Shown piece by piece: positions 1-64,000 of a stretch of 64,000 nt of DNA. The stretch spans positions 62,001 to 126,000 of the forward strand of contig CAMYJD010000006.1 in the NCBI GenBank assembly GCA_947258655.1, read 5' to 3'. The stretch is from an uncultured Gammaproteobacteria bacterium (GTDB taxonomy: Bacteria; Pseudomonadota; Gammaproteobacteria; JAADHQ01). The notes under the pieces are model-generated. The model had not been told where the DNA came from. It was given only the letters and a program-made list of their open reading frames with translations, and searched no databases. The position numbers were made by a program, and so were the translations under genes. Each line of letters starts with the position of its first letter. The first letter of the stretch is position 1.

Positions 1-45
1 TAGGATTGTCCACAAGGCTTCTGAAGGACGTGCTTGCGACACAGA

Positions 46-69
46 ACAGGGCCGTATTGACGGCCCTGT
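46..69. repeat. Perfect hairpin downstream of the HU-like gene
   Basis: Ten-base arms ACAGGGCCGT and ACGGCCCTGT flank the loop ATTG. The hairpin lies about 65 bases past the stop of the HU-like gene. It could terminate that gene or one entering from the left, but neither strand has a clear run of T after the stem, so its role as a terminator is uncertain. The rest of bases 1-134 shows no convincing gene. Confidence 0.5.
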
Positions 70-134
70 CTGTATGCAATGAAGGTGAGGATACCATCTG
101 TGCAACTGGTCTTGATGCCAGCACAGGGCATGAC

Positions 135-497
135 CTAGTTGGCCATTTCCTTCATTTTCTTCAGCGGCAGGATCTTGACTGCGGTGCTCGCCGGCTTGGC
201 CTTGAACATGGTCTCTTCACCTGTAAAAGGATTGATACCCTTGCGCGCTTTTCTGGCCGGTTTACGCACGGTCTTGATCTTCATCAGCCCTGGAATGGTG
301 CATGTACCTGCAGCACCTTTTTTAATGTGGCCATGAATAATTTCCGACAGTGAATCAACGACAGCAGTGACATCTTTCTTGGTCAGTTCGGTTTTTTCAG
401 CAATGGTGGACATCATTGCAGATTTGGTCATTGGTTCCTTTATGGCTTTGACTCGTGGAGTCGTCGCCTTTGCTTTCGCCTTTTTCTTGGTAGCCAT
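135..497 (-). CDS. HU-like DNA-binding protein with basic N-terminal extension
   Basis: A 120-residue nucleoid protein of the HU/IHF family. Residues 1-22 form a Lys/Ala-rich tail (MATKKKAKAKATTPRVKAIK). The HU fold follows, from about residue 23 (MTKSAMMSTIAEKTELTKKD), with the DNA-binding arm around residues 78-92 containing RKARKGINPFTGEE, which is close to the NPxTGE arm signature. Ordinary HU is about 90 residues, so the extra length is the basic tail. HU-family proteins bend DNA as dimers; the tail probably adds non-specific DNA affinity (inference). A purine-rich GGAGA lies just upstream of the ATG. The gene stands alone and is transcribed away from the next gene. Confidence 0.85.
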   Translation of the reverse strand: MATKKKAKAKATTPRVKAIKEPMTKSAMMSTIAEKTELTKKDVTAVVDSLSEIIHGHIKKGAAGTCTIPGLMKIKTVRKPARKARKGINPFTGEETMFKAKPASTAVKILPLKKMKEMAN

Positions 498-834
498 TCT
501 TTTCTCCGGTTGGATAGTGGTTAAAAGAGAGTTTCACGCATATATATATGCTATGTGAGCACTCTTGTGGAATGTTTTATATCACCTCGAAATACTAATG
601 GCAAGCTTTTTTAAAATCTTTTACGTTGTTTATATTCTAGTATATAAGCCTGAAATTAATTAGGCGGGTAAGGATTGTGATTGAGATTTAACGTGCAGCG
701 GTTTTTTTCAATTTACTTTTGCAGGATTGGTTATAATAGGCGTATTCGGCGCCCGTGCCATCGCTGCCGATTTGTTATTTTTGTCTCAACGTAGTCAGCA
801 TTTAGCGCTTATTGAGGCGCATTCTGGACATGGT
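498..834. other. AT-rich intergenic region between divergent genes
   Basis: This stretch separates the HU-like gene (minus strand) from the SafE/TauE-like gene (plus strand) and should hold both promoters. A TATAAT hexamer at 732-737 on the plus strand is a candidate -10 box for the downstream gene and would put its start near 743, upstream of the ATG at 835. No clear -35 partner or further gene was found. Confidence 0.45.
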
Positions 835-1515
835 ATGCAAGAATTCACGTGGATATCGGCATTTTTTCTTGGCTTGATGGGAGCGCCTCATTGTGCGGGT
901 ATGTGTGGCGGGATCGTTGGCGCATTATCCCTGGCCAGCAAACCTGACCTTGCCGGCAGGCGCCAGGATCTGCTCCAGGTGCTGGCCTATAATCTTGGCA
1001 GAATCATCAGTTATACGCTGGCTGGCGCCCTTGTCGGCGCTGTGGCGGCATTGGCAACCAATATGGTTGCGCTCCATAACGCTCAACTGGTGCTGCAATC
1101 CCTTGCCATTGTTTTTATGCTTTTTTTAGGGCTCTATATAGGTGGCTGGTGGCCGCTATTGACGCGCCTGGAAAGAATGGGCAGCGGCATCTGGCGACAT
1201 CTTGAACCACTCGGAAGACGTTTTATACCGGTGCGTAACCTGGGTTCTGCCTTTGCTGTTGGTATGGTGTGGGGCTGGTTACCCTGTGGACTGGTATATA
1301 CTGCCCTTATATACAGTGCTAGCGCTGGCGGTGCCGTGCCGGGTGGGTTATTGATGCTGTTTTTCGGGCTGGGGACATTGCCGGCGATGTTGCTGATGGG
1401 GGCTGCCGGCGTCCATCTGCAAAAGCTGCTGCAACAGCGCTGGTTACGCAGACTGGCCGGCGCTGTGGTGATTGCGTTTGCCTGTTATATGGCATTTTCC
1501 TTATTCAGGCGCTGA
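835..1515 (+). CDS. SafE/TauE-family integral membrane protein (COG2836-like)
   Basis: A 226-residue polytopic membrane protein with about six hydrophobic segments. Two cysteine motifs typical of the COG2836 branch are visible: PHCAGMCGG near residue 20 and LPCGLVY in the second half. This branch is annotated as sulfite exporter-like or as heavy-metal/cytochrome-maturation related; the paired Cys motifs resemble those of thiol- or copper-handling membrane proteins, so sulfite export is not proven. The frame is open from a TTG at 727, but I chose the ATG at 835: it begins directly before the first membrane segment and lies downstream of a candidate TATAAT box. The 3' end overlaps the convergent GTPase gene by 11 bases. 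Confidence 0.75.
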   Translation: MQEFTWISAFFLGLMGAPHCAGMCGGIVGALSLASKPDLAGRRQDLLQVLAYNLGRIISYTLAGALVGAVAALATNMVALHNAQLVLQSLAIVFMLFLGLYIGGWWPLLTRLERMGSGIWRHLEPLGRRFIPVRNLGSAFAVGMVWGWLPCGLVYTALIYSASAGGAVPGGLLMLFFGLGTLPAMLLMGAAGVHLQKLLQQRWLRRLAGAVVIAFACYMAFSLFRR

Positions 1516-3469
1516 TACTCTTTTCGTTTTCCGGTATCGGGACACTGAGGCGTTGATAGATCCGATTAATCTCGTCAAGTTGTTGCTTGATTGTGGCATG
1601 CTCGTTCTCAAGCTCATCCATGCGCGACTCAACACTGTCGCGGGAGTCGCTGATTTTACGCAATGTCAGCAGACGTTTTTCTATCGCTAGCTTGTTTTCC
1701 TTGATTTGTACGGCAAGAGGGCGCATAGCGTCTTTTTCCCACGCGACGAGGTCATCGTTTGCCTGGAACAGGATATCGCGGGCCTGACTGACCATCTGGA
1801 TAAAGAATCGTTTGATAACGAAATTCTGTTCAGACATCGTGGATACCGGACTCTTGCGGTATTCCTCTGCTTTGGCGTACAGGTTTTCGAGATCGACGAG
1901 GTATTTCTTGACCTTGAATGCCCTTGGTTTGTTGCATTTAAGTCCATGCTCTTCATGGAATTTTCTGTAGATCGCATTGACCAGGCGATGGAGGGTGTCG
2001 ACTTCATCGGAGGCCTCTGTTGTCATATCCTGTATTTGTGCAAAAAGCGCCTTCATGGACTTTTTCATGCCGTTGGTCGTCCAGCTATCCACCATGGACT
2101 TGCGCGTTGATTGGATCAGATCATCCATTTTTCTCAGGTTGAGGATATTCCTGAGTGTATTGACCTGACGATTCAGGAGTCGACTACTGGACCTGAAGCC
2201 TTCCATATGCTTGTTATAATGGAACTGTTCGGCACGTGCCTTTTTCATCATTTGTATTATTACGTCTGCATTCTTGCCGTTCAGCTGGCGCAGATCATGC
2301 AGTTGCTTGTTTACCGTATCCAGACGGCTTGTGTAAATCTGTTTGTGTTCATCGATAATGGAGCCAAGGCCATTGATAATATTTTCGCGCAGGATCGCTT
2401 CTCGCGCAGGCAGCACTTCATTGGCCAGGTATTTCTCAATCTGCTCCAGCTGGCTACGGTGTAGTAACAGCTCGTCTTCATTGATCTTTGCCAGGAGCCC
2501 CTTTTGTGCGGAAACCGGAAATATCAATTCATTATCGATGGATAGTAGTTGCGATGTCTTATCGACCTGTTCGCTGATGGATGTGTCGATCTGTTTCCGG
2601 CTTTTGAGCTCATCCCATAACGTGTCGATCTTGTTGAGCACCACAGCAATGCCGCGTGATTTCGCCCGTTTGTGCATGTTGATGTGGTGTTGCCAGATAT
2701 CCTGATCACTGCGCGTGACGCCGGTGTCCGCGGCGAGAATGAACAGAATGGCCTGCGCAGCCGGTAACATGTTCATGGTCAGTTCCGGCTCACTGCCGAG
2801 GGCATTCAGGCCTGGTGTATCGAGGATGCTAAGTCCCTGTTTGAGCAGTGGATGAGGGAAGCTGATCATTGCGTGACGCCATGCGGGAATCTCGATCTGC
2901 GTCGTCTTAGGGTCGGCATTGGCCAGATGCGGGTACAGTTCATCGTTAAACAGGCCCAGCAGGGTGGCCTTCTGGACATTGACCTCGCGGGTCTTAACTA
3001 TCTCGGTCAGAATGTTCTGCATTTGCTCGGGCGAGTCTATCGGCAGTGGAATCCGGGTCCATTCGACCGGCTCTTCCTTGAACTCCTGAATACTTCTTTC
3101 GTCCAGGCGCGATTCAATAGGCAGTAACTTCAGATAGGCGCTGTCTTCCTGGTGGTCATAAAACAGTTCGGTCGGACACATGGTCGTACGCCCGGCTTCC
3201 GACGGCAACAAGCGGCATTTGTAGTCCGAGAAAAAAATAGCATTAATCAACTCTGTCTTGCCACGCGAGAATTCGGCCACAAAGGCCAGGTTCAGGCGAT
3301 CCTTCTTCAACGCCTCGGTGGCCTCATAGACACGCAGCGCGATTTCGCTGTTCTCATCTAGATCCTGTTTCTGTATCCAGTCATTGAATTGTTCGATCGC
3401 CGTGACGAGCTCGTTTTTCCAATGATCATAGGCCTGTATTTGTTGCCCGAGATGATTGTCTGCCATCAT
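1505..3469 (-). CDS. Dynamin-like GTPase
   Basis: A 654-residue large GTPase of the bacterial dynamin-like type. The P-loop is EFSRGKTE (residues about 66-73), the G3 motif is DTPGLNALGSE near residue 217 and the G4 motif is LNKID near residue 278. The remaining part is helical with Arg/Glu-rich coiled-coil stretches (for example near residues 370-420 and 600-645). No obvious long transmembrane segment was seen. Bacterial dynamins remodel membranes; the substrate here is unknown. Many bacteria carry such GTPases in pairs, but only one copy is present here. It lies 260 bases downstream of yggT on the same strand, so it may or may not share that transcript. Confidence 0.85.
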   Translation of the reverse strand: MMADNHLGQQIQAYDHWKNELVTAIEQFNDWIQKQDLDENSEIALRVYEATEALKKDRLNLAFVAEFSRGKTELINAIFFSDYKCRLLPSEAGRTTMCPTELFYDHQEDSAYLKLLPIESRLDERSIQEFKEEPVEWTRIPLPIDSPEQMQNILTEIVKTREVNVQKATLLGLFNDELYPHLANADPKTTQIEIPAWRHAMISFPHPLLKQGLSILDTPGLNALGSEPELTMNMLPAAQAILFILAADTGVTRSDQDIWQHHINMHKRAKSRGIAVVLNKIDTLWDELKSRKQIDTSISEQVDKTSQLLSIDNELIFPVSAQKGLLAKINEDELLLHRSQLEQIEKYLANEVLPAREAILRENIINGLGSIIDEHKQIYTSRLDTVNKQLHDLRQLNGKNADVIIQMMKKARAEQFHYNKHMEGFRSSSRLLNRQVNTLRNILNLRKMDDLIQSTRKSMVDSWTTNGMKKSMKALFAQIQDMTTEASDEVDTLHRLVNAIYRKFHEEHGLKCNKPRAFKVKKYLVDLENLYAKAEEYRKSPVSTMSEQNFVIKRFFIQMVSQARDILFQANDDLVAWEKDAMRPLAVQIKENKLAIEKRLLTLRKISDSRDSVESRMDELENEHATIKQQLDEINRIYQRLSVPIPENEKSISA

Positions 3470-3696
3470 ATTCGTTGTCAGCTCTTTAAATATACAAAAG
3501 TTAAATCGAGTATCGGCTGAGCAAAAAATGTCTTGAATTCGTAAGTGCTTGTTTTTAATGTGAAATACTGAATAGTTAAGTATAAGTTATTGTTATTAAA
3601 AGATATATGGCTGTTCGTGGGCGGTGACGGCAGATGCCTGAAACAGGCAGTCGATCACAATTTGATGATTTCAGGGATCGTCGCGGGGAGGATGAT

Positions 3697-3721
3697 ACGG
3701 GCTTTTTTTGTGTTTGCCCGT
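3697..3721. repeat. Short hairpin after yggT
   Basis: Arms ACGGGC and GCCCGT flank a 13-base loop containing a run of T on the plus strand (A on the minus strand). It lies just beyond the yggT stop. The T run is in the loop rather than after the stem, so terminator function is doubtful. The rest of 3470-3728 shows no gene. Confidence 0.35.
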
Positions 3722-3728
3722 CCTGCGC

Positions 3729-4301
3729 TCAAGTCATCAGGCCCAGTAGGGCGCGTTGCAGATAGGGGATTGCCATGACCAGCAAGTTAAGGATGAGCAG
3801 TGCTACCAGCGGTGACAGATCAAGGCCGGATACGGGTTTCATGCGCCGTTGAATCGGCCCCACGATCGGGGTGGTGAGTTGCTGGATCAGACTCAGGGCT
3901 GGATTATAGCCGCCCGGGGCAATCCAGCTGGCGATAGCCGAGATAATAATCGCAAAGATAAACACATACAGCAGTAGCTTGAGCAGGCCGGTAATACTCA
4001 GGACCAGGATCAGTAACAGGTGCAGTGGTATGCCACCGATCGCGTATGTTAGCAGGAGTTGGACATATTTCAGTGCCAGCATCAGCACGATTGCGGCCAT
4101 GTCGACACCGGCTACGCCCGGAATCACACGCCTGCAAGGCTTTAGCAGCGGGTTGCTTATTTTAACAATGAATTGCGATATCGGATTGTAGAAATCTGCA
4201 CGTACCCACTGCAGCAGGAAGCGCAGCATGATCATCAGGATCAGGAAACCGAAAATGACACTGATCAGAAATATACCCGCTTCGGAAAAATAACCGTTCA
4301 T
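3729..4301 (-). CDS. yggT: YggT family membrane protein
   Basis: A 190-residue inner-membrane protein made of two related halves, each with hydrophobic helices and a Pro/Gly-containing motif (NPISQFIVKISNPLLKP in the first half, NPALSLIQQLTTPIVGP in the second), as is typical of YggT. Family members have been linked to osmotic tolerance and cell-surface or division-related roles, without a settled biochemical function. The start codon overlaps the stop of proC by four bases, and the yggS-proC-yggT order is conserved in gammaproteobacteria, so it is very probably co-transcribed with proC. Confidence 0.9.
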   Translation of the reverse strand: MNGYFSEAGIFLISVIFGFLILMIMLRFLLQWVRADFYNPISQFIVKISNPLLKPCRRVIPGVAGVDMAAIVLMLALKYVQLLLTYAIGGIPLHLLLILVLSITGLLKLLLYVFIFAIIISAIASWIAPGGYNPALSLIQQLTTPIVGPIQRRMKPVSGLDLSPLVALLILNLLVMAIPYLQRALLGLMT

Positions 4302-5128
4302 GCCTGATTTCCCAATTGTTTTGCCAGTTCCGTGGCGCGCTCGCTGGCGGCACTAATGGCCTGATTGAACAGCGCCTTCAGCTCGCCTTGTTCCAAAACC
4401 GCCAGCGCTTGCTCGGTTGTGCCCCCGGGTGAAGTTACTTTCTGTCGTAATGTCTGCGGTTCATCAGGGCTTTCCAGGGCCATTTTGGCAGCGCCAAAGG
4501 CTGTTTGCAGGGTCAGTAAACGTGCATTGTGTGCGGACAGCCCCAGATTAATGCCGGCCTGTTCGATTGCTTCCATGATATAGAAAAAATAGGCCGGTCC
4601 ACTGCCAGATACAGCGGTGACGGCATCGATCTGTTCCTCGCTGTCGACCCATAGGGTCAGGCCGACTGCACGCATCACGGTTTCGGCCAGGTCGCGCCCG
4701 TCGGCGTCAACGGACGGATCTGCATACAGTGCGGTGGCGCCACACTGCACCAGCGCCGGTGTATTGGGCATACTACGTACCAGATTAGTGTAGTCACCGC
4801 ACCAGCGGCTCAGGTCAGACAGGCTGATGCCGGCAGCTATCGATATCAACAAGGTGTTATTCTGCGCTATCGCTGCGGCCAACGGCTTGACCGCTGTGGC
4901 GATCGCTTGCGGTTTCACTGCCAGTACCAGCACATCGGCAGCCTCGACCGTGGCGAGGTTGTCGTCATGGCTGTGGACTGAAAAATGGCTGCTCAGAAAA
5001 GCACGCCGGGCCTCATCCGGGTCCGATACGTGGATAGTATCTGCCGGCCAGCCGTCTGCTATCAGGCCGCCGATCAGGCTGGCAGCCATATTGCCACCGC
5101 CAATGAAACCGATTTTAGTTGTGTTCAT
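4298..5128 (-). CDS. proC: Pyrroline-5-carboxylate reductase
   Basis: A 276-residue NAD(P)H-dependent enzyme for the last step of proline synthesis. It begins with the Rossmann motif GFIGGGNMAASLIGG. Further conserved parts are LAVKPQAI near residue 71, RSMPNTPALV near residue 118, and the C-terminal dimer and active-site segment AVSGSGPAYFFYIMEA with KVTSPGGTTEQAL. Length and motifs are standard. It lies 84 bases downstream of yggS on the same strand and overlaps yggT by four bases, so these genes probably form one operon. Confidence 0.97.
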   Translation of the reverse strand: MNTTKIGFIGGGNMAASLIGGLIADGWPADTIHVSDPDEARRAFLSSHFSVHSHDDNLATVEAADVLVLAVKPQAIATAVKPLAAAIAQNNTLLISIAAGISLSDLSRWCGDYTNLVRSMPNTPALVQCGATALYADPSVDADGRDLAETVMRAVGLTLWVDSEEQIDAVTAVSGSGPAYFFYIMEAIEQAGINLGLSAHNARLLTLQTAFGAAKMALESPDEPQTLRQKVTSPGGTTEQALAVLEQGELKALFNQAISAASERATELAKQLGNQA

Positions 5129-5212
5129 GAGCTAGTCCTGTTTTCTGTCGCTGATGGCTATTTTACCTGTACAGCAGGGTTGGGGAAAGGGCAACACCCG
5201 CCTGCCGCACAA

Positions 5213-5911
5213 TCATTCCCGGCTGGCACGTTCCCTGCTGCCGAATATCGCGGTACCCACACGTACCATGGTTGCACCCTCGGCGATAGCGGCACGAATA
5301 TCATTACTCATTCCCATGGATAGCGTGTCCAGTTCAAAACCTTTGCGCTTCAGTTGCTGTAGTGCCTGCCTGAGTCTGTTAAACGGTCGACGTTGCTGCT
5401 CGAAGTCATTGCTGCGGGCAGGAATGGTCATCAGGCCGCGCAGTTGCAGCCCGGGCAATACGGAAACCGCCGCGGCCAGTGACTCGAGTTCGTCAAAACT
5501 GCAGCCCGACTTGCCGCCCTCATCACTGCTGTTGACCTGCAGCAACACCTGCAGGGGCGGCATGTCCTTAGGTCGTTGCGCACTGAGTCGCTGCGCTATC
5601 TTCAGGCGCTCGATGCTGTGCACCCAGGCGAAATGTTCGGCGATGGTGCGGGTCTTATTGGACTGTATCGGGCCGATAAAATGCCAGTGAATAGGCAGTG
5701 AGTGCAATTCGGCTATCTTTTCCAGGGCTTCCTGCAGATAGCTCTCGGCGAAATGGCGTTGACCGCTTTCCCATGCCTTGCGCAAGTCCGCGGCTGTACG
5801 TGTCTTACTGACTGCCACCAGTTGTACCGATCCCTTGGCTCGCCCAAACTCCTGTTCGTAAAGAGATATTTCTGTCAAAACCTGTTGCAGTCTGTGGCTG
5901 ATTTCTGGCAT
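5213..5911 (-). CDS. yggS: YggS-family PLP homeostasis protein
   Basis: A 232-residue PLP-binding protein of the YggS/PROSC family. The PLP lysine lies in VAVSKTRTAADLRKA near residue 35. Other family marks are HFIGPIQSNKTR near residue 78, a serine-rich MGMSNDI near residue 202 and the end segment GTAIFGSRE. These proteins have no known catalytic reaction; they bind PLP and maintain vitamin B6 and amino-acid balance. It is divergent from pilT, and the 118-base gap between them must hold both promoters. proC and yggT follow on the same strand. Confidence 0.95.
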   Translation of the reverse strand: MPEISHRLQQVLTEISLYEQEFGRAKGSVQLVAVSKTRTAADLRKAWESGQRHFAESYLQEALEKIAELHSLPIHWHFIGPIQSNKTRTIAEHFAWVHSIERLKIAQRLSAQRPKDMPPLQVLLQVNSSDEGGKSGCSFDELESLAAAVSVLPGLQLRGLMTIPARSNDFEQQRRPFNRLRQALQQLKRKGFELDTLSMGMSNDIRAAIAEGATMVRVGTAIFGSRERASRE

Positions 5912-6029
5912 GGTACATGTTCGTTGATTATGTTAATAATACATTGCACGGATTTTCGCAGCTTTTATTAAAGATTTTAAGCGTTAAATCCGATAGACAT
6001 CAGGGAAATATAAAATTTGGGAGAAAAAG

Positions 6030-7067
6030 ATGGATATAGCGGAACTGCTTGCCTTTTCAGTAAAAAATAATGCATCCGACTTGCATTTATCAGCAGGCCT
6101 GCCGCCGATGATTCGTGTGGATGGCGATATTCGCCGAATTAATGTCCCTGCGCTTGATCACAAGACCGTGCATGGTCTGATTTATGACATCATGAACGAC
6201 AAGCAGCGCAAGGATTTTGAGGAATTTCTGGAAACCGACTTCTCCTTTGAAATACCGGGACTGGCTCGATTCCGTGTCAATGTATTTAACCAGAATCGCG
6301 GCGCCGGTGCCGTTTTTCGTACTATTCCATCCAATATCCTGACCCTCGAAGACCTCGGTTGCCCGAAATCTTTCGAAACCATTGCCGATAATCCGCGTGG
6401 ACTGGTGCTTGTGACCGGACCCACCGGCTCAGGTAAATCCACGACCCTGGCGGCGATGATCAATTACCTGAATGAAAATGATTTTGCCCATATCCTGACG
6501 ATCGAGGATCCGATCGAGTTCGTGCATCAGAGCAAGAAATGCCTGATAAACCAGCGCGAGGTGCATCGCGATACACTCGGATTCAGTGAATCCCTGCGTT
6601 CTGCATTACGTGAGGACCCGGATATCATCCTGGTCGGTGAGATGCGTGATCTGGAAACCATTCGCCTGGCCCTGACCGCGGCCGAAACCGGGCATCTGGT
6701 GTTTGGTACGCTGCATACCAGTTCTGCGGCCAAGACCATTGACCGTATTATCGATGTCTTCCCGGCCGGTGAAAAGGACATGGTGCGCTCGATGCTGTCC
6801 GAGTCCCTGCGCGCTGTCATCTCACAGACACTGATGAAAAAGATTGGCGGTGGGCGTACCGCGGCATGGGAAATAATGATCGGTAACCCGGCTATCCGCA
6901 ACCTGATCCGCGAGGACAAGATTGCGCAGATGTATTCCGCCATCCAGACCGGGCAGGGCATCGGCATGCAGACACTCGATCAGCACTTGCAGGACCTGGT
7001 AGCCCGAGGTGTGGTCAGCAAGCAGGATGCACAGGTCAAGGCTATGAATAAAGACACCTTTCACTAG
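6030..7067 (+). CDS. pilT: Type IV pilus retraction ATPase PilT
   Basis: A 345-residue hexameric ATPase that powers pilus retraction at the inner membrane. The N-terminal PAS-like domain starts at MDIAELLAFSVKNNASDLHL. The Walker A motif is GPTGSGKSTTLA near residue 132, an Asp-box and Walker B segment is around EDPDIILVGEMRD, and a His-box is GHLVFGTLHTSSA. The C-terminal AIRNLIRE motif, specific to PilT and needed for retraction, is intact near residue 288. A GGGAG ribosome binding site precedes the ATG. pilU follows after a 156-base gap, the usual arrangement. Confidence 0.98.
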   Translation: MDIAELLAFSVKNNASDLHLSAGLPPMIRVDGDIRRINVPALDHKTVHGLIYDIMNDKQRKDFEEFLETDFSFEIPGLARFRVNVFNQNRGAGAVFRTIPSNILTLEDLGCPKSFETIADNPRGLVLVTGPTGSGKSTTLAAMINYLNENDFAHILTIEDPIEFVHQSKKCLINQREVHRDTLGFSESLRSALREDPDIILVGEMRDLETIRLALTAAETGHLVFGTLHTSSAAKTIDRIIDVFPAGEKDMVRSMLSESLRAVISQTLMKKIGGGRTAAWEIMIGNPAIRNLIREDKIAQMYSAIQTGQGIGMQTLDQHLQDLVARGVVSKQDAQVKAMNKDTFH

Positions 7068-7136
7068 GGAAAGGGATGCGCCGATGACGGCATTGTACTC
7101 TGACCGGGCGTAAATAATTATATTTAGAATTAAGCG

Positions 7137-7173
7137 CATACATAATATAAGTTTTTTCTTATATGCATGTATG
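7137..7173. repeat. AT-rich inverted repeat between pilT and pilU
   Basis: Nested arms CATACAT/ATGTATG (7137-7143, 7167-7173) and TATAAG/CTTATA (7146-7151, 7158-7163) surround a T-rich centre, forming an imperfect hairpin. It lies midway between pilT and pilU. It could be a weak terminator, a processing site or an operator for a pilU promoter; the sequence does not decide between these. Confidence 0.45.
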
Positions 7174-7223
7174 TAAAACGACTACTATATTTAATCAAGT
7201 GATTGATGACACAGGAGAGTCCC

Positions 7224-8363
7224 TTGGCTGAACGAAAGCTCGATTTCACGGCATTGTTAAAATTGATGGTCAGCAAAAAGGCATCGGACCTATTCGTTAC
7301 CGCCGGTATGCCAGCCTCGATCAAGGTCAACGGTCGTATCAGCGCCGTATCACAGGCGACACTGACGCCGGATCAGGCGCGTGATGTGGTTTTCAGTATT
7401 ATGTCTGATGCCCAGCGTGAGGAGTTTGAGCAAACCCACGAATGTAATTTTGCCATCAGCGCAACCGGGGTCGGTCGCTTCCGTGTCAGTGCCTTCATTC
7501 AACGCAACTTCGCCGGCATGGTGCTGAGGAGAATAGAGACCATCATTCCGACCATCGAGGAATTGAAACTGCCGCCGATTGTCAAGAACCTCGCCATGGT
7601 CAAGCGTGGCCTGATTATTTTTGTCGGTGCGACCGGCACCGGCAAGTCCTCGTCGATGGCATCGATGATCAGCTACCGTAACCAGAACAGCACCGGGCAT
7701 ATCATCACCATTGAGGATCCGATCGAGTTCATTCATCAGCATGGGGGCTGTATCGTTACCCAGCGTGAGGTCGGCATCGACACGGATTCCTATGAAGTGG
7801 CCCTGAAAAATACACTGCGTCAGGCGCCGGATGTTATCCAGATTGGCGAGATCCGTACCCGCGAAACCATGGAACACGCGATCGCGTTTGCCGAAACCGG
7901 GCACCTGGTCATATCCACGTTACATGCCAACAACGCCAACCAGGCCTTGGACCGTATTATCAACTTCTTCCCCGAGGAACGGCGTGACCAGTTATTTATG
8001 GATCTGTCGCTGAACCTGAAGGCCATGCTGGCGCAGCAACTGATACCGACACCGGATGGCAAGGGCCGCAGGGTGGCCATGGAAGTCATGATCAATACGC
8101 CCCTGGTGTCCGATATGATCCGTAAGGCCGAGGTGCACAAGATCAAGGATGTCATGAAGAAGTCTGCCCAGCACGGCATGAAAACCTTCGACCAGAATCT
8201 GTACGAGTTGTATTCAGCCGGTGAGATCACCTATGAGGATGCCGTGCATTATGCAGATTCCGCCAACGAAGTGCGCCTGATGATCAAGCTCGGCAAGGGC
8301 GACCCGGAACGCTTTGCCGAGGCCATGAATGGCGTGTCGGTGTTGATGGATGAAGAGCGTTAA
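7224..8363 (+). CDS. pilU: Type IV pilus retraction ATPase PilU (TTG start)
   Basis: A 379-residue PilT paralogue that supports retraction under load together with PilT. The Walker A motif is GATGTGKSSSMA, the Walker B region is RQAPDVIQIGEIR and the His-box segment is GHLVISTLHANNA. The tail YADSANEVRLMIKLG matches known PilU proteins. The reading frame is open from 7203, with an ATG at 7206, but that codon has no ribosome binding site. The TTG at 7224 follows AGGAG (7213-7217) at six bases and matches the N-terminus of known PilU better, so I chose it. A strong terminator lies 85 bases beyond the stop. Confidence 0.92.
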   Translation: MAERKLDFTALLKLMVSKKASDLFVTAGMPASIKVNGRISAVSQATLTPDQARDVVFSIMSDAQREEFEQTHECNFAISATGVGRFRVSAFIQRNFAGMVLRRIETIIPTIEELKLPPIVKNLAMVKRGLIIFVGATGTGKSSSMASMISYRNQNSTGHIITIEDPIEFIHQHGGCIVTQREVGIDTDSYEVALKNTLRQAPDVIQIGEIRTRETMEHAIAFAETGHLVISTLHANNANQALDRIINFFPEERRDQLFMDLSLNLKAMLAQQLIPTPDGKGRRVAMEVMINTPLVSDMIRKAEVHKIKDVMKKSAQHGMKTFDQNLYELYSAGEITYEDAVHYADSANEVRLMIKLGKGDPERFAEAMNGVSVLMDEER

Positions 8364-8372
8364 AGGCAGAGC

Positions 8373-8586
8373 AAAGATTAAAGATACAAGGGAAGGAGGC
8401 GGGCTTAAAGCAGGGAAAAGGGTAAAGATAAAAGAGTAAAGGGAAGGAAGCGGGCGTAGGCCCGCTTTTTTTTAAACAGGGCAAGGGGTAAAGATACAAG
8501 GGGAAACAGCAAGAGAAAACATCAAAATATTGCGGGCCACGCCCGCCACATTCCCTTGTATCTTGTATCTTTAGCCTTGTATCTCT
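8373..8586. repeat. Heptamer repeat cluster A (GATACAA type, inverted arms)
   Basis: Copies of AAAGATACAAG or near variants occur on the plus strand at about 8379-8391 and 8487-8500. Reverse-complement copies, CCCTTGTATCTTGTATCTTT and CCTTGTATCT, lie at 8553-8584. The units have a seven-base period. The cluster fills the space between the convergent pilU and pyrK genes and encloses the pilU terminator and a second small stem (GCGGGC/GCCCGC, 8532-8546). The same repeat recurs at 12850, 29288 and 31794. Confidence 0.7.
8448..8473 (+). terminator. Rho-independent terminator of pilU
   Basis: Eight-base GC-rich arms AAGCGGGC and GCCCGCTT with loop GTAG, followed by a run of T reaching 8473. It lies 85 bases after the pilU stop, inside repeat cluster A. 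Confidence 0.88.
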
Positions 8587-8595
8587 ACTTAGATG

Positions 8596-9471
8596 TCAAA
8601 ACACGCTATAAGCATCAAACACTGGCCCATCCACGCAGACCCTTTTCATGGCTGGTCCATCTTCGGTCCTGACCTCAACGACACAACCGGCGCAACCGCC
8701 GACGGCGCAGGCCATATACTCCTCCAGTGACACCTGGCAGGGCAGGTTGAATTCCCGTGCCAGCGTGGCAACGGCTCGGAGCATCGGTGTCGGTCCGCAG
8801 GCGAAGACCTCGACCTCGTCGCGCTGTTCAACGTCCAGGCCTTGCAGCCACTGGCGGGCCAGATCGGTCACATAACCCTGATAACAGCCGGGATAGTCCT
8901 GCTGGCTCGCCAGGCGGCTGGGTATGTTCCAGTCATCCAGTAGTGGCATGCTGGCGATCACACCTTCATCGATACCATCGACGATGATCTCTGATGGACG
9001 CGCCTTGAACGGGAAAGGGATTTCGGATCCCATCAGGACCAGCGCCTGGTAGGCATCCTGCATGGCGTGTATGTGTTCGGCGAGAAATATCATCGGCGGT
9101 ATACCAACACCGCCGCCAATCAGTAATGGTCGTTTGCGTTCCAGTGGCAATGTGAAAGGTGTGCCTATCGGTGCCAGTATATTGAGCTTTTCGCCGGGTT
9201 TACGCGTTGCCAGCAGGCGTGTCCCCTGGCCTTCGATTTTATACAGAAAGTCGACCCAGCCGGCATTTTTACTTACCCGCATAATCGATATAGGTCTACG
9301 CATCGCCAAGCCGGGATCGCATTGGATATGGGCAAAACTGCCCGGCAGGGCATGTGCAGCACATTCAGGCGCCTGTACGCGCATAATATGCTGACCGCCG
9401 GCAAAATCCTGGTGAGACAGGATCTCGGCATTTTCGACAAAGATGGTGTTTCGGTGTGTTTTTTTCATCAT
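8596..9471 (-). CDS. pyrK: Dihydroorotate dehydrogenase electron transfer subunit PyrK-like
   Basis: A 291-residue ferredoxin-reductase-like protein. The FAD-binding motif is RRPISIMRV near residue 54, the NAD-binding stretch is GGGVGIPPMIFLAEH near residue 118, and a [2Fe-2S] cysteine cluster CAVGGCAGC with a further Cys in MKRVCVDGPVF is near the C-terminus. In type 1B dihydroorotate dehydrogenases this subunit passes electrons from the catalytic PyrD to NAD+. It sits in a pyrimidine cluster with pyrC', pyrB and pyrR, but no pyrD lies beside it, so the partner is elsewhere or the protein serves another reductase. It is 65 bases downstream of pyrC'. Confidence 0.85.
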   Translation of the reverse strand: MMKKTHRNTIFVENAEILSHQDFAGGQHIMRVQAPECAAHALPGSFAHIQCDPGLAMRRPISIMRVSKNAGWVDFLYKIEGQGTRLLATRKPGEKLNILAPIGTPFTLPLERKRPLLIGGGVGIPPMIFLAEHIHAMQDAYQALVLMGSEIPFPFKARPSEIIVDGIDEGVIASMPLLDDWNIPSRLASQQDYPGCYQGYVTDLARQWLQGLDVEQRDEVEVFACGPTPMLRAVATLAREFNLPCQVSLEEYMACAVGGCAGCVVEVRTEDGPAMKRVCVDGPVFDAYSVF

Positions 9472-9536
9472 GCAAAGGGCTTCAATACAGAGGGATAATA
9501 TAAATATGTGCCGAAATCGCGTCTATTATCGCGCAT

Positions 9537-10811
9537 TCAGTCAAGAGTATAAACAATATTCCCGCGGTACAATGTATGCGTGACTCTGCCCTTGAACTCC
9601 CAACCCATGAAAGGTGTGTTCCTGCCCTGACTCTGTATGCTGTTCTGGTCCAGTCGCCAGATCCGTTCGGGATCGATAATGCAGATATCGGCCGGGCTGC
9701 CGGGGCTCAGGTTGCCCGCATCGATATTGAGGATATGCGCCGGGCCGCTGGTCAGTCGGCGAATCGTTTCTGACAAAGGCAGGTTGTCTTCTTCATGCAG
9801 GCGTAGGCTTAAGGGCAACAGCGTTTCCAGGGCCGAGATACCCGGCTGGGTCGAGCAGAAAGGTGCCAGTTTGGCATCGGCCTCATGTGGCTGGTGATCG
9901 GAACAAATGGCCTGGATCACATTCTGCTTGACGCCTTCGCGCAGGCCGTCGCGGTCACGCTGTGTGCGTAACGGCGGGATGACATGGCACAAGCTGTCAT
10001 AGTCGCTAATATCCATTTCGGTCAGGTGTAATTGATGGGCGCAAACGTCAGCCGTTACCGGCAGGCCATCATACTGGGCCCTGGCTATCATGCGTACTGC
10101 ACGCAGCGTCGACAGGCGGGTGAAATGCGCCTTGACGCCGATCAGCTCGATCAGGGCCAGGTCGCGGGCAACTGCGGCAGTTTCTGCGGCAACAGGAATG
10201 CCTGGTAATCCCAGGCGTGTGGATACTTTGCCTTCATGTGCGCAACCATGTTTGCCAAGCCAGTAATCCTGGGGATTGATAAACACCGTCAGTTTATGCG
10301 TCTGTGCGTATTCCATCGCCAGGCGCTGGATCTGGGTATTGGCCAGTGGGCCAACATTGGCTACGGCCGGACAGCCCGCCTGTTTGAGAGCGGCCATTTC
10401 ACTGAGTTGTTCACTTTTCAGGCCCTGTGTCAGCGCAGCGATAGGCAGGACATTGGCATAGCCGGCCTGTTCGGCGCGATTCTGGATCAGTTCAGCAACC
10501 GCCGGTGTGTCTATAATCGGATTGGTGTCCGGAGGACAGCACAGCGTGGTAATGCCGGCTGCGGCAGCGGCGCGGGTTTCTGACTCGATCGTGGCCTTGT
10601 GTTCATGGCCCGGTTCACGCAGGCGCGCGCTGAGATCAATCAGGCCGGGGATGACCCAACGGCCGCTGGCATCTATGTCATGCTCGGCGTTAAAGCCGTC
10701 CAGTTCAGCAGCCACGGCAAGGATTTTACCGTCGCCAATAAAAATATCCAGGTTTTCATCGATACCATTGGCCGGATCGAGTACGCGACCTCCACTGATG
10801 CGCATTTTCAT
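9537..10811 (-). CDS. pyrC': Non-catalytic dihydroorotase-like protein PyrC' (PyrX)
   Basis: A 424-residue amidohydrolase of the dihydroorotase family. Active enzymes carry a metal-binding His-x-His in the segment GLIDLHxHLREPG; here it reads [13 protein letters not shown], so both histidines are missing. Later family segments such as CSDHQPH near residue 311 are retained. In Pseudomonas a comparable inactive PyrC' is needed for assembly of the aspartate transcarbamoylase dodecamer with PyrB, and the same role is likely here. The gene overlaps pyrB by four bases (ATGA), consistent with a stoichiometric complex. A true dihydroorotase should be encoded elsewhere in the genome. Confidence 0.9.
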
Positions 10812-11782
10812 TGGGATTCATCTCCCTTGCGCTGCTGACCACTGCGCATGGCCATTGACATGACGGCCATACGCACGGCGATGCCATAGGAAACCTGCTG
10901 CAGGATGACCGAACGTGAGCCATCGGCGACCTGCGAATCCATTTCCACACCGCGATTGATCGGCCCCGGGTGCATGACGATGGCGTCGGATTTGGCGACA
11001 CGCAGACGCTCTTCCGTGAGCCCGTAAAGCTGGAAGTATTCGTGTTCACTCGGTAATAATGCCCCTTGCATGCGTTCATTCTGCAGACGTAGCATGATGA
11101 TGACATCGGCATCGCGGATGCCTGATTGCAGGTGATGATGGACCTGCACGCCAAGGGAATCTATTTCCGCCGGTATCAAGGTGCGCGGTGCAACGACGCG
11201 AATTTCGCCGGTACCCAGTGCATTCAGGGCCAGTATTTGCGAACGTGCCACGCGCGAATGGAGGATGTCACCGACGATGACGACGGTCAGTTCCCTGAAA
11301 TCCTGCTTGTGCCGACGTATCGTGAACATGTCCAGCATCGCCTGGGTGGGATGTTCATGGCGTCCATCGCCGGCATTGATGACGCTGATATGCGGTTGAC
11401 TGTGGGTGGCAATGAAATGGGCCGCGCCACTGTCGACATGACGAACGACAAACATATCGGTATGCATGGCCTCGAGGTTTCGTAGTGTATCGAGCAAGGT
11501 TTCACCCTTGGTGGTGGCCGATACGCTGACATTCATGTTGAGGACATCGGCGGACAGGCGCTTGGCGGCAAGTTCGAACGTAGTGCGTGTGCGCGTACTG
11601 GGTTCGAAAAACAGGTTGACGATGGTTTTTCCCCTGAGCAGCGGCACCTTCTTGATCGATTGTTCGGTAACACCGGCAAAGGATTCGGCAGTATCCAGAA
11701 TATCAGTGAGAATGTCCCGGTTGAGTCCATCTATGGAGAGAAAGTGGCGTAAGCGTCCGTTTTCGTCTACCTGAAGGTTCAT
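10808..11782 (-). CDS. pyrB: Aspartate carbamoyltransferase catalytic subunit
   Basis: A 324-residue enzyme that joins carbamoyl phosphate and aspartate in the committed step of pyrimidine synthesis. The carbamoyl-phosphate motif [10 protein letters not shown] is near residue 60, [12 protein letters not shown] is near residue 142 and the aspartate-side motif [11 protein letters not shown] is near residue 270. The N-terminal extension before the first motif suits the class of ATCases that assemble with PyrC'. It overlaps pyrC' by four bases and follows pyrR by 84 bases, so pyrR-pyrB-pyrC' probably form one transcript. Confidence 0.97.
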
Positions 11783-11866
11783 GAGATCTCTGTTGTTTGG
11801 ATTTCTGATATTGTATGCGTTTTCTACACTATTGTTTAGTCATTTTTTGAAAAAAGTGACTGTTTC

Positions 11867-12397
11867 TCAGGCGCTCGTTTCGGATGACTTGCCTGGATCC
11901 TTTTGTATAATCAGCTGCAGGGGGTCAGGGCCACTGAGTTTCACATGCTCGTTGCTGGCCAGATCAAGTTGCTTGCCGACCACGCTGGCTGCAATCGGTA
12001 ATTCGCGCCCGCTGCGTTCCACCAGTACAGCCAGTGAAATCGAGGCGGGACGGCCATAATCAAATAGTTCATTCATCGCTGCACGAATCGTGCGCCCGGT
12101 GTGCAGGACATCGTCGACCAGGATAATATGCTGATCATCTATGCCGAAAGGGAGGCTGGTGGGTTTGACCTGGGGGTTGATGCCGATGCGGGTAAAATCA
12201 TCCCGATAAAATGAAATATCGAGTACTCCGAGTTCCCGCTGGATACCCATCAGTTGATAGAGCTTTTTCGCAATCCATACCCCGCCGGTATGAATGCCAA
12301 TCATCAATGGATCGCTGATATGACGTTGATGCAATAGGTCCTGTAGCTCGCGGGCCATCTCCTCGACAAGTGAATCGATCTCACTCTGATCGCTCAT
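11867..12397 (-). CDS. pyrR: PyrR bifunctional regulator / uracil phosphoribosyltransferase
   Basis: A 176-residue phosphoribosyltransferase-fold protein. The PRPP-binding motif ILVDDVLHTGRTIRAA is near residue 92. In Gram-positive bacteria PyrR binds the pyr mRNA and attenuates transcription; in Pseudomonas the homologue acts on pyrimidine genes in a less well defined way. I see no clear anti-antiterminator structure in the 84-base gap before pyrB, only a small AT-rich hairpin. Its start overlaps the end of ruvX by 17 bases, so translation of the two is probably coupled. Confidence 0.93.
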   Translation of the reverse strand: MSDQSEIDSLVEEMARELQDLLHQRHISDPLMIGIHTGGVWIAKKLYQLMGIQRELGVLDISFYRDDFTRIGINPQVKPTSLPFGIDDQHIILVDDVLHTGRTIRAAMNELFDYGRPASISLAVLVERSGRELPIAASVVGKQLDLASNEHVKLSGPDPLQLIIQKDPGKSSETSA

Positions 12398-12830
12398 GCT
12401 GTAAATGCTCCTGTTGTTGTATCCAGCTTTGTAAAATTATCTGCGCAGCCATTTTGTCGACATCGCCCTTGCGTGATTTCCGGCGCTGTCCGGCCGCGCG
12501 TTGGCGCCTGATTTCTGCCTCCGCCTCGCGCGAGCTAAGACGTTCGTCCATTTCGTAAACCGGCAAGTGGAAACGTCCATGCAGCTGGCGAGCGAATTTT
12601 TTCGCCGCCTCTGTCATATCCTGCTCTGTGCCGTCCATATGATACGGCACGCCGATGACCAGTGCATCCGGTTTCCATTCCTTGATCAACGCTTCGATGG
12701 CAGCCCAGTCAGGTTTGTGCTGGATGTTGTGCAAGGTCTTCAACGCCTGGGCGGTACCAGTCAGTTCCTGACCAACGGCAACGCCGATCCTGCCAAGACC
12801 GAAATCAAATCCCAGAAAACAGCGCGACAT
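12381..12830 (-). CDS. ruvX: Holliday junction resolvase-like RuvX (YqgF)
   Basis: A 149-residue RNase H-fold nuclease of the YqgF family. It begins with the catalytic strand GFDFGLGRIGVAVG (acidic residue near position 8), and retains DALVIGVPYHMDG near residue 55 and the DERLSSREAE motif near residue 99. Family members are implicated in 16S rRNA 5' end processing and in resolving recombination junctions. It lies between algH and pyrR on the same strand, as in Pseudomonas, and overlaps pyrR by 17 bases. Confidence 0.94.
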   Translation of the reverse strand: MSRCFLGFDFGLGRIGVAVGQELTGTAQALKTLHNIQHKPDWAAIEALIKEWKPDALVIGVPYHMDGTEQDMTEAAKKFARQLHGRFHLPVYEMDERLSSREAEAEIRRQRAAGQRRKSRKGDVDKMAAQIILQSWIQQQEHLQHERSE

Positions 12831-12849
12831 GAAGGTTGCCAGTAAATGA

Positions 12850-12879
12850 CTTGTATCTTATATCTTGTACCTTGTATCT
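12850..12879. repeat. Heptamer repeat cluster B (CTTGTAT type)
   Basis: Four tandem imperfect copies of CTTGTATC-like units with a period near seven bases fill the short gap between the algH stop and the ruvX start. They are the reverse complement of the GATACAA units in clusters A, C and D. Confidence 0.65.
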
Positions 12880-12883
12880 GAAT

Positions 12884-13447
12884 TCAACCATGCCCGGTAT
12901 CACCGGATAGCAGATTCAGGTCGATGCCAATTATCTCGGCGGCCCTTGCCCAGCGCTTTTCGACCGGTTCGTCAAATAAAACGGACAGGTCTGCGGGTCC
13001 GGTCAGCCAGGCATTTTCGCCCAGTTCCATCTCCAGTTGTCCTGCGCCCCAGCCGGCATAACCGAGTGTTATCAGATACTGCGCCGGTCCGTTGCCATTG
13101 GCAATCTCGACAAGAATGTCCCTGGAAGTCGTGATAGCCAGTTGTTCGCTGATGATGACCGTGGATTCCCATAGCACGGCCGGTCGGTGCAGGACAAAGC
13201 CGCGCTCTTCCTGAACCGGACCGCCATGGAAGACCGGTATACTGGCCAGTTCCGGATCCTTGATCTCGATGTCCATCTGCTCCAGTACATCATGAATGCT
13301 CAGGTCCAGCGGCCGGTTGATGACCAGCCCCATGGCGCCATCTTCATTATGTTCGCAGATATACGTTGTCGTATGATGAAAATTGGGGTCAGCCAGTTGT
13401 GGCATGGCGATCAGGAAGTGATTGGAAAGGCAGGTCGGCTGGTTCAT
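12884..13447 (-). CDS. algH: AlgH/YqgE family protein (UPF0301)
   Basis: A 187-residue protein of the UPF0301 family. Visible marks are the N-terminal NHFLIAMPQLADPNFHHTT, MGLVINRPLD near residue 40, HGGPVQEERGFVLH near residue 74 and GYAGWGAGQLEMEL near residue 128. The family was first tied to alginate regulation in Pseudomonas, but its molecular function is not known. It lies ten bases from the TonB gene and next to ruvX, the conserved Pseudomonas order. Confidence 0.92.
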   Translation of the reverse strand: MNQPTCLSNHFLIAMPQLADPNFHHTTTYICEHNEDGAMGLVINRPLDLSIHDVLEQMDIEIKDPELASIPVFHGGPVQEERGFVLHRPAVLWESTVIISEQLAITTSRDILVEIANGNGPAQYLITLGYAGWGAGQLEMELGENAWLTGPADLSVLFDEPVEKRWARAAEIIGIDLNLLSGDTGHG

Positions 13448-13456
13448 ACAGATAGT

Positions 13457-14338
13457 TTATCGGCTATAGAGTCTGTTATCCAATGTAAATGACCAGGTCC
13501 TGATAATACGCAGGACCTTGCGGCCATCCAGCACCTCTGCCGGGACCCGTGCGTAGGGTGCTGCCAGTTTGACGATATCCATGGCTGCCTTGTCCAGCAA
13601 CTTGTGTTTGGATGACTTCAGGATACGCACGCTTATCAGGGAGCCGTCAGGTTTTAATGTGACTTCCATGATCAGGTTGCCACTGAGCTTTTTTCGTCGT
13701 GCCTGATACGGGAAGTTCATGTTGCCGATTTTTTCGACTTTACGCGTCCATGAGGCCAGGTAGGCAATATCCTCGCGGCGTTGTGTGTTCGCGTACAGGT
13801 ACTTTGAATCGGGCAATTGTGAGTAGGCCTGCCAGTTAGCATTATTCTGGGCACTCAGTCTGGCTATTTCCTTGCTGCGTCGCACCAATTCCTGGGCAGA
13901 TATCTTACTGGTGCGAACCTTGTCCGGGTCTTTGCTGCTGGAACTGACTTTTATATCTGATGCTTGTTGTGTCAGTACCTGTACGTGTCCTTTCTTTGTC
14001 TGCCGGACCTTTGTGGCAGCGACATTCTGTTCTGCCTGACCCTGGGTCTGGGCGGGACTGGGTTTGCTCTGTACTTCACGATGCCTGACTTTTTTTTGTG
14101 TATTACCCGAGCCTTTCTGGTTTGCCTGGGCCAGGTAATCCGCCTTGTCCGGGGCTTCGTCGGACTTGTGCTGTACCAGCGTGATATCCATTGTCGAGAT
14201 GATATCGGGCTTGCTGGTATCTTCCGATGAAAAACTGATGCCGAGAATGATCAGCGCATGCAGGACGATGGCCAGGAACAATGTGAGTCCGAGGCGATCA
14301 TTGTGCGAGATGACTATTTTTCGTGCGGCATGGCTCAT
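13457..14338 (-). CDS. tonB3: TonB-family energy transducer (TonB3-like)
   Basis: A 293-residue protein with one N-terminal membrane anchor (about residues 17-37, LTLFLAIVLHALIILGISFS), a Lys/Gln-rich periplasmic linker, and a C-terminal TonB domain with YQARRKKLSGNLIMEVTLK. Its length and its place between algH and gshB match Pseudomonas TonB3, which is needed for twitching motility rather than iron uptake. The nearby pilGHIJK-chpABC and pilTU genes support that role here (inference from synteny). The gene order differs from Pseudomonas in that apbE lies between this gene and gshB. Confidence 0.85.
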   Translation of the reverse strand: MSHAARKIVISHNDRLGLTLFLAIVLHALIILGISFSSEDTSKPDIISTMDITLVQHKSDEAPDKADYLAQANQKGSGNTQKKVRHREVQSKPSPAQTQGQAEQNVAATKVRQTKKGHVQVLTQQASDIKVSSSSKDPDKVRTSKISAQELVRRSKEIARLSAQNNANWQAYSQLPDSKYLYANTQRREDIAYLASWTRKVEKIGNMNFPYQARRKKLSGNLIMEVTLKPDGSLISVRILKSSKHKLLDKAAMDIVKLAAPYARVPAEVLDGRKVLRIIRTWSFTLDNRLYSR

Positions 14339-14358
14339 GGCTGTGTATCTGCCCCGTG

Positions 14359-15417
14359 CTATGACAGGGGCTTGCTGATGACTATTTTAGCCGGTTTGGA
14401 TGTTAAATGGACATGTTTTTCCATTTCCGGGCTCATGTGTATATTACCATCGCTGTCAACCAGTAGCACATGGACTATGCCCATGGATTGTGCAATGCGA
14501 TACCAATCTTCAGGGCCGGCGACAAATAATGCCGTGGCCGCGGCGTCAGCCAGGGCGGCGTCTTCATGCATTACGGTCACCGCTTGTGTGCCTGTGCCCG
14601 GGTATCCGCTGCGCGGGTCGATAATATGATGATAGCGCCGGCCTTCATATTCGAAGTAGCGTTCATAATCACCCGAGGTGAACACACTCTGGCGGCCGGC
14701 GACCTCGATATAGGCCAGAACCTGTTCGGCTTTACGCGGGTGATTGATGCCAATACGCCAGGGCCGCTGTCCGCGTTGGCCGATGGCCTTGAGGTCGCCA
14801 CCGGCATTAATAATGGCGTTTTCTATGCCCTGTATCTCCAGGGTCTCGATGGCGCGGTTAATGCCGTAACCCTTGGCAAAACCGCCCAGATCAACGAATA
14901 CACCGGGATTGTTGCTCCTGATCCTGATCCCGCTCATCTCGATATCGTCCATGCGCGGATTGGCCTGGAGCAGTTTGCGGATATCCTCGTCTGCGGGAGG
15001 CAGGCCGGTTTCGTGTTCTCCATCCTTCAGGCCCCACAGACGAATCAGTTTGCCGATCGCGGGATTGAACAGGTGCTCGCTGCTGACAGCAAGCTGTTTG
15101 GCCTTTACCAGCAACGGACGTACCGAGGGGGCATCGGAAAACCATTCGCTGGTCGCGAATAACTGGTTGTTCCTGCTCAGGGCGCTGCGTTGCCAGGGAT
15201 GCCAGGTTACATGCATGTAGCGGAAATCTGCTTCCAGTTGCTCGAAGGCCTGTTCCGCGGTGGCCTCATCCACGCCGGCAATGCTGACATCGATAATCGT
15301 GCCAAAACTGAAAATACTGTGATGATGGACCTTTGTGTCGTCGTCAGTTTGGTGCTCGCAGGCCGTGTTTGACAGTAACAACAGTGAAAAGGCAAAGCAG
15401 GATAATAATCGGGTCAT
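14359..15417 (-). CDS. apbE: FAD:protein FMN transferase ApbE (lipoprotein)
   Basis: A 352-residue enzyme that attaches FMN to Thr/Ser of proteins such as NqrB/C, RnfD/G or periplasmic reductases. Conserved motifs are DLGGFAKGYGINRA near residue 190 with NAGGDLKAIG, and DPRSGYPGTGTQAVTVM near residue 270. The frame is open further upstream, but the Met at 15417 begins a lipoprotein signal (MTRLLSCFAFSLLLLSNTAC, Cys at residue 20), so I chose it. The first 12 bases upstream separate it from gshB on the same strand. Its flavinylation target is not in this window. Confidence 0.92.
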   Translation of the reverse strand: MTRLLSCFAFSLLLLSNTACEHQTDDDTKVHHHSIFSFGTIIDVSIAGVDEATAEQAFEQLEADFRYMHVTWHPWQRSALSRNNQLFATSEWFSDAPSVRPLLVKAKQLAVSSEHLFNPAIGKLIRLWGLKDGEHETGLPPADEDIRKLLQANPRMDDIEMSGIRIRSNNPGVFVDLGGFAKGYGINRAIETLEIQGIENAIINAGGDLKAIGQRGQRPWRIGINHPRKAEQVLAYIEVAGRQSVFTSGDYERYFEYEGRRYHHIIDPRSGYPGTGTQAVTVMHEDAALADAAATALFVAGPEDWYRIAQSMGIVHVLLVDSDGNIHMSPEMEKHVHLTSKPAKIVISKPLS

Positions 15418-15428
15418 TGAAATGGTTC

Positions 15429-16376
15429 TTATTGAAGTTTGCGTTCGATGGCGTCCATGAGCAGGGCGGCTATATTGAGGTTGAACAGTTTGTCCAGTTC
15501 CCTGATGCAAGTAGGGCTGGTGACATTGATTTCGGTCAGGTAATCGCCAATAACGTCGATGCCGACAAACAACAGGCCCATCTCCTTAAGCGTTGGCGCC
15601 AGCTGCGCACAAATCCAGTAATCGCGCTCCGACAAGGGTATGCCCTCACCACGACCGCCGGCGGCGAGATTTCCGCGGGTTTCGCCCGTAGCCGGAATCC
15701 TGGCCAAGGCATAGGGTACGGGCTCGCCATCGACGATCAGGATACGTTTGTCACCTTCGCTGATTTGCGCGATAAATTTCTGCGCCATACAGTATTCGCT
15801 ACCATTGTTGGTCAAGGTTTCGATAATGACATTGGTATTCGGGTCGTCTTCACGTACGCGGAAAATAGACACGCCTCCCATGCCTCCCAGTGGCTTCAGG
15901 ATGATATCGGTATGGCTGTGCAGAAATGCCTTGATCTGGTCGGCATCACGGCTGACCAGTGTCGGTGCACAGCATTGCGGAAACCATGCGGTAAACAGTT
16001 TTTCATTGGCTTCGCGCAGACTGTCCGGACGGTTGATAACCAGACATCCCAATTCATGGGCGCGTTGCAGGATATAAGTGGCATAGATGTATTCCATGTC
16101 AAAAGGTGGGTCTTTGCGCATGAGGATGACGTCCATGTCCTGCATCGGCATGAAACGGCGTTCACCCAGATCGAACCAGTCTTCCGAGTTGTCCCTGACA
16201 GTCAGTTGCCGTGCCTGCATCTGTGGTATTCCATCAAGCATGGAAAGGTCGGGCAATTGTGTATAGTAGATATCCCATTGACGAGATTGCGCTTCCAGCA
16301 ACATTGCAAACGTGCTGTCCTTGACGATATTGATTGACCCGATCGGGTCCATGACTACACCTAGTTTAATACGCAT
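15429..16376 (-). CDS. gshB: Glutathione synthetase
   Basis: A 315-residue ATP-grasp ligase that adds glycine to gamma-glutamylcysteine. The N-terminus is KLGVVMDPIGSINIVKDST. Other marks are MRKDPPFDMEYIYATY near residue 86, the ATP-grasp loop LKPLGGMGGVSIFRV near residue 163 and the C-terminal metal-binding INVTSPTCIRELD. Length is standard. It is divergent from pilG; in Pseudomonas gshB also lies beside pilG. Confidence 0.97.
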   Translation of the reverse strand: MRIKLGVVMDPIGSINIVKDSTFAMLLEAQSRQWDIYYTQLPDLSMLDGIPQMQARQLTVRDNSEDWFDLGERRFMPMQDMDVILMRKDPPFDMEYIYATYILQRAHELGCLVINRPDSLREANEKLFTAWFPQCCAPTLVSRDADQIKAFLHSHTDIILKPLGGMGGVSIFRVREDDPNTNVIIETLTNNGSEYCMAQKFIAQISEGDKRILIVDGEPVPYALARIPATGETRGNLAAGGRGEGIPLSERDYWICAQLAPTLKEMGLLFVGIDVIGDYLTEINVTSPTCIRELDKLFNLNIAALLMDAIERKLQ

Positions 16377-16837
16377 TACAATCCAGAAAGCAGTAGTTAA
16401 GTATTTGCTTATTTATCCCATATGAGACAAGCGCACAGCCTCGCAGTTCTGCTGCTGTTTGGCAAGTGTGAAAATCATGCGTTAGACTGGTTAAGTTACT
16501 CATCAGGTCGTCGATAATAATAATCAAGCAAGGCGCTGATCAGCCTGAAAAAATTATTTATATATTTTTCTTAAAGTTTTCAGCCTATCAGCCCGATACA
16601 GCAATGAAGCGGGTAGTCAGTCACTAACATTAGTTTATTAAGCTGTACTAAATTATGTCTGGCCACATTACGTTGAAACGGAAAATTGAAGTGTTTATAT
16701 GGTCTTCGGCTATATTGTTTATGGATTATCGTTACAGTTTGTGTTAAATAATTCAAATGATTTACATTTTCTGTTAAATGTCGTTAAGTGATATTAACAG
16801 GGGGCGAGCGCAAGTGTTGGACGGTATGGGAGGCATA
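16377..16837. other. Long intergenic region between gshB and pilG
   Basis: About 460 AT-rich bases between divergent genes; it must contain the gshB and pilGHIJK-chp promoters. The imperfect inverted pair near 16553-16595 (GCCTGAAAA with TTTTCAGCC) could form a hairpin. No convincing sigma-70 or sigma-54 element, riboswitch or small gene was seen. Confidence 0.4.
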
Positions 16838-17239
16838 GTGACAAGTGAACATCAGTCTGAGGTCGGTGATATGAAAGTCATGGTGATTGACGATAGTAAG
16901 ACTATAAGACGCACAGCAGAGACACTGTTGAAGAAAGAAGGCTTTGCTGTGGTGACAGCAACGGATGGTTTTGAAGCTTTGTCAAAGATTACAGATCAGG
17001 AACCCGATATTATTTTTGTTGATATCATGATGCCTCGACTCGATGGTTACCAGACCTGCGCCTTGATAAAGCATAACCAGGTTTTCAGGAATACGCCGGT
17101 AATCATGCTCTCTAGTAAAGATGGGCTGTTTGACAAGGCGCGTGGACGCATAGTCGGTTCCGATCAATACCTGACGAAACCATTTACTAAAGAAGAATTG
17201 TTGAGCGCTATAAAACGGCACGTGAAAAAAGCTAGTTAG
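16838..17239 (+). CDS. pilG: Twitching response regulator PilG (GTG start)
   Basis: A 133-residue stand-alone CheY-like receiver. The acidic pair and phospho-acceptor lie in VMVIDDSKTIRRTAE and VDIMMPRLDGYQ, the switch Ser in MLSSKDG and the conserved Lys in TKPFTKEE. PilG controls pilus extension and cAMP signalling downstream of the ChpA kinase. The frame is open from 16778, but the GTG at 16838 follows GGGAGG (16828-16833) at a good distance and gives an N-terminus the length of known PilG; an ATG at 16871 would also work. It is the first gene of the chemosensory operon. Confidence 0.94.
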   Translation: MTSEHQSEVGDMKVMVIDDSKTIRRTAETLLKKEGFAVVTATDGFEALSKITDQEPDIIFVDIMMPRLDGYQTCALIKHNQVFRNTPVIMLSSKDGLFDKARGRIVGSDQYLTKPFTKEELLSAIKRHVKKAS

Positions 17240-17318
17240 TAGTCAGATGCGTAGGCATGTGGTAATGCAGCAATCAACAGCATATAGAACGGATTAATTT
17301 ACAAAAAGGTATATTTGA

Positions 17319-17684
17319 ATGGCTAGTATTCTCATCGTAGACGATTCTCCAACCGAAATACATGTTTTAAAAACCATGTTGGAGAAAAATGGTTTTAGTG
17401 CCATGACGGCAAACAGTGGCGAAGAAGGCATAGCATCGGCCAAGTCTGAAAAGCCTGATCTTATCCTGATGGATGTGGTTATGCCGGGAATGAACGGTTT
17501 TCAGGCAACGCGAGCGCTGTCCAAGGACACAGATACGTCATCGATACCAATTATCATTGTTACAACCAAGGATCAGGAAACAGACAGGGTCTGGGGTCTG
17601 CGTCAGGGGGCCGTTGATTATGTCACCAAGCCGGCGAATGAAAAAGACCTGATTAGCAAGATCAATCAAGCCTTGGGGAACTAA
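17319..17684 (+). CDS. pilH: Twitching response regulator PilH
   Basis: A 121-residue CheY-like receiver. ILIVDDSPTEIH carries the acidic pair, LMDVVMPGMNG the phospho-acceptor, IIIVTTKDQ the switch Thr and DYVTKPANEKD the conserved Lys. PilH is the second receiver of the Pil-Chp array and is thought to act as a phosphate sink or retraction regulator. It is 79 bases after pilG and 16 bases before pilI. Confidence 0.96.
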   Translation: MASILIVDDSPTEIHVLKTMLEKNGFSAMTANSGEEGIASAKSEKPDLILMDVVMPGMNGFQATRALSKDTDTSSIPIIIVTTKDQETDRVWGLRQGAVDYVTKPANEKDLISKINQALGN

Positions 17685-17700
17685 AAGGCCAGTATAATAA

Positions 17701-18249
17701 ATGGGAAGCAAGAGAAAATTTTCACATCCAATTCTTGTTCTGCAGGATATTGAAAACAGGAGTCGCGCCAATGCGCGCGGCCTGCCACAGCAAAAAGTGG
17801 TCAAGGATGAGTGGAGCGGGATTGGATTCAAGGTGGGTGATCTGCACATGGTTGCACCACTGGGTCATGTCGTTGAAATTCTGACTTGTCCGCAGTTGTC
17901 CCGCGTTCCAGGGGCCAAGCCCTGGGTGTTGGGGATCGCTAATATACGCGGCAATCTGTTGCCGGTAATGGACATGAAAAATTACCTGTTTGGTCAGGCG
18001 TCAGCAGTTAAAAAGAAATCACGCGTGCTGGTGCTGAACCATCGCGGTGTATTTTCAGGCTTGCTTGTGGATGAGGTGATGGGGATGCGACGTTTTCTGG
18101 CAGAGACGCGCACGCTGACACCGGCGGATACGGATGTGTCAGTCAAGCCCTATATTGAACATATATACAAGCAAAATAACGAACAATGGCTGGTTTTCAG
18201 TATGCATAAACTTGCTGAGAGCCCGCTGTTTCTGCAAGTGGCCAGTTAA
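17701..18249 (+). CDS. pilI: CheW-like adaptor PilI
   Basis: A 182-residue single CheW domain that should couple the PilJ receptor to the ChpA kinase. The typical CheW core is visible as VPGAKPWVLGIANIRGNLLPVMDM near residue 75 (quoted in part) and FSGLLVDEVMGMRRF near residue 117. It lies between pilH and pilJ, its usual position. Confidence 0.94.
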   Translation: MGSKRKFSHPILVLQDIENRSRANARGLPQQKVVKDEWSGIGFKVGDLHMVAPLGHVVEILTCPQLSRVPGAKPWVLGIANIRGNLLPVMDMKNYLFGQASAVKKKSRVLVLNHRGVFSGLLVDEVMGMRRFLAETRTLTPADTDVSVKPYIEHIYKQNNEQWLVFSMHKLAESPLFLQVAS

Positions 18250-18321
18250 GGCCAACAAAATTTATTTATAAGTATTTATTATCAACACAATTGAGATTTA
18301 GGCCTTTGTCAGGAGACAAAA

Positions 18322-20343
18322 ATGAGTAACGTGAATGCCAATAAAATGCTGGGTTTTGAGAAACAATACAGGGGAATCCTGATCCTTCTCATACTCTCCA
18401 TCGTCGTAATGGGTGTCATCTTTTACAAGGTGGGTGTGCAGACCCAGAATGATAAGGAGTACATTCGTCTGGCGGGTGAGCAACGTGTATTATCACAGAG
18501 TATTGCGAAATTTGCTCTTGAGGCCGCGGTCGGTAGGGAGCAGGCATCCGACAACCTGAAACAGTATCGCGATCAGTTCCAGGCGAATGTTGATCTGTTG
18601 AAGAATGGCTCCGAATCCTTGCCGGCACTCACCGAGGATTTGCAGCCACTCTTGCAGAACGTGGAGCAGAACTGGTTAGCATTCCGTGAAAATGTCGATA
18701 CGATACTTGACGGTAAATCCAGTATCACATCAGTACGTGATAATGCGAATGCGATCAACGAGATGATGCCTAAACTGCTGGCGGATTCAGACCAGATCGT
18801 CAGTATCCTCGTCGAAAGTGGTGCGCCCTCGTCACAGATCTACAAGGCCAGTGTGCAGTTGATGTTGAATCAACGTATAGCCAATAATGTAACCAAGGTG
18901 CTGGTTGGTGGTGAAGGTACGGTAACCGCAGCAGACCGACTCGGTCGTGACGCAACCATCTTTAAAGGTGTGGTACGTGGCATGCTTGAAGGCGATCGCG
19001 ACCAGGGCATCGTCAGGGTCAAGGATCCGGATGCACGCGCAATCTTGCAGGAAGTTGCGAAAACCTTTCAGACAGCCAGTAACATGGTCGGTGGTATTCT
19101 CGACGAATCGCCAGCATTGTTCGAAGTCCAGGATGGCGCCACTAGCGTAACCGAATTGTCCGATACCCTGATCGACTCCAGTACCTCACTTGGACAGTCC
19201 ATTGCGGATGCTGCCGATAGCAGGTTGTTAAGTCCGACCATGGCTTTTGCATTCGGTGGCCTTGCATTATTGCTGTTGATTTATCTGGGTATTCGCCTGG
19301 TTAAGGACTCCGAGGTTCGTACCAAGGAAGCTGAGGATACGCAGCTGCGTTCACAGGAAGCTATCCTGCGTCTGCTGGATGAGATCCAGGGACTGTCCGA
19401 GGGTGACCTGGCTTCATATGCTGTCGTAACCGAAGATATGACCGGGGCGATCGCCGACGCATTTAACAGCTCTATCGATGAATTACGTCAATTGGTAACA
19501 ACCATTAACGAGACCTCGGTGCAGGTATCTTCCGCTGCTCAGGAAACCCAGGCTACAGCCATGCATCTGGCTGAAGCCAGTGATCACCAGGCGCAGCAAA
19601 TCACGGCTGCGAGCTCGGCAATCAACGAGATGGCTGTGTCAATCCAGGAAGTATCCAACAACTCGGAAGAAACCTCGAAAATGGCGGAACAGTCGGTTGA
19701 AATGGCCAGTAAGGGTGGCGATGCGGTGCGTCGTACCATCCAGGGCATGGACGGCATTCGTGAGCAGATTCAGGAAACATCCAAACGTATCAAGCGTCTT
19801 GGTGAAAGTTCACAGGAAATTGGTGACATCGTTGAGCTGATTACCGATATTGCTGACCAGACCAATATCCTGTCTCTGAACGCAGCCATTCAGGCGGCGA
19901 TGGCAGGTGAAGCCGGTCGTGGTTTCGCGGTTGTTGCGGATGAGGTACAGCGTCTTGCGGAGCGTTCCACAGATGCGACCAAACAGATCGAGGCCCTGGT
20001 AAAAACCATTCAGACGGATACCAATGAAGCGGTTATATCAATGGAGCAGAGTACTGCCGGTGTTGTTAGCGGGGCGAAACTGTCCGAGGATGCGGGTGAG
20101 GCCCTGGTTGAAATTGAAGGGGTTTCCAACCGATTGGCGGGTCTGATTCAGTCGATATCCGATAGTGCCGGACAGCAATCCAACGCAGCGGCCAATATTT
20201 CAGATACCATGAACGTTATTCAGGAAATTACAACCCAGACCTCGGCGGGTACCAATGAAACCGCAGCATCGATCGGTAATCTTGCCGAACTGGCGAATGA
20301 CCTGAGGCAGTCAGTATCTGGATTTAAATTACCAGAGGATTGA
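18322..20343 (+). CDS. pilJ: Pil-Chp chemoreceptor PilJ
   Basis: A 673-residue methyl-accepting protein. A first membrane helix is at about residues 14-36 ([20 protein letters not shown]), followed by a periplasmic region with two PilJ-type helical bundles, and a second membrane helix at about 306-328 ([20 protein letters not shown]). A HAMP-like region and the cytoplasmic signalling tip follow, with [20 protein letters not shown] near residue 510. It senses pilus or surface contact in Pseudomonas. It overlaps no gene but ends 17 bases before pilK. Confidence 0.96.
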
Positions 20344-20360
20344 CAGGAAGGAGTCCTGAC

Positions 20361-21260
20361 TTGAAGTCTGTGCAGAATAAAATGTCGGAGACAGGTTTCC
20401 TCGATCCGTTGCCGGAAATGGATGATCAGCAGTTCAGGCAATGGATGGGTCTGCTTGAGGATCGAACCGGTACCGTATTGCCACCGGAAAGGAAATCATT
20501 TCTGGTAACCAATCTTGGTTTGCGTATGCGTGAAATCGGCTGTCGTAACTACCAGGAATATTACGACATGCTATCCGGTGTGCAGGGTCTGAAGGAATGG
20601 AATGTCCTCGTTGATCGCATCACTGTACATGAAACGCGTTTTTTCCGACACCCGTTATCACTTGAGCTGGTGCATGATTACGTGACACATAAGCCACTTG
20701 ATCAAAGCGCTGGGCATGTATCGGTGCAGGTCTGGAGTGTAGCCTGTTCAACAGGAGAGGAGGCCTACTCGCTCGCTATGGTGATAGACCAGGCTTTCAA
20801 GCGGCGAGGGGATGCCAGTTATTTTGGTATTACCGCGACAGATATCAGCCCGGCGTCACTGATAACCGGACGCAAAGGTGTGTATCCGGAGCGGCGCTTG
20901 AAGGATGTAGAACCTGGCCTGCGTGAAGAATATTTTAACCAGGCTGAGAAAAATCATTATCAAGTCGACGATTATTTAAGAAAGCGAATATGTTTCGCGC
21001 GCATGAATGTAATGGATATTGTTAATGAGCCGGTGGGTAAGATGGATATTATATATTGCCAGAACCTGCTGATTTATTTTGACAGATCCACACGTACCGA
21101 AATTGTGACAAATATGGCCAGACATTTATTGCCAGGCGGACTGTTGATTCTGGGTTCGGGTGAAATGCTGAGCATGGAACATCCTGAACTGGAACAAATA
21201 CAACATCCACGCGTACTGGCTTATCGTCGTGTGAAAGAATCGACAAGGGTTAACGAATAA
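20361..21260 (+). CDS. pilK: CheR-type methyltransferase PilK (TTG start)
   Basis: A 299-residue SAM-dependent glutamate methyltransferase that should methylate PilJ. The N-terminal CheR helix domain is followed by ITVHETRFFRHP near residue 92, the SAM-binding WSVACSTGEEAYSLAMV near residue 126 and IYCQNLLIYFD near residue 232. AGGAG at 20349-20353 precedes a TTG at 20361, which I chose; an ATG at 20382 is the alternative. Its stop shares a base with the chpA start (TAATG), so translation is coupled. Confidence 0.93.
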   Translation: MKSVQNKMSETGFLDPLPEMDDQQFRQWMGLLEDRTGTVLPPERKSFLVTNLGLRMREIGCRNYQEYYDMLSGVQGLKEWNVLVDRITVHETRFFRHPLSLELVHDYVTHKPLDQSAGHVSVQVWSVACSTGEEAYSLAMVIDQAFKRRGDASYFGITATDISPASLITGRKGVYPERRLKDVEPGLREEYFNQAEKNHYQVDDYLRKRICFARMNVMDIVNEPVGKMDIIYCQNLLIYFDRSTRTEIVTNMARHLLPGGLLILGSGEMLSMEHPELEQIQHPRVLAYRRVKESTRVNE

Positions 21261-24200
21261 TGGCGATGGATACTACGATCGATTACAGTACTCTGAACTG
21301 GGTCAAGGAAGAAATTGACGAAACTATGAAACAGGCTCGTCATGCCCTGGAAGAATATGTGGAAGACCAGGAGGATGCGACGCAACTGCGCTTTTGCCTG
21401 ACCTATATTCACCAGGTTTACGGAACCTTGCAAATGGTGGAGCTCTACGGCGCTTCCTTGTTTGCTGAAGAGATGGAGCAATTGATTCAGGCGCTGCTGG
21501 CCAATGAGGTCACGCAGAAAAATGATGCTTACGAAGTGTTGATGCGGGCAATATTACAATTACCCGATTACCTTGAGCAGATCCAGGGTGGTATGAATGA
21601 TAACCCATTAATCCTGATGCCAATCATGAATGATCTGCGCGCAGCCAGAGGAGCGGCGTTGTTGTCAGAAAGTGCCTTGTTCGCACCAGACCTGCGTAAT
21701 GCAACACCGGTAGAGCTCGGTGAATCAGTCGAATTCTTTGGCGTTGATCCCAAGGTACTGGCGAGAAAACTACGGCCGTTGTTCCAGATCGGTCTGCTGG
21801 GTTGGTATCGTGACAAGGATACAACCGATAGTCTAAAAAAGATCATCAAAGTGTTGTCTCAACTCGAGCAGGTATGTAGCCGTGACGAGGCAGTACGACT
21901 CTGGTGGGTAGCCAGAGGGCTGGCGGAGTCCTTGCTGCATGGCGGCATCAGTGGAAATATTACCCTGAAATTGTTGCTTGGACACGTGGATCGTGAAATC
22001 AAGCGCCTTATAGACATAGGTGAGCAGGAATTATCGGCACATCCTTCAGAAGAGCTGCTGAAAAACCTGTTGTACTACATTGCCCAATCCAGGCCGGTAA
22101 CGGCACGCATCAAGGAAATTCAGCAGAAATTCAATCTGTCGACAATACTGGTCTCTGGTGAAGATGTCGAGTCAGCCAGGGAATCGCTTGCTGGCCCGAA
22201 TGCACAGTTGATGGAAACGGTATCGATTGCCATTTCTGAAGACCTGGCGCGTGTCAAGGATGCACTGGACCTGCTCTTGCGCAGTGATGAGCGTGACCTG
22301 TCTACACTGGAGCCGCAGATAGAGGTCATGCAAAAAATGGCCGATACCCTCGGCATGCTGGGCATGGGAGTGCCCCGCAAGGTCATTCAGGAGCAGGCCG
22401 GTATCATTGCTGCAATCGTCAAGGGAGAGCTTGTCCCTGATGAATCACGCCTGATGGAAATTGCCGGTTCGTTATTGTTCGTTGAGTCCAGCCTGGTTGG
22501 TCTGGTCGAAAGCAGTCATGCACAGGAAGATCGGGCGGGAGAAGCAGCAGGCGGTGGTGCAGATGCCAAGTTGGCAACGGGTGAGATGCGCCAGATCCAG
22601 GATGTTGTGCTGAAGGAAATTTCAGTCGAAATTTCAAAATCGAAAGATGCTATCGTGGCATTCCTCGATGCGCCGATGGACTTTGACCAGTTACAGGTTG
22701 TCCCGGGCCTGTTTGAAACAGCCAAGGGTGGTATGCAAATTATGGGGCTTGAGCACGCCTCAAGGCTGATGGAGTCCGCTGGTCATTATATCAGTAATGA
22801 CTTATTGGCACGCAATGATCCACCAGGCCCACAGGATCTGGATAATCTCGCCGATGTAATCTCCAGCATCGAGTATTATCTCGAGGCAGTTCGCGAGAAC
22901 AGAACAAATACGGATGCAATTCTTGCCGTTACCGAGCAAAGTCTCCGTAATCTGGGCTACAAGGCTGATAGCGTCATTGCTGAAACGGCGCCACTGGCTG
23001 ACGAGGCTACAGTTGAAAGCCATGCGTCTGTCGACACGGCTGCGGCTGAGGAAGAAACGGCAATACTTGCTGATATCCCCGCTGACAGCTTTGCAGAAAC
23101 TTCTGCAGGCGGTAATGAGAGTGAGGAGGCGGCCGTCGAGACAGCTGCGGCTGCGGCAGATACCGCGATAATTACAGAAATTCCAATGGATAGCTTCACT
23201 GAAACTCCTGCGCCTGAAATTGACAGTGCAGCAGAAAAAGTTGCAGATGTTAGTGAAGTTGCCGAAGTGCAGCCGACGAAAGCAGGGCCTGCGTTGAGCA
23301 GTAGTTTCCCGGATGATATTGACGAGGACATTGCCGAGATATTTATTGAAGAGGCAGAAGAGGTTCTGGATTCTATCAGGGAATCCCTGCCACGCTGGAA
23401 AGGAGATTATAACGATCTTGATTCCCTGGGTGACGTCCGTCGATCATTTCATACATTGAAAGGCAGTGGGCGTCTGGTCGGAGCGACGGCCATCGGTGAG
23501 TTCGCCTGGTCGATCGAAAATATGCTGAACCGTGTTCTGGACGGTACGATTGCCGTCAGCCCCGGCAAGGTGGATTTGCTTGATGATGCAGTTGATGCGC
23601 TTCCGGGTTTGATAAGTGAGCTCAAGGGTGAAGGTCCTTCCGGTGTCGATGTCGAGGCGTTAATCAATAGGGCCGAGAATGAAATCCAGAAACCAGCGGC
23701 TGTAGAGCAACAACCGGAAGCACTATTGATAGAAGAGGCCAGGCAGGCAGCAAACAGGGATGAGCAGCAAAGGGAAGAAGCGGCCGAGATTATTCAGGTT
23801 ATGGATCCTGTACTGCATGAAATTTTCAGCAAGGAATCCGCAGGCCACATAAACACGATCAATGAGTACCTGCAAACTATTGCCAGCAGGGATCAGGAGC
23901 ACAGACTGGTGAATGATGATCTGGTCAGGGCCCTGCATACCTTGCACGGTAGTGCACGTATGGCCGGTGCCGAAGATATAGCGGAAGTTGCCGGTACTTT
24001 TGAAAAATATGCGAAAGTCCTGCTTGAAAACGAGACAACAGTCAGTGAAGAGAGTCAGTCGCTGCTAAAACTCGGTGTTGATGCCATCAATGAAATGCTG
24101 GCGATGATTAACAAGGCCGGTGAACCCAGTGTTAATGCCAGGTCCATCGTGGACAAGGTTTCAACCCTGCATGAATTCGAAGTTGAAAAGCAGGAAGAGC

Positions 24201-26896
24201 ATGCACGTCAGCAACAGGAACAGGTATTGCAGCAACAGGAAGAGCAATATCTGGAAACTGCAGAGGAAGATGAGCTTGATCAGGAAATTGTTGAGGTCTT
24301 TCTGGAGGAAGGTGCAGAAATTCTGGACTCAAGCGAGGTTATTCTGCAGAGATTATATGAATCTCCTGATGACAAAGATGCCATTGCAGAATTGCAACGT
24401 GAATTGCATACGCTGAAAGGTGGCGCAAGGATGTCAGGCATTACGGCGATGGGCGACCTGAGCCATGCAGTGGAGTCTGTTCTGACAGCGGTTGTAGAAG
24501 AAGGCTTGCCGGTAACTGAGCATATGGTCGATGCTCTGCAGCGTTCGCTGGATCGATTGATCAGGATGCTGGAAATGGCAGGCAAACAGCAAAGTCTGAC
24601 TATGGAAACGGAACTCATTGCCGAGCTGGAAGGCATTCTCAAGGGCGAGGCAGTGGCCAGCGCGGAATTGCCTGCTGAAGAACATGAAGTGGTTGCGGCA
24701 GAGACAGTAGTAGAGCCAGAGGAGCTTGAAGGAACTGCAGAGATAATAGAATTTCCAGTTACGGAAGAGGAGCAGGTCGAAGTCGAAGCAGTCGAGATCG
24801 AACAGCTTGGAGCTGAGGAGCTTGATAGCGCAGAGGCCGTCGGTGCCGAGGATATGTCACCTGCTGAGAGCGGGCTTGAAGATGCAGGCCAGCTTGAACT
24901 AGCCGAGGCCGCCACAACAGCAGAACCAATCGAACTGGAAACAGAGAAGCCGGGTGAGCAGCAGGATATGGAAGCTGCTGAAATGCTTGCGCGGGTTACA
25001 CCTGCGGAAATTCCACCCCCTATACCGGCGCCGATTCCACAGGTAATAGAGAAGGCAGCACAAACGGCGGCGGGCGAGATGGTCAGAGTACGCTCGGACC
25101 TACTGGATAACCTGGTTAATTATGCAGGCGAAGTCAGTATATTCAGGTCGCGGCTCGAACAGCAGATCGGTGCTTTCCGTTATAACCTCGTTGAAATGGA
25201 TCAAACTGTTGATCGATTGCGTGAGCAATTGCGTAATCTGGAAATAGAAACTGAAGCGCAAATCCTGTTCCGTTACGAACAGGAGATTGACAGTGACGAG
25301 AAATTTGATCCGCTTGAGCTCGATCGCTATTCAACCATGCAGCAGTTATCGCGCGCCCTGATGGAAACAACAGCTGATATAGCCAGTATTCAGGATCTTA
25401 TGGACGGCCTGGTCAGGGAATCGGAAACACTGATGGTTCAACAGGCGCGCGTCAATACCGACCTGCAGGAAGGTCTGATGCGTACACGCATGGTGTCATT
25501 CTCCGGTGTTATTCCACGATTGCAGCGTATCTTGCGTCAGACAAACCAGGAGCTGGGCAAGAAGGCCAGATTAAATGTTTCGGGTGAAGCAGGTGAGCTT
25601 GACAGAAACGTTCTCGAAAGAATTACCGCGCCACTGGAGCATATGATCCGTAATGCGCTTTCTCATGGTTTGGAGACACCGCAACAACGCGCAGCAGCTG
25701 GCAAGGACGAAATTGGCGTTATCGATCTGACGGTTTCACGTGAAGGTTCTGAAATACTGCTGTCTCTGCAGGATGATGGCGCCGGTATGAACCTTGACGC
25801 CATTCGTAAAAAGGCCCAGGAGCGCGGTCTTATAGAAGACTCGAGCCATCTTACTGACAATGACATCATGCAGTTTATTCTGGAGTCCGGTTTCAGTACT
25901 GCCGAGCAGGTTACCCAGATTTCAGGCCGTGGTGTCGGCATGGACGTGGTGAATAGTGAAATCAAGCAATTGGGTGGCTCGCTGAATATCACGTCAGTAC
26001 CAGGTAAAGGTACGAAGTTTGTTATTCGCTTGCCACTGACGCTGGCCATGAATCATGCATTGCTGGTCAAGGTTAGCGATGAGAGCTATGCTATTCCGTT
26101 GACCAGTATTGAAGGTATAGTCCGTATGAGCCGGGAGGAACTCGAACGCTATCAGGCAAATCCGGACAATATGTATCATTATGCGGGCAGCGATTACCAG
26201 GTGCAGGGCCTCGGCTCCATCTTGCATGCGCAATACTCCGGTTTCACCTCTGCGGAAAAATTATTACCGGTATTGCTGGTCCGTTCGGGCGATCATCAGA
26301 TGGCCCTGCAGGTTGATGAGTTACAAGGCAGTCGCGAAATTGTAGTAAAATCTGTTGGTCCGCAGCTGAGTACCTTGAGAGGAGTGTCGGGTGCAACCAT
26401 TCTGGGTGATGGTCGTGTCGTATTGATCCTCGATATGGGCTCGATTATCAGGTTGAGCGCAGCGATGCGTGTTACCGAGGCCACAGCTGTTGAAGAATAC
26501 GCGCAGGAAGAACGCAAGCTTAATGTTATGGTAGTCGATGACTCGATAACGGTCAGGAAAGTAACGACCCGATTGCTGGAACGTAATGATATGCACGTAA
26601 TTACTGCGAAAGATGGTGTCGATGCTGTCGCCACCCTGCATGAACATATACCGGATATCATGCTGCTGGATATCGAGATGCCGCGTATGGATGGCTTTGA
26701 ACTTGCGACCTATATGCGTAATGAGCCACGTTTGCAGGATATACCAATTATAATGATCACTTCTAGGACCGGTGACAAGCATCGTCGTCGTGCCGAGGAA
26801 ATAGGTGTCCAACGTTACTTGGGTAAACCGTACCAGGAGCACGATTTACTTGAGAACATCAATTCAGTGATAGAGGAAAAGCATGGGATTGCTTAA
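21260..26896 (+). CDS. chpA: Hybrid chemotaxis histidine kinase ChpA (PilL)
   Basis: A 1878-residue CheA-type kinase. Phosphotransfer-type domains are seen at about residues 40-60 (IHQVYGTLQMV), a degenerate one near 485 lacking the His (FETAKGGMQ), and canonical ones near 730 (FHTLKGSGRL), 893 (LHTLHGSARM) and 1050 (LHTLKGGARM). Glu/Ala-rich linkers lie near 580-680 and 1130-1250. The kinase domain has the N-box HMIRNALSHGLETPQQ near 1462 and GRGVGMDVVNSEIKQ near 1555. A CheW domain and a C-terminal receiver (VMVVDDSITVRK, LLDIEMPRMDG, LGKPYQEHD) follow. It has fewer phosphotransfer domains than the roughly 2470-residue Pseudomonas ChpA. Confidence 0.96.
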   Translation: MAMDTTIDYSTLNWVKEEIDETMKQARHALEEYVEDQEDATQLRFCLTYIHQVYGTLQMVELYGASLFAEEMEQLIQALLANEVTQKNDAYEVLMRAILQLPDYLEQIQGGMNDNPLILMPIMNDLRAARGAALLSESALFAPDLRNATPVELGESVEFFGVDPKVLARKLRPLFQIGLLGWYRDKDTTDSLKKIIKVLSQLEQVCSRDEAVRLWWVARGLAESLLHGGISGNITLKLLLGHVDREIKRLIDIGEQELSAHPSEELLKNLLYYIAQSRPVTARIKEIQQKFNLSTILVSGEDVESARESLAGPNAQLMETVSIAISEDLARVKDALDLLLRSDERDLSTLEPQIEVMQKMADTLGMLGMGVPRKVIQEQAGIIAAIVKGELVPDESRLMEIAGSLLFVESSLVGLVESSHAQEDRAGEAAGGGADAKLATGEMRQIQDVVLKEISVEISKSKDAIVAFLDAPMDFDQLQVVPGLFETAKGGMQIMGLEHASRLMESAGHYISNDLLARNDPPGPQDLDNLADVISSIEYYLEAVRENRTNTDAILAVTEQSLRNLGYKADSVIAETAPLADEATVESHASVDTAAAEEETAILADIPADSFAETSAGGNESEEAAVETAAAAADTAIITEIPMDSFTETPAPEIDSAAEKVADVSEVAEVQPTKAGPALSSSFPDDIDEDIAEIFIEEAEEVLDSIRESLPRWKGDYNDLDSLGDVRRSFHTLKGSGRLVGATAIGEFAWSIENMLNRVLDGTIAVSPGKVDLLDDAVDALPGLISELKGEGPSGVDVEALINRAENEIQKPAAVEQQPEALLIEEARQAANRDEQQREEAAEIIQVMDPVLHEIFSKESAGHINTINEYLQTIASRDQEHRLVNDDLVRALHTLHGSARMAGAEDIAEVAGTFEKYAKVLLENETTVSEESQSLLKLGVDAINEMLAMINKAGEPSVNARSIVDKVSTLHEFEVEKQEEHARQQQEQVLQQQEEQYLETAEEDELDQEIVEVFLEEGAEILDSSEVILQRLYESPDDKDAIAELQRELHTLKGGARMSGITAMGDLSHAVESVLTAVVEEGLPVTEHMVDALQRSLDRLIRMLEMAGKQQSLTMETELIAELEGILKGEAVASAELPAEEHEVVAAETVVEPEELEGTAEIIEFPVTEEEQVEVEAVEIEQLGAEELDSAEAVGAEDMSPAESGLEDAGQLELAEAATTAEPIELETEKPGEQQDMEAAEMLARVTPAEIPPPIPAPIPQVIEKAAQTAAGEMVRVRSDLLDNLVNYAGEVSIFRSRLEQQIGAFRYNLVEMDQTVDRLREQLRNLEIETEAQILFRYEQEIDSDEKFDPLELDRYSTMQQLSRALMETTADIASIQDLMDGLVRESETLMVQQARVNTDLQEGLMRTRMVSFSGVIPRLQRILRQTNQELGKKARLNVSGEAGELDRNVLERITAPLEHMIRNALSHGLETPQQRAAAGKDEIGVIDLTVSREGSEILLSLQDDGAGMNLDAIRKKAQERGLIEDSSHLTDNDIMQFILESGFSTAEQVTQISGRGVGMDVVNSEIKQLGGSLNITSVPGKGTKFVIRLPLTLAMNHALLVKVSDESYAIPLTSIEGIVRMSREELERYQANPDNMYHYAGSDYQVQGLGSILHAQYSGFTSAEKLLPVLLVRSGDHQMALQVDELQGSREIVVKSVGPQLSTLRGVSGATILGDGRVVLILDMGSIIRLSAAMRVTEATAVEEYAQEERKLNVMVVDDSITVRKVTTRLLERNDMHVITAKDGVDAVATLHEHIPDIMLLDIEMPRMDGFELATYMRNEPRLQDIPIIMITSRTGDKHRRRAEEIGVQRYLGKPYQEHDLLENINSVIEEKHGIA

Positions 26897-28043
26897 TCCT
26901 GTAAATAATAGTCTGCGCGTTGCGATATTGTCACGTTCTGTGCGTGAGCGGGACTGTCTGGGTGAGATACTGGAAGCCAATGGCCTTCAGGTAGTCGATG
27001 ATGAGCTTTTCAGGCAAAATCTGAGCGCAGGAAACGACCAGGGTGTGGCCGATGTCATTCTGGTGAATCTGGATGATAGCGATGATGCGGAGCTCGATAT
27101 GCTCCTTGATCATGCCGAGCTTCCAATGTTATTTAATGATAGTGCATCGATCCGCAAGCAGGTTACTGCAGGAGGGCGTGCATGGGGCCGACGTTTGGCG
27201 GAGAAGCTTATCGAGGCTGCGGGTGAGAAATTCAGCGTTCAATCAGAAGAGGTTGAAGAGCCTGAAAGCGCCTATACAGTGGCCGAGACCCAGCATCAAA
27301 CTCCCGGGCTGCAGCCTGTCGATAGTGCGCTGACCGAACCGTATGAGGACAGCAAGGATGTCACGCTCATGATTAATACGCAGGAAGCATCTGTACCGTA
27401 CAAGGATATGCCAACAGCTGAAATAGTTGCAATGAACAAGGATGGCAGCCTGGACAATATTGTTAACCGGGCGCGCCGCATCTGGGTTCTGGGTGCGTCT
27501 ATAGGAGGACCGCAGGCAGTAAAGCAGTTTCTTGCGCGCTTGCCGAAGGATCTACCGGTCTGTTTTATACTGGCGCAGCATATCGGCGTTGGTTTCGTCA
27601 ATCTGCTGGCTGAGCAATTAAGTCGCATAACCAGTCTTAGAGTAACCGCCCCTGAAGAAGGTATGGTGCTTGAAAAAGGTCATCTTGTTGTCGCGCCAGT
27701 AGACAAGCGTATCAATTTCAGTGAGCGTGGAGTGATATCCATGGAGGATATCAAACAGCGTAGTATCTACAGTCCTTCGATAGATGATGTCATGACTGTC
27801 GTCGCCAAACACTATGGTGCCGATGCCAATGCAATTATATTCAGTGGTATGGGTAATGATGGTACAGCGGGTTGTCACTTGATTGCACAAAAGGGTGGCA
27901 TGATTTGGGCGCAGGAGCCCAAGAGTTGCGTGATAAGCAGCATGGCCGATTCTGTCCGTTACGCCAATATCGTCAGCCTCAGTGGAACCCCCGAGGAGCT
28001 GGCTGATAATCTTGTCGAGTATCTTGAAGGTGAAACCAACTGA
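26883..28043 (+). CDS. chpB: CheB-type methylesterase ChpB
   Basis: A 386-residue protein. The C-terminal CheB esterase domain has the catalytic Ser in LGASIGGPQAV near residue 202, the His in LAQHIGVGFV near 230 and the Asp region FSGMGNDGTAGC near 322. The N-terminal part resembles a receiver in layout but lacks a clear phospho-acceptor motif, so regulation by phosphorylation is doubtful. It would remove methyl groups from PilJ, opposing PilK. Its start lies inside the chpA 3' end (14-base overlap), and chpC starts in its stop codon. Confidence 0.92.
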   Translation: MGLLNPVNNSLRVAILSRSVRERDCLGEILEANGLQVVDDELFRQNLSAGNDQGVADVILVNLDDSDDAELDMLLDHAELPMLFNDSASIRKQVTAGGRAWGRRLAEKLIEAAGEKFSVQSEEVEEPESAYTVAETQHQTPGLQPVDSALTEPYEDSKDVTLMINTQEASVPYKDMPTAEIVAMNKDGSLDNIVNRARRIWVLGASIGGPQAVKQFLARLPKDLPVCFILAQHIGVGFVNLLAEQLSRITSLRVTAPEEGMVLEKGHLVVAPVDKRINFSERGVISMEDIKQRSIYSPSIDDVMTVVAKHYGADANAIIFSGMGNDGTAGCHLIAQKGGMIWAQEPKSCVISSMADSVRYANIVSLSGTPEELADNLVEYLEGETN

Positions 28044-28519
28044 TGAGTAATCTGAATGTATCCGTGCGCAGCCTGTTGATCCCTATGATGCGCGAACAAA
28101 TATTGTTACCCAATGCATCCCTGGCTGAAATTGTAGCCTTTTCCGAGGCGGGTGTAATTGAAAATAGCCCTGAATGGTTGCTTGGTATGTTTCCCTGGAG
28201 AGGGCTGGATGTGCCATTGATATCATTCGAGGCACTGCAGGGTGGCCAACCGGCCGAGACCGGTAAGCGCAGTCGTATTGCAATCTTTAATACGCTGAGC
28301 GGAAATCCTGATTTACCTTTTTTTGCTGTCGTTGTGCAGGGTATACCTCATCTGCTCATGGCAAATCAAAGTGTCGTCACCGCCGTGGCCGAAGATACGG
28401 ACGATCAGGAAGCTGTGCTGGCGCATGTTCTCATTGAGGCCGAACCGGCCATTATTCCGGATCTCGACAGGATCGAGTCAGCGATTCTGGCAGAAAAATC
28501 GCTGTTCAACCAAGTGTGA
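28043..28519 (+). CDS. chpC: CheW-like protein ChpC
   Basis: A 158-residue single-domain CheW-like protein. Marks are LIPMMREQILLPNASLAEIVAF at the start (quoted in part), WLLGMFPWRGLDVPLISFEAL near residue 48 and FAVVVQGIPHLL near 95. It would link a second receptor or the array to ChpA. It overlaps chpB by one base (TGATG) and is the last gene of the pilG-chpC operon; a convergent rsmE follows after 26 bases, and no strong terminator stem was noticed between them. Confidence 0.9.
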   Translation: MSNLNVSVRSLLIPMMREQILLPNASLAEIVAFSEAGVIENSPEWLLGMFPWRGLDVPLISFEALQGGQPAETGKRSRIAIFNTLSGNPDLPFFAVVVQGIPHLLMANQSVVTAVAEDTDDQEAVLAHVLIEAEPAIIPDLDRIESAILAEKSLFNQV

Positions 28520-28545
28520 TATTTTCTGTTCTGACTAATATTCTG

Positions 28546-29280
28546 CTAGCCAAGGTCGCCGTATAAATTCTGGATAATGCTCAGGGCCGTCACGGCCGCT
28601 GTTTCGGTGCGCAATATTCGCGGCCCCATACGCATACCGTGAAAGCCGTGCTGATATGAAAGTTCAATTTCACGTGGGCTTAAACCGCCTTCCGGTCCCG
28701 TCAACAGTAGTATCTGCTTGTGTCCGGGCTGCAATGATCCCAAAGTACTGCTGGCATTCGGATCAAGCGTCAGTTTCAAGGCCGGCATATCCTGGCTGCT
28801 GATCCATGTGTCGAAGCTTGTCGGTGATTCAATAACCGGTATACGATTACGTCCACATTGTTCACATGCACTGGAGACGATACCCCGCCAGTGTCTGATT
28901 CTTTTTTCGAGCCTGTCCTCCTTTAGCTGTACGGCACCACGTTCGGTGAAAATGGGGAGAATAGCAGTCACACCCAGTTCAACCGCCTTCTGAATTGTAT
29001 AATCCATGCGTTCCCCTCTGGAGACTCCCTGGCACAGGGTAATGTTCAAGGGCGATTCGCGATCGATGATTTGTGCATCCTCAATAGTGGCCCATGCATG
29101 ATTGCGCTGGATGCGTGATATGACGGCCCTGTATTCATGCCCATCACCATTGAATAACATCAGTTCAGTTCCATGCTGAACGCGCAGCACTCGGGTCAGG
29201 TGTGTCGCTGCCTGTGCCTCAAGTTCGATTTCCGTGCCTGCTGTCAATGGTCCGGAATGGTAGATGCGGATGGTTCTCAT
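28546..29280 (-). CDS. rsmE: 16S rRNA (uracil-1498-N3)-methyltransferase RsmE
   Basis: A 244-residue SPOUT methyltransferase. The N-terminal PUA-like part carries ATHLTRVLRVQHG; the knot at the C-terminus has LLLTGPEGGLSPREIE near residue 182 and MGPRILRTETA near 213. The frame is open to 29331, but MRTIRIYHSGPL at 29280 is the family's usual start. It methylates U1498 of 16S rRNA using SAM. bioA lies upstream on the same strand, separated by repeats. Confidence 0.95.
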   Translation of the reverse strand: MRTIRIYHSGPLTAGTEIELEAQAATHLTRVLRVQHGTELMLFNGDGHEYRAVISRIQRNHAWATIEDAQIIDRESPLNITLCQGVSRGERMDYTIQKAVELGVTAILPIFTERGAVQLKEDRLEKRIRHWRGIVSSACEQCGRNRIPVIESPTSFDTWISSQDMPALKLTLDPNASSTLGSLQPGHKQILLLTGPEGGLSPREIELSYQHGFHGMRMGPRILRTETAAVTALSIIQNLYGDLG

Positions 29281-29287
29281 GGTCTTG

Positions 29288-29334
29288 AAGATACAAGATA
29301 CTGGGCGCCAGATACAAGGGAAAAGATACAAGAT
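29288..29334. repeat. Heptamer repeat cluster C (GATACAA type)
   Basis: Three plus-strand copies (AAGATACAAGATA, AGATACAAGGG, AAAGATACAAGAT) are separated by TACTGGGCGCCA. The cluster lies in the gap between the rsmE start and the bioA stop. All units point the same way here, unlike in clusters A and D. Confidence 0.65.
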
Positions 29335-29400
29335 GAAAGGATATGGATGTCAGGACCATGTGCCATGCTGATCATTCAATGATATGGAAACAAAAATATA

Positions 29401-29430
29401 TTTCTTTGTGCCTTCGTGTCTTCGTGGTAA
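29401..29430. repeat. CTTCGTG-type intergenic repeat
   Basis: The stretch TTTCTTTGTGCCTTCGTGTC followed by TTCGTGGTAA resembles a repeat found in intergenic DNA of many environmental bacteria. A diverged copy may be present at about 59369-59393 (TTCTGTGTTCTCGTGATATT). Its function is not known to me. Confidence 0.5.
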
Positions 29431-29466
29431 ATATTGATTTTCATAAGTCCGGAAGGGGAAAGTCGG

Positions 29467-30816
29467 CTAGTCAGAGGTAGCAAGGTGGATACCTTCAATT
29501 GCGATTTTTGCCATATGGGTGATCTGCTCGGGGGTGATGATATAGGGCGGCATAAAGTAGACAACATTGCCCAGCGGTCTGAGCAAGACACCATTGGCCA
29601 GGCCGTTCTGGTATACCTTGAGCCCTCTGCGCTCCTGCCACGGATAGGCCTCCCTGTTGTGTTTGTCCTTGATCATTTCTATGGCGAGAATCATGCCCGT
29701 CTGGCGGACCTCGGCAACATGCGGATGATCCCGCAGTTCCTGAACGGACTCAGACATGAGTCGGGACAGAACGGTGTTGTTGTTTATGACATCATCCTGT
29801 TTGAAGATATCCAGAGTCGCCAGTGCAGCACGACAACCGAGGGCATTACCCGTGTAGCTGTGTGAGTGCAGGAAGGCAGTCAGTCTTTCATAGTCGTCAT
29901 AGAAGGCCTGGTATATGTTGTCATGGGTCAGGACTACTGATAGTGGCAGGTAGCCTCCGGTCAGGCCTTTGGACAGACACATAAAGTCAGGGCTGATATT
30001 GGCCTGCTCGCAGGCAAACAGGGTGCCGCTACGTCCAAAGCCAACAGCGATTTCATCGGCAATGAGATGGACGTTATATCTGTCGCAGGCCTTGCGCAAC
30101 AGTTCCAGGTATACTGGCTCATACATACGCATATTGCCGGCGCATTGCACCAGGGGTTCTACGATGACGGCGCATGTTTCATGCGCATGCCGTTCCAGTA
30201 TCTGCTCCATGTATTTGAACATGCGTACAGAAAAATCATGGCAGCTCTCTCCTGACTCGCGATGATAGCAATCGGGTGATGGTACGGTAATGGGCTGCAT
30301 CAGTAATGGTGCATAGGTGTCCTTGTACAGTTCGACATCACCTACTGCGAGTGCGCCGAGTGTTTCACCATGATAGCTGTTGCTCAGGTTAATAAACCGT
30401 GTCCGCGCAGTCTGGCCGGTGTTTTGCCAGTAATGAAAGCTCATCTTCAGGGCCACCTCGATGGCTGATGAACCATTGTCTGCATAGAAACATCGTGACA
30501 GGCCTGCGGGCGTGATCTCGGTCAGGCGCTCTGAGAGCTCAATGATGGGCTCATGGGTAAAGCCGGCAAGGATGACATGTTCCAGTTCATCCAGTTGTTT
30601 TTTTAATGCCTGGTTGATACGTGGGTTGGCGTGCCCGAACAGGTTGACCCACCACGAACTGATTGCATCGAGGTAGCGATTGTCATCGAAGTCATGCAGC
30701 CACACCCCTTCGCCGCGCTTGATAGGGATTAGTGGTAACGACTCATGATCTTTCATCTGCGTACAGGGGTGCCAGAGGGTGCGCAAATCGCGTTCTATGT
30801 ATTTTTTATTTTCCAT
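29467..30816 (-). CDS. bioA: Adenosylmethionine-8-amino-7-oxononanoate aminotransferase
   Basis: A 449-residue PLP enzyme of biotin synthesis that uses SAM as amino donor. Substrate-pocket motifs LWHPCTQM near residue 14 and SSWWVNLFGHANPRIN near 53 are typical of BioA. The cofactor region is DNGSSAIEVALKMSFHYW, DEIAVGFGRSGTLFACE, and the PLP Lys in CLSKGLTGGYLPLSV near residue 283. Other bio genes are absent from the window. It lies among SAM-related genes (metF, ahcY, metK), which may or may not be functional grouping. Confidence 0.96.
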   Translation of the reverse strand: MENKKYIERDLRTLWHPCTQMKDHESLPLIPIKRGEGVWLHDFDDNRYLDAISSWWVNLFGHANPRINQALKKQLDELEHVILAGFTHEPIIELSERLTEITPAGLSRCFYADNGSSAIEVALKMSFHYWQNTGQTARTRFINLSNSYHGETLGALAVGDVELYKDTYAPLLMQPITVPSPDCYHRESGESCHDFSVRMFKYMEQILERHAHETCAVIVEPLVQCAGNMRMYEPVYLELLRKACDRYNVHLIADEIAVGFGRSGTLFACEQANISPDFMCLSKGLTGGYLPLSVVLTHDNIYQAFYDDYERLTAFLHSHSYTGNALGCRAALATLDIFKQDDVINNNTVLSRLMSESVQELRDHPHVAEVRQTGMILAIEMIKDKHNREAYPWQERRGLKVYQNGLANGVLLRPLGNVVYFMPPYIITPEQITHMAKIAIEGIHLATSD

Positions 30817-30837
30817 AAGTCGTCTATCTGAACTGGA

Positions 30838-30930
30838 GTGGCGAGCAGTAGCGAGTTGCTAGTGGCTGGTAGCGATGACTGAATAGTAGCTTGAATTTCC
30901 TGGCTACTCGCCGCTCGCTACTAGCTACTA
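30838..30930. repeat. Heptamer repeat cluster E1 (TAGCGAG type, inverted arms)
   Basis: Left arm units such as GCGAGCAGTAGCGAGTTGCT at 30841-30860 and TGGTAGCGAT are mirrored by right arm units GGCTACTCGCCGCTCGCTAC and TAGCTACTA at 30902-30930. The spacing of units is about seven bases. It fills the bioA-metF gap. The same family occurs between gap and pgk at 38865-38956. Confidence 0.65.
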
Positions 30931-30953
30931 ATCTAGGCCTTAAGGCCTAGATT
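30930..30953. repeat. Perfect 24-base palindrome across the metF stop
   Basis: The sequence reads identically on both strands: each half is AATCTAGGCCTT or its complement. It encodes the last residues and the TAG stop of metF. It could act as a stem at the transcript end or be a protein-binding site; no run of T follows on the metF strand. Confidence 0.6.
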
Positions 30954-31784
30954 CTGCCAGATCGCCATACTGGGGCCGGCCTGGTTCATGGTATAAAAAT
31001 GAAAACCGGGGACACCTTCCTGCTGTAGTCTTGTGCACATTTGCGTAACGACGTCTTCACCGAAGGCCATGATGCTGTCGCGATCATCGCCGAATCCCTG
31101 TAAACGCTTCTTTATCCAGCGTGGAATTTCTGCACCGCACATATCCGAGAAGCGCGCTAATTGCGTATAATTGGTAATCGGCATGATACCCGGGACAATG
31201 GGAAGATCAATGCCGGCCTTTTCGCAATCATCCACGAAGCGGAAGTAGGCATCGCAATTATAAAAATACTGTGTGATAGCGGCATTGGCGCCTGCATCGA
31301 CCTTGCGCTTGAAATTGATCAGATCAGTCTGCGCGTCACTGGCCTGGGGATGCACTTCAGGGTAAGCAGCAACCTCAATATGAAAATAATCGCCGTATTC
31401 CCTGCGAATGAATTCCACCAGTTCGTTGGCGTAACGGAAGGCGCCGGCCTCTTGCATGCCGGATGGCATGTCGCCGCGTAATGCAACGACACGATTGACG
31501 CCGTTTTCCTTATAGGTATTGAGAATGTGAGTAATGCTTTCCAGTGTAGAGCCGACGCAGGACAGATGCGGTGCTGCGGACAGTCCCGATTGCTGGATTT
31601 CGAGTACGGTATCGATAGTTCCCTGCTGGGTGCTGCCGCCGGCGCCAAATGTAACGGAAAAGTATTTTGGTTTCAGTTTGGCCAGTTCAGTGCGTGTAGC
31701 ACGAAGCTTATCCAGGCCCTGTTCTGTTTTTGGCGGGAAAAACTCGAAGCTGTACTGGGGAGTATATTTTTTTTGGCTAATCAT
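30933..31784 (-). CDS. metF: Methylenetetrahydrofolate reductase
   Basis: A 283-residue flavoprotein that makes 5-methyl-THF for methionine synthesis. Conserved segments are YSFEFFPPKTEQGLDKL near residue 11, VTFGAGGSTQQGT near 45 and VALRGDMPSG near 99. AYPEVHPQA near 138 and ITQYFYNCDAYFRFVDDC near 165 also match the family. It lies upstream of bioA and downstream of ahcY, all on the minus strand, with repeat clusters in both gaps. Confidence 0.97.
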   Translation of the reverse strand: MISQKKYTPQYSFEFFPPKTEQGLDKLRATRTELAKLKPKYFSVTFGAGGSTQQGTIDTVLEIQQSGLSAAPHLSCVGSTLESITHILNTYKENGVNRVVALRGDMPSGMQEAGAFRYANELVEFIRREYGDYFHIEVAAYPEVHPQASDAQTDLINFKRKVDAGANAAITQYFYNCDAYFRFVDDCEKAGIDLPIVPGIMPITNYTQLARFSDMCGAEIPRWIKKRLQGFGDDRDSIMAFGEDVVTQMCTRLQQEGVPGFHFYTMNQAGPSMAIWQNLGLKA

Positions 31785-31793
31785 ATTAATTCA

Positions 31794-31872
31794 GGTACAA
31801 GATACAAGGATAAAGATACAAGGGTCGGTGCACTCACACCTTCCCTTGTATCTTGTATCTTTTCCCTTTCCC
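31794..31872. repeat. Heptamer repeat cluster D (GATACAA type, inverted arms)
   Basis: Left arm GGTACAAGATACAAGGATAA plus AGATACAAGGG (31794-31824) is mirrored by CCCTTGTATCTTGTATCTTT (31843-31862), leaving an 18-base loop. It could form a long stem in RNA or DNA. It occupies the gap between the ahcY stop and the metF start. Confidence 0.7.
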
Positions 31873-31878
31873 CTGTCT

Positions 31879-33294
31879 TTAATATCGATAGTGTTCGGGT
31901 TTGTATGGACCATCAACCGGAACATTGATGTAGTCGGCCTGATCCTGGCTTAAAGGCGTCAGGTTGGCGCCGATCTTGTCCAGATGCAGTCGCGCTACCT
32001 TCTCGTCCAGAATCTTGGGCAGGACATAGACTTCGTTATTATATTTATCGCTATGATTGAATAACTCGATCTGTGCCATGACCTGGTTTGTGAACGATGC
32101 GGACATGACAAAACTTGGATGGCCTGTGGCACAACCGAGGTTGACCAGACGGCCTTTGGCCAGAACAATGATGCGTTTGCCATCGGGAAATATGACATGA
32201 TCAACCTGTGGCTTGATTTCTTCCCACTGGTATTTTTCCAGAGACGCAATCTCTATCTCGGAATCGAAGTGTCCGATGTTGCAGACAATGGCTTCATTTT
32301 TCATCGCTGCCATATGGTCATGATTAATGACATTGACGTTACCTGTTGTGGTAACGAAGATATCACCCTGGTCGGCGATGTCATTCATTTCCACAACGCG
32401 GTAACCTTCCATGGCTGCCTGTAATGCACAGATTGGGTCGATTTCCGTGACCCATACGGTAGCGCCCATGCCACGGAAGGCCTGTGCGCAACCCTTGCCG
32501 ACATCACCATAACCGAGTACGACGCAGATCTTTCCGGCGACCATGACATCCGTCGCGCGCTTGATCCCGTCGAGTAATGATTCACGGCAACCGTAGAGGT
32601 TATCGAACTTGCTCTTCGTGACCGAGTCATTGACGTTCATGGCCGGGAACATCAATTCGCCGGCTTCCTGCATCTGGTACAGGCGATGAACACCGGTGGT
32701 GGTTTCTTCGGTTACGCCCTTGACACTGTCGACAATCTTCTGCCATTTGTCTTTTTCTGCCGTGTTACGCAATACGTTCAGAATGGCGGCCCATTCTTCA
32801 TTGTCATCGGCTTTGGTTTCGGGTATGGCACCGGCCTTTTCAAACTCAGCGCCCTTATGTACTAGCAGGGTCGCATCGCCGCCATCGTCGAGGATCATGT
32901 TGGGTGCGCCACCATCCGGCCAGGTGATCATTTGTTCAGTACACCACCAATATTCCTCGATGGTTTCACCTTTCCATGCAAATACCGGGATACCCTGATT
33001 GGCGATAGCGGCGGCGGCATGGTCCTGGGTTGAGAAAATATTACACGATGCCCAGCGTACTTCGGCACCCAGATCGACCAGTGTTTCTATCAGTACGGCT
33101 GTCTGGATAGTCATGTGCAGGCTGCCTGATATACGTGCGCCTTTGAGCGGCTTCTGACCTTTGTATTCCTCGCGGATGGCCATCAGGCCAGGCATTTCCA
33201 CTTCGGCGATACGGATTTCCTTGTGGCCCCATTCGGCCAGAGACATGTCGGCGACTTTATAGTTAGTGAATACAGAACCTGAGGCAGCGCTCAT
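31879..33294 (-). CDS. ahcY: S-adenosylhomocysteine hydrolase
   Basis: A 471-residue NAD-dependent enzyme that splits SAH into adenosine and homocysteine. Substrate-site segments are [20 protein letters not shown] near residue 54 and [13 protein letters not shown] near 197; the NAD motif is [18 protein letters not shown] near 264; the C-terminus ends [11 protein letters not shown]. The frame starts at 33300, but AAGGAG at 33302-33307 is correctly spaced only for the second Met at 33294. A clear SAH riboswitch lies directly upstream, so expression should rise when SAH accumulates. metK is the next gene upstream. Confidence 0.97.
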
Positions 33295-33320
33295 CTTCAT
33301 TCTCCTTAATTAAAAGTTGA

Positions 33321-33402
33321 ATGAGCGCCGTTGATCCAGTTTAGGGGATCTGCCCGCTCCCGAGCCTGACGGATTGTACCGCTGCAGCGCCCCTCGGGAG
33401 TG
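33321..33402 (-). promoter_or_regulatory. SAH riboswitch upstream of ahcY
   Basis: Read on the minus strand, CTCCCGAG and CTCGGGAG form a perfect eight-base P1 stem around the conserved GGGGCGCTGCAGCGG and GTCAGG segments. The distal ACGGCGCTC (33331-33323) can form the pseudoknot with the GGGCGC part. These are the hallmark parts of the SAH (ahcY-motif) riboswitch known from proteobacteria. It lies 27 bases from the ahcY start. SAH binding is expected to switch ahcY on. Confidence 0.9.
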
Positions 33403-33454
33403 ACAGTGTTGTATATTGTAGTCGAAAAAATCGTTAACGCAATAACTGCGCCGA

Positions 33455-34612
33455 TCAGATGCCGGCCGCATCTCTCAATGCATCGGCCTTGTCGGTTTTT
33501 TCCCAGGTGAATTCATCTTCCTCGCGACCGAAGTGACCATAAGCTGCTGTTTTTGCATAGATTGGGCGTAGCAGGTCGAGCATTTTGACGAGTCCGCCGG
33601 CGCGTAGGTCAAAATGTTCATCAATCAGCTCGACGATGCGAGCGTCATCGACCTTTCCGGTGCCGAAGGTCTCTACACTGATAGAGGTCGGCTGTGAAAC
33701 ACCGATTGCATAGGAGACCTGGATCTCGCAACGGTCAGCGAGGCCGGCGGCGACAATGTTCTTGGCGACATAGCGACCGGCATAGGCCGCGGAACGGTCC
33801 ACCTTGGATGGATCCTTGCCGGAGAAGGCACCACCACCATGGCGGGCCATACCACCATATGTATCGACAATGATCTTGCGTCCGGTCAGGCCGCAGTCAC
33901 CAACCGGACCACCGATAACGAAACGTCCGGTCGGATTGATGAAGAATTTGGTATTTTCATCGATCCACTCCTTGGGTAATACCGGTGTCAGTATCTCATC
34001 CATGACCGCTTCCTCGATGGCTTTTTGCTCCATGTCAGGACTGTGTTGTGTCGACAATACAACGGCATCGATGCCAATCGGAGTGGTGCCATCATAGCGG
34101 AAAGTGACCTGGCTCTTGGCGTCGGGACGTAGCCACGGCAGTGTGCCATTCTTGCGCACTTCAGCCTGGCGCTTTACCAGCCGGTGTGCATAGGTTATCG
34201 GCGCCGGCATCAGTACATCGGTTTCATTACAGGCAAAGCCGAACATCAAACCCTGGTCACCAGCACCCTGTTCGTGTTTTTCGTCTTCATCGACGCCCAT
34301 GGCAATATCGGCAGACTGTTTGTCTATCGATGTCAGGATGGCGCAGGATTCGTAATCGAAGCCTATTTCTGAGCTGTTATAGCCGATTTCCTGGATGCGT
34401 CCGCGGACCACTTCGTTCATGTCGACCCAGGCCGATGTTGTGATTTCACCTGACAGCACCACCATGCCGGTATTGACCATGGTTTCGCAGGCCACGCGTG
34501 CTGACGGGTCCTGTTCCAGGATCGCATCCAGAACAGAGTCGGATATCTGATCGGCGACCTTGTCCGGATGGCCTTCTGAAACAGATTCGGATGTAAATAG
34601 ATGTTTGCTCAT
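33455..34612 (-). CDS. metK: S-adenosylmethionine synthetase
   Basis: A 385-residue enzyme making SAM from methionine and ATP. It begins [36 protein letters not shown] near residue 116 and [19 protein letters not shown] near 255 are the two signature motifs. The frame is open to 34657, but the Met at 34612 is the family start. A SAM-II-like aptamer, a terminator stem and a consensus promoter lie upstream, so its expression is probably repressed by its own product. ahcY follows on the same strand with its own riboswitch. Confidence 0.97.
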
Positions 34613-34640
34613 TATCTTGTTTCCCTTATTAAAACCAATA

Positions 34641-34674
34641 AAAAACCGCTTTGTCATGGACTAAAGCGGTTTTT
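34641..34674 (-). terminator. Terminator stem in the metK leader
   Basis: On the minus strand, twelve-base arms AAAAACCGCTTT and AAAGCGGTTTTT flank a ten-base loop and end in a run of T. It lies 29 bases before the metK start. Its left arm contains CGCTTTAG, which can pair with CTAAAGCG at the 3' end of the SAM-II-like aptamer, so the two structures should exclude each other. Confidence 0.8.
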
Positions 34675-34689
34675 CAGGGGTTCGGTTGT

Positions 34690-34748
34690 GACCTCGCTTT
34701 AGCCGTATTTATTAAGCGCCCGCAATCTGAATTCAAATCAGCGCTATT
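34690..34748 (-). promoter_or_regulatory. SAM-II-like riboswitch aptamer upstream of metK
   Basis: On the minus strand, P1 arms AGCGC and GCGCT enclose a loop beginning TGATTT and ending ATTGCGG; after P1 come TAATAAATACG and the conserved GCTAAA. This order and these sequences match the SAM-II aptamer (P1, UGAUUUAA-like loop, AUUGC, GAUAAAU-like loop, GCUAAA). SAM-II is best known from alphaproteobacteria. Ligand binding should tie up GCTAAA and free the terminator arm downstream, lowering metK expression. The fit is by eye. Confidence 0.78.
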
Positions 34749-34756
34749 GAGCAATT

Positions 34757-34784
34757 ATTATAATTAACTGATTATATATGTCAA
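34757..34784 (-). promoter_or_regulatory. Consensus sigma-70 promoter of metK
   Basis: On the minus strand TTGACA (34784-34779) and TATAAT (34762-34757) are both perfect hexamers with a 16-base spacer. The predicted transcript starts near 34750, directly before the SAM-II-like aptamer. Confidence 0.85.
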
Positions 34785-34930
34785 AGTCTACGGGGATTTA
34801 TTGTATTCATGTACGCAGCCATAAGTGTTGAAAAATACAGGCGGTACTTTTGATTTATTATTTAGGTATATATTATACGTACCCTGGCAATATCAATTGC
34901 ATTAAACCATAAAGAGAAAGAGGATATAGC

Positions 34931-35494
34931 ATGGTCAGTCTGGAAACCCCCATTTGTGATTTTGGCGCGCCCGCCATTGAGTTTGAATTACCCGGTATTG
35001 ATGGTAAGCACTGGACCCTGGAGGATTGTCGGGGCGAAAAGGGTCTGTTGGTTATGTTTATTTGCAATCATTGCCCTTACGTTAAGGCCATCCGCGAACG
35101 TATCGTCAGGGATACGCGTGAATTACGCGAGATGGGCATCAACAGTGTTGCCATCATGTCCAATGATTCGACGCAATACGAAGAGGATTCTTTTGAAAAT
35201 ATGGGGAAAATTGCCAGGGAGTATGATTTCCCGTTCCCCTATCTACTCGACGAAAGCCAGCAAGTAGCCAAGGCCTATGGGGCAGTGTGCACACCGGATT
35301 TCTTCGGCTATAACCATGATCTGCAATTACAGTATCGCGGCAGACTGGATGCCAGTCGCAAGGAAAGTGCCTCTGCAGATGCGCGCAGGGACCTGTTTGA
35401 GGCGATGGCGGAGGTCGCTCGCAGCGGGCGGGGACCGCGGGAACAGATCCCAAGCATGGGATGTTCAATAAAGTGGATTGAGGAAGGCGAATAA
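34931..35494 (+). CDS. Thioredoxin-fold redoxin family protein
   Basis: A 187-residue cytoplasmic protein of the AhpC/TSA-redoxin superfamily; there is no signal peptide. It has the active-site motif CNHCPYVKA near residue 46 and DESQQVAKAYGAVCTPDFF near 107, with a further Cys in that segment and one near the C-terminus (PSMGCSIKW). The family is widespread and often called thioredoxin family protein; it may be a thiol peroxidase or disulfide reductase, but the substrate is not known. It is divergent from metK and stands alone before the carbon cluster. Confidence 0.85.
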   Translation: MVSLETPICDFGAPAIEFELPGIDGKHWTLEDCRGEKGLLVMFICNHCPYVKAIRERIVRDTRELREMGINSVAIMSNDSTQYEEDSFENMGKIAREYDFPFPYLLDESQQVAKAYGAVCTPDFFGYNHDLQLQYRGRLDASRKESASADARRDLFEAMAEVARSGRGPREQIPSMGCSIKWIEEGE

Positions 35495-35839
35495 ATTGCT
35501 TAATAATCAATACTATATGATTACCTTAATAATAATATAGATTAATATTATCGTTATCCCAAGTAAGTTTTATCGTTACATAACCAGTCTCACTATTGCC
35601 GAATGCCTTCAAGTAGGGGAGAATACCGCTTCTTCTGAATCAGGGTAGCGCAAGCTGCCTTATTCATTTGCTAGTAATCCAGATAGTACAGGCGCGCTTC
35701 AGGTCCGGCAGGTTATCAATGCGTCAACAGAGCCGGAAAGAATTTATCGTCTTGGTAAATGCATAATTTCAAAGCGATAGTGCGATTACCGGGACCGTGA
35801 CAGGTTTCAATTAAAACTTTGGGAACAGAGGAGAGAACT
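35495..35839. other. Intergenic region before transketolase
   Basis: About 345 bases, very AT-rich at the left. An inverted repeat ATAATAT-N6-ATATTAT (35532-35551) could be an operator; LysR-type regulators such as CbbR use sites of a similar general kind, but nothing here identifies the protein. AGAGGAGAG just before the ATG at 35840 is the transketolase ribosome binding site. No gene was seen. Confidence 0.35.
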
Positions 35840-37825
35840 ATGCCCTCACGTAGAGATTTAGCCAATGCCGTTCGAGCGTTGAGTATGGATGCAGTACAAA
35901 AGGCCAAGTCCGGTCATCCGGGTGCCCCGATGGGTATGGCCGATATTGCTGAAGTATTGTGGAACGACCATATGACCCACAATCCTGCCAATCCAGACTG
36001 GAGTAATCGCGATCGGTTTGTACTGTCAAATGGCCATGGCTCCATGTTGATATACTCCCTGCTACATCTTACAGGTTATGACATTAATATGGATGACCTG
36101 AAGAACTTCCGTCAATTACATTCAAAAACTCCGGGTCACCCTGAATATGGCTATGCACCCGGTGTTGAAACCACCACCGGCCCGTTGGGTCAGGGTATTA
36201 CCAACGCCGTGGGCATGGCCATTGCCGAGAAGGCCATGGCAGGACATTTCAACCAGAAAGACCACAATATTGTCGACCATCACACCTATGTGTTTCTTGG
36301 TGACGGTTGCTTGATGGAAGGTATCTCGCATGAGGCCTGTTCGCTGGCCGGCACCCTGAATCTGGGTAAATTGATTGCATTCTGGGACGACAATGGCATC
36401 TCTATCGATGGTCATGTAGAAGGCTGGTTCTCGGATGATACGCCGAAGCGTTTCGAATCCTACGGCTGGCATGTGATCCCTGGTGTTGATGGCCATGATC
36501 CGGAAGCAGTACAAAAGGCCATTGAGCTGGCCAAGTCGATGACCGACAAGCCAACGATGATATGCTGCAAGACCACGATCGGTTTCGGTTCCCCGAACAA
36601 GGCCGGCAGCCATGCCTGTCACGGTGCGCCCCTGGGTGAAGAGGAAATCAACCTGACCAAGGCAGCCCTGGGTTGGGACCACGAGGCCTTTGAGGTTCCT
36701 AATGACATTTATCACGGTTGGGATGCGAAGGAGAAAGGTACAGAAGCTGAAAAGGCATGGAATGAAAAATTCGCGGCCTATAAGGCAGCCTATCCGGAAC
36801 TGGCGGCAGAATATGAGCGTCGTATGGGCGGCGATCTGCCCGCAGACTGGGCGGCGAAATCCGCCGAATATATCGCCAGCGTCGATGCCGAAGCGAAAAG
36901 CCCGGCGACGCGCCAGGCATCCCTGGCTTCTATTGAAGCCTATTCACCGTTGTTGCCTGAACTGTTTGGTGGATCTGCCGACCTCGGTTGTTCCAACCTG
37001 ACAGAATGGTCCGGTTACAAGCCCATCGTAAATCACGAAGAAGCCAACTATGTGAACTATGGTGTCCGCGAATTCGGTATGTCGGCGATCATGAACGGTA
37101 TCGCTCTGCACGGTGGTCTGATTCCATTTGGCGCGACTTTCCTGATGTTCTCGGAATATGCGCGTAACGCGATCCGTATGGCGGCATTGATGAAGATCCG
37201 TAGCCTGTTCGTATTTACCCACGACTCGATCGGACTGGGTGAAGATGGCCCAACCCACCAGGCCATCGAGCAGATCCCGACCTTACGCATGATTCCGAAT
37301 ATGCATGTCTGGCGTGCCTGTGATGCAGTTGAGTCGGCCGTAAGCTGGCAGCAGGCGATAGAGCGTAAGGACGGTCCTTCGTGCCTGATCTTCTCGCGCC
37401 AGGGTCTGCCCCATATGCCACGTACTGCCGATCAGATCGAATCAATCAAGAAGGGTGGCTACATCCTGAAAGACTGCGACGGTACGCCGGATGCGATTAT
37501 TATCGCCACCGGTTCTGAAGTCGAGTTGGCCGTGGGTGCAGCAGATAAGCTCAGTGGCAAGAAGGTTCGTGTTGTGTCGATGCCATCGACCAATGTCTTC
37601 GAAGCCCAGGATGATGCCTACAAAGAGTCCGTGCTGCCGGCAGCAGTGACTGCCCGTGTTGCAGTAGAGGCCGCGGTTACAGGTGGTTGGTACAAATATG
37701 TGGGGCTGAATGGTAAGGTCGTCGGTATCGACAGATTTGGTGAGTCGGCACCCGCACCGGAATTATTCGAATACTTTGGCTTTACCGTTGATAACGTTGT
37801 CAAGGCCGTCGAAGAAGTTTTGTAA
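35840..37825 (+). CDS. tkt: Transketolase
   Basis: A 661-residue ThDP enzyme of the pentose phosphate and Calvin cycles. Conserved parts are [19 protein letters not shown] near residue 24, [14 protein letters not shown] near 114, the ThDP motif [13 protein letters not shown] near 154 with DDNGISIDG near 184, and [15 protein letters not shown] near 460. I chose the ATG at 35840 because it follows AGAGGAG at the right distance. It opens a block tkt-gap-pgk-pyk-fba, all on the plus strand. Confidence 0.97.
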
Positions 37826-37852
37826 TTCTAGTTTATACGTTTGAGGAGATAA

Positions 37853-38860
<1,008 letters not shown>

Positions 38861-38864
38861 GTTG

Positions 38865-38956
38865 CTGGTAGCGAGTAGCTAGTAGCGAGGGGTTGGTGTC
38901 AGGAGGTGATTGCCTCCTGATATCCTTGATCCAAGCTACTAGCCACTCACTACTGT
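38865..38956. repeat. Heptamer repeat cluster E2 (TAGCGAG type) with central hairpin
   Basis: Left arm units TAGCGAG-TAGCTAG-TAGCGAG (38869-38889) run in tandem with a seven-base period. The right arm AAGCTACTAGCCACTCACTA (38933-38952) is an approximate reverse complement. Between them TCAGGAGG and CCTCCTGA (38899-38920) form an eight-base stem. The cluster lies between gap and pgk and might end or process the gap transcript. Confidence 0.65.
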
Positions 38957-39018
38957 TTTCAAGAGGTATTCGCCAAGCCAAGGGTTTGCCAAATATCTTT
39001 TAGTTTAAGGAGAAAAAC

Positions 39019-40200
39019 ATGTCCTTTATCAAATTGACTGATCTTGATCTTGCTGGCAAGCGCGTCCTGATTCGCGCCGACCTTAACGTACCTGTCAAAG
39101 ATGGCAAAGTAACCTCCGATGCACGTATTACTGCATCCATGCCGACTATTGAACATTGTATGAAGGCCGGAGCTTCGGTCATGGTTATGTCCCACCGCGG
39201 GCGTCCGGAAGAAGGTAAGGCCGACGAGGAAAACTCGATGCAGCCGATAGCCGAGGATATGTCAGCCAAGCTTGGTAAAGAGGTGCGCCTGGTCAAGGAA
39301 TACCTCGATAATTCCCCTGAAGTCGCTGCCGGTGAAGTCGTGCTGCTGGAAAATGTACGCTTCAATGCAGGCGAGAAGAAGGACAATGAAGAACTGGCAA
39401 AAAAATATGCTGCGCTTTGTGATGTATTTGTCATGGATGCATTTGGTACGGCGCATCGCGCGCAGGCCTCTACACATGGTGCCGGTAAATTTGCGCCGAC
39501 CGCCTGTGCCGGATTGTTGCTCGCTGATGAACTGGATAACCTGGCCAAGGCCCTGGCTGAACCGGCGCGTCCGATGGTGGCCATTGTTGGCGGCTCCAAG
39601 GTCTCTACCAAATTGACCGTGTTGGAAGCGCTGTCAGAAAAAGTCGATCAGCTGGTTGTTGGCGGTGGTATTGCCAACACCTTCCTGAAGGCAATGGGTC
39701 ATAATGTCGGTAAGTCCTTATGTGAAAATGATCTGGTTGATACGGCCCAGGCGCTGGTCGAAAAAATGAAAGCACGTGGCGCAAGTATTCCGATCGCAAC
39801 GGACGTCGTTTGTGGTAAGAATTTTGACGAAAATGAACCGGCAGTATTAAAAGCGGCGAGTGATGTTGAAGATGATGACATGATTTTTGATATCGGTCCT
39901 GATAGCGCTAAAGAACTGGCGGACATTATTTCCAAAGCGGGTACCATTGTCTGGAACGGTCCGGTCGGTGTGTTCGAATTTGACCAGTTTGGTGAAGGTA
40001 CGAAAACGGTATCGATGGCCATCGCCAATGCAGACGGATTCAGTCTCGCAGGTGGCGGTGATACGATTGCCGCTATCCAGAAATATGATATCTATGACAA
40101 GGTATCCTATATCTCGACTGCGGGAGGCGCTTTCCTGGAATACCTGGAAGGCAAGACCCTGCCTGCTGTTGCGATGCTGGAAGAAAGGGCAAAAAACTAA
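39019..40200 (+). CDS. pgk: Phosphoglycerate kinase
   Basis: A 393-residue enzyme. The N-terminal substrate motif is [20 protein letters not shown] near residue 16, MSHRGRPEE near 58, [11 protein letters not shown] near 142, the hinge and ADP-binding part [15 protein letters not shown] near 193, and GGGDTIAA near 345. ADP/ATP-dependent phosphoryl transfer in glycolysis or the Calvin cycle. It lies 158 bases after gap, with repeat E2 in the gap. Confidence 0.98.
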
Positions 40201-40243
40201 ACGGCTGTAGTAACCTGTAAACGACTACAAGAAGTCTTGGATC

Positions 40244-41710
40244 ATGCTAAGAAGAACAAAAATACTGGCAACACTGGGCCCGGCAACCGATCCGCGTAAT
40301 GGCGACAGTTCCGATTACGAGGTTATGGATGAGATCATTCAGGCGGGTGTCGATGTTGTGCGCGTCAATTTTTCCCATGGTAGCCATGAAGAACATCTGC
40401 AACGCGTTGAGGCGGTACGTAATCGCGCCAGGGCGCATGGCAGGCAGGTCGGGGTTTTATGTGACCTGCAAGGGCCAAAAATCAGGATAGCAAAATTCAA
40501 GCTCGGCAAGGTCGACCTCGAAGAGGGCGCGCGCTTTGTACTCGATGCGGGCCTGGAAGCAGGGGCCGGTACGCAGGAACGTGTCGGAATTACCTATCCC
40601 GATCTGCCCAATGACCTCAGTCGTGGAGATACCCTGCTTCTTGATGACGGCCGCATCGTGCTGTGGGTTCAGGATGTAGAGGGCAGTGAAATTCAATGCA
40701 CGGTTAAAGTCGGCGGTATCCTGTCCAATAACAAGGGCATTAATCGTAAAGGCGGTGGCCTGTCGGCCGCTGCGTTGACCGACAAGGACAAGGAAGACAT
40801 CAAGCTGGCTGCACAAATGCAGGCGGATTATCTGGCGGTGTCGTTTCCGCGGCATGCAGAAGATATCAAGCACGCGCGCGAGTTATTGCGCGCTGCCGGC
40901 GGTAACGGCGCCATTGTTGCCAAGATCGAACGTGCCGAGGCTATCGATGCTATTGATGAAATCATCGAGGCATCTGACTCCATCATGATCGCACGTGGTG
41001 ATCTGGGCGTCGAAATTGGCGATGCTGAATTACCGGCGATCCAGAAAAGATTGATCCGCCAGGCCCGCTATGCCAATCGCGTCGTAATTACCGCAACACA
41101 AATGATGGAATCGATGATCGAGAACCAGATACCGACGCGCGCCGAGGTCTTTGACGTGGCCAATGCGGTACTGGATGGTACTGATGCAGTCATGCTGTCA
41201 GCGGAAACAGCCGCTGGCAAATACCCGGCACTGGCCGTGGCCGCGATGGACCGGGTCTGTCGCCACGCCGAAAAACAACGTGTAGCGCGTATCTCCGATC
41301 ACAGGATTAATACAGAATTCAATGAGATAGACGAGGCTATCGCTATGTCTGCGATGTATGCAGCCAATCATCTCGGTGCCAAGGCCATCGCGGCCCTGAC
41401 AGAATCGGGAGCAACGGCTTTATGGATGTCACGCATCAGTTCCGGTATACCTATTTACGCCTTGACGAGTCATGTCGAGACGCGTAGAAAGGTAACTCTC
41501 TACCGGGGGGTGTACCCGGTCAGTTTCGAACCGGTCAGTACCAATCATGCCGAGGTCAATCAGGAAGCCATCGATGAACTGGTCAGGCGCGGTACAGTCA
41601 GAGATGGTGATCTGGTAGTATTGACCAAAGGCGATTTAATGGGCGTGCTGGGTGGTACCAACGCCATGAAGATTGTGCGCGTAGGGGAACTGGTGAATCC
41701 GGACTCCTAG
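40244..41710 (+). CDS. pyk: Pyruvate kinase
   Basis: A 488-residue enzyme, PEP to pyruvate. It starts [28 protein letters not shown] near residue 39 and the active-site segment [13 protein letters not shown] near 247 with [11 protein letters not shown] near 285 are present. A C-terminal regulatory domain follows. It is 43 bases after pgk. The presence of pyk within a tkt-gap-pgk-fba block matches the arrangement seen in some autotrophic proteobacteria (general knowledge). Confidence 0.97.
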
Positions 41711-41790
41711 TAACGCCAAGTAGATAAATATTCTGCAAGTATTTTTTATTTTTTTTAAATTTTGAAAACCACACGAGAGAGGAGAGAAAC

Positions 41791-42855
41791 ATGGCTCTAA
41801 TTTCCATGCGTCAGCTTCTGGATCATGCTGCCGAAAACGGCTATGGCATGCCAGCATTCAATGTCAACAACATGGAGCAGGTGCATGCCATCATGCAGGC
41901 TGCAGACGAATCCAACAGTCCGGTCATCATGCAGGGTTCTGCCGGTGCACGTTCCTATGCAGGCGAACCGTTCCTGCGTCATCTGATTATTGCCGCTATC
42001 GAGCAGTATCCGCATATTCCGGTCGTTATGCATCAGGACCATGGTTCAGAGCCGGCTGTGTGCCTGCGATCTATCCAGTCAGGTTTCTCCTCTGTGATGA
42101 TGGATGGCTCATTGATGGCCGACATGAAGACTCCGTCAAGCTATGAATACAATGTAGATGTGACCAAGACCGTTGTTGATATTGCCCATGCCGGTGGTGT
42201 TTCTGTAGAGGGCGAACTCGGTTGTCTGGGTTCACTGGAAACGGGTGAAATGGGTGAGGAAGATGGCCATGGCGCTGAAGGCAAGTTGTCCATGGACCAG
42301 TTGCTGACCGACCCGGAAGAGGCGGCTGACTTCGTCAAGAAGACAGGTGTGGATGCACTGGCTATCGCTATCGGTACCAGCCATGGCGCCTACAAGTTCA
42401 CGCGTCCGCCTACAGGTGATATCCTCGCGATCGAGCGTATCAAGGAAATCCATGCGCGTATTCCGAATACTCACCTGGTTATGCACGGTTCTTCATCAGT
42501 ACCGCAGGACTGGCTGGAAATCATTAACAACCACGGCGGAGACATGGGTGAAACCTATGGTGTGCCGGTTGAAGAAATTCAGGAAGGTATCAAGAACGGT
42601 GTACGCAAGGTCAATATCGATACCGACCTGCGCATGGCCTCTACCGGTGCGATCCGCAAGCACCTGGCGGAAAATCCGTCCAACTTCGACCCACGCAAAT
42701 TCCTCAAGGCTTCCACAGCAGCCATGAAGGATATTTGTAAGGCACGTTATGAAGCCTTCGGTTGTGCCGGTCAGGCAGACAAGATCAAGCCAATCAGTCT
42801 GGATGACATGGTCGGTCGCTACCTGAGTGGTGAGCTGGATCCGCGCGTTAACTAA
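41791..42855 (+). CDS. fba: Fructose-bisphosphate aldolase class II, Calvin-cycle subtype
   Basis: A 354-residue zinc enzyme. The substrate segment [16 protein letters not shown] is near residue 19, the zinc-ligand stretch [10 protein letters not shown] near 78, [13 protein letters not shown] near 135, GTSHGAYKF near 194 and [10 protein letters not shown] near 235. Sequence style and length fit the subtype associated with CbbA. A strong terminator follows directly, so it ends the carbon block. Confidence 0.96.
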
Positions 42856-42873
42856 GCGAATTGGCTCCATCTG

Positions 42874-42911
42874 AAAAAGGGAGAAGTGACTACTCACTTC
42901 TCCCTTTTTTT
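42874..42911 (+). terminator. Rho-independent terminator after fba
   Basis: Sixteen-base perfect arms AAAAAGGGAGAAGTGA and TCACTTCTCCCTTTTT with loop CTAC and a trailing T run. It sits 18 bases past the fba stop and, being AT-flanked on both sides, could also work from the other strand. Confidence 0.92.
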
Positions 42912-43020
42912 GACCTCGGCTTTACACCGATCAGGTTCAGGACGACAGGCATGGTTGAGCAGGCTTACAGCTGCTATTCTTGAAACAGGCGCAACCTGAA
43001 AATACCATAAGGACAGTACC

Positions 43021-43422
43021 TTGTTATTTCATGATTCAGGCAACAAGTTTCCGTGTCCATGCTGCGGATACCGGGTAAATGCCATGCCGCCTGGCTATCA
43101 TGAAAAATGTCCGATATGTGGTTGGGAAGATGATTTGACCCAGCTGCGCTTCGTCGATATGCCCGGTAGTTCCAACCACGTGTCGTTACGCAAGGCGCAA
43201 ATCAATTACATCGAATATGGTGCCTCCGAAAGAAGAAGCATCCCCGATGTGCGTAATCCCTTCACGGATGATCCTCGTGATGATCAATGGAGGCCTGTTG
43301 ATCCGCATAAGGACAATATCGAAGAGCCCAGGTCCGGCATTGATTATGCGACATCCTACCCGCAGGACTCGACGCGTCTGTATTACTGGCGCGATACATA
43401 CTGGCGCAGGATTGTAGGTTAA
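43021..43422 (+). CDS. CPCC family cysteine-rich protein (TTG start)
   Basis: A 133-residue small protein with two CxxC pairs, FPCPCCGYRV near residue 11 and KCPICGWEDD near residue 29, the pattern of the CPCC family (probable zinc ribbon). The rest is acidic and aromatic without recognisable motifs. The frame starts with TTG at 43021, and AAGGA at 43010-43014 supports that start; I see no better ATG before the first CxxC. Function is not known. It stands alone between two terminator-bounded units. Confidence 0.75.
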   Translation: MLFHDSGNKFPCPCCGYRVNAMPPGYHEKCPICGWEDDLTQLRFVDMPGSSNHVSLRKAQINYIEYGASERRSIPDVRNPFTDDPRDDQWRPVDPHKDNIEEPRSGIDYATSYPQDSTRLYYWRDTYWRRIVG

Positions 43423-43526
43423 GCATTGGTTTTGCAATAGCTTACATGGCCCGGGCACTTTCACGCTTGCACAATTGGGCGCGTGTATTACAGGATTTAT
43501 GTGTTCAATGATGCATGACTAGAGCG

Positions 43527-45884
43527 CTAGTTATCAGCATCCTTGTTTTGTTTGTCTGGCAGAATATGGTCATCTTTCGCGCTATTAGATATATCACGTA
43601 CATGCAGGTCGCGCTGTGGAAACGGGATTTCAATACCGTTTTGGCGAAAAATATCATCAATTGCAAAATTGATTTCACTGATCGTTGTTCGACGCATGTC
43701 AATGTTCTTGATATGGCAACGCAGTTCAAAGTCCAGTGAGCTGTCACCAAAACCCAGGAAAAGCACAATAGGTAGTGGAGCCATCATCGGACTGTCGATG
43801 ACCTGCTCATGTTCGCTAGCCACCTGTAATAACAGTTCCTTGACCAATTGGGTATCCGAGCCGTAGGCCACACCGACAGGTACACGGATCCTGCCGCGTT
43901 GATCGTATAACATCCAGTTGGTCACGGTGCCGGATATCAGGTCAGAGTTGGGTACGATGACATCGGATCGGTCAAAGGTCTGGATCTGGGTGGAGCGAAT
44001 ACTAATTTTGCGTACGTAACCTTCAACAGTACCCACCTGAATCCAGTCACCGGTTTTTATTGGTCGCTCAAACAACAGGATCAGGCCTGAGACAAAGTTG
44101 TTGACGATATTCTGCAAGCCAAAACCAATGCCTACCGACAGGGCGCCGGCAATCAGGGCCAGCTTGGAGAAGTCCATACCCGCGATACCCAGGGATATAA
44201 TGATTGCGATACTGGCTCCTACATATCCGCTGATCGTCGCCATTGATTCGCGTGCTCCACGCTCCATGTGTGTACGCTTTAACCAGCGCTGTTCCAGTCC
44301 CTTGCGAAACCATGCATTGATTGTTAACAAGACAGGTAATACCAGGATGGCCTGTAGAATGCGTGATGGCAGGATCTCAATAGAACCAATGCTAAAACCA
44401 GTGGTAATATAACTGATCAGTGTCTGCACATAGGTGTCAGGAACCCTCCAGATATATAGCAGGCTACCAAACAATCCGGCCCATAACAGCAGGTTGATGA
44501 TAATCCGTATCCAGATAATACCGGGCATGGCCTGTTCCGGCTTTAGTCCCATGGAGGCATGTATTTTCTGTGGCCAGCTGCCCTTGCCACTCTCAAGATT
44601 GTCAATCGCTTCTGAAGTCAATAGATCCAGCAGCTTGTAGATATCAATTAAAATAAGTGTGCCCAATACGGTGCGTAAAATGTACAAAGAAAGGTTGCGG
44701 TAACCATAGAATTCCGCCACCAGGGCTCCGAACAGCAACAGAACAATTGCCATCCTGAATAACTGGTTGCTGCGAGCCTTGTTGAAACGCCCGACCAGCC
44801 AGATGACCATGATCAGGTTGACGATAATAATGGCACCATAAATACCGCGGGTCAGTAGTAATGCTGACTCCGGCAGGCTTTGTGCGAGTATGGTTGAAAA
44901 CAGTAGGTAGCCAAAAAATATTATTAATACAAGGGTCTTCAGGCGATGACCAAGCCTGCGGGCGATGGTGACCTGATCGTCCTTAATCACTTTTAGTTCT
45001 AGTGATGAATACAGGAAAATATGTATCAGTGCCAGTAGTATGCTGACTATAGGCAATCCGTAGGCGACGATGCTGATGAAGGGGATCGGCTTGATATCAC
45101 TTGTCGTTACATAGAAGAATACGGCGGCTAGTATGCTGGGTAGTAAATAGGGTGCATAACGAATGCTGGTTTGTGTAAAAGCATTGGCCAAATAAGAGGA
45201 GCGATTATCCGTAGGCGGGCGCCTGTCCAGCCATAAGCGCAGTTTTCTCCTGATCTGCAGGCCGCTAACAACAGCGGCAATGAGCAGTGCCAGCAGCACA
45301 AAGAACTCGCTTGGGCCGATTTTGTCGAGTCCACTGTTTTTCAGGATAAATTCCTTACTGGCGCTCAACCAGACGCCGGGATTTTCCCAGTTTTCTTTGG
45401 CCAGCTTGACGAAACTCGGTCCTTTAAAGACATACTTTTCAGCCAGATTTGACTGTTTTATTTTAGTGATGCGTTGTAGCGACTCCTCACTTCTTAGCAG
45501 GATCAGCTTGCATGTGGCCTTTAGTTTTTCACTGGTGGCCAGACTGCTCTTGATCGATTTACGTTTTTTACTGACATCAACAGCTTCTCCCTTGATGTAA
45601 TCACCAAGGGATTCCAGGCTCTTTTGCAGGTCCTGCAGTTCATTATCACGAGTCTGCAGACACTGGCTTGCCCAGTTTCTATATTCGGGTAGTTGTTTCA
45701 GATAGCCTTCAAGTTTCGTGATATCTACAGGCTTTCGTTGAAGTTCATGCTCTATAGTATCCAGAATTTTTACAATGCTAGCAGGTGTTTTGTCGTCACC
45801 ATTGGTGGACGCATGGGCAGGACTGCTCACAGCGATGACCAGTGTCAGCAGAAAAAATATAAAAGCCTGAAACACAGTTTTCAT
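43527..45884 (-). CDS. MscS-family mechanosensitive ion channel (large form)
   Basis: A 785-residue protein. From 45884 it begins with a signal peptide (AVSSPAHA before the mature part), then a coiled-coil periplasmic region (about residues 35-180), about ten membrane segments, and near residue 560-640 the MscS pore and beta domain (GIGFGLQNIVNNFVSGLILL, GDWIQVGTVEGYVRKI). The tail ends in an acidic, Asp/Lys-rich stretch. Such large MscS relatives release solutes on hypo-osmotic shock. The frame is open to 45941, but only the inner Met gives a signal peptide. Confidence 0.9.
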   Translation of the reverse strand: MKTVFQAFIFFLLTLVIAVSSPAHASTNGDDKTPASIVKILDTIEHELQRKPVDITKLEGYLKQLPEYRNWASQCLQTRDNELQDLQKSLESLGDYIKGEAVDVSKKRKSIKSSLATSEKLKATCKLILLRSEESLQRITKIKQSNLAEKYVFKGPSFVKLAKENWENPGVWLSASKEFILKNSGLDKIGPSEFFVLLALLIAAVVSGLQIRRKLRLWLDRRPPTDNRSSYLANAFTQTSIRYAPYLLPSILAAVFFYVTTSDIKPIPFISIVAYGLPIVSILLALIHIFLYSSLELKVIKDDQVTIARRLGHRLKTLVLIIFFGYLLFSTILAQSLPESALLLTRGIYGAIIIVNLIMVIWLVGRFNKARSNQLFRMAIVLLLFGALVAEFYGYRNLSLYILRTVLGTLILIDIYKLLDLLTSEAIDNLESGKGSWPQKIHASMGLKPEQAMPGIIWIRIIINLLLWAGLFGSLLYIWRVPDTYVQTLISYITTGFSIGSIEILPSRILQAILVLPVLLTINAWFRKGLEQRWLKRTHMERGARESMATISGYVGASIAIIISLGIAGMDFSKLALIAGALSVGIGFGLQNIVNNFVSGLILLFERPIKTGDWIQVGTVEGYVRKISIRSTQIQTFDRSDVIVPNSDLISGTVTNWMLYDQRGRIRVPVGVAYGSDTQLVKELLLQVASEHEQVIDSPMMAPLPIVLFLGFGDSSLDFELRCHIKNIDMRRTTISEINFAIDDIFRQNGIEIPFPQRDLHVRDISNSAKDDHILPDKQNKDADN

Positions 45885-46166
45885 GGTAGTTCCAGGATGC
45901 CCAGGTGAAAGAGGCTGGTCATGAAAAATTAATGTGTGCATGGTGAAATCTATTTAACAATACATGTGGATCGGTTTCTTTTTTTACATAGACAGCGCTT
46001 AAGATTAAAATCATATCATGCATTGGCAGGATAATTGTAAGACCCATAACGCATTACTATATAAAATATTTTATTAATTAGCGTGCGGTATTGATTGGCT
46101 ACCATATTGAAATGTGCTGATAGAGATACTATTTTATTTGTAATGTAACTAAAAGCGGGAATTGAT
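45885..46166. other. Intergenic region between the channel gene and lepB
   Basis: About 280 very AT-rich bases between divergent genes. No convincing regulatory motif or gene was recognised beyond generic AT-rich promoter-like DNA. Confidence 0.35.
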
Positions 46167-46865
46167 ATGGACAAGGTAGGCAAGCTGTATAAGGAATGGC
46201 GTTTTTTGATTTTATTTTTACTATTGATGTCGTTGTTCCGCTCGGCAGTGGCCGACTGGTATACCGTTCCCACCGGCTCGATGAAGCCCACTATTCTTGA
46301 AGGCGACAGGATCTTTGTCAACAAAATGGCCTATGGTCTACGGGTGCCGTTTACGACACAATCATTGCTAAAATGGGCCGATCCGCAAAGAGGAGAGATT
46401 GTCATTATCGAATCAGGGATAGCTGCCCAGCGCCTGGTCAAACGCGTCATCGGTGTCCCGGGTGACATCATAATGCTCAAGGAAAATCGCCTGTTCGTCA
46501 ACGGTCAAGCACTACAATATACGCGTAGCGATCAGGGTGGATTCGCCATCGACTGGTCAGACCAAAGAGGCGAGCCTGTCATCCTCAATGAAAAGATCGG
46601 CAACAGGCTGCATGAGGTGGCAATAGCTCGGACAGATTCATTCTTTGGCCCGGTGCAGGTCCCTGAGGGACATCTGTTTGTCATGGGTGACAATCGTGAT
46701 TTCAGTGCCGATTCACGTTACTACGGTTTTGTTCCCAGAGACGAGGTACTTGGCAGGGCCAGGGCTGTGATTGTATCCCTGGATCCGGGTAACTATTTTC
46801 TGCCACGAACAGATCGTTATTTTAACGCATTCGATGAGGCACAGCGCGAGCAGCTATTGCGTTAG
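46167..46865 (+). CDS. lepB: Signal peptidase I
   Basis: A 232-residue inner-membrane serine protease. A hydrophobic anchor at residues 12-28 ([16 protein letters not shown]) precedes the catalytic Ser in [15 protein letters not shown] near residue 35; the Lys is in [13 protein letters not shown] near 92; the C-terminal box is [16 protein letters not shown] near 172. It appears to have a single N-terminal anchor. It overlaps the convergent purC gene by 12 bases at their stops. Confidence 0.95.
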
Positions 46866-47750
46866 TCGCGCCAGCGCCTCACGGTATTTTTCTGCCGTCT
46901 TGTCGGCGATCTCCTGCGGCAGATGCGGTGCCGGCGCCTGCTTGTCCCAGTCCAGTGTTTCCAGATAATCACGTACAAACTGCTTGTCGAAACTGGGTGG
47001 GCTGATGCCGGGCCGGTACTGGTCAGCAGGCCAGAAGCGGGACGAGTCTGGCGTCAGGGCCTCGTCAATCAGGGTCAGGCAGCCGCTGTCATCGATGCCG
47101 AATTCGAATTTGGTATCGGCAATAATAATACCGCGTTGCAATGCATATTCAGCCGCCAGGGTATACAGTTTGATGCTGACGTCTTTTACCTGCTGGGCAA
47201 GGTCGTTACCCAGTAATTCCTGTGTATAGGCAAAATCCACATTTTCATCATGATCACCGACCGCGGCCTTGGTCGATGGTGTATAGATGGCCTCAGGTAG
47301 CTTGTCAGCCATTTGCAGGCCCGCTGGCAGTGGAATGCCGCACACGCTGCCACTGTGCTGATAATCCTTCCAGCCGGAACCGATCAGGTATCCACGCACG
47401 ATGGCCTCAACCGGGAGGGCCTTCAACTTTTTGACGATAATGGCGCGTCCAACTACCTGGGCGCGCTCGTGCTCATTCGGCAGGGCTTGTTCGAGGCTGA
47501 TATCGGCGACCTGGTTCGGGACAACATCTTTCATGAAATCAAACCAGAAGTTGGAGGTCGCGTTCAGGATGATGCCCTTGCCCGGTATCGGATCAGGCAA
47601 AACCACATCGAATGCTGACAGGCGATCGGTGGTAACGATCAGTAGGTGCTTATCTCCCACAGCGTAGATATCACGCACCTTGCCGCGATGTATCAGCGGT
47701 AAGGATTGTATGTTTGACTGATATAGCGTGTCGGGTGCTTCCATCTGCAT
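46854..47750 (-). CDS. purC: Phosphoribosylaminoimidazole-succinocarboxamide synthase
   Basis: A 298-residue purine biosynthesis enzyme (SAICAR synthetase). [20 protein letters not shown] near residue 22, [19 protein letters not shown] near 40, [16 protein letters not shown] near 114 and DTKFEFGID near 214 are standard. The size fits the longer, non-E. coli form. The first codons are Met-Gln-Met, so the start could be two residues later. No purine operator was recognised upstream. Confidence 0.96.
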
Positions 47751-47893
47751 TCCAGATACAATTGTGGATGAACAAGTCAGCGATTATACGAAGATTTGAC
47801 CCATTATGCAGCATTAAATGTCAGGGCCAGACACTGTAGTGTTACGAGTATGAGGTAGGGGGACATGCGTAGACTGATAGGGAAGTAGGGCAT

Positions 47894-47930
47894 AAAAAGG
47901 TGCCTGTGACCACAAAGGATACACAGGCAC
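47894..47930 (-). terminator. Terminator of the nitrate transport operon
   Basis: On the minus strand GTGCCTGTG and CACAGGCAC form a nine-base perfect stem with a 13-base loop, followed by CCTTTTTAT. It lies 34 bases after the stop of the ATPase gene. Confidence 0.8.
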
Positions 47931-47963
47931 AAACCCATTGACGAACTGTAAAAAAATTAATAT

Positions 47964-48881
47964 TTAATCATTAACGGCGTACAAGACGGGAGCGTCATCC
48001 TCCTTTTTTTGTTTGTCTTGTACCTCCGCTTTTTCTTCGCTGGCCATTGCCGTTTCTGCGTCAACGTCAGAACCGGAGTCCGCTTCTTCCTCGGCTTCCG
48101 GGTTTTTGTAACGCTCATGCAGGAAGCGCACGACTTCGGCGCGGTAGTGGTTATATTCAGGGACTTCTGCCAGTGCCAGTCGATCCCTGGGGCGCTCGAG
48201 GTCGACCTTGAGGATCTCACCGACCGTGGCCGCCGGGCCATTGGTCATCATGACGATGCGGTCTGACAATAAAACGGCTTCATCGACATCATGAGTAATC
48301 ATGATGACGGTGTTATTGAGTTCCGCCTGAATTTCCATTAGCGAGTCCTGCATGTGCGCGCGCGTCAGTGCATCCAGAGCTCCAAAAGGTTCATCCATCA
48401 GCATGACCTTCGGCTCCATAGACAATGCACGGGCAATACCGACACGCTGCTTCATGCCGCCTGATAATTCATCAGGGCGTTTATCCATGGCATGTGACAT
48501 ATGCACCAGTTCCAGATTATGTTCGATCCATTCCTTCATTTCTTCCTTGCTTTTCTGGTTCTTGAAAACCTGCTTGACGGCCAGTTCTACGTTTTCATAG
48601 GCTGTCATCCAGGGTAACAGGGAGTGGTTCTGGAAAACGACCGCGCGGTCCGGTCCGGGTTCGCTGACTTCCTTGCCATTGAGTATTACACCGCCTTCGG
48701 TGGCCTGGTGTAATCCGGCGATAATATTCAGCACTGTGGATTTACCGCAGCCGGAGTGGCCGATCAGGGAGATGAACTCGCCTTTTTCGATGCTCAGTTT
48801 TACCTTGTCCAGTGCCCTGAAAGGCCCGTTGGGTGTCGGGAAGTCAATCGTGACATGTGAAAGTTCCAGATATGAATCCAT
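47964..48881 (-). CDS. nrtD: Nitrate/nitrite ABC transporter ATPase (NrtC/NrtD-like)
   Basis: A 305-residue ABC ATPase. The Walker A motif is GHSGCGKSTVLN near residue 41, the signature LSGGMKQRVGIARAL near 140, and Walker B VMLMDEPFGALD near 160. The segment around GGVILNGKEVSEPGPDRAVV is typical of nitrate/taurine-type importers. After the ABC domain the last 45 residues are Glu/Asp/Ala/Lys-rich and lack the NrtA-like domain of cyanobacterial NrtC, so NrtD-like is the better name. It is the last gene of the nrtA-nrtB-ATPase operon, 17 bases after nrtB. Confidence 0.92.
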   Translation of the reverse strand: MDSYLELSHVTIDFPTPNGPFRALDKVKLSIEKGEFISLIGHSGCGKSTVLNIIAGLHQATEGGVILNGKEVSEPGPDRAVVFQNHSLLPWMTAYENVELAVKQVFKNQKSKEEMKEWIEHNLELVHMSHAMDKRPDELSGGMKQRVGIARALSMEPKVMLMDEPFGALDALTRAHMQDSLMEIQAELNNTVIMITHDVDEAVLLSDRIVMMTNGPAATVGEILKVDLERPRDRLALAEVPEYNHYRAEVVRFLHERYKNPEAEEEADSGSDVDAETAMASEEKAEVQDKQKKEDDAPVLYAVND

Positions 48882-48898
48882 ATTAGTTTCTCCTCAGA

Positions 48899-49921
48899 TT
48901 AGCGAATCACAGCACTCTTGTCCCAACTGATAGACTTCTGCAACATTAGCATCAGCCTGTCCAGCAGGAAGCCGACAAGTCCTATGGTAAATACCGCGAC
49001 CATGATTCTGGCCAGTGAGTTGGAACTCCCATTCTGGAATTCGTCCCAGACAAATTTTCCCAGGCCCGGGTTCTGAGCGAGCATTTCCGCAGCAATCAGT
49101 ACCATCCAGCCGATACCCAGCGATACGCGCAGACCAGCAAACATCATCGGGATTGATGACGGGATGACAATCTTGAATACCTTGGTTAGCCATGTCAGCC
49201 TGAGGACCTTGCTGACATTGATCAGGTCCTTGTCGATTGACGATACACCGACAGTTGTATTGATAATGGTTGGCCACAGGCAACATAGGGTAACTGTAAT
49301 GGCCGAATTCAGATATGACTTGTCGAACATCGGGTCATCACTGACATACACGGCACTGACAATCATCATTACTATCGGCAACCAGGCCAATGGAGACACA
49401 GGTTTGAATATTTGTATCAGGGGATTTAATGCCGTGTATATCAACGGACTCAGGCCGCACATTATACCGATGGGAATGGCGATTAATGATGCGATCAAGA
49501 AGCCGGTCATTACTGTGTAAATACTGGTCCATATTTGATCCAGATAGGTTGCTTTGCCTGTATAGGGCCTGATTTTAATTTCTGCATCAGGGTTCTGGGC
49601 CAGTTTTTTTGCGTTTCGTTTTTCCTGCCTTTCGTAAAAAGCAGCTTCTTTTTGCCGTTCCTCTTTGTGTTCATCCAGCAGATTGACTGCCTGTTCCCAG
49701 ACCTGGGTGGGTCCAGGTACGGCGCCAAGCGATGTTTTTATCTGGCTGGCGCCTGCGGACCACAGTAACAGGAAAATGCCGAGTGCCACTAATGGTGTGA
49801 CAATTGCTTTCAATAACTTGTTTATTTCCTCTGCCTTGTTGGGCCCGGTAAATATACGTAAAAAGGGCTCAATCAGCATGTTATGTAGGGCAGAAAAATT
49901 TTTCATAAATAATGTAGTCAT
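48899..49921 (-). CDS. nrtB: Nitrate/nitrite ABC transporter permease NrtB
   Basis: A 340-residue inner-membrane permease with six or so helices and an unusual charged insert (Glu/Lys/Arg-rich, residues about 85-125) between the first and second. The cytoplasmic EAA-like loop is SKVLRLTWLTKVFKIVIPSS near residue 240. Conserved SPLAWLPIVMMIV near 176 is typical of the nitrate and bicarbonate importers. It follows nrtA after a 72-base gap carrying a hairpin. Confidence 0.93.
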   Translation of the reverse strand: MTTLFMKNFSALHNMLIEPFLRIFTGPNKAEEINKLLKAIVTPLVALGIFLLLWSAGASQIKTSLGAVPGPTQVWEQAVNLLDEHKEERQKEAAFYERQEKRNAKKLAQNPDAEIKIRPYTGKATYLDQIWTSIYTVMTGFLIASLIAIPIGIMCGLSPLIYTALNPLIQIFKPVSPLAWLPIVMMIVSAVYVSDDPMFDKSYLNSAITVTLCCLWPTIINTTVGVSSIDKDLINVSKVLRLTWLTKVFKIVIPSSIPMMFAGLRVSLGIGWMVLIAAEMLAQNPGLGKFVWDEFQNGSSNSLARIMVAVFTIGLVGFLLDRLMLMLQKSISWDKSAVIR

Positions 49922-49958
49922 AACAATATACCAATGGGATAGATTTTGATTTATTATT

Positions 49959-49982
49959 ACCTCCCCTAATAATCGGGGAGGT
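49959..49982 (-). repeat. Hairpin between nrtA and nrtB
   Basis: Eight-base arms ACCTCCCC and GGGGAGGT around an eight-base loop, with no T run after the stem. It lies just after the nrtA stop and may protect the nrtA message or cause partial termination, keeping the binding protein more abundant than the permease (inference). Confidence 0.65.
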
Positions 49983-49993
49983 ATATAGTCTTA

Positions 49994-51397
49994 CTAGATT
50001 TTCTCCTTACCTTTCAATCCTATCTTGAACTTCTTCAGATAATCATTCGGCTTTTTACCATCATAGGTAATGTTGTCGATGAAATGCGTTTGCGGAGCAC
50101 GGAATCCGTCTTCCTTGGCAAAGTCTGGGAATTCAGAGGCCTTCAGTTTACCTTCCGCAATCAGCTCTTTCGCCGCCGTTGCATAGATGTCCGGACGATA
50201 GACCTTCTTGGCAATATCCATGTACCAGCTGTCCGGTTTCTGTTCCGAGATCTGACCCCAACGACGCATCTGGGTCAGATACCAGATAGCATCACTGTAA
50301 TACGGGTAGGTAGCGAAATAACGGAAGAACACATTGAAGTCAGGTACTGCACGTTTGTCGCCTTTTTCGTATTCGAATGTACCGGTCATACTGTTGGCGA
50401 TAACATCATAATCAGCGCCGACATACTCGGACTTGGCCAGGATCTTGACCGCTTCAGGACGATTGGCATTGTTTTTGTCATCCAGCCACTTGGCTGCACG
50501 AATCATCGCCTTGACCACGCGGATATGGGTGTTCGGGTTCTTGTCTGCCCATTTCTTACTGACGCCGAATACCTTTTCAGGGTTGTTTTTCCAGATTTCG
50601 TAGTCGGTGATGACCGGAACACCAATGCCCTTGAATACGGCCTGCTGGTTCCAGGGCTCACCTACGCAATAACCGTAGATGGTTCCCGCTTCCATGGTAG
50701 AAGGCATTTGTGGGGGAGGTGTAACCGACAGCAAAACATCGGCCTTGATTTGTCCCTTGATGTCACCCTTGTGCGGGGCATAGTAGCCGGGATTGATGCC
50801 GCCGGCAGCCAGCCAGTAACGCAGTTCATAGTTATGTGTGGATACCGGGAAAACCATGCCCATCTTGAAGGGTTTGCCGTCCGCCTTGTACTGATCCACG
50901 ACCGGCTTCAGGTAATCGGCCTTGATCGGATGAACCGGCTTGCCGCCCTTGTGCGGGACGTGCTTTTTCATTTCTTTCCAGATCTTGTTGGAAACGGTAA
51001 TGCCGTTACCGTTCAGATCCATACTGAATGCAGTAATAATGTGGTCCTGGGTACCGAAACCGATCGTAGCACCGAGCGGTTGACCGGCGAGCATATGGGC
51101 ACCATCCAGTTCGCCATCGATGACGCGGTCCAGCAATACCTTCCAGTTCGCCTGGGCTTCCAGCTTCACGTACAGGCCTTCGTCTTCGAAATAGCCTTTT
51201 TCATAGGCGATCGCGAGCGGCGCCATATCGGTTAATTTGATAAAGCCAAATTTCAGATCTTCCTTTTCTGGCTCTCCCACAGCGGCGTGGGATGCACTGG
51301 TCATCATGCCAAATCCGATGGCTGCGGCCATGGCAGTTTTCGCCAGGCTCTTACCCAGACTCAAGGGCCTTGAGTTGTCCGGTTTAAACTTCGTCAT
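49994..51397 (-). CDS. nrtA: Nitrate/nitrite-binding protein NrtA
   Basis: A 467-residue periplasmic substrate-binding protein. Residues 1-38 form a long signal peptide ending in MTSASHA; the mature domain has [20 protein letters not shown] near residue 51, [15 protein letters not shown] near 96, [12 protein letters not shown] near 245 and [20 protein letters not shown] near 361. These match the NrtA/NasF family. It is the first gene of the transport operon, driven by a sigma-54 promoter and a NasT-type leader upstream. Confidence 0.95.
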
Positions 51398-51436
51398 TGA
51401 TATCTCCTCTGTTTGGAGTAATTGATTATTAAGGTC

Positions 51437-51486
51437 AAAAAAAAGGCCCAGTCATGCATCTCCGCAAAGACATGCATGATTGGACC
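51437..51486 (-). terminator. Attenuator terminator in the nrtA leader
   Basis: On the minus strand GGTCCAATCATGCAT and ATGCATGACTGGGCC pair over fifteen positions (one mismatch, one G-U) around a 12-base loop and are followed by eight T. It lies between the promoter and nrtA, 40 bases from the start codon, so it should stop transcription unless antitermination occurs. Confidence 0.88.
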
Positions 51487-51522
51487 TCGTTATCCTGTGT
51501 CAGCGAGACCGCCGTTGGCCTC
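51482..51522 (-). promoter_or_regulatory. ANTAR (NasT) RNA target in the nrtA leader
   Basis: Two hairpins on the minus strand. P1 is GAGGCC-AACGGC-GGTCTC (51522-51505); P2 is GGAT-AACGAG-GTCC (51495-51482). Each loop is a hexamer with A at position 1 and G at position 4, the pattern recognised by ANTAR antiterminators. The right arm of P2 overlaps the left arm of the terminator by five bases, so P2 and the terminator cannot form together. Confidence 0.85.
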
Positions 51523-51566
51523 ATGTATATAGTACCCGGAGGTAGTATATTGCTGCTTGCTTATAT

Positions 51567-51582
51567 TGCAGTAATTATGCCA
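51567..51582 (-). promoter_or_regulatory. Sigma-54 promoter of nrtA
   Basis: On the minus strand TGGCAT-AATTAC-TGCA has GG and GC separated by exactly ten bases, as required for -24/-12 elements. The predicted start is near 51556, giving a leader of about 160 bases that contains P1, P2 and the terminator. Confidence 0.8.
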
Positions 51583-51685
51583 GATATGGCCTGTGATTTA
51601 TCTTGTTGTTTTGTATTAATATATAGAAATGTGCGCGATATTGTCGTGGCGCTGATGTCAATATATTGCACAATAATAGGGCTGC

Positions 51686-51702
51686 TGCACCTCAATAGTG
51701 CA
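51686..51702. promoter_or_regulatory. NtrC-like binding site upstream of nrtA
   Basis: TGCAC-CTCAATA-GTGCA matches the NtrC consensus TGCAC-N7-GTGCA perfectly. Its centre is about 138 bases upstream of the predicted nrtA transcription start. It touches the nasT 3' end region. Confidence 0.78.
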
Positions 51703-51709
51703 ATGGATT

Positions 51710-52294
51710 TCAGGAAAGCAGGTCAAATGTGGCGATAATCCCTTCGGCGATTTCCGCAATGCGTTTGTTCTTGTCCATGGCCATTTTACGCAATGCCTGG
51801 TAGGCCTCGTCCTCTGAATATTGCTTGTGCTGCATCAGTAAGCCCTTGGCCTTGTCGATGACCTTGCGTTCTTCGAGTTGTGTGCGCGTCTTGACCAGGT
51901 CCAGTTTAAGCTTCTGCACCTCGGCAAAACGCGTTACCGCTACCTGTAATATAGACTTGATCCGCTGGGCCTCAAGCGTGCCGACGATATAGGTTGCAAC
52001 ACCGTTCTTGATGGCTTGCTCTATGATCTCGTCTTCATTGGACCCGGTAAACAGTATGACCGGCACCGAAAAGCCCTGGTTGATGCTCCTGATTTGTTGC
52101 AACAGGCTACCGTCCAGTTGCTCGACTTCGATAATAATGGCATCAGGTACGTTGTTGTCTAGATGGGCATGAATATCCTGGTCGTTGGTCATGGTCTCTA
52201 TCTTGTCGACACCGATACTCGTCAATGTTGCCTTGAGTTCATCCGCAGGATCAACTTCCTGCAAAACGAGCAAAATTTCTTTAATTCCAGTCAT
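51710..52294 (-). CDS. nasT: NasT-type nitrate response antiterminator (ANTAR)
   Basis: A 194-residue protein with an N-terminal receiver-like domain and a C-terminal ANTAR domain (IDKAKGLLMQHKQYSEDEAY near residue 148, with IAEIAEGIIATFDLL at the end). The position of the receiver Asp reads IIIEVEQLD, so phosphorylation is unlikely, as in other NasT proteins. NasT binds leader RNA to prevent termination; two candidate targets lie nearby. The usual partner NasS, a nitrate-sensing NrtA relative, is not in the window. The frame extends to 52522, but the Met at 52294 fits the family and lies after a sigma-54 promoter. Confidence 0.9.
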   Translation of the reverse strand: MTGIKEILLVLQEVDPADELKATLTSIGVDKIETMTNDQDIHAHLDNNVPDAIIIEVEQLDGSLLQQIRSINQGFSVPVILFTGSNEDEIIEQAIKNGVATYIVGTLEAQRIKSILQVAVTRFAEVQKLKLDLVKTRTQLEERKVIDKAKGLLMQHKQYSEDEAYQALRKMAMDKNKRIAEIAEGIIATFDLLS

Positions 52295-52333
52295 GTCAGC
52301 TACTTGCTTGTCAGGAGATAAGCAATAAGTTAG

Positions 52334-52349
52334 GCAACTATTATGCCAA
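52334..52349 (-). promoter_or_regulatory. Sigma-54 promoter of nasT
   Basis: On the minus strand TTGGCATAATAGTTGC carries the -24 GG and -12 GC with ten bases between and the full TTGC. The predicted start is near 52322, leaving a 28-base leader without a terminator. It is the best sigma-54 match in the window. Confidence 0.85.
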
Positions 52350-52454
52350 TACGATCCGGGCCGGTAATTTGATATGCCTATAGCTGTTTCACGGATCGCA
52401 AACGGATATTGTTTGACACGGTCAAGAATGAGGCGATCCAACAATGCCGCGTGC

Positions 52455-52469
52455 GCACTGTATCTGTGC
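52455..52469. promoter_or_regulatory. NtrC-like site upstream of nasT (and glgC)
   Basis: GCAC-TGTATCT-GTGC keeps the NtrC spacing and core, with the outer bases only partly matching. Its centre is about 140 bases upstream of the nasT start and about 150 bases before glgC, so it could serve nasT or both. The rest of 52295-52613 showed no convincing glgC promoter. Confidence 0.65.
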
Positions 52470-52613
52470 AGTATCTGGCATAATAATATATGCGCGGACG
52501 AATTTGGTGCGGCTATGTCCATCAGATAAGCATAAGCCTATGGTCTATCTCCATTGAAAAGTAGGCAAGCTTATTGCATTGGCAGAACATAGATAACTAA
52601 TGGAAACCTGTTT

Positions 52614-53834
52614 ATGCTTGAAGAAACCCTGACATTTATTCTTGCGGGTGGCGCCGGATCAAGACTGCAACCACTGACGTCGGATCGCGCCAAGCCTGCT
52701 GTACCCTTCGGTGGAAAATATCGCATTATCGATTTTACCCTGGCCAACTGCTTGCACTCCGAACTGCGGCGTATTCTCGTGCTGACACAGTACAAATCGC
52801 ATTCATTACAGAAACATCTGCGAGACGGCTGGTCGGTATTCAACCCTGAGCTGGGCGAATATATCACTACCATCCCTGCCCAGATGCGCAGAGGCCTGGG
52901 CTGGTATGATGGTACGGCGGATGCGATTTATCAGAACCTGTATCTGATAGAACGCAGTGGGGCAAAATATGTCCTGATCCTGTCCGGTGACCATATATAC
53001 CGTATGGACTATGCACCACTGATCAAGGCGCATGTGGACTCCGGTGCAGCAGCGACTATCGCCTGCATGAATGTCGATCTTGAACAGGCATCCGCATTTG
53101 GGGTGATGGAGATCGATACCAATAATCGCATTGTCGATTTCCAGGAAAAACCGCCGAATCCTGCACCGCTGTCCGATCAGGCAGAGCAGGCGTTGGTATC
53201 GATGGGTATCTATGTCTTTTCCATGGATATGTTGAAGGAGCTGCTGGAAAAGGATTCCAGTGATGACAAATCCACGCATGATTTTGGTCGGGACATCCTC
53301 CCGGGGCTTATCAGGCAACAGCCGGTATATGCCTATAGCTTCGGTGGCCATGCGGGGCGTGTTTCGCAGGATAACTACTGGAAAGACGTGGGTACGATCG
53401 ATTCCTATTATGAGGCGAATATGGACCTGTTAAAGGCCGTGCCACCACTGAACCTGTATCAGGATGACTGGCAAATCCGCACCTATCAATCACAGACGCC
53501 ACCGGCAAGAACAGTGCCAGGCGAATCAGGGACCGAAGGTATTTTTATTAATTCTATAGTCGCAGGTGGAACGATTATCGCGGGCGGGAATATCTCGCAT
53601 TCGATTATATTCAAGAATGTATTCGTTGACGATGATGCATTTGTTGAAAACTCATTGTTGTTTGATGGCGTGCGTATCGGAAAAAACACAAGAATCAATA
53701 ACTGTATTATTGAAAAGCATGTGCATGTCCCTGATGATGAAGTGATTGGCTATGATATTGAGCAGGACCGTCAGCGCTTCAGTGTATCGGATAAGGGTAT
53801 AACGGTGATTCCTAAAGGCTATCGTTTCACCTGA
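52614..53834 (+). CDS. glgC: Glucose-1-phosphate adenylyltransferase
   Basis: A 406-residue enzyme supplying ADP-glucose for glycogen. The nucleotide-binding start [20 protein letters not shown] near residue 8 is followed by [15 protein letters not shown] near 32, [11 protein letters not shown] near 99, [11 protein letters not shown] near 120 and FQEKPPNP near 178; the C-terminal half is a left-handed beta-helix with [18 protein letters not shown]. Other glycogen genes are not in the window. It lies between nasT and the nitrogen-oxide operon. Confidence 0.96.
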
Positions 53835-53896
53835 ATCTGATTCTAAGCGCGGCCAACGTAAAGTTGGAGTGCGTGAATCATCAAATGTGTGCATTA

Positions 53897-53913
53897 TGCA
53901 CAACGATTGTGCA
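53897..53913. promoter_or_regulatory. NtrC-like site upstream of the nitrogen-oxide operon
   Basis: TGCAC-AACGATT-GTGCA is a perfect TGCAC-N7-GTGCA palindrome. The overlapping GTGCATTATGCAC (53889-53901) extends the symmetry. The centre is about 87 bases before the predicted transcription start. Confidence 0.8.
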
Positions 53914-53965
53914 GCTTGAGGTCTCTAATCTATAGCGGTCCTGCTAAAACATTGATTTATCGGTC

Positions 53966-53981
53966 TGGCATGAAACATGCT
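53966..53981 (+). promoter_or_regulatory. Sigma-54 promoter of the nitrogen-oxide operon
   Basis: TGGCAT-GAAACA-TGCT has GG and GC ten bases apart. The predicted start is near 53992, so the RNA would begin right at the first hairpin of the leader. Confidence 0.8.
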
Positions 53982-53990
53982 AAATGTTAC

Positions 53991-54059
53991 CCGTGACCAA
54001 AGGCGGTCACGGTAATTTTAAAACTTCGGGACATTGATCCCGATCGAGGCAAAGGCGCC
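53991..54059 (+). promoter_or_regulatory. ANTAR (NasT) RNA target in the operon leader
   Basis: P1 is CCGTGACC-AAAGGC-GGTCACGG (53991-54012), an eight-base stem with hexaloop AAAGGC. P2 is GGC-AAAGGC-GCC (54048-54059) with the same loop. Both loops have A at position 1 and G at position 4. A third stem, TCGGGA-CATTGA-TCCCGA (54026-54043), lies between them. The right arm of P2 overlaps the left arm of the terminator at 54056. Confidence 0.83.
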
Positions 54060-54101
54060 CATTGTGAGTCAATTTATTGGTTCATGAGAGGGCGTTTTTT
54101 T
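54056..54101 (+). terminator. Attenuator terminator in the operon leader
   Basis: CGCCC (54056-54060) pairs with GGGCG (54090-54094) and is followed by seven T; inner TCAA/TTGG pairing can extend the stem. It lies 15 bases before the start codon of the flavoprotein gene and overlaps P2 of the ANTAR target. Confidence 0.75.
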
Positions 54102-54115
54102 ATGAGTACAGGTAC

Positions 54116-56098
54116 ATGACTGCCGAAGTATTGAAGCAAGAGCAACAGTATGCACGCAAGTCCTTCGATATTATCGTCGTTGGCATGGGCCCTGTCGGGC
54201 TGCATTTTCTCCAGAAACTGATGGGTATGGATGCCGCGCTCGGTATCGCGGTCTTCGGTGACGAGCCGTGGCAACCCTACAACCGGGTAAAACTGTCTTC
54301 ATTGTTATCAGGAGATATCAGGGAAGAATCCTTATACGAAGCCAATGCGATTCTGGATAATGCGTCCGTATATCCTTTTTATAATAACCGGATTGTATCA
54401 ATCGATCGTTATGCCCATGAGGTCGTAGACAGTCAGGGCCAGAGATATGCATATGGCAAGCTTGTGCTGGCGACAGGTTCGAGTGCGCATATACCGGTTA
54501 TAGAGGGTGTGCAGCTGAACAATGTATTCCGCTTCCGTGACCTTCATGACGTAATGTCGCTGATGGGTAGAAGCGTGATGACGCGTACAACCGTCGTTAT
54601 CGGCGGCGGCCTGCTCGGCCTGGAAGCAGCCAGGTCCATGCAGCGTTTCAATACCGATGTGCATGTCGTTGAACACGATATGTGGTTGATGTTCAAACAA
54701 CTGGATGACACAGCGGGCGCTTGTTTGCAGGAGCATATAGAGACTACCGGGATCAAGGTGCATACCAGTCAGCATGTTAAGAAAATCATCGGTGACGACA
54801 GAGTGACGGGTGTACAACTGGCAAATAATGAGACCATCGAATGCGATACGGTCATCCTTGCTACAGGTATTGTAGCCAATGTGCAACTGGCACTCGACTC
54901 TGGTTTGCACATCGGTAAAGGCATAAGGGTAAACGATAATCTGCAAACCAATGACAATGATATCTATGCTATTGGTGAATGCGCAGAGCACGATGAAAAG
55001 GTGTATGGCCTGGTCGGGCCTGGCTATGAGCAGGCTGCGGTTCTGGCGCATCATATTGAAGGCAGGAAGAGTGTTTATAAGGGTTCTGTCTCTGCGGCAA
55101 AATTGAAGGTGGTAGGCTTGCCGGTATTTAGCGCCGGGGAAGTCGAGCAGGGGGAGAGCCATGTTGATAAGTATGTCTATCAGGATCAAGAGAAAAATAT
55201 TTATCGTAAGCTTATTGTCAGAAACGGGCGTCTTCGAGGTGTCGTAGGTGTAGGCGAATGGCCTGGCATACATCGGTTTCAGGAAGCAATTGCGAAAAAG
55301 CGCCGCGTGTGGCCATGGCAGTCGGGCAGATTTATCGATGAAGGCATTATGTGGAATGATGTGCTGGCGGAAAATGTTATCGACTGGCCGGCATCTGCGA
55401 CGGTATGCAACTGCACCGGTGTAACACGTGGGCAGCTGGATCTGGCGCAAAGTAAAGGGGCAACGACAGTAGCGCAAATCGCGACGATGACATGTGCATC
55501 TACCGTTTGCGGTTCCTGTAAAAACCTGATTGGCGATTATCTTGGTAGCAGTGCTGCGCCAGAACCGGTAAAGGGCTTCCGGATGCTGTTTATAGCCTCG
55601 TTGCTAGCAACGCTCGCTGCATTGTTGTTTTTTCTGTTTCCTGTTGTCGACTATACGAGCACCTCGCAGGCAGGCTGGTCCATTGATATGTTGTGGCGGG
55701 ACAGCTTTTTCAAGCAGGTGAGCGGATTTACGGTACTCGGCGTCGCCGCCTTTATCTCCGTCATCTCAATCCGTAAGCGGGTGCAGAAGCTTTTCAAGTT
55801 ATGGGAATTTACTTCCTGGCGGATCGTGCATGTCGTGCTCGGTCTGTTGGTGCTGGGTATTCTGTTTTTACATACCGGTTTTCGTATGGGCAATAATCTC
55901 AATTTTGCCTTGATGTTGACATTCAGCAGCTTGTTGCTGGTGGGCGCAATTGCGGGTGTCGCGATTGCCTATGAGCACAGCTTGCCGAGAAGGCTGGCAA
56001 AACATGTACGTTCAATCGCTCTGTGGTCGCATATCATTTTATTATGGCCGCTGCCGGCCTTGTTGGGCTTTCATATTCTGAAAACGTATTACTTTTAA
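54116..56098 (+). CDS. NirB-like FAD/[2Fe-2S] flavoprotein fused to a bis-heme cytochrome b
   Basis: A 660-residue protein. Residues 15-400 resemble the flavin half of NAD(P)H nitrite reductase: FAD motif VGMGPVGLHF near 21, NAD(P) motif IGGGLLGLEAA near 161, and YAIGECAEHDE near 285. A BFD-like [2Fe-2S] site follows (CNCTGVTRGQL near 430, CASTVCGSC near 461). Instead of the siroheme domain there are five membrane helices from about 487. The third carries His572 and His586 and the fifth His639 and His653, each pair 14 apart, as expected for two stacked b hemes. I chose the ATG at 54116 because it lies after the leader terminator. It should carry electrons from cytoplasmic NAD(P)H across the membrane. 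The stop overlaps the next start (TAATG). Confidence 0.85.
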   Translation: MTAEVLKQEQQYARKSFDIIVVGMGPVGLHFLQKLMGMDAALGIAVFGDEPWQPYNRVKLSSLLSGDIREESLYEANAILDNASVYPFYNNRIVSIDRYAHEVVDSQGQRYAYGKLVLATGSSAHIPVIEGVQLNNVFRFRDLHDVMSLMGRSVMTRTTVVIGGGLLGLEAARSMQRFNTDVHVVEHDMWLMFKQLDDTAGACLQEHIETTGIKVHTSQHVKKIIGDDRVTGVQLANNETIECDTVILATGIVANVQLALDSGLHIGKGIRVNDNLQTNDNDIYAIGECAEHDEKVYGLVGPGYEQAAVLAHHIEGRKSVYKGSVSAAKLKVVGLPVFSAGEVEQGESHVDKYVYQDQEKNIYRKLIVRNGRLRGVVGVGEWPGIHRFQEAIAKKRRVWPWQSGRFIDEGIMWNDVLAENVIDWPASATVCNCTGVTRGQLDLAQSKGATTVAQIATMTCASTVCGSCKNLIGDYLGSSAAPEPVKGFRMLFIASLLATLAALLFFLFPVVDYTSTSQAGWSIDMLWRDSFFKQVSGFTVLGVAAFISVISIRKRVQKLFKLWEFTSWRIVHVVLGLLVLGILFLHTGFRMGNNLNFALMLTFSSLLLVGAIAGVAIAYEHSLPRRLAKHVRSIALWSHIILLWPLPALLGFHILKTYYF

Positions 56099-57489
56099 TG
56101 AAGCATTCAAAACTCTGGCTGCTATGGCTGACAATAATCGTGATATCAGGCGCATATTTAACATACCTGCTTATTGATGGTGAGGATAAAACCATGTTCA
56201 TGCCCGGTGCCATGACAGGTGGGCATCATCAGATAGGTGTTGCCTGTGAAGCCTGTCATACGGATTCATTCACGGATAAGGAAGATATGCAGAAGGCATG
56301 TGAAAGCTGTCATGGCGAGCAGCGCAAGAAACCGTTTGATTCGCATCCGCGCGCGAAATTTACCGATCCTCGTAATGCGGACCGGTTGGAAAATATTGAT
56401 GCGTTGCATTGCATCACCTGCCACGTCGAACACAAACCGGAAATAACGCAAAAGACCGGCCTGACACAGCCTGTCGATTTTTGTGTGCATTGTCATCAGG
56501 ATATAGCCGAAGAGCGCCCGAGCCATGCGGGTATGGGCTTCGAGACCTGTGCCAGTGCGGGTTGTCACAACTTTCATAATAATCGTGCCCTGTATACAGA
56601 CTTCCTGGTCAAGCATATGCATGAAGCGGATATGCTCGACAAACAGAAAATGCCGGCACGGGAATTTGCCAGTGTGCTTGAAGATATCGCGACCTATCCG
56701 CATGACCGTTATCCGGTTGGCAAGCTGGAAGTGAAAGATATGGATGCCCCTGAAGGCATGCAGGTCGCGGATGATATTGTGCATGACTGGGTCACGACGG
56801 CACATGCCGGTTCGGGTGTAAATTGTACTGCCTGTCATATGGTCAGCGGGGAAGATGATAAAAAGGTATGGGATGACCACCCCGATCATCGTGCCTGTCA
56901 GACATGTCATGATATTGAAGTGAACCAGTTTATGCAGGGCAAGCATGGCATGCGTCTGAAGTCAGGTCTTTCGCCGATGACGCCCGCTCAGGCCCGCTTG
57001 CCGATGAAGGCAGATTCACATGATACAGAACTGACCTGTAATACATGTCACCAGACACACGCCTACAAACTCGAGACTGCAGCGGTTGAGGCATGCCTCG
57101 GTTGTCATGATGACAAGCATAGCATAGCTTATAAGAATTCCTCGCATTATGAACTCTGGCAAAAGGAAAGCAAAGGTGAATTGCCTGAAGGCAGTGGCGT
57201 TTCGTGTGCCACCTGCCATATGCCGCGCACATCCATCGATGTCAGTGACTGGTTGCGACGCGTGGTCGTGCAACATAACCAGAACGCGACGCTTGTGCCG
57301 AACGAGAAGATGATTCGACCGGTCTGTCTGAACTGTCACGGCCTTGGCTTCTCGATTGATGCGCTCGCAGATGAAGACCTGGTGCAGCGTAATTTCAAGG
57401 GCAAGCCATCCAAACATATTAACAGTATCGATATGGCGGAACAGGATAATAAAAGGCATTTGGAGGAAACCGGAGGTGAAACATTCTAG
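56098..57489 (+). CDS. Membrane-anchored eleven-heme cytochrome c
   Basis: A 463-residue protein with an N-terminal signal anchor (residues about 5-25, LWLLWLTIIVISGAYLTYLL) and then a periplasmic part. Ten CxxCH sites are seen (CEACH at 50, CESCH, CITCH, CVHCH, CTACH, CQTCH, CNTCH, CLGCH, CATCH and CLNCH near 410) plus one CASAGCH at 151 with four residues between the cysteines. I do not recognise the exact family; octaheme hydroxylamine oxidoreductase-like and other multiheme nitrite reductases are the nearest ideas. The start overlaps the stop of the flavocytochrome b gene, so the two proteins are probably made together as one electron path. Confidence 0.83.
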   Translation: MKHSKLWLLWLTIIVISGAYLTYLLIDGEDKTMFMPGAMTGGHHQIGVACEACHTDSFTDKEDMQKACESCHGEQRKKPFDSHPRAKFTDPRNADRLENIDALHCITCHVEHKPEITQKTGLTQPVDFCVHCHQDIAEERPSHAGMGFETCASAGCHNFHNNRALYTDFLVKHMHEADMLDKQKMPAREFASVLEDIATYPHDRYPVGKLEVKDMDAPEGMQVADDIVHDWVTTAHAGSGVNCTACHMVSGEDDKKVWDDHPDHRACQTCHDIEVNQFMQGKHGMRLKSGLSPMTPAQARLPMKADSHDTELTCNTCHQTHAYKLETAAVEACLGCHDDKHSIAYKNSSHYELWQKESKGELPEGSGVSCATCHMPRTSIDVSDWLRRVVVQHNQNATLVPNEKMIRPVCLNCHGLGFSIDALADEDLVQRNFKGKPSKHINSIDMAEQDNKRHLEETGGETF

Positions 57490-57561
57490 AACTGACATGG
57501 CTGACAGAGCCGTAACATGAATACAACATAATTTACACATGACTAAACAAGGAGACTTGAA

Positions 57562-58152
57562 ATGAACAAAACCAAACTGGCAGTAAGCATGGGCACGGCA
57601 ATCGCGATAGCCTCTGCGACGACAACACTAAATGCAGCAGGTGACATGGTGCCGGTCAAGGCCATGGCGGATGCATTGCATCTGGTAATGGACTCTGACC
57701 GTACAATCTATACACGCAAGATTGTCAATCGTCTGGTCAAGAAAGACAAGGTCATCAAGGCCAGTGAGCATTTTGAAGATGACAAGGCGCTGGTACTACC
57801 CGCACAAATGTTCCGCTTCGGCGCCGAGCTTGTACAAAAGCGCTCGGAAAAATTACCGGATGTGAATTTCAGTTATTCACTACAGTCGCTGTGGCCGGTG
57901 AACAGGCAAAATGCACCGAAAACCAAGGCCGAAAAAGACGGCCTGAAGTTTGTCGCGGAAAACAAGGGTAAAAACTACTACACCGAGGAAACACTCGGCG
58001 GCAAGAAGTATTTTACTGCCGTTTATGCCGATACTGGTGTAGCGCCCGTCTGTGTGTCCTGTCATAACAAGCACAAGGACTCCCCGAAGCGTGACTTCAA
58101 GCTGGGCGATGTCATGGGTGGTGTGGTTATCCGTATACCGATTGACGGATAA
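57562..58152 (+). CDS. DUF3365 (Tll0287-like) heme protein
   Basis: A 196-residue exported protein with a signal peptide ending near residue 26 (ATTTLNAAG) and a C-terminal heme motif APVCVSCHNKH near residue 163. The PAS-like DUF3365 fold is suggested by GKKYFTAVYAD and the ending GDVMGGVVIRIPI. Relatives are heme-binding sensors or electron carriers of unclear function. It lies 72 bases after the multiheme gene and 14 before the cytochrome c gene, within the same operon. Confidence 0.82.
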   Translation: MNKTKLAVSMGTAIAIASATTTLNAAGDMVPVKAMADALHLVMDSDRTIYTRKIVNRLVKKDKVIKASEHFEDDKALVLPAQMFRFGAELVQKRSEKLPDVNFSYSLQSLWPVNRQNAPKTKAEKDGLKFVAENKGKNYYTEETLGGKKYFTAVYADTGVAPVCVSCHNKHKDSPKRDFKLGDVMGGVVIRIPIDG

Positions 58153-58166
58153 TCGGGCATAATGTC

Positions 58167-58556
58167 ATGCGTTTGCCTGCCATAATATTATTTCCGGTGA
58201 TGCTCAGTTGTTGCCTGTCTGCAGTGGCGGATAATGCTGCATATATACACTTCGATGGAGACGCGCTCGCGAGCGGGCGTACGCTGTGGCTGGAAAACTG
58301 CGAGGGATGTCATGGTTATGGTGTGGCAGGCGCGCCAATACCGATGCAGGCAGATGAATGGAAGCAACGGGTGACAAAAGATAGGCAGGTATTATATGGC
58401 CATGCTATCAACGGGTTTTTCGGACCTGACGACACCATGATGCCGGAAAGGGGGGGTAATCCAGAGCTCAGTGACGAGCAGGTCAAACGGGCAGTGGATT
58501 ACATGGTCGAGCTGGCGACATATTATATCAGGCAACAATCGAATCAATCTAAATGA
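58167..58556 (+). CDS. Small class I cytochrome c
   Basis: A 129-residue periplasmic protein. A signal peptide covers about residues 1-21 (ending LSAVA), the heme site is CEGCHGYG near residue 45 and the probable axial Met is in DTMMPERGG near 93. It resembles c5/c-555 type mono-heme carriers and could shuttle electrons to or from the eleven-heme protein. It is in the same operon, 14 bases after the DUF3365 gene. Confidence 0.85.
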   Translation: MRLPAIILFPVMLSCCLSAVADNAAYIHFDGDALASGRTLWLENCEGCHGYGVAGAPIPMQADEWKQRVTKDRQVLYGHAINGFFGPDDTMMPERGGNPELSDEQVKRAVDYMVELATYYIRQQSNQSK

Positions 58557-58589
58557 AATGACTAAATATCAAGTAGAGAGGAAATTAGT

Positions 58590-59003
58590 ATGACTCCGGA
58601 ACAAGTGAAACTGGTAAAAGATTCATGGGCCAAGGTGGCCCCGATCGCGGATACCGCCGCGGAACTGTTTTATGGCAAGCTGTTTGAACTGGATCCATCG
58701 GTCAAGCCGATGTTCAAGGGCGATATGACCGAACAGGGCAGGAAGTTGATGGCGATGCTGAACACAGCGGTCAATTCACTCGATAATGTCGAGGCCATAG
58801 TGCCGGCAATTCAGGCCATGGGTAAACGTCATGTCGGCTATGGTGTCAAGGATGAACATTATGATACGGTCGGCGAGGCGCTGATCTGGACCCTGGGTGC
58901 AGGTCTCAAAGACGACTTTACCGATGACACCAAGGAGGCCTGGGTTGCGGTATATACACTGGTATCGACGACCATGAAGGACGCGGCCTCTGAGGCTGCC
59001 TGA
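58590..59003 (+). CDS. Single-domain bacterial haemoglobin
   Basis: A 137-residue globin of the Vitreoscilla type. The N-terminal A helix is MTPEQVKLVKDSWAKVAPIA; the probable proximal His lies in MGKRHVGYGVKDEHY near residue 75-85; FKGDMTEQGRKLM near 45-57 is in the distal region. No reductase domain is present, so it would need a partner to act as NO dioxygenase. As the last gene of the operon it may protect against NO formed during nitrite reduction (inference). A terminator follows. Confidence 0.93.
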   Translation: MTPEQVKLVKDSWAKVAPIADTAAELFYGKLFELDPSVKPMFKGDMTEQGRKLMAMLNTAVNSLDNVEAIVPAIQAMGKRHVGYGVKDEHYDTVGEALIWTLGAGLKDDFTDDTKEAWVAVYTLVSTTMKDAASEAA

Positions 59004-59031
59004 GCAGGTATAAACATCAGTAAAAGGATGT

Positions 59032-59057
59032 AAAACAGCCGGGTGACCGGCTGTTTT
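59032..59057 (+). terminator. Terminator of the nitrogen-oxide operon
   Basis: Eleven-base perfect arms AAAACAGCCGG and CCGGCTGTTTT with the tetraloop GTGA, 28 bases after the globin stop. Confidence 0.9.
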
Positions 59058-59108
59058 GCTTTATGCAATCAGAGCCGAATGGTAGTTACTTTTGTCGAAA
59101 AATCCTGT

Positions 59109-59282
59109 CATTGCGAGCTTATAGGCCATACCTTTAAATAGTCTAATAACGGTCGCAGCGAAGCAATCTCCCCAATCCCGTATTGGGATATTGCATTGTC
59201 TGATAGAGAATGACTGCTGAAGCAGGTTGCCGCGCTACGACCGCCATATTATTTTTATTGAATGGCCTGTAAGCTCGCAATG
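59109..59282. mobile_element. MITE-like repeat element with 21-base terminal inverted repeats
   Basis: CATTGCGAGCTTATAGGCCA(T) at 59109-59129 matches the reverse complement of 59262-59282 with one mismatch. The 174-base element holds GCGAAGCAATCTCC, part of a repeat seen widely in bacterial genomes (the TCATTGCGAG...GCGAAGCAATCTC type). It encodes nothing. It lies between the nitrogen-oxide operon and the sigma factor gene. No other gene was found in 59058-59427. Confidence 0.72.
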
Positions 59283-59427
59283 ATGGCAATCTGTTACTCT
59301 GAAAGACATTATCATCTTAAGTAAGTGCCATTCCTATCAGATACTTATTTGCCGGTTTACAGGTTTTTCCATTTTCTGTGTTCTCGTGATATTTTTGCGA
59401 CAACTGTATGGATAGAATGTTTCCGGC

Positions 59428-59979
59428 ATGGACATGGACAATAAACAACAACTGGATGATCTGCTGGCCAGGACCGCGCTCGGGGACCAGTCTGCCTTTG
59501 ACCTGCTCTATCAACATACATCGTCTCTGTTGTACGCGATCGCGTTCAAAATCCTCAAAAAAACCGAATATGCGGAAGAAGCGCTGCAGGAAGCCTATGT
59601 CAGGATCTGGCATAATGCCGGCGAATATAATAGCGAAAAGGGCGCTGTGCTGACATGGATGGGGAGTATTGTGCGCTATCGTTGCCTCGATATGCTCAGA
59701 AAAGTGAAGCCGGAGGAATCCATTCATGGCAAATCCGAGTATATCATTATGGAAGATGAGGATCCCGGGCCGCTCGAACAGGCATTGATGGCCGGTGATG
59801 CGCGAGCCCTGATGGACTGCATTGAGTCACTACAAGAGAAACAACGTAGAAGCATACTGATGGCTTTTTATGAAGGTTTGACCCATGAGCAGTTATCGCG
59901 CTACCTCAGCGTGCCGCTGGGTACGGTGAAGAGCTGGGTGCGGCGCGGGCTCGATAAAATTAGGGAGTGCCTCGGTTAA
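59428..59979 (+). CDS. ECF RNA polymerase sigma factor (SigK-like)
   Basis: A 183-residue sigma-70 family factor. Region 2 includes YAEEALQEAYVRIWHNAGEYN (quoted in part) near residue 45-65, and region 4 THEQLSRYLSVPLGTVKSWV near 150 with RRGLDKIRE. It is linked by a TAATG overlap to an RskA-like anti-sigma gene, so it is probably held inactive until a signal arrives. The likely target is the DUF4331 gene downstream, whose upstream region has a candidate ECF promoter. Confidence 0.93.
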   Translation: MDMDNKQQLDDLLARTALGDQSAFDLLYQHTSSLLYAIAFKILKKTEYAEEALQEAYVRIWHNAGEYNSEKGAVLTWMGSIVRYRCLDMLRKVKPEESIHGKSEYIIMEDEDPGPLEQALMAGDARALMDCIESLQEKQRRSILMAFYEGLTHEQLSRYLSVPLGTVKSWVRRGLDKIRECLG

Positions 59980-60665
59980 TGGTCAATGGTGTGGATGACA
60001 ATCGCTATGATCTGGCAGCCGAGTATGTGCTTGGCACATTGCGCGGTAATGCGCGTGTGCAATTCGAGCGTCTGTTACGTGAAGACGCCGAAATGCGTAA
60101 ACGTGTACACGAATGGGAGTCGAGATTGTTTGTGCTCAGTGACGGAATCGAGCCATTAAAACCGCATGCGCGCGTGTGGAAACGTATCCAGGCACGCGTA
60201 GCACCCCGAAGTGATATGCACAAGAGCCGCATTGGCTGGTGGCGGGCGTGGGCCCTGGCTGCCAGTGTCATGCTGGTTGTGCTCAGTGTCACAACCCTGC
60301 AGTTGCTGCAGCCCGAGGAAGGCTCGGCGCCTGCTGTTGTTGTTCTTAGCGATGAATCCTCCCGTGCCGGCTGGGTAGTGCACGCAGACTATGATAACAA
60401 ACAGCTTATTGCCCAGGCCCTGCAGATCAATGATCCGGGTGAGGGCAAGGCCTTCGAGCTGTGGATGCTGCCCAAGGACGAACCACCGAGATCGCTGGGA
60501 TTGTTGCCATTACAGGGTAAGCAGCACCTGGGCTTGAGTGCAGACAAACTGGCCGTGTTGCAGCGATCGGGCGCATTGGCTGTCAGTGTGGAACCGGCAG
60601 GTGGATCGCCTACCGGCTTGCCTACAGGTCCGGTCCTGTATCAGGGTAAAATATTGGAAATCTAG
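59979..60665 (+). CDS. RskA-family anti-sigma factor
   Basis: A 228-residue membrane protein. The N-terminal cytoplasmic part has the typical RYDLAAEYVLGTLRGNAR near residue 7 and VWKRIQARV near 66. One membrane helix lies at about 87-107 (AWALAASVMLVVLSVTTLQL), followed by a periplasmic RskA domain with FELWMLPKDEPPRSLGLLP. I started at the ATG at 59979, within the sigma stop overlap. It should bind the preceding sigma factor. Confidence 0.9.
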   Translation: MVNGVDDNRYDLAAEYVLGTLRGNARVQFERLLREDAEMRKRVHEWESRLFVLSDGIEPLKPHARVWKRIQARVAPRSDMHKSRIGWWRAWALAASVMLVVLSVTTLQLLQPEEGSAPAVVVLSDESSRAGWVVHADYDNKQLIAQALQINDPGEGKAFELWMLPKDEPPRSLGLLPLQGKQHLGLSADKLAVLQRSGALAVSVEPAGGSPTGLPTGPVLYQGKILEI

Positions 60666-60755
60666 CCTTATCACGTACTTGCGCTTGCCTGCAACAGTAT
60701 CTGCCGGATCGCCTGTCCGTGCTCCTGCCTGATTCGAAAAAAATAATAAATTTTT

Positions 60756-60783
60756 GCATCCGCCTTGCGTGCACGCACGTATA
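60756..60783 (+). promoter_or_regulatory. Candidate ECF sigma promoter of the DUF4331 gene
   Basis: GCATCC (60756-60761) and CGTATA (60778-60783) are 16 bases apart; GCATCC is close to the CCATCC -35 box of SigK-type factors. The spacer contains a perfect 12-base palindrome TGCGTGCACGCA (60766-60777). Predicted start near 60790, 30 bases before the ATG. Confidence 0.5.
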
Positions 60784-60819
60784 TATCCTCGAACCGATTA
60801 ATTGCTCGAGGAGAAGAGG

Positions 60820-62370
60820 ATGAAAAAACGTATTTTACATTGCGCTATGGCGATGGCAATGACAGCAGGCACAGGGATGTTAAGTATATCCCAGAGCTAT
60901 GCATCCAGTCATCGTGAGGCACCCAACATAACACGTATGCCGAAAGTGGACTCCACTGACTTTTATATGTTTAATAGCTACGAGTCCGGACGTGAAGGCT
61001 TCGTTACCCTGTTAGCCAATTATGTGCCATTGCAGGATCCGCAGGGTGGACCCAATTATTTTTCCATGGATCCATCCGCGCTATATGAAATCCATATCGA
61101 TAATGATGGCGATGCCAAGGAGGATCTGACCTTCCAGTTCAGTTTCAGAAACAGGCTGAGTAATAACGGCAATGGTATCAGTCTCAATATTGGGCCTGAT
61201 AGCGACAAGCAAACTGTGGCGATCCCGTTAAAGCATGCCGGCGGGATCGGTGTCAGCGCCGGAACAGCCAATCTCGGTTTTCTGGAAACTTATACCGTGA
61301 CCATGGTGAAGGGTGACAGGAGAAAGGGAACGAAACGAAGAATTTCCCATGCCGAAACGGGTGCGCGAAGATTTACCAAGCCGTATGACTATGTCGGTGA
61401 GAAGACATTTGGTGATGGAGCTGCCTATGAAAGCTATGCCAGTCAGTATATTAATCCGATCAGTGTGCCGGGTTGCGGTGAAGGCAAGGTATTTGTGGGG
61501 CAGCGCAAGGAGTCTTTTGTAGTCAATCTGGGTGAGACATTTGATCTGGTCAATTATGCGCCTATTGATGGATTGATAGACCAGAGTAAGGACAATGATG
61601 ATCTAAGAAACAAGAATATCACAACCATCGCGCTGGAATTGCCTGTGGACTGCCTGACCTCGGGATCTGATAGCATCATTGGCGGCTGGACATCAGCGAG
61701 TTTACGCCAGACGCGTGTTCTCAATCGGCGCGCAAGCTTCGCGAAACCCGAGTTCAATAAGGGTGCATTTACACAGGTATCCAGGCTCGGCAGCCCGTTG
61801 GTCAATGAACTGGTCATTGGTCTGAAGGACAAGGATCGCTTCAGTGTCAGTGAGCCAAAGGGTGACGGTCAGTTCGCAACCTATGTCACCCATCCCACCC
61901 TGCCGGCCTTGCTTGATATTCTGTTCAGGGAAGCCGTTGGTAGCACAGATAATATTGCGCCGACCAATTTTCCGCGCAATGACTTGATTGCAGCCTTTTT
62001 GACAGGTATCGCCGGTGTAAACCAGCCGAAAGCGGTAGTGCCCTCCGAAATGCTGCGCCTGAATACTGCAATCGGGGCCGTGCCTGCGAGCCAGCAGAGT
62101 ACATTTGGTGTGGCCGGTGATGACCTGGCCGGTTTCCCGAATGGACGCCGTCCTGGTGACGATGTCGTTGATATCGCCCTGCGGGTGGTGATGGGACGAT
62201 TATGTCACCCGGTGCCGGTCAATGGTGTGGATACCGCGCTCGGTTTCTGTGAGCCGGGGCAGGCCATCGTCGGTACAGTTCCATTCACGGATGGAGCGCC
62301 TGTCAGTGCAGCAGATTTTAACGAGCAATTCCCATATCTACTGACACCAATTGCCGGATCACCCAATTAA
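60820..62370 (+). CDS. Secreted DUF4331 protein
   Basis: A 516-residue exported protein. The signal peptide covers about residues 1-30 (ending SQSYA before SSHREAP). SSHREAPNITRMPKVDSTDFYMF is the hallmark start of DUF4331 (quoted in part), and HPTLPALLDILFREAVG near 365 and NGRRPGDDVVDIALRVVMG near 445 are typical. Cys residues near 215, 280 and 465-475 could form disulfides. The function is unknown; DUF4331 genes are often found with ECF sigma/anti-sigma pairs. I chose the ATG at 60820, which follows GAGGAGAAGAGG. Confidence 0.9.
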   Translation: MKKRILHCAMAMAMTAGTGMLSISQSYASSHREAPNITRMPKVDSTDFYMFNSYESGREGFVTLLANYVPLQDPQGGPNYFSMDPSALYEIHIDNDGDAKEDLTFQFSFRNRLSNNGNGISLNIGPDSDKQTVAIPLKHAGGIGVSAGTANLGFLETYTVTMVKGDRRKGTKRRISHAETGARRFTKPYDYVGEKTFGDGAAYESYASQYINPISVPGCGEGKVFVGQRKESFVVNLGETFDLVNYAPIDGLIDQSKDNDDLRNKNITTIALELPVDCLTSGSDSIIGGWTSASLRQTRVLNRRASFAKPEFNKGAFTQVSRLGSPLVNELVIGLKDKDRFSVSEPKGDGQFATYVTHPTLPALLDILFREAVGSTDNIAPTNFPRNDLIAAFLTGIAGVNQPKAVVPSEMLRLNTAIGAVPASQQSTFGVAGDDLAGFPNGRRPGDDVVDIALRVVMGRLCHPVPVNGVDTALGFCEPGQAIVGTVPFTDGAPVSAADFNEQFPYLLTPIAGSPN

Positions 62371-62387
62371 CAGCAAAAAGGCATACC

Positions 62388-62406
62388 CCTCCCCGATCAG
62401 GGGAGG
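62388..62406. repeat. Hairpin after the DUF4331 gene
   Basis: CCTCCCC and GGGGAGG with loop GATCA, 18 bases after the stop. There is no T run, so it may be a processing or protective stem rather than a terminator. Confidence 0.5.
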
Positions 62407-62423
62407 CTGGCCGAGGATTCAGA

Positions 62424-62501
62424 AATAACAAATTATCAACACTCATAGTCATTGCCATGTCCATGGCGTTCACGGACTGTAGTGGTTCAGGTAGTCAATA
62501 G
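62424..62501 (+). other. Lipoprotein-like fragment without a start codon
   Basis: This frame encodes NNKLSTLIVIAMSMAFTDCS followed by GSGSQ and a TAG stop. It looks like a lipoprotein signal peptide with a Cys and Gly/Ser run, but has no start codon upstream and stops at once. It could be a decayed gene or chance. The rest of 62502-62685 showed nothing. Confidence 0.25.
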
Positions 62502-62685
62502 ACTATTAATCAATTTGCAATCGTACTATATACGGGTCGGCGACAGCCTTTATTGAGATCTGTATTATTTATCTGTATAAATCGACTGAAGGGTCTGTTC
62601 AGCACGCGGCATATTGATGTGCTCGGCCTGTGTCGATTTTCCGACTGACTTATCTTGATTGATCGATGAAAAGATTCACAAACAA

Positions 62686-63612
62686 ATGCATGCAATGGAA
62701 TTATTCGAAAACATAGATGCACCCATCCATCGTCTTAGTGATGAAGTTACTGACAGGTATGGTGTGCAACTGGCAATAAAAAGAGAGGATTTTGTTCATC
62801 CTGAAATAATGGGCAATAAACTGAGGAAGCTTAAATACAATATCATCGATGCATGCAAATCCTATAACCCCGTATTGCTCAGTTTCGGCGGCGCCTATTC
62901 CAACCATATCCTGGCCCTTTCAGCAGCCGGCAGAATATTTACAATCCCGACGATAGGCATTATCCGCGGGGATGAATTAGCGGGAGCAGGATTAAATCCT
63001 GTGCTCGATGTTGCACAAAGAAATGGCATGCAACTGGCATTTGTCAGCAGGATGGATTATCGCAGAAAAACAGAACCCGAATTCTTGCAAGGTTTGCATG
63101 ACGAATACGGCGATTTTACCGTCATTCCAGAAGGTGGAAGCAATTCCCTGGCGGTTAAAGGTGCGGCCGAGATAGTCGCGGATATCGATGATGAGTTTGA
63201 TGTTATCGCATGCGCCTGTGGTACGGGTGGGACACTTGCGGGTCTAATCAGCGGTGTTCATCAGTATCGGTCCGGCGCGGGTCGGGTACGTGGATTTGCG
63301 GTGCTAAAAGGCGCTACATTTATCAGGGATGCGGTACAAAAACTGCTCGCAGAACATGTCTATACCGATGTCGAATGGGATATCGAATCTGGCTATCATT
63401 TTGGTGGTTATGCCAGGACCAGTGCTGCGTTGATCGACTTTATGAAATGGTTTGAGGGCAGGCATGCTATAGAGCTGGATTACATTTATACCGGTAAGAT
63501 GATGTATGCGCTTTATGCACAGATTAAATCGGGTCAAATAGCTGCTGGCAGCAGAGTGCTGGCCATTCATACGGGCGGTACACAAACGGCGGCTCTGCGT
63601 CATTTGCGTTAA
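62686..63612 (+). CDS. D-cysteine desulfhydrase / ACC deaminase-family PLP enzyme
   Basis: A 308-residue fold-type II PLP enzyme. The PLP Lys lies in IMGNKLRKLKYN near residue 45; the phosphate-binding region has SFGGAYSNHILALS near 68 and ACGTGGTLAGLISGV near 182. Family members release sulfide and pyruvate from D-cysteine or deaminate ACC; the sequence does not separate these. The frame starts at 62659, with TTG, and offers ATGs at 62686 and 62695; I see no strong ribosome binding site for any, so the start is uncertain by a few residues. Confidence 0.85.
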   Translation: MHAMELFENIDAPIHRLSDEVTDRYGVQLAIKREDFVHPEIMGNKLRKLKYNIIDACKSYNPVLLSFGGAYSNHILALSAAGRIFTIPTIGIIRGDELAGAGLNPVLDVAQRNGMQLAFVSRMDYRRKTEPEFLQGLHDEYGDFTVIPEGGSNSLAVKGAAEIVADIDDEFDVIACACGTGGTLAGLISGVHQYRSGAGRVRGFAVLKGATFIRDAVQKLLAEHVYTDVEWDIESGYHFGGYARTSAALIDFMKWFEGRHAIELDYIYTGKMMYALYAQIKSGQIAAGSRVLAIHTGGTQTAALRHLR

Positions 63613-63904
63613 TGTTGCAAGGCATGGTTATGGGTAAATAATAACGCAGCTTATAAGGCAGTCCAATCTTCTCACCTCGATAAAATTATTTTATTGATAT
63701 CTGGCGGTTTCTGTTTAAACAAGACTGCACAATTTTAAGGTAATAATGGCTGCAAAAAAATTGTTTGATTACAATATTTTTTTAGCAGTAATCCTGAACC
63801 TTTTAATGGCGATACGGTCATTATCATTAGACTGCAGCGTGCGTAACGACAGCAATGCTGTGTCTCCCGTCACTATCCTCTGTACTTTACACAGGAGAGA
63901 CATT
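63613..63904. other. AT-rich intergenic region
   Basis: No gene or clear promoter is recognised. AGGAG at 63893-63897 is the ribosome binding site for the ATG at 63905. Confidence 0.35.
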
Positions 63905-64000
63905 ATGAAAAACAAATACATGAATCATGTTACAAAAAAATACACCTGCCTGGCATGTGCGTTGTGCTTCTTGGGCTAGGCGTTATGCCTGGCGCTTATG
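63905..64000 (+). pseudogene. Start of a secreted protein, apparently frameshifted at an A7 run; truncated by window end
   Basis: From the ATG at 63905, well placed after AGGAG, the frame reads MKNKYMNHVTKKYTCLACAL and stops at 63979. With one extra A in the run of seven A at 63934-63940 it would read on as MKNKYMNHVTKKIHLPGMCV then VLLGLGVMPGAY, a good basic plus hydrophobic signal peptide that is open to the window end. This suggests a true frameshift, a phase-variable A tract or a sequence error. Confidence 0.4.

Follow-up and report, generated by a model that had tools for sequence, protein, structure and literature searches.

The operon for an uncharacterised 11-haem cytochrome in the DNA analysed here (the window, a contiguous stretch of 64,000 nucleotides) is preceded by what, judged from its sequence, is very probably a two-step switch, in which NtrC and sigma-54 polymerase initiate transcription and NasT then acts by antitermination. 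This is the best reading given the anatomy of the region, the covariation of its hairpins, a genome that encodes ntrBC and rpoN, and the tendency of such leaders to occur together with ANTAR genes. An earlier note on this DNA had proposed two-level control, and the same evidence upholds that proposal as far as NtrC/sigma-54 followed by an ANTAR protein. The elements before ORF1, the first gene of the operon, are:

53897-53913, no strand assigned: NtrC-type enhancer palindrome TGCACAACGATTGTGCA, an exact match to TGCAC-N7-GTGCA
53966-53981, plus strand: sigma-54 promoter (-24/-12) TGGCATGAAACATGCT, GG-N10-GC
53991-54012, plus strand: ANTAR hairpin P1, CCGTGACC-AAAGGC-GGTCACGG, with an 8-bp stem
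54026-54043, plus strand: spacer hairpin between P1 and P2, from RNA folding
54048-54059, plus strand: ANTAR hairpin P2 (antiterminator), GGC-AAAGGC-GCC, with a stem of only 3 bp
54051-54101, plus strand: intrinsic terminator, its T-run ending at 54101
54102-54119, plus strand: candidate mini-ORF of 5 codons, MSTGT, from sequence

The palindrome, the -24/-12 element, P1, P2 and the terminator all lie where the earlier note had placed them. The two ANTAR hairpins display identical AAAGGC loops, as it had observed, with A1 and G4 at 53999 and 54002 in P1 and at 54051 and 54054 in P2; both stems reach at least 3 bp and close with a C:G pair. The terminator overlaps P2, again as described there: its 5' arm, from 54051 onward, consists of the loop and 3' stem of P2, making the two structures mutually exclusive. 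The palindrome is centred ~87 bp upstream of the predicted RNA start, and TGGCATGAAACATGCT departs from TGGCAY-N5-TTGCW at one position. Taking +1 as the 12th base past the -12 C, we predict a start at 53992, the second base of the P1 stem, so that the note's placement at the first base of P1 holds to within one base.

The terminator form of this leader (-42.0 kcal/mol) is favoured over the P2 form (-30.7 kcal/mol) by ~11 kcal/mol, and that of a second leader, before nrtABC, by ~8 kcal/mol, consistent with a switch that is off by default. The spacer hairpin, whose loop lacks the A1/G4 signature, has an analogue, from sequence, in the leader of the sister genome G003. The mini-ORF begins directly after the terminator T-run, and ends in a stop that overlaps the start codon of ORF1; in G003 a mini-ORF of 3 codons (ATG GGT TTT TAA) immediately precedes the ORF1 start. 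Translational coupling of the mini-ORF to ORF1 is possible.

The second leader belongs to a further complete NtrC/sigma-54/ANTAR-leader module (51437-51702, minus strand), absent from the earlier note, which lies ~2.3 kb from the ORF1 module and adjoins nasT:

51710-52294, minus strand: nasT, encoding a pseudo-receiver and ANTAR protein, the only ANTAR gene in the genome
51686-51702, no strand assigned: NtrC palindrome, perfect, at ~-138 from the predicted start
51567-51582, minus strand: sigma-54 promoter TGGCATAATTACTGCA, by motif match
51505-51522, minus strand: P1, GAGGCC-AACGGC-GGTCTC
51482-51495, minus strand: P2, GGAT-AACGAG-GTCC
51437-51488, minus strand: terminator, overlapping P2
47964-51397, minus strand: nrtABC-type nitrate ABC transporter operon, the target of this module

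We then asked how often such an arrangement arises by chance. A composite of a sigma-54 site, an A1/G4 hexaloop on a stem of at least 6 bp, another on a stem of at least 3 bp and a T-run occurs at only two places on both strands of the 64-kb window and in none of 100 dinucleotide shuffles; the RNA fold of the ORF1 leader has a z of -5.0. The -24/-12 element alone is not significant (71 matches when 2 mismatches are allowed, with 84 expected), and its weight comes from its position and conservation.

Comparison across genomes bears on whether the leader might instead be an ordinary terminator with coincidental hairpins, no ANTAR target at all, leaving sigma-54 as the sole regulator. The 3-bp P2 and the one-mismatch sigma-54 site are weak points, the former lending this alternative some weight, as does the genome's own siroheme-type nirB (L147, G000:C45), which has a perfect sigma-54 site, TGGCATACTGCTTGCT, and no ANTAR leader. 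Against it, A1 and G4 of P1 and A1, A2 and G4 of P2 are invariant in an alignment of 24 leaders. In these, P1+P2 cells are 99.5% paired with a covariation of 0.547 (0.232 when shuffled), and P1+terminator cells 96.7% paired with a covariation of 0.580 (0.261 when shuffled), the paired percentages being biased upward because many leaders were chosen by hexaloop or homology search. Shifting the pairing partners by 1-3 columns abolishes the signal in both pairing and covariation. The P2 positions are paired in 24 of 24 leaders, and terminator pairing is conserved as well. Together with the tight genome-level link to ANTAR genes described below, these results make coincidental hairpins highly improbable.

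The earlier note had suggested a covariance search as a check, and one run with our own model (R1, built from the 24 leaders) bore the assignment out: at E ≤ 0.01 these two leaders were its only matches, whether in the window or genome-wide, and since both are among its seeds, the informative part is the absence of other matches. Across 369 gammaproteobacterial genomes searched at E ≤ 1e-5, ANTAR genes are present in 50 of the 52 non-seed genomes with a match, compared with 50 of the 304 without a match (P ~3e-30, uncorrected for kinship). Where leader and ANTAR gene share a contig, 57 of 60 pairs lie within 5 kb. This genome-level test is free of the leader-selection bias and is the independent part of the evidence. 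The leader before ORF1 has what marks an ANTAR target, namely two A1/G4 hexaloops, a P2 that excludes the terminator and an ANTAR protein encoded in the same genome.

The operon itself follows the same pattern, ANTAR genes occurring in 20 of the 23 genomes that have it and in 93 of the 346 that do not (P ~1e-8). Within the genus, nasT, the operon and the transporter are all present in G000 and G003 and all absent from G001 and G002. Cultured Marinobacter sp. F4216 (L261) carries this operon and leader too. Against the main reading, four genomes with the operon and an ANTAR gene (G159, G269, G257 and G352) gave no clear leader before ORF1 in a heuristic scan. A plasmid search with the leader sequence returned no match.

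The promoter step can be examined at 39 loci where a leader directly precedes ORF1. Scored at no more than 1 mismatch within ~120 nt of the leader, a sigma-54 site is found at 27 of the 29 loci without nasT directly upstream, versus only 2 of the 10 with it (none in the other 8). The attenuator thus either follows a sigma-54 promoter of its own or forms part of a transcript that begins with nasT. The region before ORF1 has the parts of an NtrC/sigma-54 promoter: GG-N10-GC, an upstream TGCAC-N7-GTGCA and, elsewhere in the genome, glnA-ntrB-ntrC and one RpoN. We also considered a leader shared with the genome's nirB and two other nitrate-type ABC operons, and rejected it; these have sigma-54-like sites and no ANTAR hairpins.

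Promoter and attenuator could both be real and yet respond to something other than nitrogen limitation, if another enhancer-binding protein, or repression, acts at the palindrome. The perfect TGCAC-N7-GTGCA is expected ~0.0003 times per 300 bp and ~3.3 times per genome from base composition; the genome holds 9, versus 0 for a reversed control pattern. Two of these, L010 in an apparent coding region and L008 at an iscR-like start, are places where NtrC is unlikely to act, and with ~3.3 expected, some of the nine, such as these, are probably chance or other sites. The sister genome has CGCACCATGCACGTGCA, with 1 mismatch, ahead of its leader, and in other relatives the perfect site is often missing. 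Still, both window modules carry one perfect palindrome at a plausible enhancer distance (~-87 and ~-138), another lies upstream of ntrB, and ntrBC and rpoN are encoded in the genome, so we regard a different activator or signal as quite unlikely.

Under the preferred reading, NtrC/sigma-54 initiation followed by NasT antitermination, phosphorylated NtrC would bind the palindrome during nitrogen limitation and activate sigma-54 polymerase at -24/-12, a step proposed because the motifs are there and the genome encodes ntrBC and rpoN. The transcript is predicted to begin at, or one base inside, P1. Unaided, the RNA would fold into the terminator, sequestering P2, and transcription would halt before ORF1. 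An active NasT ANTAR dimer would grip P1 and P2 through their A1/G4 loops, so that P2 keeps the terminator from forming and polymerase reads on into the operon; the conserved anatomy and the known ANTAR mechanism (PMC3369931, PMC3369936, PMC7496416) are the grounds for this step. The nrtABC module would be served by this NasT as well.

The protein encoded by nasT resembles the NasS-NasT systems of Paracoccus denitrificans, Bradyrhizobium and Azotobacter (PMC3795266, PMC5424462, PMC4724949) in length and in joining a receiver domain to an ANTAR domain, and nitrate uptake is among the targets in each case. The sensor known to relay nitrate to NasT in those systems is NasS (PMC3795266). Here, by contrast, nasT has no sensor gene as its partner, and cytoplasmic NasS was not found in the genome (an assembly 98.7% complete): the best NasS matches, at 32-35%, are both of the secreted NrtA type, compared with 53-73% in positive-control genomes that have NasS. 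The phosphorylation position of the receiver is Glu, and Lys, Cys or Asp in homologues. The earlier note's claim that nitrate/nitrite acts through NasT is therefore only an analogy, by which nitrate or nitrite would be a likely activator; because no NasS was found and the receiver is degenerate, sensing of either by NasT is no more than plausible.

The failure to find NasS raises the prospect that NasT, having lost its partner, is constitutively active, so that the leader is always read through and NtrC is the sole regulator. A nasS mutant of B. japonicum indeed shows NasT-dependent expression without nitrate (PMC4724949). However, two leaders have been kept in two genus members with their loops intact, their alternative folds and their strong terminators, features for which constitutive read-through would leave no purpose, and we consider this outcome unlikely. 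We tentatively entertain another possibility, that NasT works without NasS, on a different input, and governs an NADH-to-periplasm haem pathway; candidate inputs include, for example, the nitrate transporter or the redox or NO state of the 11-haem cytochrome system. If so, the input of this ANTAR switch differs from the known nitrate sensor.

The genes placed under this control are, as annotated by the sources given:

54116-56098, plus strand: ORF1, NirB-like FAD/NAD(P)H oxidoreductase with Fer2_BFD and a C-terminal membrane domain (Pfam/NCBIfam)
56098-57489, plus strand: ORF2, membrane-anchored multihaem cytochrome c with 10 CXXCH motifs and 1 CX4CH
57562-58152, plus strand: ORF3, Tll0287-like (DUF3365) c-haem protein (Pfam)
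58167-58556, plus strand: ORF4, small cytochrome c (Pfam)
58590-59003, plus strand: ORF5, single-domain globin (Pfam)

We rejected a classical nas operon as the target; it is a conserved operon of NirB-like flavoprotein, 11-haem cytochrome and globin, often accompanied by nasT and nrtABC. Full-length ORF1 homologues are found in 23 of the 369 genomes. All nine ORF2 homologues aligned keep the 10 CXXCH motifs and the one CX4CH, and the family occurs in hundreds of genomes beside a NirB-like membrane flavoprotein. Its relatives in the GTDB species-level set amount to 456 confirmed stretches, mostly from Proteobacteria, with some Poribacteria and Verrucomicrobia-type records. No specific family model covers the 11-haem cytochrome; ORF2 gives weak profile matches, with limited similarity, to NrfA and octahaem nitrite reductases, and these do not establish its activity. 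Because an AlphaFold2 model of the cytochrome has a mean pLDDT of 45, we can only infer its enzymology. The operon may encode a pathway in which NADH drives a periplasmic haem protein whose substrate is nitrite or NO.

The layout is already known from nitrate-assimilation genes elsewhere and follows the logic of Klebsiella nasF. In Klebsiella nas, Ntr control is known to act together with ANTAR antitermination (PMC5424462, PMC3369936). Predictions of ANTAR targets ahead of nitrogen genes in many bacteria date from 2012 (PMC3369931), and among the predictions of a 2025 sigma-54 survey are 66 promoters of ANTAR-family genes (PMC12316311), so the arrangement here is not new in kind. The Klebsiella oxytoca nasF leader (PMC5424462, PMC3369936) likewise couples an Ntr/sigma-54 start to a P1/P2 ANTAR attenuator whose hexaloops carry A1/G4 and whose terminator overlaps P2. 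It differs in that NasR senses nitrate through its own NIT domain, whereas NasT here is a pseudo-receiver protein, and in that the target here is not nasFEDCBA. EutV and AmiR target leaders (PMC3369931) share the dual hairpin, the A1/G4 loops and the P2 overlapping the terminator, but serve other signals and other genes. A parallel in content is B. japonicum, where NasT controls a globin/flavoprotein operon together with nitrate assimilation (PMC4724949). What sets the present case apart is that the switch guards an uncharacterised 11-haem cytochrome operon and that no NasS gene was found, which makes this a clear example of a NasT lacking any recognisable NasS. The case also links a widespread multihaem cytochrome operon with control by nitrogen limitation and by an ANTAR protein, a clue to the operon's role.

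The comparison extends to the Rfam narK RNA (RF03032), on which nothing relevant turned up in the papers searched. Its consensus runs from a -24/-12 element through a hairpin with an AACGGC loop to an ACGAC-AAAGAC-GUCGC element; Rfam's structure marks P1 only, and the family is listed without a clan. Read from this consensus, RF03032 is a sigma-54 promoter with an ANTAR P1/P2 leader and terminator, which makes the mechanism of the narK RNA directly testable. All 17 high-scoring RF03032 loci inspected match model R1 (seven are R1 seeds), and all 16 genomes above the RF03032 cut-off encode an ANTAR protein. Weak RF03032 matches (E ~0.1-1) are mostly chance-like and were left out of the evidence. 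The ORF1 leader scores 21.7 bits, under the 43.2-bit gathering cut-off, and so falls outside the family as defined, which counts against the main reading; an Rfam scan at the gathering threshold detected neither window leader. A SAH riboswitch (RF01057, 60.1 bits) lies at 33316-33401 of the window, minus strand. RF03032 matches (L079-L094, L107) stand before narK, nasS, nrtA and nirB-type genes. In other gammaproteobacterial genomes, nasS-like genes lie behind narK-type leaders at L107 and L095, which suggests that NasT may control its own sensor gene.

Follow-up and report, generated by a model that had tools for sequence, protein, structure and literature searches.

A NasT-linked operon of a NirB-like flavocytochrome b and an eleven-heme cytochrome c that accompanies nitrite reductase

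Assimilatory nitrate reduction is usually regarded as purely cytoplasmic. Its described systems include the NasT-linked narK-bjgb-flp-nasC operon of Bradyrhizobium, in which a single-domain globin and an FAD protein guard against NO from nitrate assimilation (PMC4724949). The operon described here comes from a 64,000-nucleotide stretch of DNA of an uncultured gammaproteobacterium (the window; Table 1), and it likewise pairs a single-domain globin with an NAD(P)H/FAD protein in an operon linked to nitrate assimilation and NasT (NasS-NasT in Bradyrhizobium; PMC4724949). By analogy, a role comparable to the NO detoxification proposed for Bjgb-Flp may be considered here. However, Flp is described as cytoplasmic, its system is devoid of a cytochrome b, an eleven-heme cytochrome c and a Cache-heme protein (PMC4724949), and the Bradyrhizobium operon contains NasC, whereas NasA and NirBD are encoded elsewhere in our case. 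The stand-alone sCache_heme proteins (DUF3365/Tll0287) share with the third protein of the operon the exported Cache domain, the CXXCH motif and the stand-alone form (PMC12889525), but here the DUF3365 protein always lies beside FcyB and Cyt11 in the examined loci. The Uet undecaheme porin-cytochrome complex of Tenderiales and Gallionella, compared by description, likewise has eleven hemes in one cytochrome, but it is a porin complex of the outer membrane that includes several triheme cytochromes (PMC10734462), while the present operon is without a porin gene.

Table 1. Features of the operon and its surroundings, with positions in the window
Feature	Position	Strand	Assignment	Evidence
NrtABC	47964..51397	-	NrtABC-type nitrate ABC transporter: ATPase 47964-48881, permease 48899-49921, binding protein 49994-51397	Pfam
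NasT	51710..52522	-	NasT-type response regulator with ANTAR RNA-binding domain	Pfam ANTAR 2e-20, Response_reg
ANTAR (NasT) hairpin P1	53991..54012	+	8 bp stem, loop AAAGGC	folds in isolation
ANTAR hairpin P2	54048..54059	+	loop AAAGGC, overlaps terminator 5' arm	
Leader terminator	54054..54096	+	intrinsic terminator, then T run	
FcyB	54116..56098	+	NADH/FAD oxidoreductase + BFD [2Fe-2S] fused to five-helix diheme cytochrome b	Pfam, 37-sequence alignment, predicted helices, ferredoxin-reductase fold
Cyt11	56098..57489	+	membrane-anchored eleven-heme cytochrome c	heme motifs in 51/51 relatives, N-terminal helix, weak HAO/NrfA/ONR superfamily match
DUF3365 protein	57562..58152	+	Tll0287-like stand-alone Cache-heme, exported monoheme protein	Pfam PF11845, present in 63/63 loci
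Monoheme cytochrome c	58167..58556	+	Cytochrome_CBB3 type, optional	Pfam, present in 35/63 loci
Globin	58590..59003	+	single-domain globin, no export signal apparent	Pfam PF00042 66 bits, present in 52/63 loci
Operon end terminator	59032..59057	+	11 bp stem, T tail	

Open reading frames and Pfam matches place the five genes at 54116-59003 on the forward strand, where an earlier sequence-only reading had seen an operon of these five products bounded by a leader and an end terminator; the DUF3365 protein, the monoheme cytochrome and the globin pass their Pfam cut-offs, and both terminators are present. The start of Cyt11 overlaps the stop of FcyB as TAATG. Cyt11 is flanked by FcyB and DUF3365 in all 63 loci with adequate flanking coverage, drawn from proteobacteria, Poribacteria, Verrucomicrobia and Myxococcota, which argues that the arrangement is not due to chance. 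Divergence is correlated within this trio (r 0.49-0.63), as against r -0.03 to 0.11 with NrtA. These three genes are the conserved core of the operon. Its carriers include the heterotrophs Marinobacter and Alcanivorax, and searches of viral contigs and plasmids found no relatives. When the unknown neighbors were clustered, the large groups proved to be mostly antisense artefacts; a receiver protein, a Rieske protein resembling NirD and a porin-like protein were recurrent in few loci. The literature searched contained no description matching the FcyB-Cyt11-DUF3365 operon, in keeping with the earlier statement that no described assimilatory system of such make-up was known, and the operon is widespread yet apparently undescribed.

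In the N-terminal part of FcyB, Pyr_redox_2, Rubredoxin_C and BFD [2Fe-2S] domains exceed Pfam cut-offs, structure comparison recovers a ferredoxin-reductase fold, and residues 19-480 match positions 1-469 of the NirB profile, which span the FAD, NADH and BFD domains. Where NirB continues into its siroheme/4Fe-4S domain, FcyB instead has a diheme cytochrome b of five predicted helices (488-507, 530-552, 565-587, 594-618 and 625-659). The third of these holds His572 and His586 and the fifth His639 and His653; these four residues, like Cys431/433/465/468, are invariant in the alignment of 37 sequences. This membrane domain has no Pfam match, and a PDB sequence search with it yielded nothing useful. 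The identification of FcyB as a NirB large subunit was rejected, with TIGR02374 reaching 400 bits against a cut-off of 578.35 over positions 1-469 only and PF01077 giving no match; a true NirB is encoded in the same genome besides FcyB. Because the front end is so NirB-like, FcyB risks being annotated as a nitrite reductase.

Cyt11 bears ten CXXCH motifs and one CX4CH motif; the count of eleven hemes, as given by the sequence-only reading, hinges on the latter and is upheld by its conservation in all 51 relatives. A helix at residues 4-27 predicts anchoring in the inner membrane. Outside the motifs 11 histidines are invariant, equal to the number of hemes and thus enough for the second axial position on each, as far as ligation can be predicted from sequence. 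The catalytic heme of NrfA and the octaheme nitrite reductase (ONR) has a CXXCK motif with a lysine ligand. No CXXCK occurs in any of the 51 sequences and, given this lack together with the 11 additional histidines, Cyt11 looks more like a wire than the ammonium-forming nitrite reductase that it had been taken for. It further differs from NrfA, ONR and HAO in its heme number and N-terminal anchor, and the identification as NrfA was discarded on a PF02335 score of 17.5 bits, below the gathering cut-off of 24.1. Profile matches to all three families are weak and over short stretches (E 3e-9 to 1e-6), and a fold match to the HAO 6t5e (E 1e-3, prob 1.0) has a TM-score of only about 0.27; the part that matches, by profile and weakly by fold, comprises the C-terminal hemes. 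Since hemes 6-7 and 10-11 both align to one and the same NrfA/ONR heme pair, while heme 9 aligns weakly to the CXXCK heme, the register is ambiguous, and the placement of a catalytic heme through this alignment was dropped.

The central proposal of the sequence-only reading, an assimilatory reduction of nitrite without siroheme, is to be rejected. The source genome encodes NasA, NirD and a NirB of full length (963 bits against a cut-off of 578), as well as a Dsr-type siroheme pair and a DmsC-anchored assimilatory-type reductase. Carriers of the operon among the relatives have NirB more commonly than non-carriers (10/13 versus 52/130, p=0.016), and of 50 carrier species across phyla 39 possess it. 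The other 11, together with three of the relatives, carry the operon without NirB, yet 13 of these 14 still have a different siroheme nitrite/sulfite reductase domain. A NasA-type reductase is present in 42 of the 52 carriers tested. The link of the operon to nitrate assimilation is not absolute, for one carrier that is 96% complete (G013) has neither NasA nor NirB and another (G140) has NirB and no NasA match; the system is also dispensable, as the same-genus genome G001 has NasA and NirB with no match to FcyB. The operon accompanies the normal nitrite reductase and does not replace it.

ANTAR-bound hexaloops carry an A as their first and a G as their fourth nucleotide (PMC3369931). The P1 loop obeys this rule, and the leader as a whole presents two such A1/G4 hairpins, the second overlapping the intrinsic terminator. 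A sibling genome has the same P1 element with the loop AATGGA. The dual hairpin with overlapping terminator recurs in 8/63 leaders versus 0.0 expected in dinucleotide shuffles, and terminator-like sites in 30/63 FcyB leaders versus 1.7 expected; comparison of the leader with Rfam found no family. As the NrtA leader of this genome shares the double-hairpin-terminator design, the predicted NasT control and nitrate/nitrite switching of the operon, which the sequence-only reading had also favored, are well supported at the sequence level. The gene for NasT, whose true start probably lies downstream near residue 77 of its reading frame, is divergent from the operon with glgC between them; NasT is found near the operon in 28/63 loci and NrtA in 31/63.

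DUF3365 proteins are c-heme Cache domains: those fused to signaling modules bind NO while stand-alone ones appear redox, and a stand-alone protein that was tested bound NO weakly and is Cys/His-ligated (PMC12889525). The operon protein scores 70.7 bits against PF11845 (cut-off 24.1) and has a CXXCH motif, whose Cys164, Cys167 and His168 do not vary among 78 sequences; a PDB sequence search found nothing. Unlike Tll0287 and the P. putida protein, which have an axial Cys (PMC12889525), none of the 78 has a Cys outside CXXCH, and assignment to the Cys/His-ligated type was rejected. The weak NO binding of the protein in the literature counts against a reaction of the operon hemes with NO, but the operon family is without such a Cys. 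The globin matches the N-terminal domain of the NO-inducible flavohemoprotein family and is missing from 11/63 loci, so NO dioxygenation would not be a constant part of the system.

We tentatively propose, with somewhat less than even confidence, that the operon specifies a nitrate/nitrite-induced NADH:cytochrome c chain across the membrane, an accessory of assimilatory nitrate reduction that manages reactive nitrogen. Its parts, their conservation, the co-occurrence with siroheme reductases and the leader architecture are supported by sequence; the electron-transfer steps, their direction and the substrate we infer as follows. Binding of NasT to the leader double hairpin would release expression. 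The cytoplasmic FAD domain of FcyB would then oxidize NADH, and the electrons would travel through the BFD [2Fe-2S] cluster and a stacked pair of b hemes into the anchored Cyt11, a path outlined by the sequence-only reading and plausible given the invariant cluster cysteines, the four b-heme histidines and the 11 histidines for 11 hemes. From there they would reach the Cache-heme protein and, in operons that have it, the small cytochrome c as well. The most likely purpose would be to handle the NO, excess nitrite and hydroxylamine that arise from the activity of NasA and NirBD: NO would be removed by the cytoplasmic globin, perhaps re-reduced by FcyB, and the periplasmic hemes would supply a sink for NO or nitrite with electrons. 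The proximity of NrtA and NasT and the frequency of the globin are consistent with such an accessory role.

Cyt11 might instead itself reduce nitrite, NO or hydroxylamine in the periplasm, using NADH electrons to make ammonium and backing or supplementing NirBD, which is the idea of the sequence-only reading minus its siroheme-free element. We regard this as unlikely: the matches to NrfA, ONR and HAO are consistent as well as weak, and the leader is predicted to respond to nitrate/nitrite, but the missing CXXCK, the histidines sufficient to close all hemes, the low NrfA and TM-scores and the retention of siroheme reductases by carriers argue against it. The all-bis-His wire signature predicted for Cyt11, with the monoheme cytochrome and the Cache-heme protein as redox partners and the apparent redox role of stand-alone Cache-heme proteins (PMC12889525), would also suit a redox valve carrying NADH electrons through periplasmic cytochrome c to a terminal oxidase, which would balance NADH demand upon the switch to nitrate. 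A nitrate-induced valve wasting NADH would nevertheless be odd because nitrate assimilation consumes NADH rather than producing it, and the globin of most loci would be left unexplained, making this distinctly unlikely.

An improbable reading reverses the flow: Cyt11 would take up electrons from quinol or from cytochromes of the periplasm, and FcyB would hand them on to NasA or NirBD in the cytoplasm, so that lithotrophs save NADH. Many carriers are, judged by name, sulfur or iron oxidizers, the BFD domain of FcyB resembles the electron-transfer part of NirB, and the source genome has the Dsr-type pair and DmsC-anchored reductase; however, moving electrons inward, from the positive side of the membrane to the negative, is uphill against the membrane potential, FcyB retains a complete FAD/NADH domain, the heterotrophic carriers do not fit, and some genomes have NirB and NasA without FcyB. 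It is very improbable that the Cache-heme protein serves as a sensor of NO or of the redox state in the periplasm while FcyB-Cyt11 merely keeps its heme reduced. DUF3365 is as constant as FcyB, and signaling Cache-heme domains do bind NO (PMC12889525), but this protein is stand-alone and lacks any kinase, HAMP or cyclase domain, no dedicated receptor is encoded in the operon, and an eleven-heme protein would be a costly sensor reductant.

Beyond the accessory chain lies a broader and more doubtful proposal: FcyB-Cyt11-DUF3365 would represent an unrecognized class of membrane oxidoreductase, present in possibly hundreds of species, whose NirB-type NADH module drives electrons through two b and eleven c hemes to reduce periplasmic NO, nitrite or hydroxylamine, giving assimilatory nitrate reduction a second arm that is separate in space. 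If the proposed accessory chain is right, assimilatory nitrate reduction would have a widespread, co-regulated periplasmic electron-transfer arm, and the three-gene core with its RNA switch, in hosts that can be cultured (Marinobacter and Alcanivorax, for instance), would offer a means of studying nitrosative stress in nitrate-assimilating cells.

All five genes of the operon lie where the sequence-only reading had placed them and are closed by a strong terminator, and our confidence in this architecture is high. In profile searches, the family nearest to FcyB, the NADH/FAD/[2Fe-2S] module fused to a cytochrome b, is NirB (score 400 bits; cut-off 578). However, the match is confined to profile positions 1-469 of 794: the siroheme half of NirB is absent, and the cytochrome b stands there instead. 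The front part has a ferredoxin-reductase fold in the predicted structure, while the membrane domain, with five predicted helices, has no match in Pfam. Across 37 relatives, the BFD cysteines 431, 433, 465 and 468 and the histidines 572, 586, 639 and 653, spread over two helices, are invariant, a sequence signature of a predicted [2Fe-2S] cluster and two b hemes.

Features of the operon, its leader and other loci discussed (window coordinates unless a compared locus is named)
Feature	Position	Strand	Remarks
SAH riboswitch	33316-33401	-	60.1 bits; gathering threshold 37
NrtA leader	51398-51700	-	ANTAR double hairpin, loops AACGGC and AACGAG; overlapping terminator
Hairpin P1	53991-54012	+	loop AAAGGC
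Hairpin P2	54048-54059	+	loop AAAGGC; overlaps terminator 5' arm
Leader terminator	54054-54096	+	5' arm shared with P2
FcyB	54116-56098	+	Pyr_redox_2, Rubredoxin_C and BFD domains, then membrane domain
Cyt11	56098-57489	+	start in TAATG overlap with FcyB
DUF3365, monoheme c, globin genes		+	downstream of Cyt11
Sigma factor, RskA-type anti-sigma factor, DUF4331 protein	59428-62370		immediately 3' of operon
Distant relative of FcyB membrane domain and neighbor	L034 663-3303		
Distant relative of FcyB membrane domain and neighbor	L035 9316-12031		
Molybdopterin reductase and partner, next to nirBD	L004 7721-11778		source genome, contig C45

The eleven-heme cytochrome, Cyt11, shows ten CXXCH motifs and one CX4CH in all 51 aligned relatives, with no CXXCK among them. 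Outside these motifs it has exactly 11 invariant histidines (H43, 83, 112, 143, 160, 236, 283, 321, 341, 350 and 393), which would be enough for bis-histidine ligation at each heme. We accordingly favor an electron conduit. In profile and fold searches, the C-terminal half of Cyt11 shows weak similarity to HAO, ONR and NrfA, and because the heme register in alignments to multiheme cytochromes is ambiguous, Cyt11 may yet hold an open catalytic heme, against which stand the full histidine complement and the missing CXXCK.

A genome-wide search of the source genome and its relatives (143 genomes) recovered the FcyB membrane domain in 15, namely 13 with the operon and two with distant cytochrome b relatives. 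A wider scan of 84,980 species genomes yielded 472 candidate stretches; the best 80 were inspected and span Gamma-, Beta- and Alphaproteobacteria, Poribacteria, Verrucomicrobia and Myxococcota. At the 63 of these loci with sufficient flank, FcyB and DUF3365 always accompany Cyt11, defining the core; the globin (52), monoheme c (35), NrtA (31) and NasT (28) are less constant. The core proteins co-diverge (r 0.49-0.63), whereas their divergence is uncorrelated with that of NrtA (r -0.03 to 0.11). Elsewhere, stand-alone distant relatives of the membrane domain adjoin a ten-heme cytochrome bearing an FHA domain (L034) or a protein with 21 CXXCH motifs (L035), which suggests a wider cytochrome b-multiheme c family. 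The sigma/anti-sigma/DUF4331 genes do not adjoin the operon in a sibling genome (L022).

The proposed NasT control agrees with the leader sequence. ANTAR regulators recognize a pair of hexaloops whose first base is A and whose fourth is G (PMC3369931), as in P1 and P2. Such a hairpin with a terminator occurs in 20/63 leaders (0.1 expected from dinucleotide shuffles) and the full double-hairpin layout in eight (0.0 expected). The NrtA leader also shares this layout, which is absent from the eight other upstream regions tested in the source genome. On these sequence grounds, NasT control is well supported. No NasS gene was recognized beside NasT within the window.

The suggestion that the operon assimilates nitrite without siroheme is not supported: on a different contig, the source genome encodes NasA, NirB (963 bits), NirD and NarK, and full NirB occurs in 10/13 carriers among the source genome and its relatives (52/130 non-carriers) and in 39/50 carriers from the wider scan. 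NrfA scored above its cut-off in 1/18 carriers. Another siroheme nitrite/sulfite reductase domain is present in 13 of the 14 NirB-less carriers (11 from the wider scan, three relatives); some of these may be sulfite reductases. The operon accompanies the ordinary nitrite pathway. One genome with the core (G013, locus L031; 96% completeness) has no NasA or NirB match and may point to a function outside nitrate assimilation; another (G140) has NirB and no NasA match. Adjoining nirBD in the source genome, a 726-aa molybdopterin reductase and its 620-aa partner, with 4Fe-4S ferredoxin domains fused to a DmsC membrane anchor, look like a second, quinol-linked assimilatory-type nitrate reductase besides NasA. 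Other carriers have similar reductases.

As a unit, the operon is undescribed in the sense that we found it neither in open-licence papers nor in Pfam or NCBIfam. NO can arise as a side product of nitrate assimilation, and in Bradyrhizobium a globin and an FAD protein encoded in the narK-bjgb-flp-nasC operon act together against it (PMC4724949). In the present operon, a globin related to the heme domain of flavohemoprotein is likewise encoded beside an NADH/FAD/[2Fe-2S] protein, and the predicted regulator is of the same type. Cache-heme domains fused to signaling modules bind NO and stand-alone ones appear redox-active (PMC12889525), but the operon's DUF3365 subfamily lacks the cysteine ligand of the characterized stand-alone type, so the behavior of that type cannot be assumed for it. 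Most likely, with moderate confidence, the operon would manage reactive nitrogen through the joint action of a cytoplasmic globin and an NADH-driven periplasmic heme chain.
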